A stretch of 64,000 nt of DNA from contig KV918837.1 of NCBI GenBank assembly GCA_002049455.2, positions 62,001-126,000 of the forward strand. The letters run 5' to 3'. Below are positions 1 through 64,000 of this stretch, piece after piece; position 1 is the first letter of the stretch; every line of letters starts with the position of its first letter. The position numbers were made by a program, and so were the translations under genes. Under the pieces are notes generated by a model that was not told the origin of the DNA, made no database searches, and saw only the letters and a list, made by a program, of their open reading frames with translations. The stretch is from Porphyra umbilicalis (Eukaryota > Rhodophyta > Bangiophyceae > Bangiales > Bangiaceae).

Positions 1-45
1 GAGGTGCGCTCTCCCCCCCCCCCCCCCCCCACCCGCCTCCACCGC

Positions 46-3000
46 TCACGCCCCCCCCCCCCAACCGCAACGGCGTGGTAGCCCGCGCGGCGGCAGGTGC
101 GCAGGTGCGCGGCCAGCGCGGCGGCACTCCCAAACGGGCGCCCGCAGCACAACCACACCGCGTGCGCGGTCGTGGTGGCCAGGTGCGCGCCGACGCCCGC
201 GGGGCCGTCGCACGCCACCGCGCACGCGCCATAGGGGCACACGCCCGACCGCAACGCGCGGGCAATGGTGCGCGGCATCCGCGCTGGGGGGGGGGGGGGG
301 GGGGGGGGGGGGGTCCCCACCACCCCCACCCCCGCCGCCGCCGCCACCGCCCCCGCCGCCGCCGCCGCCGCTGCCGGCGTGGCGGGCGCGGCGGCGGGCG
401 CGTCGGCGGCGGCCGCCGCCGGCGCCGCCGCGCGGCCGCCCGGCGCCCCCCCTCGAGGGCGGCGAGCATCGCCCGCACCGCCGCGCGCACGGACACCCAC
501 ACCACCGGCGCGGCGGCGGCCGCTTGGAGGGCGCCCGCAATGGGCGGGGCGGGGGGGCGACGGGCGGGCACCCCGCCACCGCAGACGCTGCCGCGGCGGC
601 CGCGCAGCTGCCGACGGCGGGGCCGCCCGCGCGCCGTGCGGCGCGCGCGCGCCCCTGCCGCGCACCGTCGGCGGTCGACGGCGCGCCGCCGCCGCGCCGC
701 CTCGTCACCACACTCGGCGGCGGCGGCGGCGGGTGCGGGGGCGCCGCCCGCGGCGCCACCGCCGCGGCCACCGCCGCCGCCGCGGCGGCCGAGGCGGGGG
801 CCTCCCCCTCCGCGTCGGCCGCGGCGGCGGCCGCCGCCGCCAGCGTCGACCGCGCGTCGGCGAGCGCCGGGGGGTCGTCGCCCCCCCCCCCCCCCCCCCC
901 TCACCCGGCACCGCCGCCGCCTCGGCGCGCACGAGCGCCGCGGCGGCGGCGGCGACCGAGGGGGGGTCCGCCACGGGCGCGGGCGCCGCCGCCACGGCAG
1001 CGGCGGCCGCCGCCGCGTCAGCGTCAACGGCGGCCACAACACCCCGCGCGGCCGTGACGCGGCGGGCGGCCGCCGACGCGCGGGCGGCGGCGGCCGCCGC
1101 CGACGCGGCGCCGTCACCGCCCCCGACCGGCAAGGCGTGCACGGCAGCCGTCGCGGCGGCGGCGGCGGCGGTCGCAACGGCGAGGCGGGCGCCCGCCGCG
1201 GCGGCGGCGGCGGCGGCCACGTCGAGGGTCACCAACGCGCGCAGGCGGTCGGCGACCGCGCGCGCCGCGTCGGCACCGCCGCCGCCAGTCGCCGCCGCCG
1301 CGCCCGCCGCTGCGCCGTCGGCCGTCGCGTGGCGCGAGCGCGACTCGGCGGCACGGGGAGGAGCCGTGACGGGGACGCCGTCGCCGCCGCCACACGGCGG
1401 CGCCGACGCCGGTCGGGGGGCGCGCGGCGGTGGGGGCGGCGCGGCGGGCACCGGGCGGGGCGCGCCCGCCCACGCCGCCGCCTCGGCGGCAGACCACCCC
1501 GTGCCGTCTGCACGGGCAGGGGCGGTCAAGAGCGCCGCCGCATCCGCGGGGGGCCACAGGCGCACGGCGCGCGCGGCGGGCGCCCCTGCCGCCGCCGTCA
1601 CAGCGGCGGGCGGCGACACGGCGGCGGCGTCGCCGTCCAAAGCCCCGCCGTCGCGGGCGCCCGTCGCGCGCTGCGTCGGGCGCCACCCCAGCAGCAGGCG
1701 GGGCGCCCCCCCCCCACGGTGGCAGTCGGCGCCCCCACGACGCGCGGCGGGGCGTCGACGGCGGCGGCGCCGCCGCCCTTGCGCGCCCACGTCGGCGGCG
1801 GCGCCAAGGCCGCCGCCGACGCGCACCGGCAGACGGCTCGCGCAGCGCCGTCGGCGGCGGCTCGGTCGCCCCATCCGGCGGGCGGCGGCGCGCCTCCGCC
1901 CGACCGCCCCCGTCGACAGTCGAGCACCGCGGCGGTGAGGCGGCGCCAGCGGCCGGCGGCGGCGGCGGCCACCGCCGCCGTTGCCTCCCCGGCGGCGGCG
2001 GCCACGCGGACGGCCGGCGAGACGACGGTGCGGGGGGAGGAGGCGACGCTGCCGCCGCCGCCGTCTTGGTCGCCCCCGCCGCTGCCGCCGCCGCTGCCAG
2101 TGGTACTGTGGTCGCTGACGGCGCCAGCGCCGCCGTCGACACTGTCGGCCGCGTCATTGTCTGCGGCAGCAGCGAGCAGCCGCAGCGCGCCGGGCGCAGA
2201 CGCCACGCCCACCTCACTGCCGAGCGCCTCGGAGGAGAGGTCCGAGTAGGTGCGCGCGCGCGGCGGCAGGCCGTGGCGGTCGGCTGCGGTCGGCGGTGGC
2301 GCCGCGACGACGGCGGCGGCGCCGTTGACCAGGAGGGGGTGGGCGGCAATCCAGGCGGCGACCGCGTCGGGTGGTGCCGACTGCACGTCGGGCCCAGCCG
2401 GTGGGGCCGCCTCGGACGCCACCGACCGCTGCGGCGCGCGCCGGTCAGACGGTGCCGCCGCCCCGACGCTCGACGGCGACGGCGCGGCATTGGTTGACGC
2501 GGCCGCCCCCGAATCGACCGACGGGGGCAGCTGCCCGTCGACCGAGCGCGCCGGCTCCTCGTCGTCAGAGGGCGTCCACTCCTCGTCGCTCGACGGCGCC
2601 AGCTCCTCGGCGCTGGCCGCCGCCACCGTCGTGTCTTGCCGTCGTGCCGCCTCGGCGGCGCTCGATGGGGCCGACGCCTCGCCGCGCGACAGCGCCGACG
2701 CCGCACCCCACGACGACGCCACATCCGCGCCACTGGCAGAGGCCACCTCCTCCCCACTCGACGTTGCCAACGCCTCGTCCATCGACGACGTCAGCTCCTC
2801 CTCGGCCGCCGACGGCGCTTCGACCCGGGCCGCCGACACCGCGGTGACCACTGGTGCCGGCACCGCCTTCGTCCCCCCCCGCCGCCCCGACGGCTCGGAC
2901 GGGGGCGGCGAGTGCCACGCCGCCGCCACGTCTGGCGGCGCGCCGACGCACGGCGCCCCCTCCTGGGGGGGCGACGCACACCCACACGCCCCCCCCGCCC

Positions 3001-6000
3001 CCTCCACCGTATCCCCACACGCCCAACACCAGCGCGTGCCGCACGCGTCGTGGCGCGCGCGGCGGCACGCGCCGACGGGCGCCTCGACGAGCGCCCCACA
3101 GCCGGGGCACGAGCGCCACCCGCAGCGGCGGGCGAGAGCCGACAGGGAGCGACGGTGCACCGCCTCGTCGGCGGCGGGGCCGGGCGGGTGTGCCGCCCGC
3201 GGGCTGCCACTGCCGTCGGACCACCCGCCGTCGGTGGGGGCGCCGACGGGCGGCACGGGCGGGCGGCGGCAGCCGCGCCCGGGGTGGCCCCCCGCCCGAC
3301 ACCGCACGCACGTGGCGACCGCGCAGGCGGGGCACACGACGCGGTAGGCGGCGGCCGCCGCCGCCGCCGCGCCCGTCACCGTGTCTTGGATGGCGGCGGC
3401 GACGGGGTCCCCGGTCGCCGCGTCTGCCGAGCCGGCCGGCCACGCCACACCCGCGTCCTCCGCGACGGTAGCCACCGCGTCGGCGACCGCGTCGGCGTCG
3501 GGGGCCCACGGGGGGGGCACAAACGCAAAGCGGTTGCCGCACCGCGCATTGGAGCACCACGCCAGGGACGCCCCGAGCGTGGCCGTCACGTGCAGCTCGT
3601 CGAGCCGGTCGGCGGCACGGTCGGCCGCGCGCTTGTCGCCGCCGTCCCCCCCCCCGGCGTCGCCGCCGCCGCCGCTGCTCGCGACGAGCAGCGCCGCGCA
3701 CACGGCATAAGGCAAGGGCACCCCGCAGCCAAATGCGGCGCACGGGACGGGGTAGTCCATCACGTCGAGCCGCGCCCGCACGTGGTCGGCGAGGCAGGGC
3801 GTGCAGTAGGTGTGGCCACAACCATCCCCGCCACAGGCCGTCATGGCCGCTGCCGGCACATCTTCGAGGCAAATACCGCAGGCGACTACGGCTGCCACCG
3901 CCGCCGGCGCTGCCGACGGCGCCCCGGTCGACGGCGCCGGCGGCACATCTGCCGCTGCCGGTGCCGCAACAGCCTCGCCCCACGACAGCCGACGCCGCAG
4001 CATTGTCGCCGGCGGCGGCGCCGGCGGCGACGCGGGGCACGCGAGCAGCGTTCGGGGCGGTGCGGGCAACCCGTCTGACGACGCGGCGCGCGGGGAGGGC
4101 GGCGAGCGGGGGGACGCCCTTCCCCCGACCGGTAGCGGCGGCTGCGCGGTCACTGGGGAAGAGCGCGCCATGCCCGACGGGGGGAAGAGCGAGAGCCGGT
4201 CCCCCAAAGCCCTGCGCGGCGGCGGCGCGGCGCGCCCGACCGACGGTGGAACGGCGGGCGTGTCGGCTGCGACCAAAGGAGACGACGGCGACGCTGGCAA
4301 CGCCGGCGGTGCCAGCCCCCCCTGCTCAACGCGCCGCGCGGCTGTCACGGGCGAGGCGGTCAGCTCGGCCGCCGCCGCCACGGAGGGCACGCGCCCGCCC
4401 GCCCACCACAGCGCCCCGGCGGGCGACCATGTCGACGGCGGCCGCGGTGGCGGCGGCGGGGGCGGCGACGGGCCTCCCTGATGGAGAAAGGCCCGTCGCG
4501 TTACGGGCGGCGTCACGGGCAGCGTCGTCGCAGCCGCACCGGGCGGAGCATCCCCCCACAACAACGGCGGGCCGCTCGTCGCGGTTGGGGACGCACCGCG
4601 CCCACCACCGGGTGCACGCTCCCGCATTGTGGCGCCCGCCGTCGGCGGCGGCGGCGGCGGGGCCGTGACCACCCCCGCCGCCTCGGCGGGAGGCAACCCA
4701 GACGCACACAAGGCTGCCGCGCACGACAGCGACGGCGGCGCCACGCCCGTCGGCGTCCGATACTCGGGCGTCGACGGTGGGCTTGGCGACGCGTCGCCGG
4801 CGGTCACCCGCGGCAGCGGCGGCGGCGGCGGAGCGGGGGAGGGCGGTAGTGGGACGCGCGCCGCCGCGGGGCGGGCGGGTGCCATCCCCGCCCGCGTGCG
4901 GCGTGTGGGGGTGGCGGCGCCGGGCGTGCCGCCGGCAGCCACCGCCGCGTCCGTTGTCGACGGCCGCCGCAACGGCGGCGCCAGTGGCGACAGCGGTAGC
5001 GGCAAGAGGGACGGGGCCAAGCGTCGGGTCGGCTCATCGGCTCGCCGCCCGCCCGACGGCGACACTGCGGCCGTCACGGTGGCGCAACCAGAGGGCGCGG
5101 TCGCACCGCCCGCTGCCAGAGGCAACGAGAGAGCAACTCGGGACCCCGCGTTGGCCGCCGCCGCCAACGGTGCTGGCGACGGTGGTCGCGACCGGCGGCG
5201 CGCCCCCACCCCCCGCAGGCAGTGGGGCTGCGTGGCGGCCGCCGCGGCGCGCCGCTGCGCCGCCCCCGTCCGCCGTGCGCGCGCCGACCGGCGCGGGGCG
5301 GGCGTCGCCGCGCCCGCGGCCGCCGCCACACGCTCTGCGGGGGTGGCGGCCCGCGCCACGCACCGGCCGCCGCCGTCGCCGCGCCCGTTACCACAGCCGC
5401 CGGCCGCCGGCGCGGCGGCCGCGGTGCCGACGGCGGGGGGGGGACCCGCCGTGCGGCAGCGGCGGAGCAGCGACCCGCCGTCGCCCGCGGGTGTCGGTGG
5501 GGGCGCGCCGTCCCAGCTGGCCGCCCGCCGCCGCGCGGTGCGGGTGGCGGCGGGGCGGTCCGCCGCACCCCGACCGCTGCCGCCAGAGCCTGCTGGTGCG
5601 GCGGGCACCGCGGGCGTTGGCCGCCCCGCGAGGGGGGGAGGGTGCCCCGCGCCGCCGGCGCCGACGCCTCGCGCGTCGTGGCCGCCGTCGGCGAGCGGGC
5701 GGCGGCGTCGACGTTGGCGGGTCGACTGCCAGCCGCTGCCGCCACACCGTCGCTGCCGCTGCGGCAGCCGTATCCCGTCGTGTGGGGTGCGGGCGTCACG
5801 GTGGCAGCCGTGGCGCCGCTGCCGCCCGGCGCGAGTGCCGCGCGCGGCACACGGTCCGCGACGACGACGCCGTTGTGCAGGGTGCACCCGCCCTCCGCCC
5901 CAGCCTCGCATACCGATCTGTCCGCCGCTGCTCCGCGGGCGTCCTCGTCTTTGGCCGCCCTCTCCCCGTTGAGGAGCACCACGGCCGTTTCCCCAGCGTC

Positions 6001-7085
6001 GTCTGCCAACAATAGATCGGGCCCGACGCTGGGGCTCCCGCCGACCGATGCGGCAGTCCTTGCCCAGAGCACCGCGCCGTCGGGCACCGCGTCGGCGATA
6101 GTGCCCTCGGCAACCAGCGCGTCGACCGCGGCGGGCGTGGGCGCAGCCTCCGCCTCGGCCGCCGCCACCACGACCACGCCGCAACCAGAGGCAGACGCGG
6201 TGGTGGGTGCGGCAGGAGTGCTGTCATCGCCAGCGTCGTCCGTAGCGCCCGAAACGGCAACCACATTGGTGGAGGACAGAGAGTCTTCGGCTCTAGCATC
6301 AACGTCGGCGGCGACCGCGTCGGTCATACAGTTGGCGTCGCCGCCGGCGACACCGTTGACGCCGTCGGCGTGGCATGGCGTGACGGCAGACGGCGCGGCG
6401 GCGGGAACGCCGACGACGGCACCTAGGGTGTCCACGCCGCGCTCCTGGGCGGCGGACAGCCCCGTGCCGCTATGGAGCGGCCCGTCGGCGCCCGCGGCCG
6501 CCGCGGCCGCCGCCTCGACGGCATTGACAGCGACGCCGTCACGGCGCACTTGCGCGACGGCCGCCCCCACTGCGCGCCCGTCGTCGGCTGCAGATGCATC
6601 GATGGTGGGGCCACCCGCGTCCACGCCGCGCTCGCGGGCGGCGGCCACAGGTGGCGGTGGCGCCCCAGTGCCGACATTGGGGGCAGCGCGGGTCGGCGGC
6701 CGGCGGCCGCCGCCGCACGACGCCACCGCGCCCGACCGCAGCGGGATCACCACAAGCCCGTCGACGGCGGCAGCGTCACCGCCGTCGCCGCCGCCGCGCG
6801 GCACGCCGCCGACGGCCGTGACGGCGGTGCCCCCCCCGCCCCGGGCACCGCCCGATCATCGGCGACCGCCGGCAAAGACGTTGCGGCCACGGCCGCCACC
6901 CGTCGCGGCGGGGCACGCGGCCGCCCCCGGTCGGCGGCCTTGGCCGCCACCGCCTCCCCCGTGCGTGCGAGGTCCGCCTCCCACGCGGCCCAGCGGGCGA
7001 CGGCCACGCCCGCCGCCGCCGCCGCCGCGGCGGGCGCCGAGAGGAGGAGGGGGATATGGATCGATGCGAGCGCCTCGAGGAACAT
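46..7085 (-). CDS. Giant RBR-type E3 ubiquitin ligase-like protein with N-terminal membrane segment and C-terminal zinc fingers; frame broken at homopolymers
   Basis: The start at 7085 (context CTCCACC-ATG) gives MFLEALASIHIPLLL, a hydrophobic segment of about 24 residues, then Ala/Pro/Gly-rich sequence. An RBR module follows at 3880-2971 and paired zinc fingers near 245-80. The longest unbroken frame is 6184-1598. Neighbouring frames join if one base is added at C8 6830-6837, G7 5632-5638, C10 1706-1715, C20 881-900, G7 551-557, C7 446-452 and C12 51-62. The gene then measures 7047 bases, exactly 2349 codons ending in TGA at 48-46. RBR ligases take ubiquitin from an E2 onto a RING2 cysteine and pass it to a substrate; a membrane anchor would place this one on a membrane. 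The low-complexity linkers are much longer than usual for the family. The joining is inference. The part before about 900 could be a separate gene, but no stop separates it in the joined frame. Confidence 0.68.
80..245 (-). other. Paired zinc-finger segment (C2H2 plus C2HC-like)
   Basis: On the minus strand the frame after the 28-base G run (286-313) reads RSGVCPYGACAVAC and continues. The first finger fits C-x4-C-x12-H-x6-H. The second has CCGRPF with the core F-x5-L-x2-H-x3-C typical of a C2H2/C2HC finger, although the first Cys of its C-x2-C pair appears replaced by Trp. It sits at the C-terminal end of the joined RBR reading frame. It could belong to that protein or to a separate gene cut by the window edge. 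Nucleic-acid or protein binding is possible; no target is inferred. Confidence 0.5.
2971..3880 (-). other. RING1-IBR-RING2 (RBR) domain
   Basis: All three zinc-binding parts lie in one unbroken frame. RING1 begins CGIC at 3880 and fits C-x2-C-x16-C-x-H-x2-C-x2-C-x17-C-x4-C. The IBR has CSNARC, then after a long Asp/Ala-rich insertion CPAC, CVRC, an H and a final C. RING2 has CPGCGALVEAPVGAC, then further cysteines and WCWAC. By comparison with Parkin and HHARI, the cysteine in VGAC is the expected ubiquitin-accepting residue. The spacing after it (seven residues to the next Cys, against four in Parkin) is unusual, and the nearby His is displaced. The inserted stretch between the first and second Cys pairs of the IBR is also long. 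Confidence 0.85.
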
Positions 7086-7130
7086 GGTGGAGGAGAGGGC
7101 AGGGGGGGGGGGTGGGGGCCAGACGCTCGA
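7086..7130 (-). promoter_or_regulatory. Pyrimidine-rich leader with C11 run before the RBR gene start
   Basis: Read on the minus strand, the 45 bases before the ATG at 7085 are nearly all C and T. They include an 11-base C run (7102-7112) ending 16 nt before the start, and a CTCCACC start context. Similar C-runs precede the other two host genes in this window. No TATA-like box was found close upstream. Confidence 0.45.
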
Positions 7131-9540
7131 TAGGGGGGATGCCGTCAGGAAGGGTGGGTGTGCGTGGAAGGGGGGGGTGGATTGACTGCCGCCGGGGCTG
7201 TGACGCGGGTTGCGGCCGCGGTGATCGGTCGCCTTGACGCTGGTGCGCGCCACTTAAGTGTGTCGACGGTCGGCGGGGGCCGCGTCGTCGCGCCGGGGGG
7301 GGCGGACGCCCCGCGGCGGGCGGGCGAGCGCGTCCATGGTGTCGCCGATCGGGGGGTGGGGCAAAGGGGCCCCCGCCGCAGGGCGTCGCCGCCGGCCACC
7401 GGCAGAGGGACAGGCACCGACTTGGAAACGGCGGCCGGCAGCGGCCAGCTGGCAGAGCGTGGCGGTCGCCCGTCGAGTGCCCGCTGGCGCGCAACGGCGG
7501 CCGGTCGGGGTGGGGGAGCGCCGCCGCAACGACCGAGCGGCGACGCGGGCCGCCGCTCGACGGAGACGCCAACGGCCGCGGCCCTTGGGGCGTCGACTGA
7601 CGGGGCGAGGATCCAGTGCCACTTTCAACATGTGACGCTGCTGTGCATTGAGATTCCGATGTGATGCATCGGAGTTGACCGGCAGTGCCACGTGGTGGAC
7701 ATGTTTTCAAGCGCACGGGTGCGCTGCTCGTGGCCGTGGCGCTACTCCTCGCCTACTGGCGCGGCAATTCCCTCTGCCACGCACCGCCGCGGCGGGTCGT
7801 ACCCCTCTGCTGCGGCGGGTCGTACTCCTCTGCCGCGGCGGGTCGTACCCCTCTGCCGCGGCGGGTCGTACCCCTCTGCCGCGGCGGGTCGTACCCCTCT
7901 GCCGCGGCGGGTCGTACCCCTCTGCCGCGGCGGGCGGGGCCGGTCGCCGCAGTGGCGCCAGTCACGCGCCTGCCCCGCTGTGCCGGGACATCCCCTCCGT
8001 CAGCTGGCGCGCGCGGCGGGGCACGGCGGCGTGCGCCCATCGGCCGGGGGCGGTCTCGCGGGCCGCGGAGTGCGGCGCGTGCCGATCTCTGGGGTGGCGG
8101 TGGCAGTTGCCCGCCGCCGTGGAGGGGAGGGCCAACGGCCCGTAGGCGGCCAGTCCCGGGTGGCACCGTCTGTGGGCGGCCACAACCGCACCGCACGAGG
8201 CGCTCCCCGTCACGGAGCGCGCCCGCTCCCCGTCACGGAGCTCCCCGTCACGGAGCGCGCTCCCCACCTGTGGTGCCCTGTTGCGTTCCGTTTCGGGAGG
8301 CCGACGGGCCGAGGCGAGCGGCTGGGCATCAGGCACCGTCGGCCCGACTGGGACTACCTGGGCGGACCACCAACAGCTCCCTATTGCAGAGCGGACGATG
8401 CTGCCGCCCAGGTCCTGCCCCGTGATGATCCCGCGTGCACGCTCCCGCGGACGCGTCACGCTGCCGATGTTGCCAATGCTGCCACTCCCGGTGCTGCCCG
8501 CGGGTCCGCCAGGCGGCGGGGTGGCCACGGACGGTGTACGCAGTGCGGAGGGCGCGTTGAGCATGTGCTGCAGGAACTGCCCGCATTGGGTTCACGTCCC
8601 GCCGCGGTTGCAACGGAGCGGCCGTGGTACGTTCGGCTGGCCATACCCTTGCCGACACGGCGTGCTCGGCGCTGCAGCGGTCATCTGCGCCTCTGCGGCG
8701 GCGGGTTGGGTTTCAAAGGGGTCGGCGGCGGCGACGCGCCGTAGCCGCCGTCGATGACGGCCCCCCCCGCATGACGCTGCGGTGTGTCGGAAGCGCAGCG
8801 TACGCGCAGCGCAGAGTGCCTCGTACCGGCGGCGGACGCGCAGGGTGGCGCCCCTCGGGCCGCCACCACGGCTGGGGTGCGCACGGCTGCGGCGCCCGCG
8901 GCGGTGCCATGGGCGGGACCCGCCGCCGCGCGCGCGCGCGCGCCGCAACCCCGATGCGCGCCGTGGCGGGCGTCGGCACCGCCCCTCTGCCGTCGGTGCC
9001 AGCGGCGCGACCGGCAGTGCCACCGGCCGGCCGCCGCCGCCGCCGCCGCCGTCGGCCACCGCTGTGCCACGCGCCGTTGTGGCACGCCGCACGGCGCGTC
9101 TGCCGGCGCGCCGGCGGTGCGGCGGGCGGCGCGTCGCCGACGCACCAAGCGCGCTGGGCAGCGTGGGGCGACGCGCGTGCCTCTGCGAGAAGGACAATAA
9201 AAAAAAAGAAAAAAAGGGCAATGGTGGAGAGAAGGGCGCCGCACCGTGCTCCGTGTGGAGCGCGAGCGTCCATCCTTTTCCGTCGACGCGCACGGGCCGT
9301 GGTTGTTTCCCACGGTTCCGTACGGCGAAAGGGACGCGCTCCCCGCCAATAAGCGTGCGGGGGGGGGGGGCCCGCCGGCGCGCCCGCGGCCGGGGTGGTC
9401 GCGCGCCGGGTCACCCGTCACGGCCGACCGCTTCCGCCCGGCGTGCCACCCGCGGCTGCTGGCGGCCGAGGCGGGCCTGCGCCGCCGCGGCGCCGCCGCC
9501 GCGGTGCCGCAGTGTCACCGCTCCCCGCGGCGATATTGTA
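7131..9540. other. Intergenic region between the divergent RBR and NDRG genes; no gene recognised
   Basis: This 2.4-kb GC-rich stretch holds many short open frames on both strands, none with a recognisable domain or continuing across a neighbour. It contains a 23-bp tandem repeat (7789-7940) and three direct copies of ctccccgtcacggag near 8202, 8224 and 8239. An A-rich tract with aataaa lies near 9195-9215. That tract read on the minus strand gives a phenylalanine run that mimics a signal peptide. The region should contain the promoters of both flanking genes. Confidence 0.5.
7789..7940. repeat. 23-bp tandem repeat, about 6.5 copies
   Basis: The unit begins gcggcgggtcgtacccctct and recurs at 7789, 7812, 7835, 7858, 7881, 7904 and (degenerate) 7927, always 23 bp apart. 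The first copies carry substitutions (tgctgc, actcct). The last three full copies are identical, as expected for recent slippage or unequal exchange. Because 23 is not a multiple of three, the array does not encode a repeated peptide. Confidence 0.9.
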
Positions 9541-9547
9541 GCGGCGG

Positions 9548-9553
9548 TATAAA
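9548..9553 (+). promoter_or_regulatory. TATA-like box upstream of the NDRG-family gene
   Basis: A TATAAA lies in otherwise GC-rich DNA, 288 bp before the ATG at 9841, on the correct strand and side of the gene. The intervening sequence becomes increasingly pyrimidine-rich and would form a leader of about 250 nt. No other TATA-like site lies nearer. No transcription start was measured. Confidence 0.4.
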
Positions 9554-9658
9554 CGCAGTCCGTCGCGCCCCTCCCCGCGTCGCTCTTGTAACGCTGCCCG
9601 CCACGCGTCCGTGGCCCCTGTCTCCCGCCCTGTTGATCCGCCAGCTGTGCGCTCTCCC

Positions 9659-9840
9659 CTTGCTGCCGTCTGGCCCCCCCCCTGTCTTGACATCCCTTCC
9701 CCCCGTCTTTGCCACCGCCAACGCCACTACCTCACCTCCTTCCCGCCTCCCCCCTCCCGCGTCCCTCTCCCCTCCCTTTCCCCCTTCTCCCCCCCCCCTC
9801 CTACCCCCCCCCCCACCCCCCCCCCCCCCCGTCCACCACC
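9659..9840 (+). promoter_or_regulatory. Polypyrimidine leader of the NDRG-family gene, ending in C15
   Basis: About 180 bases almost wholly of C and T precede the start. They contain long C-runs: C10 near 9789-9798, C11 at 9804-9814 and C15 at 9816-9830. The last run ends 10 nt before the ATG, followed by gtccaccacc. The same frame remains open upstream and would add 44 Pro/Leu-rich residues from an ATG at 9709. The start at 9841 was preferred because of its Kozak context and because family similarity begins after it. Confidence 0.55.
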
Positions 9841-10830
9841 ATGATGACGGCGACGCCCGCGGTGGACGACGACCTCGACATCCTCGTCGAAGCCGCCCCC
9901 CGCTCCCTGCCCCTCACCCGCCCCGGCGACACGGTGACCGTCTCCCACACGGAGCACCTGCGCGTCACCCACATCCACCCCGCGGCGGCGGGCACGCGCA
10001 CCTACCCCTTTGCGGTGCTGACGCTCCACGATATGGGCCTCAACGCCGCGTCGGCCTTTTCCACCCTCTTTGCCGTCTCCTCCGCGTCGACGCCATCGTC
10101 GGCGCTCCACGCGGCCGACGTGTACCACGTGGACGTGCTCGGCGCCCAAGACGACGCGCCGCCCATCCCCGCGTCGGACCCGTGGGTGTCCCTGACCGAC
10201 CTCGGGGCGGAGGTGGCGGCGCTCGCCGCCTCCCTCCGGGCGTCCACCCCGGGCCTGCGCCGGTTTGTGTTGGTCGCGTCGGGCTCGGGGTGCCACATTG
10301 CCGTCGAGGCGGCGCTGACGCTGCGCTCCGCGGTGGCGGGCATGATCCTCTTTTCGCCCGTCCTCACCGGCGCCGGCGCCGCCGACGGGGTGCGCGAGCG
10401 CCTCTCCGCCCTCGGCGGGTGGAACGGCACGGGGGAGGGCGCCAAGGGCGGGTGGTTGGCGCGGTGGCTCTCCCCCGACGCGGCGGCCGCCAACGTGGAG
10501 CTGGCGGCCAAGTACGCGGACGCGCTCGACCGGGTGTGTGGGGCCAACGTCGGGCGGTACGTGTGGGCGGATGCGCGGCGGCGGGATGTCGGCGCCGCGC
10601 TGGCGGCGGCGCCCCGGGGCTCCGTCGGCGGGCGGGTGTTGTTGTTTGGGGGGCGCGCCGCGACGGGCGTCGGCGCGTACGCGGCGGTTGTGGAGGGGCT
10701 CGCCGCGTGGCCGCCGGGCGCCGCGTCGTTGATTGGGGTGGAGGGCGCGGGGGCGGCGGTTGTGGAGGAGGCGCCCCACGAGGTCGTCGAGGCGGTGCGG
10801 CTCTTCTTTATGGGGCTCGGCTGCGTCTAG
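9841..10830 (+). CDS. NDRG-family (N-myc downstream-regulated) alpha/beta-hydrolase-fold protein
   Basis: A single uninterrupted frame of 329 codons starts ATG-ATG in a ccaccacc context and ends with TAG. It shows the NDR landmarks in order: an early LTLHDMGLN block (LTYHDVGLN in animal NDRGs), the HVDVLGAQDDAPP block (HVDAPGQEEGA) around residue 95, and VLVASGSGCHIAVEAAL at the nucleophile elbow. At the elbow a Gly replaces the catalytic Ser, as known for NDR proteins. Length fits the family (about 320-390 aa). NDRG proteins are thought to be non-enzymatic and linked to stress, vesicle or lipid functions; no precise role can be read here. The longest homopolymer in the gene is six bases, and unlike its two neighbours it has no frame break. 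It is convergent with the Hint gene. Confidence 0.82.
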   Translation: MMTATPAVDDDLDILVEAAPRSLPLTRPGDTVTVSHTEHLRVTHIHPAAAGTRTYPFAVLTLHDMGLNAASAFSTLFAVSSASTPSSALHAADVYHVDVLGAQDDAPPIPASDPWVSLTDLGAEVAALAASLRASTPGLRRFVLVASGSGCHIAVEAALTLRSAVAGMILFSPVLTGAGAADGVRERLSALGGWNGTGEGAKGGWLARWLSPDAAAANVELAAKYADALDRVCGANVGRYVWADARRRDVGAALAAAPRGSVGGRVLLFGGRAATGVGAYAAVVEGLAAWPPGAASLIGVEGAGAAVVEEAPHEVVEAVRLFFMGLGCV

Positions 10831-10851
10831 GGGGGGGGGGGGGGGGGGGGG
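10831..10851 (+). other. G21 run directly after the NDRG stop codon
   Basis: A 21-base G run follows the TAG with no intervening base, so it would be the first part of the 3' untranslated region. The leader of the same gene carries C15, which is complementary. The true length may differ, because homopolymers in this assembly appear under-called. Confidence 0.7.
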
Positions 10852-11199
10852 AGAAGGGAGAGGTGTGAGTGTGCGCGACGGGGCCAGCTGCGTGCGCGTG
10901 TGGCGGCCTGTCGTCGACGTGCGCGTCGGTGCCTGCACATTTGCGCGCGCGCGTTGCGTGTGTGGGTCTCTTTGGGTCTTTTTTTCGCATGACTGGCTGC
11001 CTGGGTGTCGCCCCTGCCCCCCGCGCTGCGGTGCCGCCCACGTCGGCACGGGGCGCGCCCCCCCCCGCCTCCACCAGCGGCGCGTCGGCGGGCGGCTCGA
11101 CGCCGCCCTGGCGCCGTCGACAAGACTAAAAGTGAAATGGGCGCCGCGACCCCGCTCTGCGCGTCAGCCTCCCCCCCCGCCCACCCCCCCCCCGCCCCC
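10852..11199. other. Convergent intergenic region between NDRG and Hint genes
   Basis: This 350-bp region lies tail to tail between two genes and should hold both 3' ends. It has a T7 tract near 10979 and, near 11160-11199, C-runs that read as G-runs (G5, G10, G3, G8) immediately after the Hint stop on the minus strand. No AATAAA was found on either strand. No gene was seen. Confidence 0.5.
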
Positions 11200-11811
11200 C
11201 TACAACGATAGGCGGCCGACGAGGCGCATGACGCGGTCGAGGGCCCCCCCCCCCACGCGGAGCACCCCCCCCCCCCCAACGCCCAAACGCCCTTGAGCGG
11301 CGCCAGCAGGCCGACCGCCACCCGCGGCGGCACGGCGGTCGTCAGTTCGGACCAGGCGACCCCGTCGACGAGCACCCCCCCCCCGCAAGCGTGTGCGGGT
11401 TGTACAAGCCGACGGCGGCGGCCACGCGGGTCACCCGGACAACCGCACTCCACCCGCCGCCCGCCACGCCGAGGCGGTCGCCAACAACCACATCTGCCGC
11501 CGGCAGCAGCACCGCCGCGCCGCCGCCACCGCCGCCGCCGCCGCGCCGCCGCACGACCGGCAGCAGGTGCCCCGGCGACGCAGTTGAAGCGCCCCCCCCC
11601 GCGACGGTTAGACGCACCATGGCGCTCACCGCCGCCGCGTCGGCGTGGGAAAAAAAGAAGACGGGCGAGTAGGCCGCGGCCGTGCCATTCGCCGCGCCCG
11701 CCGCCACGCGGACGCGGGTGCCGAGCGTGAGGTCGCGCATGCGCACGACCGCCCCCGTTGACGTGGTCACCGTTGCCGCCGCGGGGAAGCAGGCGCGGCC
11801 TTTGCGGCTGA

Positions 11812-11847
<36 letters not shown>

Positions 11848-13734
11848 CGTCGCCGCCGCCGCCGTCGCCGCCGCCGTCGCCCGTGCCGCCGCCGTCGGTG
11901 CCGCCGCCGTCGGTGCCGCCGTCGGTGCCGCCGTCGGTGCCCCCCCCCCCCCCGACCCCGTATCGTTTTTCCCCGACGCCGCCGGCGCCTCATCGACGCC
12001 GACCTCGGTGGTGATGTCCGTCGACGCAACGCTCCCGTTGCGCTCGACGGTCACGGCGACGCACGACACGGTCTCCCGCGCGGGCGCCGCCGGCGCGAGC
12101 GCGAGGAGCGACAGGCGCGTCATGACCCCGTCGGGCCCGACGGGCCGGTTGGGCAGCGCCCGCTCGACGAGCGCGTAGAGGGTGACCGCCGCCCGCGGGG
12201 GCGCCGCCGCCGTCCCATTGTCCGCGGCGGCCGACGGCGGCGGGGTGGCGCCCGCCGCCGCCGCCGCGTCCGCTTCCGCCGCCGCCCCCGCCGCCGCGAG
12301 GGTGACGCTGACGACGGGGGAGACGGGGGCGTAGGAGACGGCGGCGAGGACCCCCCCCCCGGGGTGGTCCGACCGCCCGCCCCCCCGAGCCCCCCGACTT
12401 CCGCCACGAGGCCGACGTCCACGGGCGGGCCCGGCGGCGGCTCGCAGCCGGCGCCGAGCGACCCGACGGCGGTGCCGCCGACCCACACCCGCCCGCCGGG
12501 GGCGGCGACCGCGGAGAGGGGCGCGAGGGCGGCCCCCCCCACGGCGCACGCGTCGGAGAGGGCCACCCCGCCGACGCCCCCCGCGCACGACGCGTCGGCA
12601 ACGACGGAGCGCCCCATCCCCGCCGCCGCCGTCAGGGCCCCGTCGGCGGCGGCGAGGACGAGCGCCGCGGAGCGGCGGCGGGGCTTGTCCCCCTCGGCCG
12701 ACGGCACGTAGGGGGACGATACGGGCAACACGTAATCGACGACCGCCCCCGTCGCCGCGTCGACGCGGCGGAGGGGTGGGAGGAGGGACGGGAAAAAGCG
12801 CTCCCACCCGTCCGTCCGCGCCGGCAGGAGCCCCTCGATGGGGTGCACGACGGACCACGTTGGGGCGACGGGCACGCCCGCGCGCCCCGACGGGGGCGGG
12901 TAGGCCGCCGCCGCGATGGAGGCCGCCCCCGACCAGGGCCCCTTCCCCTCCACGGGGTCGCCAAACACCACCGCCGCGACGGCGGTCCCCCCATCCTCGG
13001 CCGGCGCCACGGCAATGGCCGCCGCGCCGGCGGGGGCGACCCCCCCACGACATCCGACGAGCGGACCCCCCCCGTGGTGCCCCGGAGGACGATGCGGATC
13101 AGCGACGAGAGCGGGGGCCCATCCGCCGCCTCCCGCAGCACGTGCACGTGGAGGTGCTCCCCGTCCGCGTCGACGGCCATGGCGGATTGGGTGGCGGGCA
13201 CGCGGGTCTCCCAGAGGAGTTTGCCGCTCGGGATGGCCACGCGCCACACGTACGATCGGCCGGCGGCCGCGTCGACGGCGAGCACAAACACCGTGCGGCC
13301 GGCCGTGTCGGCCGCCGCCGAGCGGACGGTGGGGAAAAAGGAGGCAGCCGCGGCCGACCGGTTGGTCGCGTCGGCCGGCGCGCCGTCGAGCGTCGCGCGG
13401 GAGAGGGGGATGGGCGCCCCGACCGCCGCCCCGTCGCTCGCATTGACGAGGCGGAGGAGGAGGCGCTCGTCCAGGGGGGTGTCGGACGCGCCCCCGACCG
13501 TGCCCGTAATGACCGCAATGGCCGTGGGGGGGGCCCCCGAGCCGCGCGCGACGAGGGGCACGACCGCCGCCGAGGCGCCCTGCCACCCAACCGTCGGCGT
13601 GGCGGGGGTGAGGGGGGGGAGGTGCGCCGTCCACACCGCCGCCGCCGACGCGGGCGGGGGAGCGTCGCGGCGGCGGCGGCGACCGCGGCGACCGCCGCGA
13701 CCGCCGCAGTAGCCACGCGGCCGGCGCGGACCAT
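11200..13734 (-). CDS. Secreted Hint (hedgehog/intein-type) autoprocessing protein; frame broken at homopolymers
   Basis: From ATG 13734 the frame encodes MVRAGRVATAAVAAVAA, a signal peptide or anchor. An ectodomain with PQQ/beta-propeller-like strands follows (SYVWRVAIPSGKLLWETR; RVDAATGAVVDYVLPV), then a Gly/Asp/Thr-rich linker and a C-terminal Hint domain. Stretches lie in different frames but join if one base is added at G5 13656-13660, C7 13040-13046, C10 12351-12360, C14 11940-11953, C10 11375-11384 and C13 11265-11277. The sum is 2541 bases, exactly 847 codons, ending in TAG at 11202-11200. Hint domains cleave the bond before their first Cys and release the N-terminal part, as in Hedgehog and Hog proteins. 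The pattern suggests a secreted, self-cleaving protein. The propeller call is weak, the Hint call strong. Either sequencing indels or recent decay could explain the breaks. Confidence 0.68.
11345..11791 (-). other. Hint domain (Hedgehog C-terminal/Hog type)
   Basis: The domain opens with CFPAATVTTSTGAVVRM and continues RMRDLTLGTRVRV, very close to the Hedgehog start CFPxxxxVxxxxGxxxxMxDLxxGD. Inside are YSPVFFFSHAD, then SPGHLLPV (the block with the conserved His, LTPAHLL in Hedgehog), then DVVVGDRLGV. After that comes GLYNPHTLAGG, followed after a +1 at C10 11375-11384 by VLVDGVAW (the GxYAPLTxxGxxxVDGV block). The residue before the first Cys is Ala rather than the Gly of Hedgehog. A cholesterol-binding SRR extension is not evident; about 50 residues follow. 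Confidence 0.88.
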
Positions 13735-13747
13735 GGCAGCGTCGGGC

Positions 13748-13763
13748 GGGGGGGGGGGGGGGG
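13748..13763 (-). promoter_or_regulatory. C16 run (minus strand) just before the Hint gene start
   Basis: On the coding strand this is a 16-base C run ending 13 nt before the ATG at 13734. It matches the C-runs 10-16 nt before the starts of the RBR and NDRG genes. It lies in the probable leader. Confidence 0.5.
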
Positions 13764-13880
13764 AAGCCGCCCAACGGCAATGCCACACGCACCGCCTCCG
13801 TACCGACGGCGGGGGGCGGCGCCGACGGTCGCGCGCGGCGCGGCGCGGCGCGGCGCCCGCGCGGGGGGGAGGCGGCGGCT

Positions 13881-13887
13881 CATATAG
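13881..13887 (-). promoter_or_regulatory. TATA-like element upstream of the Hint gene
   Basis: The minus strand reads ctatatg in very GC-rich surroundings about 147 bp before the start codon at 13734. It is the only AT-rich hexamer nearby. Function is inferred from position only. Confidence 0.35.
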
Positions 13888-14168
13888 GCGCCGGTCGGGG
13901 GGGCGGGCGGGGTGGGCACCCGCCCCGCGCGCGCGCCCCCCGCCCCCCCCCGCGTCCGCCCCCCCCCGTCGGCAGGCGCGGGCGGCAGCGGCGCTGCGCC
14001 GGCGCCCGGCGGGCGGCCGCCACGGGCGCCCGCCCGCCCTCCCGGCGTGCGCGCCCGCCGCCGCGACCGGCGCGGCGGCCGACGGCGCGCCACTCGTCGC
14101 CGCCCGTGGCGGCGGTGGGTGCGCGGCCCCCCGCCCGCGGGGGGTCCACCCGGCCCGCCCACACCCAC

Positions 14169-14204
<36 letters not shown>

Positions 14205-15044
14205 TTGCCGCACCCGCCCGCTGTGCCGCCCGCCGCCGCCGCCCCGCGGGCGGACCCCCCCCCCCCGCCATCGGCCCCGCCGCTGCGTCGGCCGCCGTCC
14301 CGCCGCCGCGCGCGCGCGCGCGCGCGCCCCCCCGATTGTCAGTCGGCCCGGGCGGGGGCGGCGCGCCCGCCGCGCCGCCCGCGCCGACGGCCCGCCGGCC
14401 CGCCGCCCGCGCGCGGGGGCGGCGGGGGCGGGGCGGCGGCGGCGGGGGCGGCTGCGGCGGCCGCCCGCCCGCCGCCGCCGCCGCCGACGTTGGGGTGGGC
14501 TGGGGGGGGGGGACGGGCACCCCCACCCACTCGGCACTGGCGGTGCGTACACGGGCGGCGGCGGTGATTGCCGCCATTGTACGCACCGCAGGCGGGGGGG
14601 GGCGGCGACACGGCGGGCGGCGGGGGCGGGCGCACAGCGCGCGCAAAAGGGGCGCCGCCCGCGGGGCGCCGACCGCCGTTTAAACGCTTGAGGGGGGACA
14701 CGCGTGCGCGGCCGACCGGCGCTCGAGGGCCAGCGCACCAATTTTTGAACCGTGATGCGATGCCAGGGCCTTTTGCGTGCGCAGCGTGCGCGCGTCGCTG
14801 TGCGCAGAGCCCGTGCCACGCACGCGCGGGCGGCCGCACGCAATCGCAAGCGGTAGATTGCTTCTTGTTTGAGCGCTTGACTGTCATCCATCCTTCCGCA
14901 GGGCGCATTTCACCCAAGGTTGTAAACTTTCGACAAAGTCATCACTGATGATTTCTTTTCTCGATAATTACCAATCATCATCAACCATGGTTACAGACAC
15001 CATTTACGTCAAGAGTACGAAATACTTTTTGCTGACGTCCATCA
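13888..15044. other. GC-rich low-complexity region without a recognised gene
   Basis: From 13,888 to about 14,690 the sequence is almost all G and C. It contains (CCG)n near 14,170-14,205, (CG)n near 14,309-14,328 and several C- and G-runs. Open frames occur in all six frames simply because stop codons are rare. At about 14,690-14,900 composition drops sharply, and 14,930-15,040 is AT-rich with repeated catcat/gatgat words. No domain was recognised. Confidence 0.5.
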
Positions 15045-15094
15045 CCAAGCGCCTCAGCGCCCCCTATCACGATAGGGGGCGCTGAGGCGCTTGG
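15045..15094. repeat. Perfect 24-bp-arm palindrome (hairpin) with 2-base loop
   Basis: The left arm 15045-15068 begins ccaagcgcctcagcgc and ends tatc. The loop is ac, and the right arm 15071-15094 is its exact reverse complement. A T8 tract follows at about 15,111-15,118 and an aataaa near 15,132. It may be the fused ends of a small fold-back element, a structured RNA 3' end, or a recombination footprint. No flanking target duplication was identified. Confidence 0.85.
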
Positions 15095-18000
15095 CACGAT
15101 ATCGCGCCACTTTTTTTTATGGAAATAACTACAATAAAACTAAAAGCACGTGGCGGACCAGCGATCATTATCATCGATCTTGACCATGATTTCGATGGTT
15201 TCGTAATAACTATCGTTATCATTAACGTTCGAGAATGATCGCCTCACAGCCCTGATTACACCCATCCAACGAGGCTGCGGTGCTCCAGGCGCCACGTTGC
15301 AGCATGATGCGTCCGGCATGATTTTTGATCACTATCCGTCATATACGTGGCATGGCAGTTTCTGAGTTGACAAGTGTCTTCGCCCATGTCTCTAAGCCAG
15401 ATTCGCAAGTCATATGGCTGCACTGCTATGAAGCGCCTCGCCCCGTGCAAGTGCGCCATTGTCGCTGTGCCCATCCAACGCGTAGAATTCCCCCAGCAGA
15501 CGGGCCGGAACCCCGCCACCCCTTCCGTCCGCCACTACTAGCTGGGTCTTGCCGGCCAGCCGCTGTCTCTGTTTTGTTTATCAGTGGCACGTGCCTCGCC
15601 CAACATAGTAGGGTGGCGCGCTCTGACGCGTTTTATTGGGCTTCATGCCGCCACTCATGCAAGAGGCAAGGCACCATCGCCCGACGTTGATGCACATTGG
15701 GCTCGTCGCCGCCGACGCATGGACATCGTACCCCCGATGCCGCTGGCAATCTGCGGTGCAAGCCGTGCGCTCACAGGTCACCGGAGCGAGCGCACGCGAC
15801 GACGCCGTGCACCGCTCAAGATGGCTTGTGCGGCCGGCGCCGCAAGCTGCCTTTCCCACCCAACGCACCTTTTGGACCGGCACGACGGCGTCGGACCGCG
15901 AACGCAGACGCCCATATCGAGCCAGCAGCCGGCGGCGCACAGGTTCTGAGCGCACGTCTCTGGATCCACTGAGCACGACGATGGCGTGCCCGGACTGCGC
16001 TCACAGCCACGGCCGACGCCACATGATAGGCGACCGTCACCACACACTTCGTAGGGGGGGCATTGGTGGGTCCCCCCCGCCGTGGGGGGGGGGCTCCACA
16101 GGCGTGGCCACGGCGGCAGCGTCTCCCGCAGCAGCTACAGATGCAGGGAGCAGCGTGACGGTGACGGCAACGGCGGAGACGACGGTCTTGGAGGGGGCAA
16201 GCACCCTTTCCGTGGCGCGAAAGCCGGCGTAGGCGTTGGAACGCATGGTGGGGCAGCACCGGTCGGGGGGAGGGTGAGGCGGAGGCGCCTCCTCGCCAAT
16301 GGCTGCGTCGACTCGGTCGACGGCAACGACGCGGCCAACGGGGCGTAGAAGCCAGACTGCAGTAGAGAGCGGGTAGAGTCCAGAGCCGTCGCCACGGAGG
16401 TGCAACGCCCCCGCGTGCCCTATAGGGTACCTACAGATGGCTTGTTGTAGCCCGGGAGGTGGTAGAGGCATGTCAGCTGCCGCGGGTAGCAGCGCCCCAT
16501 GAGGCATCGCGGCGTTCTGTCGGCACCCTTCCGCGCCGGCCCGACCCGCGGGGCGGCGCCACGTCAGCTACACGCCGCACGGCCACTTGAGTTCTCAGGC
16601 GCATCCACGGGCGCGCTTGAGTCTGGCGAGGCCGCCAACGTTACCGGTCGTAGAGGAGGGTGCTCCCCCACCCCGCCACCATCCCTTTAGCCCACCTTCT
16701 CCCCTCTTTCACCCCCGAAGGCCCTCCCGCCTCTTTCTTTCGCGCAAAGTGTGCCCGAAACACCCCCACAGCCGCGTACTGATGCGTAGACGTGGGCCGT
16801 CCGCGTCGGTAGCGGGATGCGCTAACGGCACGCTCCGTGAGCCGGGACCATCTCCGTGGCCGCGGGGCCAGGTCGGCGGCGTGCCGCGCGGGGTGGCCGG
16901 CTGCACCGTAAGACTCTGGCGAGGGGGAGGAACCCGGTGGGCTGCGCATGCGCTCGGATCACGCGAGTAGAAAGTGGCTGGGCCAGGGGGGGGACGCCCT
17001 GCCGCGGCGGGGGCGCAGGCCAGCACAACGCTCCACCGCCGGCAGTTGGCATGGGTTTCACAAGGCTGTCTTCGGCTCTTTCGCCCTCCATAAGGAAGAC
17101 CCTGTGCGTGACAGCGGCCGCAGCGCCGCCGTAGTAGCGCCGCGCATGGCAATGGCATGGAACGTGCTGGAGGGGGGGAGGGGGGGGGGGGGGGAAAGGC
17201 TGCCGTGGCAAAAGCAGCGAGGAGGGCGCGGAGATGACCACCGGCGTGGCCGTTGAGTATTAGGCGGCGGGTAGCACGGAGGGAGTGGCCACCTTCTCTC
17301 TGGTAGGGGCAGGGGGGGGGGGGCGGGCGTGCGCAAGCAAAGAGGATCGGGCGTGGTCGGTATCATGGGAGGTTCCGCCAGCCCTTTTAATGGGCCCACT
17401 GTCGAAATGCGTTCTGTGACAAGCGCGAGTGACACGACGTTTTGCGGACGCAAGGCGACTGAACATCACCGGGCGGCAGCGGCTGGTGCAGCTGGAAAGA
17501 GGGAGGAAGAGGACGAGCTCCTCGTCTTTCTTGTTTCGTCAGGAAGGAGATCGATCGGTACCGCCAAGAAGACGTTGGAGCATACGCTCTGCGGCTCGTA
17601 CAGACGCTGAATGCCATTGGCCAACACGCGATCATTTGTCATCGTGTCGCCCGCGCGGCGGGGCACCCCTCACCAACCTCTGCCCATTCCACCAACCCGA
17701 AGTGGCCGCTACGCAGCCGCGCGCCCCGCGCCGCCCGTGTCGCCCGCGCCGCCCGCCGGCGGCCGCGACGACAGCCACCTTGCGGCCGCTGCCGCCTACT
17801 GCCCGCCGCGCGTCGCCTAGCGGCGGCCGCGCCTCTTCTGTCCGTGGCCACGCGTCACATGGGTGCGGCGCTCAATCCCCTCTCCGCCCCCTCCTTCGCC
17901 CTCGACTGTCGCCGAGTGTGACTGCCGCCTCCACAAATTCCCGCGTGCGTCAGATCCCCCTCTACCGCACGACTCGCTGGGCCGACTGCACTGGCGAAGG

Positions 18001-18316
18001 AACGTCACGAAGCGCCGGTCCCCGTGTGGCCACCCGCATCTCACCAACGCTATTCGCAGCACCACGGCAGCCGCTGCCGCCTCCACGCGGACAACGACGA
18101 GACCCTAGGGGCGTAATGGCACGAGCGCCGAGGCACAGCAAGTGCGACGACGCGGCAGGTGAATCCTGTAGCAAAGCGCCACACACCGAGGCGCCCCGGC
18201 AGATTCGCGGGCGAAAAGTATCGCCACCAGCGCGGCGCTGCCGAGCGGCCGGCGCGCCGCAAAAGACTACAGGGATCCAAAAGGTTCAATGCAACTCGAC
18301 ACCAAACAACAAACCG
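15095..18316. other. Unique DNA left of the satellite; no gene recognised
   Basis: This stretch is of moderate GC content (AT-rich at 15,100-15,240). It carries scattered short open frames on both strands, the longest on the plus strand at 17429-18466, which runs into the satellite. None shows a domain, and none continues through a homopolymer into another coding-like frame as the host genes do. No RNA gene was recognised by eye. It forms the left border of the 681-bp array. Confidence 0.45.
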
Positions 18317-21300
18317 AGCTCGCTCCACGCTCGCACCATGCTCACTCCACGCTCACTTCACGCACGCTCCACGGTCGCTCCACACTCACTCCACGATCAA
18401 TTCACGCACGGTCGACGGCGACTCCCCGCTCGCTTCACGGGCGCTTGGCGTCTCGGCGGCCAGTAGTGGAAGTGCGGGCGAGCAGCCTATCATGGAGGGG
18501 TGGGCGTTGGAGCAAAAAAAGGGGGAAAAAACGTACAGCACGGGGTATTCGCCTGTGATCCCTCACCAGACTACTGACGCCGCTCGCGGTCTCTTAGCTT
18601 CGGAATTCGGAATGGGTTCCGGCGATTGTGACTCGGATATGGCCGTACGTGGGTACAGGTCCTCGTATGTGCTCCTTGTGCCCGCCGGTCCTCGGGCCAC
18701 CGACCTGTACGCGTCGGCCTCCTTCCTTGTGTGACTGTGCCGCTTGTCGACGCCGGACCCTGGGGAAGCAGTACTTCGCAGCGCGAGCCCATGCCACCGG
18801 ATGATGCTCCTCGCTCCCGCGCAGCGCTCACGCAAAGCGCTCCACGCTTGCTCCACAGTGGCTCCGCGGCCTCTTCTCACTCGCTCGAATCAGCGACAGG
18901 CTCCAGGCCACATGATGGCCACGTCAGGGCTGCCTGATGAGCTCATCTCGCCGCGCTTCAACTCGCGCGTGCTCCACGCTCGCTCCAAGCTCCCTCCATG
19001 CTCGCTCCAAGCTCGGTCCATGCTCACTCCACGCTCAATTCACGCACGCTCCACTGTCGCTCCACGCTCACTCCACGATCACTTCACGCATGGTCGACGT
19101 TGACTCCCCGCTCGCTTCACGGGCGCTTGGCGTCTCGGTGGCCAGTAGTGGAAGTGCGGGCGAGCAGCCTATCATGGAGGGGTGGGCGTTGGAGCAAAAA
19201 AAGGGGGAAATAACGTACAGCACGGGGTATTCGCCTGTGATCCCTCACCAGACTACTGACGCCGCTCGCGGTCTCTTAGCTTCGGAAGTCGGAATGGGTT
19301 CCGGCGATTGTGACTCGGATATGGCCGTACGTGGGGAGAGGTCCTCGTATGTGCGCAGTGTGCCCGCCGGCCCTTGCGCCACCGACCTGCACGCGTCGGC
19401 CACCTTCCTTGTGTGACTGTGCCGCTTGTCGACGCCGGACCCTGGGGAAGCAGTACTTCGCAGCGCGAGCCCATGCCACCGGATGATGCTCCTCGCTCCC
19501 GCGCAGCGCTCACGCAAAGCGCTCAACGCTTGCTCCACAGTGCCTCCGCGGCCTCTTCTCACTCGCTCGAATCAGCGACAGGCTCCAGGCCACATGATGG
19601 CCACGTCAGGGCTGCCTGATGAGCTCATCTCGCCGCGCTTCAACTCGCGCGTGCTCCACGCTCGCTCCAAGCTCCCTCCATGCTCGCTCCAAGCTCGGTC
19701 CATGCTCACTCCACGCTCAATTCACGCACGCTCCACTGTCGCTCCACGCTCACTCCACGATCACTTCACGCACGGTCGACGGTGACTCCCCGCTCGCTTC
19801 ACGGGCGCTTGGCGTCTCGGTGGCCAGTAGTGGAAGTGCGGGCGAGCAGCCTATCATGGAGGGGTGGGCGTTGGAGCAAAAAAAGGGGGAAAAAACGTAC
19901 AGCACGGGGTATTCGCCTGTGATCCCTCACCAGACTACTGACGCCGCTCGCGGTCTCTTAGCTTCGGAATTCGGAATGGGTTCCGGCGATTGTGACTCGG
20001 ATATGACCATACGTGCGGAGAGGTCCTCGTATGTGCGCCTTGTGCCCGCCGGCCCTCGGGCCACCGACCTGTACGCGTCGGCCACCTTCCTTGTGTGACT
20101 GTGCCGCTTGTCGACGCCGGACCCTGGGGAAGCAGTACTTCGCAGCGCGAGCCCATGCCACCGGATGATGCTCCTCGCTCCCGCGCAGCGCTCACGCAAA
20201 GCGCTCCACGCTTGCTCCACAGTGGCTCCGCGGCCTCTTCTCACTCGCTCGAATCAGCGACAGGCTCCAGGCCACATGATGGCCACGTCAGGGCTGCCTG
20301 ATGAGCTCATCTCGCCGCGCTTCAACTCGCGCGTGCTCCACGCTCGCTCCAAGCTCCCTCCATGCTCGCTCCAAGCTCGCTCCATGCTCACTCCACGCTC
20401 AATTCACGCACGCTCCACTGTCGCTCCACGCTCACTCCACGATCACGTCACGCATGGTCGACGGTGACTCCCCGCTCGCTTCACGGGCGCTTGGCGTCTC
20501 GGTGGCCAGTAGTGGAAGTGCGGGCGAGCAGCCTATCATGGAGGGGTGGGCGTTGGAGCAAAAAAGGGGGAAAAAACGTACAGCACGGGGTATTCGCCTG
20601 TGATCCCTCACCAGACTACTGACGCCGCTCGCGGTCTCTTAGCTTCGGAAGTCGGAATGGGTTCCGGCGATTGTGACTCGGATATGACCGTACGTGGGGA
20701 GAGGTCCTTGTATGTGCGCCTTGTCCCCGCCGGCCCTCGGGCCACCGACCTGTACGCGTCGGCCTCCTTCCTTGTGTGACTGTGCCGCTTGTCGACGCCG
20801 GACCCTGGGGAAGCAGTACTTCGCAGCGCGAGCCCATGCCACCGGATGATGCTCCTCGCTCCCGCGCAGCGCTCACGCAAAGCGCTCCACGCTTGCTCCA
20901 CAGTGGCTCCGCGGCCTCTTCTCACTCGCTCGAATCAGCGACAGGCTCCAGGCCACATGATGGCCACGTCAGGCCTGCCTGATGAGCTCATCTCGCCGCG
21001 CTTCGACCCGCGCGTGCTCCACGCTCGCTCCAAGCTCGCTCCATGCTCACTCCACGCTCACTTCACGCACGCTCCACGGTCGCTCCACGCTCACTCCACG
21101 ATCACTTCACGCACGCTCGACGGTGACTCCCCGCTCGCTCGACGGTGACTTCCCGCTCGGTTCACGGGCGCTTGGCGTCTCTGTGGCCAGTAGTGGAAGT
21201 GTGGGCGAGCAGCCTATCATGGAGGGGTGGGCGTTGGAGCAAAAAAGGGGGAAAAAACGTACAGCACGGGGTATTCGCCTGTGATCCCTCACCAGACTAC

Positions 21301-24300
21301 TGACGCCGCTCGCGGTCTCTTAGCTTCGGAATTCGGAATGGGTTCCGGCGCTTGTGACTCGGATATGGCCGTACGTGGGGAGAGGTCCTCGAATGCGCGC
21401 CTTGTGCCCGCCGGCCCTCGAGCCACCGACCTGTACGCGTCGGCCTCCTTCCTTGTGTGACTGTGCCGCTTGTCGACGCCGGACCCTGGGGAAGCAGTAC
21501 TTCGCAGCGCGAGCCCATGCCACCGGATGATGCTCCTCGCTCCCGCGCAGCGCTCACGCAAAGCGCTCCACGCTTGCTCCACAGTGGCTCCGCGGCCTCT
21601 TCTCACTCGCTCGAATCAGCGACAGGCTCCAGGCCACATGATGGCCACGTCAGGGCTGCCTGATGAGCTCATCTCGCCGCGCTTCGACTCGCGCGTGCTC
21701 CACGCTCGCTCCAAGCTCGCTCCATGCTCGCTCCAAACTCGCTCCACGCTCGCTCCACGCTCAATTTACGCACGCTCCACTGTCGCTCCACGCTCACTCC
21801 ACGATCACTTCACGCACGGTCGACGGTGACTCCCCGCTCGGTTCACGGGCGCTTGGCGTCTTGGTGGCCAGTAGTGGAAGTGCGGGCGAGCAGCCTATCA
21901 TGGAGGGGTGGGCGTTGGAGCAAAAAAGGGGGAAAAAACGTACAGCACGGGGTATTCGCCTGTGATCCCTCACCAGACTACTGACGCCGCTCGCGGTCTC
22001 TTAGCTTCGGAATTCGGAATGGGTTCCGGCGATTGTGACTCGGATATGGCCGTACGTGGGGAGAGGTCCTCGTATGTGCGCAGTGTGCCCGCCGGCCCTC
22101 GGGCCCCCGACCTGTACGCGTCGGCCTCCTTCCTTGTGTGACTGTGCCGCTTGTCGACGCCGGACCCTGGGGAAGCAGTACTTCGCAGCGCGAGCCCATG
22201 CCACCGGATGATGCTCCTCGCTCCCGCGCAGCGCTCACGCAAAGCGCTCCACGCTTGCTCCACAGTGGCTCCGCGGCCTCTTCTCACTCGCTCGAATCAG
22301 CGACAGGCTCCAGGCCACATGATGGCCACGTCAGGGCTGCCTGATGAGCTCATCTCGCCGCGCTTCGACTCGCGCGTGCTCCACGCTCGCTCCAAGCTCG
22401 CTCCATGCTCACTCCACGCTCACTTCACGCACGCTCCACGGTCGCTCCACGCTCACTCCACGATCACTTCACGCACGCTCGACGGTGACTCCCCGCTCGC
22501 TCGACGGTGACTTCCCGCTCGGTTCACGGGCGCTTGGCGTCTCTGTGGCCAGTAGTGGAAGTGCGGGCGAGCAGCCTATCATGGAGGGGTGGGCGTTGGA
22601 GCAAAAAAGGGGGAAAAAACGTACAGCACGGGGTATTCGCCTGTGATCCCTCACCAGACTACTGACGCCGCTCGCGGTCTCTTAGCTTCGGAATTCGGAA
22701 TGGGTTCCGGCGATTGTGACTCGGATATGGCCGTACGTGGGGAGAGGTCCTCGTATGTGCGCAGTGTGCCCGCCGGCCCTCGGGCCACCGACCTGTACGC
22801 GTCGGCCTCCTTCCTTGTGTGACTGTGCCGCTTGTCAACGCCGGACCCTGGGGAAGCAGTACTTCGCAGCGCGAGCCCATGCCACCGGATGATGCTCCTC
22901 GCTCCCGCGCAGCGCTCACGCAAAGCGCTCCACGCTTGCTCCACAGTGGCTCCGCGGCCTCTTCTCACTCGCTCGAATCAGCGACAGGCTCCAGGCCACA
23001 TGATGGCCACGTCAGGGCTGCCTGATGAGCTCATCTCGCCGCGCTTCAACTCGCGCGTGCTCCACGCTCGCTCCAAGCTCGCTCCATGCTCACTCCACGC
23101 TCACTTCACGCACGCTCCACGGTCGCTCCACGCTCACTCCACGATCACTTCACGCACGCTCGACGGTGACTCCCCGCTCGCTCGACGGTGCTTTCCCGCT
23201 CGGTTCACGGGCGCTTGGCGTCTCTGTGGCCAGTAGTGGAAGTGCGGGCGAGCAGCCTATCATGGAGGGGTGGGCGTTGGAGCAAAAAAGGGGGAAAAAA
23301 CGTACAGCACGGGGTATTCGCCTGTGATCCCTCACCAGACTACTGACGCCGCTCGCGGTCTCTTAGCTTCGGAATTCGGAATGGGTTCCGGCGATTGTGA
23401 CTCGGATATGGCCGTACGTGGGGAGAGGTCCTCGTATGTGCGCAGTGTGCCCGCCGGCCCTCGGGCCCCCGACCTGTACGCGTCGGCCTCCTTCCTTGTG
23501 TGACTGTGCCGCTTGTCGACGCCGGACCCTGGGGAAGCAGTACTTCGCAGCGCGAGCCCATGCCACCGGATGATGCTCCTCGCTCCCGCGCAGCGCTCAC
23601 GCAAAGCGCTCCACGCTTGCTCCACAGTGGCTCCGCGGCCTCTTCTCACTCGCTCGAATCAGCGACAGGCTCCAGGCCACATGATGGCCACGTCAGGGCT
23701 GCCTGATGAGCTCATCTCGCCGCGCTTCGACTCGCGCGTGCTCCACGCTCGCTCCAAGCTCGCTCCATGCTCACTCCACGCTCAATTCACGCACGCTCCA
23801 CGGTCGCTGCACGCGCACTCCGCGATCACTTCACGCACGCTCGACGGTGACTCCCCGCTCGCTCGACGGTGACTTCCCGCTCGGTTCACGGGCGCTTGGC
23901 GTCTCGGTGGCCAGTAGTGGAAGTGCGGGCGAGCAGCCTATCATGGAGGGGTGGGCGTTGGAGCAAAAAAGGGGGAAAAAACGTACAGCACGGGGTATTC
24001 GCCTGTGATCCCTCACCAGACTACTGACGCCGCTCGCGGTCTCTTAGCTTCGGAATTCGGAATGGGTTCCGGCGATTGTGACTCGGATATGGCCGTACGT
24101 GGGGAGAGGTCCTCGTATGTGCGCCTTGTGCCCGCCGGCCCTCGGGCCACCGACCTGTACGCGTCGGCCTCCTTCCTTGTGTGACTGTGCCGCTTGTCGA
24201 CGCCGGACCCTGGGGAAGCAGTACTTCGCAGCGCGAGCCCATGCCACCGGATGATGCTCCTCGCTCCCGCGCAGCGCTCACGCAAAGCGCTCCACGCTTG

Positions 24301-27300
24301 CTCCACAGTGGCTCCGCGGCCTCTTCTCACTCGCTCGAATCAGCGACAGGCTCCAGGCCACATGATGGCCACGTCAGGGCTGCCTGATGAGCTCATCTCG
24401 CCGCGCTTCGACTCGCGCGTGCTCCACGCTCGCTCCAAGCTCGCTCCATGCTCACTCCACGCTCAATTCACGCACGCTCCACGGTCGCTGCACGCGCACT
24501 CCACGATCACTTCACGCACGCTCGACGGTGACTCCCCGCTCGCTCGACGGTGACTTCCCGCTCGGTTCACGGGCGCTTGGCGTCTCGGTGGCCAGTAGTG
24601 GAAGTGCGGGCGAGCAGCCTATCATGGAGGGGTGGGCGTTGGAGCAAAAAAGGGGGAAAAAACGTACAGCACGGGGTATTCGCCTGTGATCCCTCACCAG
24701 ACTACTGACGCCGCTCGCGGTCTCTTAGCTTCGGAATTCGGAATGGGTTCCGGCGATTGTGACTCGGATATGGCCGTACGTGGGGAGAGGTCCTCGTATG
24801 TGCGCCTTGTGCCCGCCGGCCCTCGGGCCACCGACCTGTACGCGTCGGCCTCCTTCCTTGTGTGACTGTGCCGCTTGTCGACGCCGGACCCTGGGGAAGC
24901 AGTACTTCGCAGCGCGAGCCCATGCCACCGGATGATGCTCCTCGCTCCCGCGCAGCGCTCACGCAAAGCGCTCCACGCTTGCTCCACAGTGGCTCCGCGG
25001 CCTCTTCTCACTCGCTCGAATCAGCGACAGGCTCCAGGCCACATGATGGCCACGTCAGGGCTGCCTGATGAGCTCATCTCGCCGCGCTTCGACTCGCGCG
25101 TGCTCCACGCTCGCTCCAAGCTCGCTCCATGCTCACTCCACGCTCAATTCACGCACGCTCCACGGTCGCTGCACGCGCACTCCACGATCACTTCACGCAC
25201 GCTCGACGGTGACTCCCCGCTCGCTCGACGGTGACTTCCCGCTCGGTTCACGGGCGCTTGGCGTCTCGGTGGCCAGTAGTGGAAGTGCGGGCGAGCAGCC
25301 TATCATGGAGGGGTGGGCGTTGGAGCAAAAAAGGGGGAAAAAACGTACAGCACGGGGTATTCGCCTGTGATCCCTCACCAGACTACTGACGCCGCTCGCG
25401 GTCTCTTAGCTTCGGAATTCGGAATGGGTTCCGGCGATTGTGACTCGGATATGGTCGTACGTGGGGAGAGGTCCTCGTATGTGCGCCTTGTGCCCGCCGG
25501 CCCTCGGGCCACCGACCTGTACGCGTCGGCCTCCTTCCTTGTGTGACTGTGCCGCTTGTCGACGCCGGACCCTGGGGAAGCAGTACTTCGCAGCGCGAGC
25601 CCATGCCACCGGATGATGCTCCTCGCTCCCGCGCAGCGCTCACGCAAAGCGCTCCACGCTTGCTCCACAGTGGCTCCGCGGCCTCTTCTCACTCGCTCGA
25701 ATCAGCGACAGGCTCCAGGCCACATGATGGCCACGTCAGGGCTGCCTGATGAGCTCATCTCGCCGCGCTTCGACTCGCGCGTGCTCCACGCTCGCTCCGA
25801 GCTCCCTCCATGCTCGCTCCAAGCTCGCTCCATGCTCACTCCACGCTCACTTCACGCACGCTCCACGGTCGCTGCACGCGCACTCCACGATCACTTCACG
25901 CACGCTCGACGGTGACTCCCCGCTCGCTCGACGGTGACTTCCCGCTCGGTTCACGGGCGCTTGGCGTCTCGGTGGCCAGTAGTGGAAGTGCGGGCGAGCA
26001 GCCTATCATGGAGGGGTGGGCGTTGGAGCAAAAAAGGGGGAAAAAACGTACAGCACGGGGTATTCGCCTGTGATCCCTCACCAGACTACTGACGCCGCTC
26101 GCGGTCTCTTAGCTTCGGAATTCGGAATGGGTTCCGGCGATTGTGACTCGGATATGGCCGTACGTGGGGAGAGGTCCTCGTATGTGCGCCTTGTGCCCGC
26201 CGGCCCTCGGGCCACCGACCTGTACGCGTCGGCCTCCTTCCTTGTGTGACTGTGCCGCTTGTCGACGCCGGACCCTGGGGAAGCAGTACTTCGCAGCGCG
26301 AGCCCATGCCACCGGATGATGCTCCTCGCTCCCGCGCAGCGCTCACGCAAAGCGCTCCACGCTTGCTCCACAGTGGCTCCGCGGCCTCTTCTCACTCGCT
26401 CGAATCAGCGACAGGCTCCAGGCCACATGATGGCCACGTCAGGGCTGCCTGATGAGCTCATCTCGCCGCGCTTCGACTCGCGCGTGCTCCACGCTCGCTC
26501 CAAGCTCGCTCCATGCTCACTCCACGCTCAATTCACGCACGCTCCACGGTCGCTGCACGCGCACTCCACGATCACTTCACGCACGCTCGACGGTGACTCC
26601 CCGCTCGCTCGACGGTGACTTCCCGCTCGGTTCACGGGCGCTTGGCGTCTCGGTGGCCAGTAGTGGAAGTGCGGGCGAGCAGCCTATCATGGAGGGGTGG
26701 GCGTTGGAGCAAAAAAGGGGGAAAAAACGTACAGCACGGGGTATTCGCCTGTGATCCCTCACCAGACTACTGACGCCGCTCGCGGTCTCTTAGCTTCGGA
26801 ATTCGGAATGGGTTCCGGCGATTGTGACTCGGATATGGCCGTACGTGGGGAGAGGTCCTCGTATGTGCGCCTTGTGCCCGCCGGCCCTCGGGCCACCGAC
26901 CTGTACGCGTCGGCCTCCTTCCTTGTGTGACTGTGCCGCTTGTCGACGCCGGACCCTGGGGAAGCAGTACTTCGCAGCGCGAGCCCATGCCACCGGATGA
27001 TGCTCCTCGCTCCCGCGCAGCGCTCACGCAAAGCGCTCCACGCTTGCTCCACAGTGGCTCCGCGGCCTCTTCTCACTCGCTCGAATCAGCGACAGGCTCC
27101 AGGCCACATGATGGCCACGTCAGGGCTGCCTGATGAGCTCATCTCGCCGCGCTTCGACTCGCGCGTGCTCCACGCTCGCTCCAAGCTCCCTCCATGCTCG
27201 CTCCAAGCTCGCTCCATGCTCACTCCACGCTCAATTCACGCACGCTCCACTGTCGCTCCACGCTCACTCCACGATCACTTCACGCACGCTCGACGGTGAC

Positions 27301-30300
27301 TCCCCGCTCGCTCGACGGTGACTTCCCGCTCGGTTCACGGGCGCTTGGCGTCTCGGTGGCCAGTAGTGGAAGTGCGGGCGAGCAGCCTATCATGGAGGGG
27401 TGGGCGTTGGAGCAAAAAAGGGGGAAAAAACGTACAGCACGGGGTATTCGCCTGTGATCCCTCACCAGACTACTGACGCCGCTCGCGGTCTCTTAGCTTC
27501 GGAATTCGGAATGGGTTCCGGCGATTGTGACTCGGATATGGCCGTACGTGGGGAGAGGTCCTCGTATGTGCGCAGTGTGCCCGCCGGCCCTCGGGCCACC
27601 GACCTGTACGCGTCGGCCTCCTTCCTTGTGTGACTGTGCCGCTTGTCAACGCCGGACCCTGGGGAAGCAGTACTTCGCAGCGCGAGCCCATGCCACCGGA
27701 TGATGCTCCTCGCTCCCGCGCAGCGCTCACGCAAAGCGCTCCACGCTTGCTCCACAGTGGCTCCGCGGCCTCTTCTCACTCGCTCGAATCAGCGACAGGC
27801 TCCAGGCCACATGATGGCCACGTCAGGGCTGCCTGATGAGCTCATCTCGCCGCGCTTCGACTCGCGCGTGCTCCACGCTCGCTCCAAGCTCGCTCCATGC
27901 TCACTCCACGCTCAATTCACGCACGCTCCACGGTCGCTGCACGCGCACTCCACGATCACTTCACGCACGCTCGACGGTGACTCCCCGCTCGCTCGACGGT
28001 GACTTCCCGCTCGGTTCACGGGCGCTTGGCGTCTCGGTGGCCAGTAGTGGAAGTGCGGGCGAGCAGCCTATCATGGAGGGGTGGGCGTTGGAGCAAAAAA
28101 GGGGGAAAAAACGTACAGCACGGGGTATTCGCCTGTGATCCCTCACCAGACTACTGACGCCGCTCGCGGTCTCTTAGCTTCGGAATTCGGAATGGGTTCC
28201 GGCGATTGTGACTCGGATATGGCCGTACGTGGGGAGAGGTCCTCGTATGTGCGCCTTGTGCCCGCCGGCCCTCGGGCCACCGACCTGTACGCGTCGGCCT
28301 CCTTCCTTGTGTGACTGTGCCGCTTGTCGACGCCGGACCCTGGGGAAGCAGTACTTCGCAGCGCGAGCCCATGCCACCGGATGATGCTCCTCGCTCCCGC
28401 GCAGCGCTCACGCAAAGCGCTCCACGCTTGCTCCACAGTGGCTCCGCGGCCTCTTCTCACTCGCTCGAATCAGCGACAGGCTCCAGGCCACATGATGGCC
28501 ACGTCAGGGCTGCCTGATGAGCTCATCTCGCCGCGCTTCGACTCGCGCGTGCTCCACGCTCGCTCCAAGCTCCCTCCATGCTCGCTCCAAGCTCGCTCCA
28601 TGCTCACTCCACGCTCAATTCACGCACGCTCCACTGTCGCTCCACGCTCACTCCACGATCACTTCACGCACGCTCGACGGTGACTCCCCGCTCGCTCGAC
28701 GGTGACTTCCCGCTCGGTTCACGGGCGCTTGGCGTCTCGGTGGCCAGTAGTGGAAGTGCGGGCGAGCAGCCTATCATGGAGGGGTGGGCGTTGGAGCAAA
28801 AAAGGGGGAAAAAACGTACAGCACGGGGTATTCGCCTGTGATCCCTCACCAGACTACTGACGCCGCTCGCGGTCTCTTAGCTTCGGAATTCGGAATGGGT
28901 TCCGGCGATTGTGACTCGGATATGGCCGTACGTGGGGAGAGGTCCTCGTATGTGCGCAGTGTGCCCGCCGGCCCTCGGGCCACCGACCTGTACGCGTCGG
29001 CCTCCTTCCTTGTGTGACTGTGCCGCTTGTCAACGCCGGACCCTGGGGAAGCAGTACTTCGCAGCGCGAGCCCATGCCACCGGATGATGCTCCTCGCTCC
29101 CGCGCAGCGCTCACGCAAAGCGCTCCACGCTTGCTCCACAGTGGCTCCGCGGCCTCTTCTCACTCGCTCGAATCAGCGACAGGCTCCAGGCCACATGATG
29201 GCCACGTCAGGGCTGCCTGATGAGCTCATCTCGCCGCGCTTCAACTCGCGCGTGCTCCACGCTCGCTCCAAGCTCCCTCCATGCTCGCTCCAAGCTCGCT
29301 CCATGCTCACTCCACGCTCAATTCACGCACGCTCCACTGTCGCTCCACGCTCACTCCACGATCACTTCACGCACGGTCGACGGTGACTCCCCGCTCGCTC
29401 GACGGTGACTTCCCGCTCGGTTCACGGGCGCTTGGCGTCTCGGTGGCCAGTAGTGGAAGTGCGGGCGAGCAGCCTATCATGGAGGGGTGGGCGTTGGAGC
29501 AAAAAAGGGGGAAAAAACGTACAGCACGGGGTATTCGCCTGTGATCCCTCACCAGACTACTGACGCCGCTCGCGGTCTCTTAGCTTCGGAACTCGGAATG
29601 GGTTCCGGCGATTGTGACTCGGATATGGCCGTACGTGGGGAGAGGTCCTCGTATGTGCGCCTTGTGCCCGCCGGCCCTCGGGCCACCGACCTGTACGCGT
29701 CGGCCTCCTTCCTTGTGTGACTGTGCCGCTTGTCGACGCCGGACCCTGGGGAAGCAGTACTTCGCAGCGCGAGCCCATGCCACCGGATGATGCTCCTCGC
29801 TCCCGCGCAGCGCTCACGCAAAGCGCTCCACGCTTGCTCCACAGTGGCTCCGCGGCCTCTTCTCACTCGCTCGAATCAGCGACAGGCTCCAGGCCACATG
29901 ATGGCCACGTCAGGGCTGCCTGATGAGCTCATCTCGCCGCGCTTCAACTCGCGCGTGCTCCACGCTCGCTTCAAGCTCGCTCCATGCTCACTCCACGCTC
30001 ACTTCACGCACGCTCCACTGTCGCTCCACGCTCACTCCACGATCACTTCACGCACGCTCGACGGTGACTCCCCGCTCGCTCGACGGTGACTTCCCGCTCG
30101 GTTCACGGGCGCTTGGCGTCTCTGTGGCCAGTAGTGGAAGTGCGGGCGAGCAGCCTATCATGGAGGGGTGGGCGTTGGAGCAAAAAAGGGGGAAAAAACG
30201 TACAGCACGGGGTATTCGCCTGTGATCCCTCACCAGACTACTGACGCCGCTCGCGGTCTCTTAGCTTCGGAAGTCGGAATGGGTTCCGGCGATTGTGACT

Positions 30301-33300
30301 CGGATATGGCCGTACGTGGGGAGAGGTCCTCGTATGTGCGCAGTGTGCCCGCCGGCCCTCGGGCCACCGACCTGTACGCGTCGGCCTCCTTCCTTGTGTG
30401 ACTGTGCCGCTTGTCGACGCCGGACCCTGGGGAAGCAGTACTTCGCAGCGCGAGCCCATGCCACCGGATGATGCTCCTCGCTCCCGCGCAGCGCTCACGC
30501 AAAGCGCTCCACGCTTGCTCCACAGTGGCTCCGCGGCCTCTTCTCACTCGCTCGAATCAGCGACAGGCTCTAGGCCACATGATGGCCACGTCAGGGCTGC
30601 CTGATGAGCTCATCTCGCCGCGCTTCAACTCGCGCGTGCTCCACGCTCGCTCCAAGCTCCCTCCATGCTCGCTCCAAGCTCGCTCCATGCTCACTCCACG
30701 CTCACTTCATGCACGCTCCACGGTCGCTCCACGCTCACTCCACGATCACTTCACGCACGGTCGACGGTGACTCCCCGCTCGGTTCACGGGCGCTTGGCGT
30801 CTCTGTGGCCAGTAGTGGAAGTGCGGGCGAGCAGCCTATCATGGAGGGGTGGGCGTTGGAGCAAAAAAGGGGGAAAAAACGTACAGCACGGGGTATTCGC
30901 CTGTGATCCCTCACCAGACTACTGACGCCGCTCGCGGTCTCTTAGCTTCGGAATTTGGAATGGGTTCCGGCGATTGTGACTCGGATATGGCCGTACGTGG
31001 GGAGAGGTCCTCGTATGTGCGCCTTGTGCCCGCCGGCCCTCGGGCCACCGACCCGTACGCGTCGGCCTCCTTCCTTGTGTGACTGTGCCGCTTGTCGACA
31101 CCGGACCCTGGGGAAGCAGTACTTCGCAGCGCGAGCCCATGCCACCGGATGATGCTCCTCGCTCCCGCGCAGCGCTCACGCAAAGCGCTCCACGCTTGCT
31201 CCACAGTGGCTCCGCAGCCTCTTCTCACTCGCTCGAATCAGCGACAGGCTCCAGGCCACATGATGGCCACGTCAGGGCTGCCTGATGAGCTCATCTCGCC
31301 GCGCTTCAACTCGCGCGTGCTCCACGCTCGCTCCAAGCTCCCTCCATGCTCGCTCCAAGCTCGCTCCATGCTCACTCCACGCTCAATTCACGCACGCTCC
31401 ACGGTCGCTCCACGCTCACTCCACGATCACTTCACGCACGGTCGACGGTGACTCCCCGCTCGGTTCACGGGCGCTTGGCGTCTCGGTGGCCAGTAGTGGA
31501 AGTGCGGGCGAGCAGCCTATCATGGAGGGGTGGGCGTTGGAGCAAAAAAGGGGGAAAAAACGTACAGCACGGGGTATTCGCCTGTGATCCCTCACCAGAC
31601 TACTGACGCCGCTCGCGGTCTCTTAGCTTCGGAATTCGGAATGGGTTCCGGCGATTGTGACTCGGATATGGCCGTACGCGGGGAGAGTCCTCGTATGTGC
31701 GCCTTGTGCCCGCCGGCCCTCGGGCCACCGACCTGTACGCGTCGGCCCCTTCCTTGTGTGACTGTGCCGCTTGTCGACGCCGGACCCTGGGGAAGCAGTA
31801 CTTGCAGCGCGAGCCCATGCCACCGGATGATGCTCCTCGCTCCCGCGCAGCGCTCACGCAAAGCGCTCCACGCTTGCTCCACAGTGGCTCCGCGGCCTCT
31901 TCTCACTCGCTCGAATCAGCGACAGGCTCCAGGCCACATGATGGCCACGTCAGGCTGCCTGATGAGCTCATCTCGCCGCGCTTCAACTCGCGCGTGCTCC
32001 ACGCTCGCTCCAAGCTCCCTCCATGCTCGCTCCAAGCTCGCTCCATGCTCACTCCACGCTCATTCACGCACGCTCCACGTCGCTCCACGCTCACTCCACG
32101 ATCACTTCACGCACGGTCGACGGTGACTCCCCGCTCGGTTCACGGGCGCTTGGCGTCTCGGTGGCCAGTAGTGGAAGTGCGGGCGAGCAGCCTATCATGG
32201 AGGGTGGGCGTTGGAGCAAAAAAGGGGGAAAAAACGTACAGCACGGGGTATTCGCCTGTGATCCCTCACCAGACTACTGACGCCGCTCGCGGTCTCTTAG
32301 CTTCGGAATTCGGAATGGGTTCCGGCGATTGTGACTCGGATATGGCCGTACGTGGGGAGAGGTCCTCGTATGTGCGCCTTGTGCCCGCCGGCCTCAGGCC
32401 ACCGACCTGTACGCGTCGGCCTCCTTCCTTGTGTGACTGTGCCGCTTGTCGACACCGGACCCTGGGGAAGCAGTACTTCGCAGCGCGAGCCCATGCCACC
32501 GGATGATGCTCCTCGCTCCCGCGCAGCGCTCACGCAAAGCGCTCCACGCTTGCTCCACAGTGGCTCCGCGGCCTCTTCTCACTCGCTCGAATCAGCGACA
32601 GGCTCCAGGCCACATGATGGCCACGTCAGGGCTGCCTGATGAGCTCATCTCGCCGCGCTTCAACTCGCGCGTGCTCCACGCTCGCTCCAAGCTCGCTCCA
32701 TGCTCACTCCACGCTCAATTAAGGCACGCTCCACTGTCGCTCTACGCTCACTCCACGATCACTTCACGCACGCTCGACGGTGACTCCCGCTCGCTCACGG
32801 TGACTTCCCGCTCGGTTCACGGGCGCTTGGCGTCTCTGTGGCCAGTAGTGGAAGTGCGGGCGAGCAGCCTATCATGGAGGGGTGGGCGTTGCAGCAAAAA
32901 AGGGGGAAAAAACGTACAGCACGGGGTATTCGCCTGTGATCCCTCACCAGACTACTGACGCCGCTCGCGGTCTCTTAGCTTCGGAATTCGGAATGGGTTC
33001 CAGCGATTGTGACTCGGATATGGCCGTACGTGGGGAGAGGTCCTCGTATGTGCGCAGTGTGCCCGCCGGCCCTCGGGCCACCGACCTGTACGCGTCGGCC
33101 TCCTTCCTTGTGTGACTGTGCCGCTTGTCGACGCCGGACCCTGGGGAAGCAGTACTTCGCAGCGCGAGCCCATGCCACCGGATGATGCTCCTCGCTCCCG
33201 CGCAGCGCTCACGCAAAGCGCTCCACGCTTGCTCCACAGTGGCTCCGCGGCCTCTTCTCACTCGCTCGAATCAGCGACAGGCTCCAGGCCACATGATGGC

Positions 33301-36300
33301 CATGTCAGGGCTGCCTGATGAGCTCATCTCGCCGCGCTTCAACTCGCGCGTGCTCCACGCTCGCTCCAAGCTCCCTCCATGCTCGCTCCAAGCTCGCTCC
33401 ATGCTCACTCCACGCTCAATTCACGCACGCTCCACTGTCGCTCCACGCTCACTCCACGATCACTTCACGCACGGTCGACGGTGACTCCCCGCTCGGTTCA
33501 CGGGCGCTTGGCGTCTCGGTGGCCAGTAGTGGAAGTGCGGGCGAGCAGCCTATCATGGAGGGGTGGGCGTTGGAGCAAAAAAGGGGGGAAAAACGTACAG
33601 CACGGGGTATTCGCCTGTGATCCCTCACCAGACTACTGACGCCGCTCGCGGTCTCTTAGCTTCGGAATTCGGAATGGGTTCCGGCGATTGTGACTCGGAT
33701 ATGGCCGTACGTGGGGAGAAGTCTTGTATGTGCGCCTTGTGCCCGCCGGCCCTCGGGCCACCGACCTGTACGCGTCGGCCTCCTTCCTTGTGTGACGGTG
33801 CCGCTTGTCGACGCCGGACCCTGGGGAAGCAGTACTTCGCAGCGCGAGCCCATGCCACCGGATGATGCTCCTCGCTCCCGCGCAGCGCTCACGCAAAGCG
33901 CTCCACGCTTGCTCCACAGTGGCTCCGCGGCCTCTTCTCACTCGCTCGAATCAGCGACAGGCTCCAGGCCACATGATGGCCACGTCAGGGCTGCCTGATG
34001 AGCTCATCTCGCCGCGCTTCAACTCGCGCGTGCTCCACGCTCGCTCCAAGCTCCCTCCATGCTCGCTCCAAGCTCGCTCCATGCTCACTCCACGCTCAAT
34101 TCACGCACGCTCCACTGTCGCTCCACGCTCACTCCACGATCGCTTCACGCACGGTCGACGGAGACTCCCCGCTCGCTTCACGGGCGCTTGGCGTCTCTGT
34201 GGCCAGTAGTGGAAGTGCGGGCGAGCAGCCTATCATGGAGGGGTGGGCGTTGGAGCAAAAAAGGGGGAAAAAACGTACAGCACGGGGTATTCGCCTGTGA
34301 TCCCTCACCAGACTACTGACGCCGCTCGCGGTCTCTTAGCTTCGGAATTTGGAATGGGTTCCGGCGATTGTGACTCGGATATGGCCGTACGTGGGGAGAG
34401 GTCCTCGTATGTGCGCCTTGTGCCCGCCGGCCTTCGGGCCACCGACCTGTCCGCGTCGGCCACCTTCCTTGTGTGACTGTGCCGCTTGTCGACGCCGGAC
34501 CCTGGGGAAGCAGTACTTCGCAGCGCGAGCCCATGCCACCGGATGATGCTCCTCGCTCCCGCGCAGCGCTCACGCAAAGCGCTCCACGCTTGCTCCACAG
34601 TGGCTCCGCGGCCTCTTCTCACTCGCTCGAATCAGCGACAGGCTCCAGGCCACATGATGGCCACGTCAGGACTGCCTGATGAGCTCATCTCGCCGCGCTT
34701 CAACTCGCGCGTGCTCCACGCTCGCTCCAAGCTCCCTCCATGCTCGCTCCAAGCTCGCTCCATGCTCACTCCACGCTCAATTCACGCACGCTCCACTGTC
34801 GCTCCACGCTCACTCCACGATCACTTCACGCACGGTCGACGGTGTCTGCCCGCTCGGATCACGGGCGCTTGGCGTCTCGGTGGCCAGTAGTGGAAGTGCG
34901 GGCGAGCAGCCTATCATGGAGGGTTGGGCGTTGGAGCAAAAAAGGGGGAAAAAACGTACAGCACGGGGTATTCGCCTGTGATCCCTCACCAGACTACTGA
35001 CGCCGCTCGTGGTCTCTTAGCTTCGGAATTCGGAATGGGTTCCGGCGATTGTGACTCGGATATGGCCGTACGTGGGGAGAGGTCCTTGTATGTGCGCCTT
35101 GTGCCCGCCGGCCTTCGGGCCACCGACCTGTCCGCGTCGGCCACCTTCCTTGTGTGACTGTGCCGCTTGTCGACGCCGGACCCTGGGGAAGCAGTACTTC
35201 GCAGCGCGAGCCCATGCCACCGGATGATGCTCCTCGCTCCCGCGCAGCGCTCACGCACAGCGCTCCACGCTTGCTCCACAGTGGCTCCGCGGCCTCTTCT
35301 CACTCGCTCGAATCAGCGACAGGCTCCAGGCCACATGATGGCCACGTCAGGGCTGCCTGATGAGCTCATCTCTCCGCGCTTCAACTCGCGCGTGCTCCAC
35401 GCTCGCTCCAAGCTCCCTCCATGCTCGCTCCAAGCTCGCTCCATGCTCACTCCACGCTCAATTCACGCACGCTCCACTGTCGCTCCACGCTCACTCCACG
35501 ATCACATCACGCACGGTCGACGGTGACTGCCCGCTCGGTTCACGGGCGCTTGGCGTCTCGGTGGCCAGTAGCGGAAGTGCGGGCGAGCAGCCTATCATGG
35601 AGGGTTGGGCGTTGGAGCAAAAAAGGGGGAAAAAACGTACAGCACGGGGTATTCGCCTGTGATCCCTCACCAGACTACTGACGCCGCTCGCGGTCTCTTA
35701 GCTTCGGAATTCGGAATGGGTTCCGGCGATTGTGACTCGGATATGGCCGTACGTGGGGAGAAGTCCTCGTATGTGCGCCTTGTGCCCGCCGGCCCTCGGG
35801 CCACCGACCTGTCCGCGTCGGCCACCTTCCTTGTGTGACTGTGCCGCTTGTCGACGCCGGACCCTGGGGAAGCAGTACTTCGCAGCGCGAGCCCATGCCA
35901 CCGGATGATGCTCCTCGCTCCCGCGCAGCGCTCACGCACAGCGCTCCACGCTTGCTCCACAGTGGCTCCGCGGCCTCTTCTCACTCGCTCGAATCAGCGA
36001 CAGGCTCCAGGCCACATGATGGCCACGTCAGGGCTGCCTGATGAGCTCATCTCGCCGCGCTTCAACTCGCGCGTGCTCCACGCTCGCTCCGAGCTCGCTC
36101 CATGCTCACTCCACGCTCAATTAAGGCACGCTCCACTGTCGCTCTACGCTCACTCCACGATCACTTCACGCTCGCTCGACGGTGACTTCCCGCTCGGTTC
36201 ACGGGCGCTTGGCGTCTCTGTGGCCAGTAGTGGAAGTGCGGGCGAGCAGCCTATCATGGAGGGGTGGGCGTTGCAGCAAAAAAGGGGGAAAAAACGTACA

Positions 36301-36506
36301 GCACGGGGTATTCGCCTGTGATCCCTCACCAGACTACTGACGCCGCTCGCGGTCTCTTAGCTTCAGAATTCGGAATGGGTTCCAGCGATTGTGACTCGGA
36401 TATGGCCGTACGTGGGGAGAGGTCCTCGTATGTGCGCAGTGTGCCCGCCGGCCCTCGGGCCACCGAGCTGTACGCGTCGGCCTCCTTCCTTGTGTGACGG
36501 TGCCGC

Positions 36507-39500
36507 TTGTCGACGCCGGACCCTGGGGAAGCAGTACTTCGCAGCGCGAGCCCATGCCACCGGATGATGCTCCTCGCTCCCGCGCAGCGCTCACGCAAAG
36601 CGCTCCACGCTTGCTCCACAGTGGCTCCGCGGCCTCTTCTCACTCGCTCGAATCAGCGACAGGCTCCAGGCCACATGATGGCCATGTCAGGGCTGCCTGA
36701 TGAGCTCATCTCGCCGCGCTTCAACTCGCGCGTGCTCCACGCTCGCTCCAAGCTCCCTCCATGCTCGCTCCAAGCTCGCTCCATGCTCACTCCACGCTCA
36801 ATTCACGCACGCTCCACTGTCGCTCCACGCTCACTCCACGATCACTTCACGCACGGTCGACGGAGACTCCCCGCTCGGTTCACGGGCGCTTGGCGTCTCG
36901 GTGGCCAGTAGTGGAAGTGCGGGCGAGCAGCCTATCATGGAGGGGTGGGCGTTGGAGCAAAAAAGGGGGAAAAAACGTACAGCACGGGGTATTCGCCTGT
37001 GATCCCTCACCAGACTACTGAGGCCGCTCGCGGTCTCTTAGCTTCGGAATTTGGAATGGGTTCCGGCGATTGTGACTCGGATATGGCCGTACGTGGGGAG
37101 AGGTCCTCGTATGTGCGCCTTGTGCCCGCCGGCCTTCGGGCCACCGACCTGTCCGCGTCGGCCACCTTCCTTGTGTGACTGTGCCGCTTGTCGACGCCGG
37201 ACCCTGGGGAAGCAGTACTTCGCAGCGCGAGCCCATGCCACCGGATGATGCTCCTCGCTCCCGCGCAGCGCTCACGCAAAGCGCTCCACGCTTGCTCCAC
37301 AGTGGCTCCGCGGCCTCTTCTCACTCGCTCGAATCAGCGACAGGCTCCAGGCCACATGATGGCCACGTCAGGACTGCCTGATGAGCTCATCTCGCCGCGC
37401 TTCAACTCGCGCGTGCTCCACGCTCGCTCCAAGCTCCCTCCATGCTCGCTCCAAGCTCGCTCCATGCTCACTCCACGCTCAATTCACGCACGCTCCACTG
37501 TCGCTCCACGCTCACTCCACGATCACTTCACGCACGGTCGACGGTGTCTGCCCGCTCGGATCACGGGCGCTTGGCGTCTCGGTGGCCAGTAGTGGAAGTG
37601 CGGGCGAGCAGCCTATCATGGAGGGGTGGGCGTTGGAGCAAAAAAGGGGGAAAAAACGTACAGCACGGGGTATTCGCCTGTGATCCCTCACCAGACTACT
37701 GACGCCGCTCGTGGTCTCTTTGCTTCGGAATTCGGAATGGGTTCCGGCGATTGTGACTCGGATATGGCCGTACGTGGGGAGAGGTCCTTGTATGTGCGCC
37801 TTGTGCCCGCCGGCCTTCGGGCCACCGACCTGTACGCGTCGGCCACCTTCCTTGTGTGACTGTGCCGCTTGTCGACGCCGGACCCTGGGGAAGCAGTACT
37901 TCGCAGCGCGAGCCCATGCCACCGGATGATGCTCCTCGCTCCCGCGCAGCGCTCACGCAAAGCGCTCCACGCTTGCTCCACAGTGGCTCCGCGGCCTCTT
38001 CTCACTCGCTCGAATCAGCGACAGGCTCCAGGCCACATGATGGCCACGTCAGGGCTGCCTGATGAGCTCATCTCGCCGCGCTTCAACTCGCGCGTGCTCC
38101 ACGCTCGCTCCAAGCTCCCTCCATGCTCGCTCCAAGCTCGCTCCATGCTCACTCCACGCTCAATTCACGCACGCTCCACTGTCGCTCCACGCTCACTCCA
38201 CGATCACTTCACGCACGGTCGACGGTGACTCCCCGCTCGGTTCACGGGCGCTTGGCGTCTCTGTGGCCAGTAGTGGAAGTGCGGGCGAGCAGCCTATCAT
38301 GGAGGGGTGGGCGTTGGAGCAAAAAAGGGGGGAAAAACGTACAGCACGGGGTATTCGCCTGTGATCCCTCACCAGACTACTGACGCCGCTCGCGGTCTCT
38401 TAGCTTCGGAATTCGGAATGGGTTCCGGCGATTGTGACTCGGATATGGCCGTACGTGGGGAGAAGTCCTTGTATGTGCGCCTTGTGCCCGCCGGCCCTCG
38501 GGCCACCGACCTGTACGCGTCGGCCTCCTTCCTTGTGTGACGGTGCCGCTTGTCGACGCCGGACCCTGGGGAAGCAGTACTTCGCAGCGCGAGCCCATGC
38601 CACCGGATGATGCTCCTCGCTCCCGCGCAGCGCTCACGCAAAGCGCTCCACGCTTGCTCCACAGTGGCTCCGCGGCCTCTTCTCACTCGCTCGAATCAGC
38701 GACAGGCTCCAGGCCACATGATGGCCACGTCAGGGCTGCCTGATGAGCTCATCTCGCCGCGCTTCAACTCGCGCGTGCTCCACGCTCGCTCCAAGCTCCC
38801 TCCATGCTCGCTCCAAGCTCGCTCCATGCTCACTCCACGCTCAATTCACGCACGCTCCACTGTCGCTCCACGCTCACTCCACGATCACTTCACGCACGGT
38901 CGACGGAGACTCCCCGCTCGGTTCACGGGCGCTTGGCGTCTCGGTGGCCAGTAGTGGAAGTGCGGGCGAGCAGCCTATCATGGAGGGGTGGGCGTTGGAG
39001 CAAAAAAGGGGGAAAAAACGTACAGCACGGGGTATTCGCCTGTGATCCCTCACCAGACTACTGAGGCCGCTCGCGGTCTCTTAGCTTCGGAATTTGGAAT
39101 GGGTTCCGGCGATTGTGACTCGGATATGGCCGTACGTGGGGAGAGGTCCTCGTATGTGCGCCTTGTGCCCGCCGGCCTTCGGGCCACCGACCTGTCCGCG
39201 TCGGCCACCTTCCTTGTGTGACTGTGCCGCTTGTCGACGCCGGACCCTGGGGAAGCAGTACTTCGCAGCGCGAGCCCATGCCACCGGATGATGCTCCTCG
39301 CTCCCGCGCAGCGCTCACGCAAAGCGCTCCACGCTTGCTCCACAGTGGCTCCGCGGCCTCTTCTCACTCGCTCGAATCAGCGACAGGCTCCAGGCCACAT
39401 GATGGCCACGTCAGGACTGCCTGATGAGCTCATCTCGCCGCGCTTCAACTCGCGCGTGCTCCACGCTCGCTCCAAGCTCCCTCCATGCTCGCTCCAAGCT

Positions 39501-40592
39501 CGCTCCATGCTCACTCCACGCTCAATTCACGCACGCTCCACTGTCGCTCCACGCTCACTCCACGATCACTTCACGCACGGTCGACGGTGTCTGCCCGCTC
39601 GGATCACGGGCGCTTGGCGTCTCGGTGGCCAGTAGTGGAAGTGCGGGCGAGCAGCCTATCATGGAGGGGTGGGCGTTGGAGCAAAAAAGGGGGAAAAAAC
39701 GTACAGCACGGGGTATTCGCCTGTGATCCCTCACCAGACTACTGACGCCGCTCGTGGTCTCTTTGCTTCGGAATTCGGAATGGGTTCCGGCGATTGTGAC
39801 TCGGATATGGCCGTACGTGGGGAGAGGTCCTTGTATGTGCGCCTTGTGCCCGCCGGCCTTCGGGCCACCGACCTGTACGCGTCGGCCACCTTCCTTGTGT
39901 GACTGTGCCGCTTGTCGACGCCGGACCCTGGGGAAGCAGTACTTCGCAGCGCGAGCCCATGCCACCGGATGATGCTCCTCGCTCCCGCGCAGCGCTCACG
40001 CAAAGCGCTCCACGCTTGCTCCACAGTGGCTCCGCGGCCTCTTCTCACTCGCTCGAATCAGCGACAGGCTCCAGGCCACATGATGGCCACGTCAGGGCTG
40101 CCTGATGAGCTCATCTCGCCGCGCTTCAACTCGCGCGTGCTCCACGCTCGCTCCAAGCTCCCTCCATGCTCGCTCCAAGCTCGCTCCATGCTCACTCCAC
40201 GCTCAATTCACGCACGCTCCACTGTCGCTCCACGCTCACTCCACGATCACTTCACGCACGGTCGACGGTGACTCCCCGCTCGGTTCACGGGCGCTTGGCG
40301 TCTCGGTGGCCAGTAGTGGAAGTGCGGGCGAGCAGCCTATCATGGAGGGGTGGGCGTTGGAGCAAAAAAGGGGGGAAAAACGTACAGCACGGGGTATTCG
40401 CCTGTGATCCCTCACCAGACTACTGACGCCGCTCGCGGTCTCTTAGCTTCGGAATTCGGAATGGGTTCCGGCGATTGTGACTCGGATATGGCCGTACGTG
40501 GGGAGAAGTCCTTGTATGTGCGCCTTGTGCCCGCCGGCCCTCGGGCCACCGACCTGTACGCGTCGGCCTCCTTCCTTGTGTGACGGTGCCGC
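36507..40592. repeat. Higher-order repeat: 2043-bp trimer in tandem duplicate
   Basis: Monomers at 36507-38549 recur at 38550-40592 with shared private variants 2043 bp apart: ctgaggccgctcg (37,019 and 39,062), the tttgg variant of ttcgg, a tgtctgcccgctcggatcac segment, and ctctttgcttcgg in place of ctcttagcttcgg. A more diverged third version is recognisable near 33,800-35,850. This shows amplification of multi-monomer blocks. Confidence 0.85.
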
Positions 40593-43500
40593 TTGTCGAC
40601 GCCGGACCCTGGGGAAGCAGTACTTCGCAGCGCGAGCCCATGCCACCGGATGATGCTCCTCGCTCCCGCGCAGCGCTCACGCAAAGCGCTCCACGCTTGC
40701 TCCACAGTGGCTCCGCGGCCTCTTCTCACTCGCTCGAATCAGCGACAGGCTCCAGGCCACATGATGGCCACGTCAGGGCTGCCTGATGAGCTCATCTCGC
40801 CGCGCTTCAACTCGCGCGTGCTCCACGCTCGCTCCAAGCTCCCTCCATGCTCGCTCCAAGCTCGCTCCATGCTCACTCCACGCTCAATTCACGCACGCTC
40901 CACTGTCGCTCCACGCTCACTCCACGATCGCTTCACGCACGGTCGACGGAGACTCCCCGCTCGCTTCACGGGCGCTTGGCGTCTCGGTGGCCAGTAGTGG
41001 AAGTGCGGGCGAGCAGCCTATCATGGAGGGGTGGGCGTTGGAGCAAAAAAGGGGGAAAAAACGTACAGCACGGGGTATTCGCCTGTGATCCCTCACCAGA
41101 CTACTGACGCCACTCGCGGTCTCTTAGCTTCGGAATTCGGAATGGGTTCCGGCGATTGTGACTCGGATATGACCGTACGTGGGGAGAGGTCCTTGTATGT
41201 GCGCCTTGTCCCCACCGGCCCTCGGGCCACCGACCTGTACGCGTCGGCCTCCTTCCTTGTGTGACTGTGCCGCTTGTCGACGCCGGACCCTGGGGAAGCA
41301 GTACTTCGCAGCGCGAGCCCATGCCACCGGATGATGCTCCTCGCTCCCGCGCAGCGCTCACGCAAAGCGCTCCACGCTTGCTCCACAGTGGCTCCACGGC
41401 CTCTTCTCACTCGCTCGAATCAGCGACAGGCTCCAGGCCACATGATGGCCACGTCAGGGCTGCCTGATGAGCTCATCTCGCCGCGCTTCAACTCGCGCGT
41501 GCTCCACGCTCGCTCCAAGCTCGCTCCATGCTCACTCCACGCTCACTTCACGCACGCTCCACGGTCGCTCCACGCTCACTCCACGATCACTTCACGCACG
41601 CTCGACGGTGACTCCCCGCTCGCTCGACGGTGACTTCCCGCTCGGTTCACGGGCGCTTGGCGTCTCTGTGGCCAGTAGTGGAAGTGCGGGCGAGCAGCCT
41701 ATCATGGAGGGGTGGGCGTTGGAGCAAAAAAGGGGGAAAAAACGTACAGCACGGGGTATTCGCCTGTGATCCCTCACCAGACTACTGACGCCGCTCGCGG
41801 TCTCTTAGCTTCGGAATTCGGAATGGGTTCCGGCGATTGTGACTCGGATATGGCCGTACGTGGGGAGAGGTCCTCGTATGTGCGCCTTGTGCCCGCCGGC
41901 CCTCGGGCCACCGACCTGTACGCGTCGGCCTCCTTCCTTGTGTGACTGTGCCGCTTGTCGACGCCGGACCCTGGGGAAGCAGTACTTCGCAGCGCGAGCC
42001 CATGCCACCGGATGATGCTCCTCGCTCCCGCGCAGCGCTCACGCAAAGCGCTCCACGCTTGCTCCACAGTGGCTCCGCGGCCTCTTCTCACTCGCTCGAA
42101 TCAGCGACAGGCTCCAGGCCACATGATGGCCACGTCAGGGCTGCCTGATGAGCTCATCTCGCCGCGCTGCAACTCGCGCGTGCTCCACGCTCGCTCCAGG
42201 CTCCCTCCATGCTCGCTCCAAGCTCGCTCCATGCTCACTCCACGCTCAATTCACGCACGCTTCACGGTCGCTCCACGCTCACTCCACGATCACTTCACGC
42301 ACGCTCGACGGTGACTCTCCGCTCGCTCGACGGTGACTTCCCGCTCGGTTCACGGGCGCTTGGCGTCTCTGTGGCCAGTAGTGGAAGTGCGGGCGAGCAG
42401 CCTATCATGGAGGGGTGGGCGTTGGAGCAAAAAGGGGGGAAAAAACGTACAGCACGGGGTATTCGCCTGTGATCCCTCACCAGACTACTGACGCCGCTCG
42501 CGGTCTCTTAGCTTCGGAATTCGGAATGGGTTCCGGCGATTGTGACTCGGATATGACCGTACGTGGGGAGAGGTCCTTGTATGTGCGCCTTGTCCCCACC
42601 GGCCCTCGGGCCACCGACCTGTACGCGTCGGCCTCCTTCCTTGTGTGACTGTGCCGCTTGTCGACGCCGGACCCTGGGGAAGCAGTACTTCGCAGCGCGA
42701 GCCCATGCCACCGGATGATGCTCCTCGCTCCCGCGCAGCGCTCACGCAAAGCGCTCCACGCTTGCTCCACAGTGGCTCCACGGCCTCTTCTCACTCGCTC
42801 GAATCAGCGACAGGCTCCAGGCCACATGATGGCCACGTCAGGGCTGCCTGATGAGCTCATCTCGCCGCGCTTCAACTCGCGCGTGCTCCACGCTCGCTCC
42901 AAGCTCGCTCCATGCTCACTCCACGCTCACTTCACGCACGCTCCACGGTCGCTCCACGCTCACTCCACGATCACTTCACGCACGCTCGACGGTGACTCCC
43001 CGCTCGCTCGACGGTGACTTCCCGCTCGGTTCACGGGCGCTTGGCGTCTCTGTGGCCAGTAGTGGAAGTGCGGGCGAGCAGCCTATCATGGAGGGGTGGG
43101 CGTTGGAGCAAAAAAGGGGGAAAAAACGTACAGCACGGGGTATTCGCCTGTGATCCCTCACCAGACTACTGACGCCGCTCGCGGTCTCTTAGCTTCGGAA
43201 TTTGGAATGGGTTCCGGCGATTGTGACTCGGATATGGCCGTACGTGGGGAGAGGTCCTCGTATGTGCGCCTTGTGCCCGCCGGCCCTCGGGCCACCGACC
43301 TGTACGCGTCGGCCTCCTTCCTTGTGTGACTGTGCGGCTTGTCAACGCCGAACCCTGGGGAAGCAGTACTTCGCAGCGCGAGCCCATGCCACCGGATGAT
43401 GCTCCTCGCTCCCGCGCAGCGCTCACGCAAAGCGCTCCACGCTTGCTCCACAGTGGCTCCGCGGCCTCTTCTCACTCGCTCGAATCAGCGACAGGCTCCA

Positions 43501-44693
43501 GGCCACATGATGGCCACGTCAGGGCTGCCTGATGAGCTCATCTCGCCGCGCTTCAACTCGCGCGTGCTCCACGCTCGCTCCAAGCTCGCTCCATGCTCAC
43601 TCCACGCTCACTTCACGCACGCTCCACGGTCGCTCCACGCTCACTCCACGATCACTTCACGCACGCTCGACGGTGACTCCCCGCTCGCTCGACGGTGCTT
43701 TCCCGCTCGCTTCGCGGGCGCTTGGCGTCTCGGTGGCCAGTAGTGGAAGTGCGGGCGAGCAGCCTATCATGGAGGGGTGGGCGTAGGAGCAAAAAAGGGG
43801 GAAAAAACGTACAGCACGGGGTATTCGCCTGTGATCCCTCACCAGACTACTGACGCCGCTCGCGGTCTCTTAGCTTCGGAATTCGGAATGGGTTCCGGCG
43901 ATTGTGACTCGGATATGGCCGTACGTGTGGAAAGGTCCTCGTATGTGCGCCTTGTCCCCGCCGGCCCTCGGGCCACCGACCTGTACGCGTCGGCCTCCTT
44001 CCTTGTGTGACTGTGCCGCTTGTCGACGCCGGACCCTGGGGAAGCAGTACTTCGCAGCGCGAGCCCATGCCACCGGATGATGCTCCTCGCTCCCGCGCAG
44101 CGCTCACGCAAAGCGCTCCACGCTTGCTCCACAGTGGCTCCGCGGCCTCTTCTCACTCGCTCGAATCAGCGACAGGCTCCAGGCCACATGATGGCCACGT
44201 CAGGGCTGCCTGATGAGCTCATCTCGCCGCGCTTCAACTCGCGCGTGCTCCACGCTCGCTCCAAGCTCGCTCCATGCTCACTCCACGCTCACTTCACGCA
44301 CGCTCCACGGTCGCTCCACGCTCACTCCACGATCACTTCACGCACGCTCGACGGTGACTCCCCGCTCGCTCGACGGTGACTTCCCGCTCAATTCACGGGC
44401 GCTTGGCGTCTCTGTGGCCAGTAGTGGAAGTGCGGGCGAGCAGCCTATCATGGAGGGGTGGGCGTAGGAGCAAAAAAGGGGGAAAAAACGTACAGCACGG
44501 GGTCTTCGCCTGTGATCCCTCACCAGACTACTGACGCCGCTCGCGGTCTCTTAGCTTCGGAATTCGGAATGGGTTCCGGCGATTGTGACTCGGATATGGC
44601 CGTACGTGGGGAAAGGGCCTCGTATGTGCGCGTTGTGCCCGCCGGCCCTCGGGCCACCGACCTGTACGCGTCGGCCCCCTTCCTTGTGTGACT

Positions 44694-47600
44694 CTGTCGA
44701 CGCCGGACCCTGGGGAAGCAGTACTTCGCAGCGCGAGCCCATGCCACCGGATGATGCTCCTCGCTCCCGCGCAGCGCTCACGCAAAGCGCTCCACGCTTG
44801 CTCCACAGTGGCTCCGCGGCCTCTTCTCACTCGCTCGAATCAGCGACAGGCTCCAGGCCACATGATGGCCACGTCAGGGCTGCCTGATGAGCTCATCTCG
44901 CCGCGCTTCAACTCGCGCGTGCTCCACGCTCGCTCCAAGCTCGCTCCATGCTCACTCCACGCTCACTTCACGCACGCTCCACGGTCGCTCCACGCTCACT
45001 CCACGATCACTTCACGCACGCTCGACGGTGACTCCCCGCTCGCTCGACGGTGACTTCCCGCTCGGTTCACGGGCGCTTGGCGTCTCTGTGGCCAGTAGCG
45101 GAAGTGCGGGCGAGCAGCCTATCATGGAGGGGTGGGCGTTGGAGCAAAAAAGGGGGAAAAAACGTACAGCACGGGGTATTCGCCTGTGATCCCTCACCAG
45201 ACTACTGACGCCGCTCGCGGTCTCTTACCTTCGGAATTCGGAATGGGTTCCGGCGATTGTGACTCGGATATGACCGTACGTGGGGAGAGGTCCTTGTATG
45301 TGCGCCTTGTCCCCACCGGCCCTCGGGCCACCGACCTGTACGCGTCGGCCTCCTTCCTTGTGTGACTGTGCCGCTTGTCGACGCCGGACCCTGGGGAAGC
45401 AGTACTTCGCAGCGCGAGCCCATGCTACCGGATGATGCTCCTCGCTCCCGCGCAGCGCTCACGCAAAGCGCTCCACGCTTGCTCCACAGTGGCTCCGCGG
45501 CCTCTTCTCACTCGCTCGAATCAGCGACAGGCTCCAGGCCACATGATGGCCACGTCAGGGCTGCCTGATGAGCTCATCTCGCCGCGCTTCAACTCGCGCG
45601 TGCTCCACGCTCGCTCCAAGCTCGCTCCATGCTCACTCCACGCTCACTTCACGCACGCTCCACGGTCGCTCCACGCTCACTCCACGATCACTTCACGCAC
45701 GCTCGACGGTGACTCCCCGCTCGCTCGACGGTGACTTCCCGCTCGGTTCACGGGCGCTTGGCGTCTCTGTGGCCAGTAGCGGAAGTGCGGGCGAGCAGCC
45801 TATCATGGAGGGGTGGGCGTTGGAGCAAAAAAGGGGGAAAAAACGTACAGCACGGGGTATTCGCCTGTGATCCCTCACCAGACTACTGACGCCGCTCGCG
45901 GTCTCTTAGCTTCGGAATTCGGAATGGGTTCCGGCGATTGTGACTCGGATATGGCCGTACGTGTGGAAAGGTCCTCGTATGTGCGCCTTGTGCCCGCCGG
46001 CCCTCGGGCCACCGACCTGTACGCGTCGGCCCCCTTCCTTGTGTGACTGTGTCGACGCCGGACCCTGGGGAAGCAGTACTTCGCAGCGCGAGCCCATGCC
46101 ACCGGATGATGCTCCTCGCTCCCGCGCAGCGCTCACGCAAAGCGCTCCACGCTTGCTCCACAGTGGCTCCGCGGCCTCTTCTCACTCGCTCGAATCAGCG
46201 ACAGGCTCCAGGCCACATGATGGCCACGGCAGGGCTGCCTGATGAGCTCATCTCGCCGCGCTTCAACTCGCGCGTGCTCCACGCTCGCTCCAAGCTCGCT
46301 CCATGCTCACTCCACGCTCACTTCACGCACGCTCCACGGTCGCTCCACGCTCACTCCACGATCACTTCACGCACGCTCGACGGTGACTCCCCGCTCGCTC
46401 GACGGTGACTTCCCGCTCGGTTCACGGGCGCTTGGCGTCTCTGTGGCCAGTAGCGGAAGTGCGGGCGAGCAGCCTATCATGGAGGGGTGGGCGTTGGAGC
46501 AAAAAAGGGGGAAAAAACGTACAGCACGGGGTATTCGCCTGTGATCCCTCACCAGACTACTGACGCCGCTCGCGGTCTCTTACCTTCGGAATTCGGAATG
46601 GGTTCCGGCGATTGTGACTCGGATATGACCGTACGTGGGGAGAGGTCCTTGTATGTGCGCCTTGTCCCCACCGGCCCTCGGGCCACCGACCTGTACGCGT
46701 CGGCCTCCTTCCTTGTGTGACTGTGCCGCTTGTCGACGCCGGACCCTGGGGAAGCAGTACTTCGCAGCGCGAGCCCATGCTACCGGATGATGCTCCTCGC
46801 TCCCGCGCAGCGCTCACGCAAAGCGCTCCACGCTTGCTCCACAGTGGCTCCGCGGCCTCTTCTCACTCGCTCGAATCAGCGACAGGCTCCAGGCCACATG
46901 ATGGCCACGTCAGGGCTGCCTGATGAGCTCATCTCGCCGCGCTTCAACTCGCGCGTGCTCCACGCTCGCTCCAAGCTCGCTCCATGCTCACTCCACGCTC
47001 ACTTCACGCACGCTCCACGGTCGCTCCACGCTCACTCCACGATCACTTCACGCACGCTCGACGGTGACTCCCCGCTCGCTCGACGGTGACTTCCCGCTCG
47101 GTTCACGGGCGCTTGGCGTCTCTGTGGCCAGTAGCGGAAGTGCGGGCGAGCAGCCTATCATGGAGGGGTGGGCGTTGGAGCAAAAAAGGGGGAAAAAACG
47201 TACAGCATGGGGTATTCGCCTGTGATCCCTCACCAGACTACTGACGCCGCTCGCGGTCTCTTAGCTTCGGAATTCGGAATGGGTTCCGGCGATTGTGACT
47301 CGGATATGGCCGTACGTGTGGAAAGGTCCTCGTATGTGCGCCTTGTGCCCGCCGGCCCTCGGGCCACCGACCTGTACGCGTCGGCCCCCTTCCTTGTGTG
47401 ACTGTGTCGACGCCGGACCCTGGGGAAGCAGTACTTCGCAGCGCGAGCCCATGCCACCGGATGATGCTCCTCGCTCCCGCGCAGCGCTCACGCAAAGCGC
47501 TCCACGCTTGCTCCACAGTGGCTCCGCGGCCTCTTCTCACTCGCTCGAATCAGCGACAGGCTCCAGGCCACATGATGGCCACGTCAGGGCTGCCTGATGA

Positions 47601-50600
47601 GCTCATCTCGCCGCGCTTCAACTCGCGCGTGCTCCACGCTCGCTCCAAGCTCGCTCCATGCTCACTCCACGCTCACTTCACGCACGCTCCACGGTCGCTC
47701 CACGCTCACTCCACGATCACTTCACGCACGCTCCACGATCACTTCACGCATGGTCGACGGTGACTTCCCGCTCGGTTCACGGGCGCTTGGCGTCTCTGTG
47801 GCCAGTAGCGGAAGTGCGGGCGAGCAGCCTATCATGGAGGGGTGGGCGTTGGAGCAAAAAGGGGGGAAAAAACGTACAGCACGGGGTATTCGCCTGTGAT
47901 CCCTCACCAGACTACTGACGCCGCTCGCGGTCTCTTAGCTTCGGAATTCGGAATGGGTTCCGGCGATTGTGACTCGGATATGGCCGTACGTGGGGAGAAG
48001 TCCTCGTATGTGCGCCTTGTGCCCGCCGGCCCTCGGGCCACCGACCTGTACGCGTCGGCCTCCTTCCTTGTGTGACTGTGCCGCTTGTCGACGCCGGACC
48101 CTGGGGAAGCAGTACTTCGCAGCGCGAGCCCATGCCACCGGATGATGCTCCTCGCTCCCGCGCAGCGCTCACGCAAAGCGCTCCACGCTTGCTCCACAGT
48201 GGCTCCGCGGCCTCTTCTCACTCGCTCGAATCAGCGACAGGCTCCAGGCCACATGATGGCCACGTCAGGGCTGCCTGATGAGCTCATCTCGCCGCGCTTC
48301 AACTCGCGCGTGCTCCACGCTCGCTCCAAGCTCGCTCCATGCTCACTCCACGCTCACTTCACGCACGCTCCACGGTCGCTCCACGCTCACTCCACGATCA
48401 CTTCACGCACGCTCGACGGTGACTCCCCGCTCGCTCGACGGTGACTTCCCGCTCGGTTCACGGGCGCTTGGCGTCTCTGTGGCCAGTAGCGGAAGTGCGG
48501 GCGAGCAGCCTATCATGGAGTGGTGGGCGTTGGAGCAAAAAAGGGGGAAAAAACGTACAGCACGGGGTATTCGCCTGTGATCCCTCACCAGACTACTGAC
48601 GCCGCTCGCGGTCTCTTAGCTTCGGAATTCGGAATGGGTTCCGGCGATTGTGACTCGGATATGGCCGTACGTGGGGAGAGGTCCTCGTATGTGCGCCTTG
48701 TGCCCGCCGGCCCTCGGGCCACCGACCTGTACGCGTCGGCCCCCTTCCTTGTGTGACTGTGTCGACGCCGGACCCTGGGGAAGCAGTACTTCGCAGCGCG
48801 AGCCCATGCCACCGGATGATGCTCCTCGCTCCCGCGCAGCGCTCACGCAAAGCGCTCCACGCTTGCTCCACAGTGGCTCCGCGGCCTCTTCTCACTCGCT
48901 CGAATCAGCGACAGGCTCCAGGCCACATGATGGCCACGGCAGGGCTGCCTGATGAGCTCATCTCGCCGCGCTTCAACTCGCGCGTGCTCCACGCTCGCTC
49001 CAAGCTCGCTCCATGCTCACTCCACGCTCACTTCACGCACGCTCCACGGTCGCTCCACGCTCACTCCACGATCACTTCACGCACGCTCGACGGTGACTCC
49101 CCGCTCGCTCGACGGTGACTTCCCGCTCGGTTCACGGGCGCTTGGCGTCTCTGTGGCCAGTAGCGGAAGTGCGGGCGAGCAGCCTATCATGGAGGGGTGG
49201 GCGTTGGAGCAAAATGGGGGAAAAAACGTACAGCACGGGACATTCGCCTGTGATCCCTCACCAGACTACTGACGCCGCTCGCGGTCTCTTAGCTTCGGAA
49301 GTCGGAATGGGTTCCGGCGATTGTGACTCGGATATGGCCGTACGTGGGGAGAGGTCCTCGTATGTGCGCCTTGTGCCCGCCGGCCCTCGGGCCACGGCCT
49401 GTACGCGTCGGACCTCCTTCCTTGTGTGACTGTGCCGCTTGTCGACGCCGGACCCTGGGGAAGCAGTACTTCGCAGCGCGAGCCCATGCCACCGGATGAT
49501 GCTCCTCGCTCCCGCGCAGCGCTCACGCAAAGCGCTCCACGCTTGCTCCACAGTGGCTCCGCGGCCTCTTCTCACTCGCTCGAATCAGCGACAGGCTCCA
49601 GGCCACATGATGGCCACGTCAGGGCTGCCTGATGAGCTCATCTCGCCGCGCTTCAACTCGCGCGTGCTCCACGCTCGCTCCAAGCTCCCTCCATGCTCGC
49701 TCCAAGCTCGCTCCATGCTCACTCCACGGTCGCTCCACGCTCACTCCACGATCACTTCACGCACGCTCGACGGTGACTCCCGCTGCTCGACGGTGACTTC
49801 CCGCTCGGTTCACGGGCGCTTGGCGTCTCTGTGGCCAGTAGCGGAAGTGCGGGCGAGCAGCCTATCATGGAGGGGTGGGCGTTGGAGCAAAAAAGGGGGA
49901 AAAAACGTACAGCACGGGGTATTCGCCTGTGATCCCTCACCAGACTACTGACGCCGCTCGCGGTCTCTTAGCTTCGGAATTCGGAATGGGTTCCGGCGAT
50001 TGTGACTCGGATATGGCCGTACGTGTGGAAAGGTCCTCGTATGTGCGCCTTGTGCCCGCCGGCCCTCGGGCCACCGACCTGTACGCGTCGGCCCCTTCCT
50101 TGTGTGACTGGTGTCGACGCCGGACCCTGGGGAAGCAGTACTTCGCAGCGCGAGCCCATGCCACCGGATGATGCTCCTCGCTCCCGCGCAGCGCTCACGC
50201 AAAGCGCTCCACGCTTGCTCCACAGTGGCTCCGCGGCCTCTTCTCACTCGCTCGAATCAGCGACAGGCTCCAGGCCACATGATGGCCACGTCAGGGCTGC
50301 CTGATGAGCTCATCTCGCCGCGCTTCAACTCGCGCGTGCTCCACGCTCGCTCCAAGCTCGCTCCATGCTCGCTCCACGCTCACTCCACGCACGCTCCACG
50401 GTCGCTCCACGCTCACTCCACGATCACTTCACGCACGCTCCACGATCACTTCACGCATGGTCGACGGTGACTTCCCGCTCGGTTCACGGGCGCTTGGCGT
50501 CTCTGTGGCCAGTAGCGGAAGTGCGGGCGAGCAGCCTATCATGGAGGGGTGGGCGTTGGAGCAAAAAGGGGGGAAAAAACGTACAGCACGGGGTATTCGC

Positions 50601-53600
50601 CTGTGATCCCTCACCAGACTACTGACGCCGCTCGCGGTCTCTTAGCTTCGGAATTCGGAATGGGTTCCAGCGATTGTGACTCGGATATGGCCGTACGTGG
50701 GAAAGTCCTCGTATGTGCGCCTTGTGCCCGCCGGCCCTCGGGCCACCGACCTGTACGCGTCGGCCTCCTTCCTTGTGTGACTGTGGCTTGTCGACGCCGG
50801 ACCCTGGGGAAGCAGTACTTCGCAGCGCGAGCCCATGCCACCGGATGATGCTCCTCGCTCCCGCGCAGCGCTCACGCAAAGCGCTCCACGCTTGCTCCAC
50901 AGTGGCTCCGCGGCCTCTTCTCACTCGCTCGAATCAGCGACAGGCTCCAGGCTACATGATGGCCACGTCCGGGCTGCCTGATGAGCTCATCTCGCCGCGC
51001 TTCAACTCGCGCGTGCTCCACGCTCGCTCCAAGCTCGCTCCATGCTCACTCCACGCTCACTTCACGCACGCTCCACGGTCGCTCCACGCTCACTCCACGA
51101 TCACTTCACGCACGCTCCACGATCACTTCACGCATGGTCGACGGTGACTTCCCGCTCGGTTCACGGGCGCTTGGCGTCTCTGTGGCCAGTAGCGGAAGTG
51201 CGGGCGAGCAGCCTATCATGGAGTGGTGGGCGTTGGAGCAAAAAAGGGGGAAAAAACGTACAGCACGGGGTATTCGCCTGTGATCCCTCACCAGACTACT
51301 GACGCCGCTCGCGGTCTCTTAGCTTCGGAATTCGGAATGGGTTCCGGCGATTGTGACTCGGATATGGCCGTACGTGTGGAAAGGTCCTCGTATGTGCGCC
51401 TTGTGCCCGCCGGCCCTCGGGCCACCGACCTGTACGCGTCGGCCCCCTTCCTTGTGTGACTGTGTCGACGCCGGACCCTGGGGAAGCAGTACTTCGCAGC
51501 GCGAGCCCATGCCACCGGATGATGCTCCTCGCTCCCGCGCAGCGCTCACGCAAAGCGCTCCACGCTTGCTCCACAGTGGCTCCGCGGCCTCTTCTCACTC
51601 GCTCGAATCAGCGACAGGCTCCAGGCCACATGATGGCCACGGCAGGGCTGCCTGATGAGCTCATCTCGCCGCGCTTCAACTCGCGCGTGCTCCACGCTCG
51701 CTCCAAGCTCGCTCCATGCTCACTCCACGCTCACTTCACGCACGCTCCACGGTCGCTCCACGCTCACTCCACGATCACTTCACGCACGCTCGACGGTGAC
51801 TCCCCGCTCGCTCGACGGTGACTTCCCGCTCGGTTCACGGGCGCTTGGCGTCTCTGTGGCCAGTAGCGGAAGTGCGGGCGAGCAGCCTATCATGGAGGGG
51901 TGGGCGTTGGAGCAAAAAAGGGGGAAAAAACGTACAGCATGGGGTATTCGCCTGTGATCCCTCACCAGACTACTGACGCCGCTCGCGGTCTCTTAGCTTC
52001 GGAATTCGGAATGGGTTCCGGCGATTGTGACTCGGATATGGCCGTACGTGTGGAAAGGTCCTCGTATGTGCGCCTTGTGCCCGCCGGCCCTCGGGCCACC
52101 GACCTGTACGCGTCGGCCCCCTTCCTTGTGTGACTGTGTCGACGCCGGACCCTGGGGAAGCAGTACTTCGCAGCGCGAGCCCATGCCACCGGATGATGCT
52201 CCTCGCTCCCGCGCAGCGCTCACGCAAAGCGCTCCACGCTTGCTCCACAGTGGCTCCGCGGCCTCTTCTCACTCGCTCGAATCAGCGACAGGCTCCAGGC
52301 TACATGATGGCCACGTCAGGGCTGCCTGATGAGCTCATCTCGCCGCGCTTCAACTCGCGCGTGCTCCACGCTCGCTCCAAGCTCGCTCCATGCTCACTCC
52401 ACGCTCACTTCACGCACGCTCCACGGTCGCTCCACGCTCACTCCACGATCACTTCACGCACGCTCCACGATCACTTCACGCATGGTCGACGGTGACTTCC
52501 CGCTCGGTTCACGGGCGCTTGGCGTCTCTGTGGCCAGTAGCGGAAGTGCGGGCGAGCAGCCTATCATGGAGGGGTGGGCGTTGGAGCAAAAAGGGGGGAA
52601 AAAACGTACAGCACGGGGTATTCGCCTGTGATCCCTCACCAGACTACTGACGCCGCTCGCGGTCTCTTAGCTTCGGAATTCGGAATGGGTTCCAGCGATT
52701 GTGACTCGGATATGGCCGTACGTGGGGAGAAGTCCTCGTATGTGCGCCTTGTGCCCGCCGGCCCTCGGGCCACCGACCTGTACGCGTCGGCCTCCTTCCT
52801 TGTGTGACTGTGCCGCTTGTCGACGCCGGACCCTGGGGAAGCAGTACTTCGCAGCGCGAGCCCATGCCACCGGATGATGCTCCTCGCTCCCGCGCAGCGC
52901 TCACGCAAAGCGCTCCACGCTTGCTCCACAGTGGCTCCGCGGCCTCTTCTCACTCGCTCGAATCAGCGACAGGCTCCAGGCCACATGATGGCCACGTCAG
53001 GGCTGCCTGATGAGCTCATCTCGCCGCGCTTCAACTCGCGCGTGCTCCACGCTCGCTCCAAGCTCGCTCCATGCTCACTCCACGCTCACTTCACGCACGC
53101 TCCACGGTCGCTCCACGCTCACTCCACGATCACTTCACGCACGCTCGACGGTGACTCCCCGCTCGCTCGACGGTGACTTCCCGCTCGGTTCACGGGCGCT
53201 TGGCGTCTCTGTGGCCAGTAGCGGAAGTGCGGGCGAGCAGCCTATCATGGAGTGGTGGGCGTTGGAGCAAAAAAGGGGGAAAAAACGTACAGCACGGGGT
53301 ATTCGCCTGTGATCCCTCACCAGACTACTGACGCCGCTCGCGGTCTCTTAGCTTCGGAATTCGGAATGGGTTCCGGCGATTGTGACTCGGATATGGCCGT
53401 ACGTGTGGAAAGGTCCTCGTATGTGCGCCTTGTGCCCGCCGGCCCTCGGGCCACCGACCTGTACGCGTCGGCCCCCTTCCTTGTGTGACTGTGTCGACGC
53501 CGGACCCTGGGGAAGCAGTACTTCGCAGCGCGAGCCCATGCCACCGGATGATGCTCCTCGCTCCCGCGCAGCGCTCACGCAAAGCGCTCCACGCTTGCTC

Positions 53601-54171
53601 CACAGTGGCTCCGCGGCCTCTTCTCACTCGCTCGAATCAGCGACAGGCTCCAGGCCACATGATGGCCACGGCAGGGCTGCCTGATGAGCTCATCTCGCCG
53701 CGCTTCAACTCGCGCGTGCTCCACGCTCGCTCCAAGCTCGCTCCATGCTCACTCCACGCTCACTTCACGCACGCTCCACGGTCGCTCCACGCTCACTCCA
53801 CGATCACTTCACGCACGCTCGACGGTGACTCCCCGCTCGCTCGACGGTGACTTCCCGCTCGGTTCACGGGCGCTTGGCGTCTCTGTGGCCAGTAGCGGAA
53901 GTGCGGGCGAGCAGCCTATCATGGAGGGGTGGGCGTTGGAGCAAAATGGGGGGAAAAAACGTACAGCACGGGACATTCGCCTGTGATCCCTCACCAGACT
54001 ACTGACGCCGCTCGCGGTCTCTTAGCTTCGGAAGTCGGAATGGGTTCCGGCGATTGTGACTCGGATATGGCCGTACGTGGGGAGAGGTCCTCGTATGTGC
54101 GCCTTGTGCCCGCCGGCCCTCGGGCCACGGCCTGTACGCGTCGGACCTCCTTCCTTGTGTGACTGTGCCGC
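44694..54171. repeat. Higher-order repeat of seven monomers (~4.73 kb) in tandem
   Basis: Private variants recur about 4732 bp apart: cagcatggggtattc near 47,205 and 51,937; a tggtggg variant of the ggagggg site near 48,521 and 53,253; ccacggcagg near 48,937 and 53,669; and gggacattcgcc near 49,238 and 53,972. Most monomers here are the 674-bp form alternating with 681. Some variants are scrambled between blocks, as expected with gene conversion. Confidence 0.75.
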
Positions 54172-55082
54172 TTGTCGACGCCGGACCCTGGGGAAGCAGT
54201 ACTTCGCAGCGCGAGCCCATGCCACCGGATGATGCTCCTCGCTCCCGCGCAGCGCTCACGCAAAGCGCTCCACGCTTGCTCCACAGTGGCTCCGCGGCCT
54301 CTTCTCACTCGCTCGAATCAGCGACAGGCTCCAGGCCACATGATGGCCACGTCAGGGCTGCCTGATGAGCTCATCTCGCCGCGCTTCAACTCGCGCGTGC
54401 TCCACGCTCGCTCCAAGCTCGCTCCATGCTCACTCCACGCTCACTGCACGCACGCTTCACGGTCGCTCCACGCTCACTCCACGATCACTTCACGCACGCT
54501 CGACGGTGACTCCCCGCTCGCTCGACGGTGACTTCCCGCTCGGTTCACGGGCGCTTGGCGTCTCGGTGGCCAGTAGTGGAAGTGCGGGCGAGCAGCCTAT
54601 CATGGAGGGGTGGGCGTTGGAGCAAAAAAGGGGGAAAAAACGTACAGCACGGGGTATTCGCCTGTGATCCCTCACCAGACTACTGACGCCGCTCGCGGTC
54701 TCTTAGCTTCGGAATTCGGAATAGGTTCCAGCGATTATGACTCGGATATGACCGTACGTGGGGAGAGGTCCTTGTATGTGCGCCTTGTCCCCACCGGCCC
54801 TCGGGCCACCGACCTGTACGCGTCGGCCTCCTTCCTTGTGTGACGGTGCCGCTTGTCGACGCCGGACCCTGGGGATGCAGTACTTCGCAGCGCGAGCCCA
54901 TGCCACCGGATGATGCTCCTCGCTCCCGCGCAGCGCTCACGCAAAGCGCTCCACGCTTGCTCCACAGTGGCTCCGCGGCCTCTTCTCACTCGCTCGAATC
55001 AGCGACAGGCTCCAGGCCACATGATGGCCACGTCAGGGCTGCCTGATGAGCTCATCTCGCCGCGCTCCAACTCGCACGTGCT

Positions 55083-55921
55083 TCACGCTGGCTTCCACGT
55101 CAGTGGGTTGAATTCGTGGAGCAGATTGGTGGCCAGCAACGCGGGCTGGCACGTACGGCGCTTGAAGTCCTCTCTCGGGAGCGCGACCGCCGGCCTCCGC
55201 GTCCACGCTCGTACCAGCGCCGCCACCGAGTCGTGTCACGGGCATGCCACGGACACGTCATTCCACGTGACCGAGCCCGTGGCCGCCTCGACAGCGCATA
55301 GGTCCAGCCTCTGCGCGCCATCAGTGCTGTCGAGCGGCCGCTCCACGGTGACGGCGCCCCACTTTGGGGCGCGGCGCAGGGCCGCCGCAACCCGCGCCAC
55401 AATAAAGTGGTGGAGGGCGGTGCGGCGCGCCGACTGCGTGAGGCACGCCATCAAAACGTGGCGGCGGCCCGCGTCAGACGTGGCGCCTTTCGCGCACCGG
55501 GGCCGCGGCTCGTCCGAGCGCGGCGCGCCGCCGAGCGAAAGCCGCGTGGCGACGCGCATGGCGGAGCCCAGGATCGCGCCGCGGCCCCTCGCGGAGGGAG
55601 GCACGGCCGAGAGCCAGAGCCCGGCGTGGCCGCCCTGCACGGCCAACATGGCCGTGCGCTGCCAGACCGACGAGGCGGCGAACACGCGGGCGCGGCGCGC
55701 GGCGGGCGGCGCGCGCGACAGCATGTGCTGGGACGCATCCCCCCCGTCGGTCAGCAGCGCCGGCCAAGCAGGCGCGGCCGGTGGCGCCCCACGGGTGTGG
55801 CAAGAGGCCGGTTCTTTGGCTGGGGCGCCGCGCGAGGCTGGGGCGGAGCGGGGGGGTATTGCAGCGAGAGCGTCGGCGCTGCGGTGGGTAGCTCGGTGCG
55901 GGACCCAGCGCGCGCCCGAGT
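55083..55921 (-). pseudogene. Non-LTR retrotransposon, C-terminal part with zinc-knuckle/endonuclease-like tail
   Basis: On the minus strand the frame below 55,921 reads AMRVATRLSLGGAP, then PRPRCAKG..GRRHVLMAC (the Cys/His knuckle of LINE C-termini), RRTALHHFIVARVAAALRR, and QRLDLCAVEAATGSVTWNDVSVACP. The spacing of LDL and NDV resembles the catalytic PD-(D/E)XK core of restriction-like endonucleases in non-LTR elements. An in-frame TGA at 55238-55236 interrupts it. The same frame stays open beyond the stop (REDFKRRTCQPALL..FNPLTW) to a final TGA at 55085-55083, exactly where satellite similarity begins. It continues the RT fragment at 57,720-58,572, separated by a later transposon insertion. 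It is a dead copy. Confidence 0.7.
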
Positions 55922-56549
55922 CCCTACAAGAAAAGAGGACGGGATATCCCGGGTTTTCTGACCCTGAATCCCGGGTTACCCGGGATTGCAGTGGAAGCCG
56001 ATCGTCTGCGAGCCCTGTACACGGCATTTCCGAGAAATTTGACACGGGATTTCGGGGTTACTCGTGCGCATCGGAGTCCCTTGCTGTGAGAGTCGGGGCG
56101 GCGGCCATTGCAGATACACATCCGCAACAGGTATGTGAGGATCGACACGGGATTTCCGGCCGCACCCCCGCCAACGGTGCGGTGAGACCGATTGCGTTAA
56201 GAGAACGACTGTCTGCGCCAGAACCTGCCAAGACGGCATGCGCCGTGCACCCTGGTCTGACCTGACAATGTCCGCCCCCCTTTCGACCCGTGTCACGCCC
56301 TGTATTTCGCCCCATCGCCGTGCCTTACACATGCAGCGAGCCGCAGGGGCCCACTCCAGGCCATCCCCCCGTCGTTGCGCTTTGCTTAGTGGAAGAACAG
56401 TTCACATGCCTTTCAGGAGCAGGAGAGTATCGTGGCAATAGCGGCTGGTAGCAAATACCGTAGCACGGTCCTCTCGCAGATCTTGAAGCGGGTAACTTTA
56501 CAGTGGGGCACCACTGGGTCTTCATATAGCCTGTCTTGTTGGCCTAGTA

Positions 56550-56950
56550 TTGCTGATCCCCGAATTTTGTCCTGGGGGACAGAGACAGAGACTGACTCTG
56601 AATAAGAGCACTCTATTGGTTTAAAACGACAGTAAGATGGCATCGAAGCCAATAGAAAGCCCGCATTCGGTACCAGGACCTTGCATCCAGCAGAACTCAC
56701 TGTTTGTTGCCGCTTGATCCGATTTTCTTGGCACGGAGCAAGCTGCCCACGCGAGATCTTGAGATTTTCTACTGTCTCCTTGCCAGAATGTGCAGGAAAA
56801 AAAGAGGAGCTGATGTTGATTTCCAGGCTGTATGGGCACATGTAAGCAATCAGGAGCACCAAGTCAGTCCCAGGGGCGCATCTGATTGGTGGTGAGAGTC
56901 GATCCGCAAGTCAGTCTCTGTCCACCAGGACAAAATTCAGGGATCAGCAA
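56550..56950. mobile_element. MITE with TA target duplication, nested in the TIR transposon
   Basis: TTGCTGATCCC at 56550 faces GGGATCAGCAA ending at 56950. About 40 bp of inverted repeat includes the GAATTTTGTCCTGG and GACAGAGACT blocks. TA dinucleotides flank both ends (56548-56549 and 56951-56952). The 401-bp size, TA duplication and lack of a transposase frame fit a Tc1/mariner-type MITE. The short open frames across it are unremarkable. Confidence 0.75.
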
Positions 56951-56959
56951 TATCTCGAA

Positions 56960-57600
56960 AAAAACGACCCACAACGATCAGTGGGCTACAAGAGACCGTG
57001 TGTGGGGCTACAAGAGATCTTGGGGGCTCTCTGGGGGGGTGTGGGGGGGGGGAAAGGGGGATTCGAGGGATTAGGGCGGTGCTGGGGGGGTGCTGGGGGG
57101 GGGGGGGGGTTGGGGGGGTCTCGGGGGGGTTTGGTTGGGGGTCGGGCCCATGATGCCCACGCTGCGGCCTATTTAGAATAATTGGCGATCTTCCAGTCGC
57201 ATCCCAGGCGGTCCAACTCGTCAGATGAACAACTCATATACATCAATTCTAGCACTGAGTGTGCAATTGTACTATAGTACTTAAAACTAGTTGCGCAACT
57301 GGTCACTGGCTGTCGTCTTAACTGGTTCAACCGATCGCGGCCAACGAGACAGTTGCACAACCCTATAGCACGCGCCGAGGCTGTTCGTTGTGCTTGCGCC
57401 CTCTTCAATTTCTTTAGCTATTCTTCGTGAGACAGGAAGGTCACAGGATACCGCCAAAACCGTGGAGCGACAACGCCGCCGCTTCCTGTTGACCACTCTC
57501 GGTCAGCCTGCGCAAGCAGCCGTAGAGGGCTGCGCGGCCCTGGCGTCGTGGAAATGGATGAAGACTGGGGATCACGCTTCGCTGACCCGCGATTTTCTGG
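56960..57600. other. G-rich tract and unique DNA inside the TIR transposon
   Basis: From 57,026 to 57,145 the plus strand is dominated by G-runs of 4-11 bases and could form G-quadruplexes. Two copies of ggctacaagaga lie just before it (56,983 and 57,006). The rest, 57,170-57,600, is AT-richer with no recognisable coding sequence. Confidence 0.45.
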
Positions 57601-57719
57601 CACCCTGTCAGTCCACTAGCCGTGAAGCACAACTGTGAGTGGGGTCGCACTGAAGGGTCGGGTCAACCCGCGATTTTGGGTCCAAAACCCGCGATATCGC
57701 GGGTATATTTCTTGTAGGG

Positions 57720-58572
57720 CTACGAGACGAGGTGGCCTCCGCCGCCGTCACGGCCGGGTGACCACTGCTGTGGCGGTCTGGTGCCCCCACGTCCCCCGTG
57801 CCCACCAGCGGCGGCGAGGCCGCTGGCGACGTGTGGGCGGCCCCCAGCAGCCAGTCAGCGGTGGCGCCCAACATCGGCGAGTACCGCCGCCTCGCAGGAA
57901 GAGTGTCTACCTGCGAGGCGAGGGCGGCGACGGGTACGACCGCGGTGCCGCCGCTAATGCCGAGGCCGACATACGACGACGGAAGCGCCGCGCGCGCCAG
58001 CAGCGCGGCCACCGACGCGGAGTCGTCTCGAGTGTCGCACAGGAGCTGCCGCAGAGGAGCCTGAGCGGCACGGTCCACCGCACCCGCGAGACGGGCGCCC
58101 CACACCAGCGGCACGGCCCGCAGCCAGTACTTTGGCTGCGAGCCGGCGCACAGCCGCAACAACAATAGCTGTGATTGCAGCTCTGTTGCAGGCAGCGCGG
58201 TGATGGCGGCTGCCAGCCCGCGCTGGTCCACCGCAAGCTGGTCCACCGCCGCCGTCATGAACGCGTCCGTGCCGAGGGGGACCGAAAACTGGACCACCCC
58301 GTCCGGGCACCAGCGCGCCATCCAACCCGGGGGTTAGGGTTGGGAGAGACCCACCAGTCGAGGTCCTCCGGCCGAGTAGTCTCAACGGCCATCGGCGCCG
58401 CCGCTTGACCTAGCGTCGCCGACGCCGCGCCACCTTGAGGAGCTCCCGACTCGGGTGTCTCCACGGGAGGGGGAGCCGGAGGAATAGTCCCGACTTCCCC
58501 ACTCGCGACGGGGGGCAGCGCCGACTGCGGTGTCGCTGGCGGCGCCCCGGCCGCCGCCCCGTCGATCTCCAT
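57720..58572 (-). pseudogene. Non-LTR retrotransposon reverse transcriptase, C-terminal fragment
   Basis: The frame from 58321 downward reads GVVQFSVPLGTDAF, LQSQLLLLRLCAGSQPKYWLR, and ALPSSYVGLGI followed by PVAALASQ. This order is typical of the thumb region of LINE reverse transcriptases. The catalytic FADD block would lie further upstream and is absent. A Pro/Ala-rich piece (MEIDGAAAG.. from 58572, ending RPEDLDWWVSPNPN) joins it if one base is added to G5 at 58329-58333. Upstream of that the sequence has stops in all frames, so the element is 5' deleted. The frame runs into the inserted TIR transposon at 57,719, and the endonuclease-like tail resumes at 55,921. Confidence 0.7.
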
Positions 58573-58884
58573 ACCCGGGAGCGGCTCCTCGTCGAGCAGG
58601 TCAGGCGCACAGTCACTGAAAGCGCATCCTCAAAAATGTCCTGAACTTGCGATCAGCCGAAACTACTGAAAGCATGTTCGCGAAGACACCCTGGACTTGG
58701 AACTGTTCTTGCCCGGACTCCTGACAGAAAATAGCAGTGATCTTGACTGACAGAAGAAAGCAGGCCTCGCAGCCCTCGCCGCCGTCCCCACCGTGATCGA
58801 TCTGCGCGTGTCCGTTGAAGGCGTCTTGCTGCGCCGTCCATTCCCTTCCTCAACGAGTTCCCGACGTGGGCCCACACCTCCGCA
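58573..58884. other. Gap between the LINE remnant and the 607-aa gene
   Basis: The minus strand has coding-like but broken frames (for example EVWAHVGNSLRKG and CEACFLLSVK), with stops between them. These may be decayed coding sequence of the retroelement or of the upstream gene. Nothing definite is recognised. The repeated words ctgaaagc and tcctgac occur near 58,615-58,730. Confidence 0.35.
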
Positions 58885-60708
58885 TCAATCCGTACGGCCC
58901 GACGGCAGCTGTATGGTAAACAAGTCGGTGTACACTGTTTCGGCGTTCGCCTGCATCTCTGAGCGCGACAGCATGAGGCGGACGGTGCGGCCGACCCCCC
59001 CCGGCCACCGCACGACGCGGGGCCGCGCCGACACCTCCACCGCCACCGCCGGGGCGTCCACGTCCGCCGCCGCAATGCGCCACGTGGCGTGCAGCGCCCC
59101 CACCGGGGCGGCGTAGCTCTGCGCCGCCGCCACCGCGGCGCGCGGCCGCCACCCGACGGGCGAACGGCGGCCCGCATAGTAGGGGGACCCATCATCGAGG
59201 GCGGTGAGCTCCCACCGCCACCCCGCCTCGTGGCGCAAGGCGCCCGCCGCGGGGGCGGCCACCATCGCCCACGGCGGGCGGACGGTGGTGACCTCCCGGC
59301 GGGCGCCGCGGGCGACCGAGATGCCGCTCGGGCCCGCCGCGAGGGCGACTTCGGGGTTGCGGCGGGCGACCACGACTTCCCCGCTGACGGGGCGGGGGGC
59401 GACCTCCTCCATCGCCCAGCCGGGGTGGGCGCCCACGAGGCGGGCGCCCACGTCCACCACGTCCACCACCGCCGTCGTGGACGGGGCGCCGCCCGCTGCG
59501 GACGCGTCGGGGGCGGCCGCCGCTGGTGCGGCGCCCCACCGAAGGGTGGCCCACCGCAGGTGCAGCGACGCGACGCCGTCGACAATGGTCACGGAGGAGT
59601 TCAGGATACCCAAGAGGGAAAAGGCCACCGCCGACCGCGCCCCCGCGCGAGGCAACTCAGAAACAAACTCGACGACGTGGCGGGCGCTCCTGCTCGGAGA
59701 CGGGGATACATCCGTGGCAGACGCCCCTAGCGCGCCTCCTGGGTGCCACGACAGCAGCGGGGCGCTGGCGTTCCCGTGCGGGGGAAGAGGGTACCCCGTC
59801 ACTGGGACACCCGCCGCGGGCGGTGGTCGCGGCGCGGTCATCGAGCCACCAGCAGTCAGGAATCCGGCGCCGGGGCCGCCGCCCGTCACCGTCGCCGCCA
59901 TCCACGTGCGCGTTGCCGTTGACGCGACCAGAGGCTCACTGTGCTGATGCTGTAGCGCAGCTGCATCGGCCGCCACCAACCGCGCGGCCACATGACGGTC
60001 CCAGCCCCCATCGACCCGGCTGCGCGTGCGGCCGAGGGGGTTGCTTCCCACGCGCTCTGCGGTGCCATAGTCTGCACGGCAAACCCTGTCCCGTCCCAGC
60101 GGTGGCTCCCACCCGTCCCCAGCGGGCGCACCGGGCGCAGCGCCCAGCCACGACGCGTTTGCAGAGACGCAGCTGCTCACAGGGGGTGGTCCCATCACCA
60201 CGACGCGGTCGGGGGTCACGCACCACGCAGCCCCGACGGCATCCCTGCAGCCGCTGCCCGTCCCGACGGCGGCAGGACGGACCAGCAGCCCCCGGGGCGT
60301 CCACCGTAGTGGAACAACGAGCTCCACGTCTACCCCCGCTGCCGGCACCGCCGCGGCCCGTGACCGAACGACCGCCCATGGGGGCAGCCAGCCGATGGGC
60401 GGGACGGCCCCATCGTTGGGCGGCGGGTTTGCATCACCGGCGGTGGTATGCGGCGGCGGGCTGAGCCTCCCGCCACCAGTCGCACCAAACGCGGCTGCGC
60501 TTGCCTCGGTCACATGAAGGGCGTCTAAAAACGGGGAGTGATCGGGGAAAAGCGGCTCGTAGCTGCTACTGACGGGGTCCTTGCGCGAGCGGAGGCGCCG
60601 CACGGGCCACCCGGGCCGTGGGACCCACCGAGGCCGGCTGCCTCGGTCACCAGCGTCCGGAAGAGCAGAGGCAGGAGGCACGGCGGCATCGGCGGGCACG
60701 CCGTCCAT
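58885..60708 (-). CDS. Unrecognised 607-aa protein
   Basis: An intact frame runs from ATG 60708 (A at -3 and G at +4, a good context) to TGA at 58885. A GTG 39 bases further upstream is in frame but unlikely as a start. I do not recognise a domain. The protein is rich in Ala, Pro, Gly, Arg and Trp. The N-terminal 150 residues look disordered (SRPRWVPRPGWPVRR; PLFPDHSPFLDALHV), and the C-terminal third has regular beta-like hydrophobic spacing (ASLHLRWATLRW; HATWRIAAADVDAPAVAVEV). There is no clear signal peptide or membrane span. Unlike the three host genes it lacks the C-run before the start and the G-run after the stop. It lies between transposons and could be host or element-borne. Confidence 0.5.
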   Translation of the reverse strand: MDGVPADAAVPPASALPDAGDRGSRPRWVPRPGWPVRRLRSRKDPVSSSYEPLFPDHSPFLDALHVTEASAAAFGATGGGRLSPPPHTTAGDANPPPNDGAVPPIGWLPPWAVVRSRAAAVPAAGVDVELVVPLRWTPRGLLVRPAAVGTGSGCRDAVGAAWCVTPDRVVVMGPPPVSSCVSANASWLGAAPGAPAGDGWEPPLGRDRVCRADYGTAERVGSNPLGRTRSRVDGGWDRHVAARLVAADAAALQHQHSEPLVASTATRTWMAATVTGGGPGAGFLTAGGSMTAPRPPPAAGVPVTGYPLPPHGNASAPLLSWHPGGALGASATDVSPSPSRSARHVVEFVSELPRAGARSAVAFSLLGILNSSVTIVDGVASLHLRWATLRWGAAPAAAAPDASAAGGAPSTTAVVDVVDVGARLVGAHPGWAMEEVAPRPVSGEVVVARRNPEVALAAGPSGISVARGARREVTTVRPPWAMVAAPAAGALRHEAGWRWELTALDDGSPYYAGRRSPVGWRPRAAVAAAQSYAAPVGALHATWRIAAADVDAPAVAVEVSARPRVVRWPGGVGRTVRLMLSRSEMQANAETVYTDLFTIQLPSGRTD

Positions 60709-61301
60709 AGTCGACGGGTGGCGGTCACGGCACCCGGCAACCCGCACGGGTTATGGCGGTCCGACATCGACAATGCCGGACGGGGACGAACACAATGAGG
60801 AGCGGTGGTGCACGAAGTGATCGCGTCGGTCTGAGGGCGGGGGGCACCAGGACCCGCTGACGCGGCGGCTACTGCTGGCTGCGGCCAGCGGTGGTCGCGG
60901 CCCTGCTCTGGGGCCCAGCCTCGACGCTGTGAGTCAGCTGTGCGTGTCTCTGCTGGGACTGAATCCCACCTCGGGAGCCATGTGGGAAGTCCACCATTCG
61001 TGCACGGTGGACCATCCACGGGGCGGCAGGGGCCGATATGGGTGGGTCAAGTGACGTCGGACCCACGACTGTGCGAAGCTTGCAGCATGAGCACCTTGGC
61101 AATGCAACAATGCACTGCGCTCTGGGTCCAGATCCAAGCTCTGTATACGATCAGGTGGCAGCGCCGCGGGCCCAAAACCTCCGTCAAGAGCACGTCTGCT
61201 TTGGCGTGTTTCGGGACGAACAGATAATCTGAAAACTGCCCTGGAGCTCTGTTATGGTTGCTTTTGTCCAGAAAGAGCGCCAAAACCATCTGTTCGCCGG
61301 G
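60709..61301. other. Region between the 607-aa gene and the TIR element; nothing recognised
   Basis: GC content falls from left to right. It should include the 5' region of the minus-strand 607-aa gene. No TATA-like box, RNA gene or domain-bearing frame was found. Short frames at 60,938-61,320 on both strands end without similarity to anything known to me. Confidence 0.4.
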
Positions 61302-62110
61302 ATATGGTGCGTGTCCCAAAAATGAGACATGCGCATTTTCTGAAGGACTGACAACTCACTGCACAGGGGCAGGCGGCGTGGAGTACGAGAAATTTCTCGA
61401 CTGGCCTCCATGGAAAGAGCCTCTCCCGACGCGTGCCTGGCTGACAACTCCTTAATACCCGCCTGTGGGCCCCCTCAGATATGGTGCGTGTCCCAAAAAT
61501 GAGACATCGCGGTTTTTTCTTTTTTTCTCGGCGCACTGGCCTTCTGCGACGGTCCGATGATGTAATGTGACCCACTCGGTCCCACTGTGCTTCCAGAACA
61601 GCCCCTGACAGTGCTGGCAGAGGCGGCACATCCTGACGTCATGGGTGAAAGTGTCATTCATTGCAACTTCGACAGGTGACGATCACGCGGCCCAATCAAA
61701 TGCACAGATCCTAGAGCAGGCATGTGCTGACAATTTGTCGAGGAAGAAAGCGGCAACACGTTACCAATAAAAACGTGAAAAAGACACCCATGTAGCCCCC
61801 TTTGAGGAAAACAGGATTTGGGACACCCTTCATCGAAGCTCCAGTTAGCACATGAGCTTTGGCGTTACAAACCTTTAACCCCAAGAACCTGAAACAGACT
61901 GGCTGCAAGATCGGGGCTATCTGAGAGGTCCACAGAACAGGGCCCACAGGCGGGTATTCAGGAGTTGTCGGCCAAGCACGCGTCAGGAGAGGCTCTTTCC
62001 ATGGAGGCCAATCGAGATTTTTCTCGTACCCCACGCCGCCTGCCCCCGTGCAGTGATGCGTCAGTTCTTCATAACACGCGCATGTTTCATTTTTGGGACA
62101 CGCACCATAT
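61302..62110. mobile_element. Non-autonomous TIR element with ~170-bp terminal inverted repeats
   Basis: The left arm 61302-61472 begins atatggtgcgtgtcccaaaa and includes ggcaggcggcgtgg, cctccatggaaagag and cccgcctgtgggccc. The right arm, 61939-62110, carries the same blocks in reverse order and orientation. A TA sits at each end (61303-61304, 62108-62109) and may be a target duplication of Tc1/mariner type. A third copy of the first 30 bases lies in direct orientation at 61,479, just inside the left arm. The 809-bp element has no room for a transposase, and the frames in it are arms read in different directions. Confidence 0.75.
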
Positions 62111-62934
62111 CCTAAAAGCTATTCCGACTCGAATTAGAAAAGCGATAGCCGCACAGCTATTCTTGGTCAGCGGAAGCCAGAATCAAGTTCATAGGTAGTT
62201 CTAGTTCCACGGCCCAAACAACAAAAGGGCTTCTTCGTCCAAAAAGTGATGTTACATCGGACTTCAGGTGGTTAATGGGACACGTTGTGCAACGTGGCGT
62301 GAACGATAGCATCTCATTGTTAACAATGCTCCAAGCGAGGCTGGAAATGCGAACGGGCCTGAGCAGACACGTCGCGTGGGCTGTGACTTCATCGCTGCAG
62401 ACGCGCCGCCCCCAGAGCGGGCTCCCGCTTCTCCCACCCCCCCCCCCGCACGCCTAGTTATCCCTGCCAGGAAACGCAATTAAAAGGACGGGAAGCAGGG
62501 AGGGGAAGTCCAAATCACACTAAGATTAAGTGTGATCTAATCAGCACTAGTAAACAGATCGATTGATTGACATTGCAGTCGATCGGTCTCTTGTATCTCA
62601 ATCGAGCGATGAGAATCGGCGTGTTTGCACGTGTCAATCAGCGCGATCGCTCGGCTGGGAACGATCAACCAAGGTGGAAGTCCTAGAGTCATGATATAGT
62701 CATTATAGATGAACTGACGGGTGCCACTTGAGATGGGAAGCTTTCCCGAAGTGCATTAACTCGGTTACTGGGTGGTTACGGTCACAAGGAAACTCATGTT
62801 CTGCGGGTGGGAAACCTGCCATTGCCATTGTGATATCATACTCGATGTCAAGTTGCGTTCGCAGCCGCACTGGATTGTACCATTCTCGTGGATACAAGAG
62901 CTGAGTCCCTGCCCCGCCGGCCGTGCTTTGGGAA
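62111..62934. other. AT-richer unique region before the 116-bp satellite
   Basis: No gene was recognised. Features seen are a C9 run near 62,440, a purine-rich stretch at 62,487-62,508, and AT-rich sequence at 62,510-62,700 with repeated atcga/gatcg words. Composition differs strongly from the gene island. Confidence 0.4.
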
Positions 62935-64000
62935 GATCCCTGCCGGCAGGCGATTGTCATAGTAGCCTGTTTTGCAGTCAAAAATGGGCATGGAGGCTGC
63001 TCAGGCCATGTCATCGCTCGGTCCCACAGCCGCTCGTCTTGTTTTGGGGCTTTTCCCGCCGGCAGGCGCTGGTCATGGTAGCCTGTTTTGCTGTCAAAAA
63101 TGGGCATGGAGGCTGCTCAGGCCATGTCAGCGCTCGGTCGCACAGCCGCTCGTCTTGTTTTGGGGCTTTTCCCGCCGGCAGGCGCTGGTCATGGTAGCCT
63201 GTTTTGCTGTCAAAAATGGGCATGGAGGCTGCTCAGGCCACGTCAGCGCTCGGTCCCACAGCCGCTTGTCTTGTGTTGGGGCTTTTCCCGCCGGCAGGCG
63301 CTGGTCATGGTAGCCTGTTTTGCTGTCAAAAGTAGGTGTGGAGGCTGCTCAGGCCATGTCAGCGCTAGGTCCCACAGCCGCTTGTCTTGTTTTGGGGCTT
63401 TTCCCGCCGGCAGGCGCTGGTCATGGTAGCCTAATTTTGCTGTCAGAAATGGGCATGGAGGCTGCTCAGGCCATGTCAGCGCTCGGTCGCACAGCCGCTT
63501 GTCTTGTGTTGGGGCTCTTCCCGCCGGCAGGCGCTGGTCATGGTAGCCTGTTTTGCTGTCAAAAATAGGTGTGGAGGCTGCTCAGGCCATGTCAGCGCTC
63601 GGTCGCGCAGCCGCTTGTCTTGTTTTGGGGCTTTTCCCGCCGGCAGGCGCTGGTCATGGTAGCCTGTTTTGCTGTCAAAAATGGGCATGGAGGCTGCTCA
63701 GGCCATGTCAGCGCTAGGTCCCACAGCCGCTTGTCTTGTTTTGGGGCTTTTCCCGCCGGCAGGCGATGGTCATGGTAGCCTAATTTTGCTGTCAGAAATG
63801 GGCATGGACGCTGCTCAGGCCATGTCAGCGCTCGGTCCCACAGCCGCTTGTCTTGTGTTGGGGCTTTTCCCGCCGGCAGGCGCTGGTCATGGTAGCCTGT
63901 TTTGCTGTCAAAAGTAGGTGTGGAGGCTGCTCAGGCCATGTCAGCGCTCGGTCGCGCAGCCGCTTGTCTTGTTTTGGGGCTTTTCCCGCCGGCAGGCGCT
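62935..64000. repeat. 116-bp satellite array, at least 9 copies, running off the window
   Basis: The word tcatggtagcc marks each unit. Its anchors stand at 62955 (degenerate), 63071, 63187, 63303, 63419, 63536, 63652, 63768 and 63885, spaced 116 bp, or 117 bp where an extra base occurs (taattttgc). Each unit includes gctgctcaggccatgtcagc and ttttcccgccggcaggcgct. Two sub-types alternate (gggcatgg against aggtgtgg). Since 116 is not divisible by three, the frames across it are not conserved coding sequence. It is unrelated to the 681-bp satellite. Confidence 0.95.

Follow-up and report, generated by a model that had tools for sequence, protein, structure and literature searches.

Strand-polar runs of C and G at gene ends of the red alga Porphyra umbilicalis and the composition gradient in which they lie

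The first 13,763 nt of a 64,000-nt stretch of the Porphyra umbilicalis genome (assembly GCA_002049455.2, contig KV918837.1, positions 62,001 to 126,000 of the forward strand; hereafter the window) contain three genes at which long homopolymers seem to mark both ends. A sequence-only reading of this DNA had described each gene as bracketed on its coding strand by a C-run before the start codon and a G-run after the stop codon, and had proposed that the complementary ends of each message could pair and thereby close it, or else serve as G-quadruplex or poly-C-protein signals. This locus raises the questions of whether the brackets hold up at the three genes, whether the same arrangement recurs at other genes of this alga, and what could give rise to it.

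The NDRG gene (9841..10830, + strand, 329 aa) is read in a single intact frame. The Pfam model Ndr matches it at 1.1e-28 across residues 58-328 of 329, and its frame score is 203 compared with -283 and -199. Its pyrimidine-rich leader ends in C11-A-C15 (9804..9830, +), of which the C15 (9816-9830, +) is separated by 10 nt from the ATG (9841-9843), while the TAG (10828-10830, +) is immediately followed by G21 (10831-10851, +). A TATAAA (9548..9553, +) about 290 nt 5′ of the ATG is a string match only; if it is a TATA box, its position hints that the C-runs of NDRG would lie in the 5′ UTR.

The gene with a Hint domain was proposed to extend on the − strand over 11200..13734, from an ATG at 13734-13732 to a TAG at 11202-11200. 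A C16 on the coding strand (13748-13763, −) ends 13 nt before this ATG, and G5-C-G10 (11184..11199, −) follows the TAG. The Hint domain is real, with a Pfam match of 1.5e-13 in 11345-11833. Between ATG and TAG the frame tracker reported six frame switches at two penalties and five at the stricter one. All six have the same sign. A G-run coincides with or adjoins five of them, and a C8 run lies no more than 120 nt from the first. The last switch falls between the Hint domain and the TAG, and the latter is off-frame relative to the domain in this assembly. Past the C16 leader, the coding-strand runs of at least 9 nt in this gene consist of G only, and the six of them (12351-12360, 11940-11953, 11592-11600, 11375-11384, 11265-11277 and 11244-11254, −) are all located in the 3′ half.

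The third gene carries an RBR domain in an open frame at 1598..5911 (−), recognized by the Pfam model IBR (3.8e-05, slightly below the gathering score) and by RING models (0.005-0.009). C11 on the coding strand (7102-7112, −) lies 16 nt before the proposed ATG (7085-7083, −), and G18 (13-30, −) begins 15 nt past the inferred TGA (48-46, −). The frame of the domain connects to neither of these ends; the frame opened by the ATG stops after 112 codons, and the tracker, noisy here, changed frame 17 times at the middle penalty, 10 times in one sense and 7 times in the other. Moreover, runs of at least 9 nt of both kinds occur on the coding strand inside the proposed gene, a C28 (286..313, −) and a G20 (881..900, −), and the internal C28 counts against a clean bracket.

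A string check found all six quoted runs at the places given for them, and likewise confirmed that a 607-aa ORF elsewhere in the window has no such run at its start or at its stop. The claim that all three genes are bracketed holds for NDRG, whereas in this assembly the stop of Hint and the start and stop of RBR are off-frame with respect to their domains. NDRG is the only secure gene model among the three, and the three-of-three bracket is thus one secure case and two conditional ones.

Farther along the window, from about 18300 to 54000, a long tandem satellite extends with very even composition to 54 kb; near-identical frames were seen in it at 18937 and 19619, that is, 682 bp apart. An inverted repeat was noticed by eye at 15045-15094, with 24-base arms (ccaagcgcctcagcgccccctatc / gatagggggcgctgaggcgcttgg) and a 2-base loop. 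It is situated in a less GC-rich stretch and could be part of a mobile element or form a hairpin.

Runs of this kind also bear on how far the assembled sequence itself can be trusted. Where runs of at least 9 nt lay between two stretches of clear codon signal, the frame was kept across 21 of 55; the corresponding figures were 44 of 60 for runs of 7-8 nt and 965 of 1028 for control places without runs. Both strands were scanned for this count and neighbouring runs were taken separately, so that some cases are not real coding sequence and not all are independent. The shifts at runs of at least 9 nt fit one missing base in 25 cases and the other kind in 9. The precise lengths given for runs, C15 or G21 for example, are not to be relied upon. 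As an observation in its own right, reading frames break at C and G homopolymers, and oftener in the sense of one base being absent from the assembly. This is a warning that homopolymers may be places at which gene models are cut in assemblies of this sort.

We turned to the genome as a whole, the assembly of which comprises 83.8 Mb in 665 contigs, with a GC content of 68% in the sampled sequence. For a bangialean nuclear genome about 65-70% GC and about 50-110 Mb are expected, and both values lie within these ranges. The passages on base composition in the Pyropia yezoensis genome paper give 64-68% GC for Bangiales (PMC7423979), like the sequence sampled here, and 70% is given for Neoporphyra haitanensis in the corresponding part of PMC8752119. 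One contig of the assembly, C665, is a red-type plastid genome. At its locus L083 frames were read as rps18, infB and ycf3, and L085 contains psaB and part of psaA; a tufA frame was also read among these loci. The best match of PsaB was PDB entry 7y5e (1595 bits), which we take to be from Porphyridium, followed by 7y7b (1546 bits), presumably from a cryptophyte.

The gene set consisted of 76 loci of about 2-4 kb that were obtained from domain matches and oriented by the domain. They represent the best-scoring matches to kinase (30 of 144), DEAD (30 of 40) and Ras (16 of 16) domains, not a random sample, and one gene may be represented by two loci. For the 3′ side, 55 loci that contain a stop codon and whose last exon is plausible were retained after 7 had been excluded by hand (6 for a non-terminal exon or internal stop, 1 as plastid) and 14 for having no stop in the locus. 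The 5′ set comprised those 43 of 74 loci in which the ATG has an upstream in-frame stop. This ATG was picked by codon score with runs masked, and some picks will be wrong.

Runs of G at least 7 nt long were found within 100 nt past the stop in 16 of the 55 loci (15 of 52 where the full 100 nt were required), and C-runs in none of the 55 (P 3e-5). In the first 30 nt past the stop such G-runs were already present at 12 of 55 loci, again with no C-run, and runs of at least 10 nt within 100 nt occurred in 5 loci for G and 0 for C. On the 5′ side the sign is opposite: C-runs of at least 7 nt lay within 100 nt upstream of the chosen start in 11 of 43 loci and G-runs in 1 (P 0.006). The same direction was obtained when no ATG had to be chosen, with runs of at least 12 nt in the 150 nt before the domain in 11 of 74 loci for C and 0 of 74 for G. 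Beyond about 200-300 nt from the gene ends the asymmetry is gone; C- and G-runs are then equally frequent, or show the reversal to be expected from neighbouring genes. Among the 29 loci with both ends readable, 18 have no run of at least 7 nt at either end.

A second set of gene ends, chosen by codon scores among neighbours, gave G-runs of at least 7 nt at 2 of 17 ends and C-runs at 0 of 17 at the strict threshold, 6 and 2 of 42 at the middle one and 11 and 4 of 84 at the loosest. This set is too small and impure, and L084, counted among the strict two, duplicates the gene end of the anchored locus L074, after the stop of which the longest trailer run noted, up to G27, was observed. Extended to many genes, the enrichment proposed from the three window cases was confirmed as a strand polarity, with C-runs before the start and G-runs after the stop. 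This polarity is real and above chance over many genes, but not universal. It is useful for orienting genes.

Across the whole genome, both strands counted, ACCATG was found within 30 nt downstream of a C10 run at 597 places, compared with 94 places for ACCATG downstream of a G10 run and 94 for ACCAGT downstream of a C10 run; the respective mirrored controls gave 57, 139 and 161. These numbers are counts of places, and one ATG counts twice if two runs precede it. In the sampled sequence ACCATG is 1.8-fold commoner than ACCAGT (206 vs 117 per Mb), and hence the start-specific excess after C-runs amounts to about 3.6-fold; it is 6.4-fold against G-runs. The value of 597 is inflated, because at least 13 of 100 C10/ACCATG places listed are copies of two repeats. 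One is tandem, with five copies at about 1215-bp spacing (G000:C4:422900-427791) that share the C10 run and the same sequence up to ACCATG. The other, which accounts for 8 of these 100, is dispersed, and its copies are identical from the C10 run to GCACACCATG; examples are G000:C1:200678, C2:434066 and C3:557017.

No enrichment of ATG within 30 nt downstream was observed when all C-runs of at least 9 nt in the sampled sequence were considered (36 vs 40.5 expected). A rule by which the G-run starts at the TAG was rejected as well: genome-wide, TA directly before at least 11 G was found at 397 places against 828 in the mirrored control, which is a weak control; the TA:AT ratio in the sampled sequence is 0.57. 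As neither ATG nor TA is enriched at runs overall, many runs in this genome lie away from gene ends.

The runs are not confined to the flanks. In the 32 loci with both ends, G-runs of at least 7 nt numbered 0, 2, 5, 6 and 23 in successive fifths of the ORF, and C-runs 4, 4, 1, 0 and 1. Counted in 100-nt bins from the stop, there were 17, 10 and 23 G-runs in bins -200, -100 and 0, and then 2 and 1, with 1, 0, 0, 1 and 0 C-runs in the same five bins. C-runs are maximal in the 100 nt before the ATG, with 15 compared with 1 G-run. Base composition follows the same course. GC skew was -0.21 (bootstrap -0.29 to -0.12; 43 loci) over the 60 nt that precede the ATG and +0.28 (bootstrap +0.20 to +0.36; 53 loci) over the 60 nt that follow the stop, and with all runs of at least 5 nt masked it was still -0.11 and +0.18, respectively. 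Within coding sequence, the 300 nt leading up to the stop had a skew of +0.12 and the 300 nt preceding them one of +0.015. At fourfold sites the skew was +0.23 in the last 20 codons vs 0.01-0.02 at more than 100 codons from the stop, and glycine rises from 8.8% to 15.7% toward the stop (loci L009-L084). Coding sites therefore take part in the gradient. We also observed that the rise in glycine codons toward the stop parallels the G-runs in the last fifth of the ORF.

T exceeds A beside both gene ends, with a TA skew of +0.35 before the ATG and +0.34 after the stop; across the 600 nt before the stop it was +0.03 to +0.06, T slightly exceeding A. Leaders are thus rich in C and T and trailers rich in G and T. 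In 300 composition-preserving shuffles the number of loci with a run averaged 9.7 for the 3′ region (highest 16; observed 15 of 52) and 7.2 for the 5′ region (highest 12; observed 11 of 43). The shuffled counts come near to the observed ones, which means that skewed composition explains much of the runs, with the reservation that this composition includes the runs themselves. The runs are not brackets around the coding sequence; a gradient runs through it, and they form its tails.

These observations are probably best accounted for by a strand-polar gradient of composition along transcription units, of which the runs would be the extreme points, lengthened by slippage and owed to mutation that differs with the phase of transcription. 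The gradient itself consists of a C-biased leader, a near-neutral middle of the gene and a G-biased stretch from the late coding sequence to 100-200 nt past the stop. Slippage may then lengthen C- and G-runs wherever one base dominates weakly constrained DNA of this very GC-rich genome, by which we mean leaders, trailers and Pro/Gly-rich protein ends. The skew would most likely stem from mutation and repair that depend on the phase of transcription, as has been suggested for the same pattern in fungi, and end-to-end pairing of the message would be unnecessary. Several points can be held against this account. Selection on leaders and trailers could produce the same gradient; the paper on fungi reports A over T within genes, whereas T exceeds A here; and the association between runs at the two ends of a gene leans positive (P 0.068). 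The lack of enrichment of ATG after C-runs at large, and of TA in front of G11 runs, counts against it too.

The first of these points leads to the main rival of the mutation account, in which leaders are selected to be poor in G and trailers to be rich in G and to cause pausing. The G-biased 3′ region would function as a pause or termination element, its G-rich nascent RNA folding into an R-loop or G-quadruplex by which the polymerase is slowed past the stop, the C/T leader would be kept free of structure for scanning, and selection would keep the composition. G-rich positive skew favours R-loops and pausing. The peak of G-runs in the first 30 nt past the stop (12 of 55 loci) is sharper than drift need give, and several leaders are rich in C and T and poor in G before starts in what we read as a Kozak-like context. 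However, the bias starts about 50 codons before the stop and touches fourfold sites, and 39 of the 55 loci are without a G-run of at least 7 nt within 100 nt of the stop. We consider selection of this kind rather unlikely to be the source of the pattern.

A more far-reaching idea is a code of C- and G-tracts that is read by the cell and marks the starts and ends of transcription units across a GC-rich lineage. In such a code G-tracts would be R-loop or G-quadruplex pause sites from the stop codon on, C-tracts would be structure-free entry leaders, and run length would act as a fast-mutating tuner of expression. We regard this as improbable.

Chance in a homopolymer-rich genome has in its favour that long C- and G-runs are plentiful (43,326 overlapping 16-base positions over both strands) and that some composition-preserving shuffles match the observed counts, the highest values being 16 and 12 vs 15 and 11. 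Yet chance gives no strand asymmetry, and the contrasts of 16 vs 0 loci past the stop and 11 vs 1 before the start, together with the 597 vs 94 places genome-wide, refute it for the polarity. As a general explanation chance has little probability left, although it is still the best account of any single run.

An acceptor site for trans-splicing or for an intron in the leader, with the 5′ C-tract as its polypyrimidine tract, was considered as well. The leaders are rich in C and T, and an AG precedes the ATG in 5 of the 11 loci that have a C-run of at least 7 nt in the last 60 nt, directly so in L066. This candidate was rejected: no AG is present between run and ATG in 6 of the 11 loci, nor in the three window genes, and the 3′ side would be left unexplained, which makes an acceptor of this type a very doubtful explanation.

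There remains the pairing of the 5′ C-run with the 3′ G-run of the same mRNA, by which the sequence-only reading had the message closed. The sign of the runs is complementary, in NDRG 15 C could pair with 15 G, and runs tend to be present at the two ends together, though short of significance (odds ratio 6, Fisher P 0.068), with 4 of the 29 loci having runs at both ends, 3 at the 5′ end only, 4 at the 3′ end only, and the 18 mentioned above at neither. However, run lengths at the two ends are uncorrelated (rho 0.03 over 32 loci, with a partial value of -0.13 once local GC is taken into account), C-run length tracks local GC instead (rho 0.67), the runs reach into the coding region, and in the window two of the three cases depend on ends that are off-frame. 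Complementarity of leader and trailer would need trailers rich in G and A; since T exceeds A at both ends, C+T leaders and G+T trailers are not complementary in general. Pairing is possible for single genes such as NDRG and there may be a weak link between the two ends, whereas closure of the message as the explanation of the pattern is highly improbable.

Our preferred reading, a gradient of composition tied to transcription and drawn out by slippage, has counterparts in other eukaryotes. Fujimori et al. 2005 (PMC555766) described, in the sections considered here, that plants and fungi have more C than G where transcription starts as well as upstream of the start of translation, with no C excess in the 11 protist species of that study. 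The 5′ excess of C over G is shared by P. umbilicalis; the work concerns the 5′ end, and the term "red alga" is absent from its main text. As for the Bangiales themselves, the passages considered from the genome paper PMC7423979 treat GC content and not strand skew, and "UTR" and "homopolymer" are absent from its main text. Among titles and abstract openings we found no paper on such a polarity in red algae, a weak result as most subscription papers fell outside the search.

The closest likeness is to the opposite GC skews of unicellular fungi, for which PMC3315797 reports a bias of the coding strand towards C at the 5′ end of genes and towards G at the 3′ end. According to this paper, the fungal skew is present at fourfold sites, extends into promoters and 3′ UTRs with a 3′ peak at the stop codon, alters amino-acid usage at protein ends and is weakly correlated with expression. 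Mutation tied to the phase of transcription, or avoidance of C at the 3′ end, was proposed there as its cause. The same polarity in a lineage so distant from fungi would speak for a general, transcription-linked cause, and a GC-rich red alga with such a strong polarity would be a sensitive system for separating mutation from selection. An excess of A over T within genes, described in the same paper as common in fungi and not defining, is not seen in P. umbilicalis, where T exceeds A beside both ends. Otherwise the anatomy is the same, with a 5′ C-bias, a 3′ G-bias at the stop codon, and the involvement of fourfold sites and amino acids, and it differs in that here it occurs in a red alga, as homopolymer runs in DNA of 68% GC. 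The pattern looks like opposite GC skews of the fungal kind in another branch of the eukaryotes, in an extreme homopolymer form.
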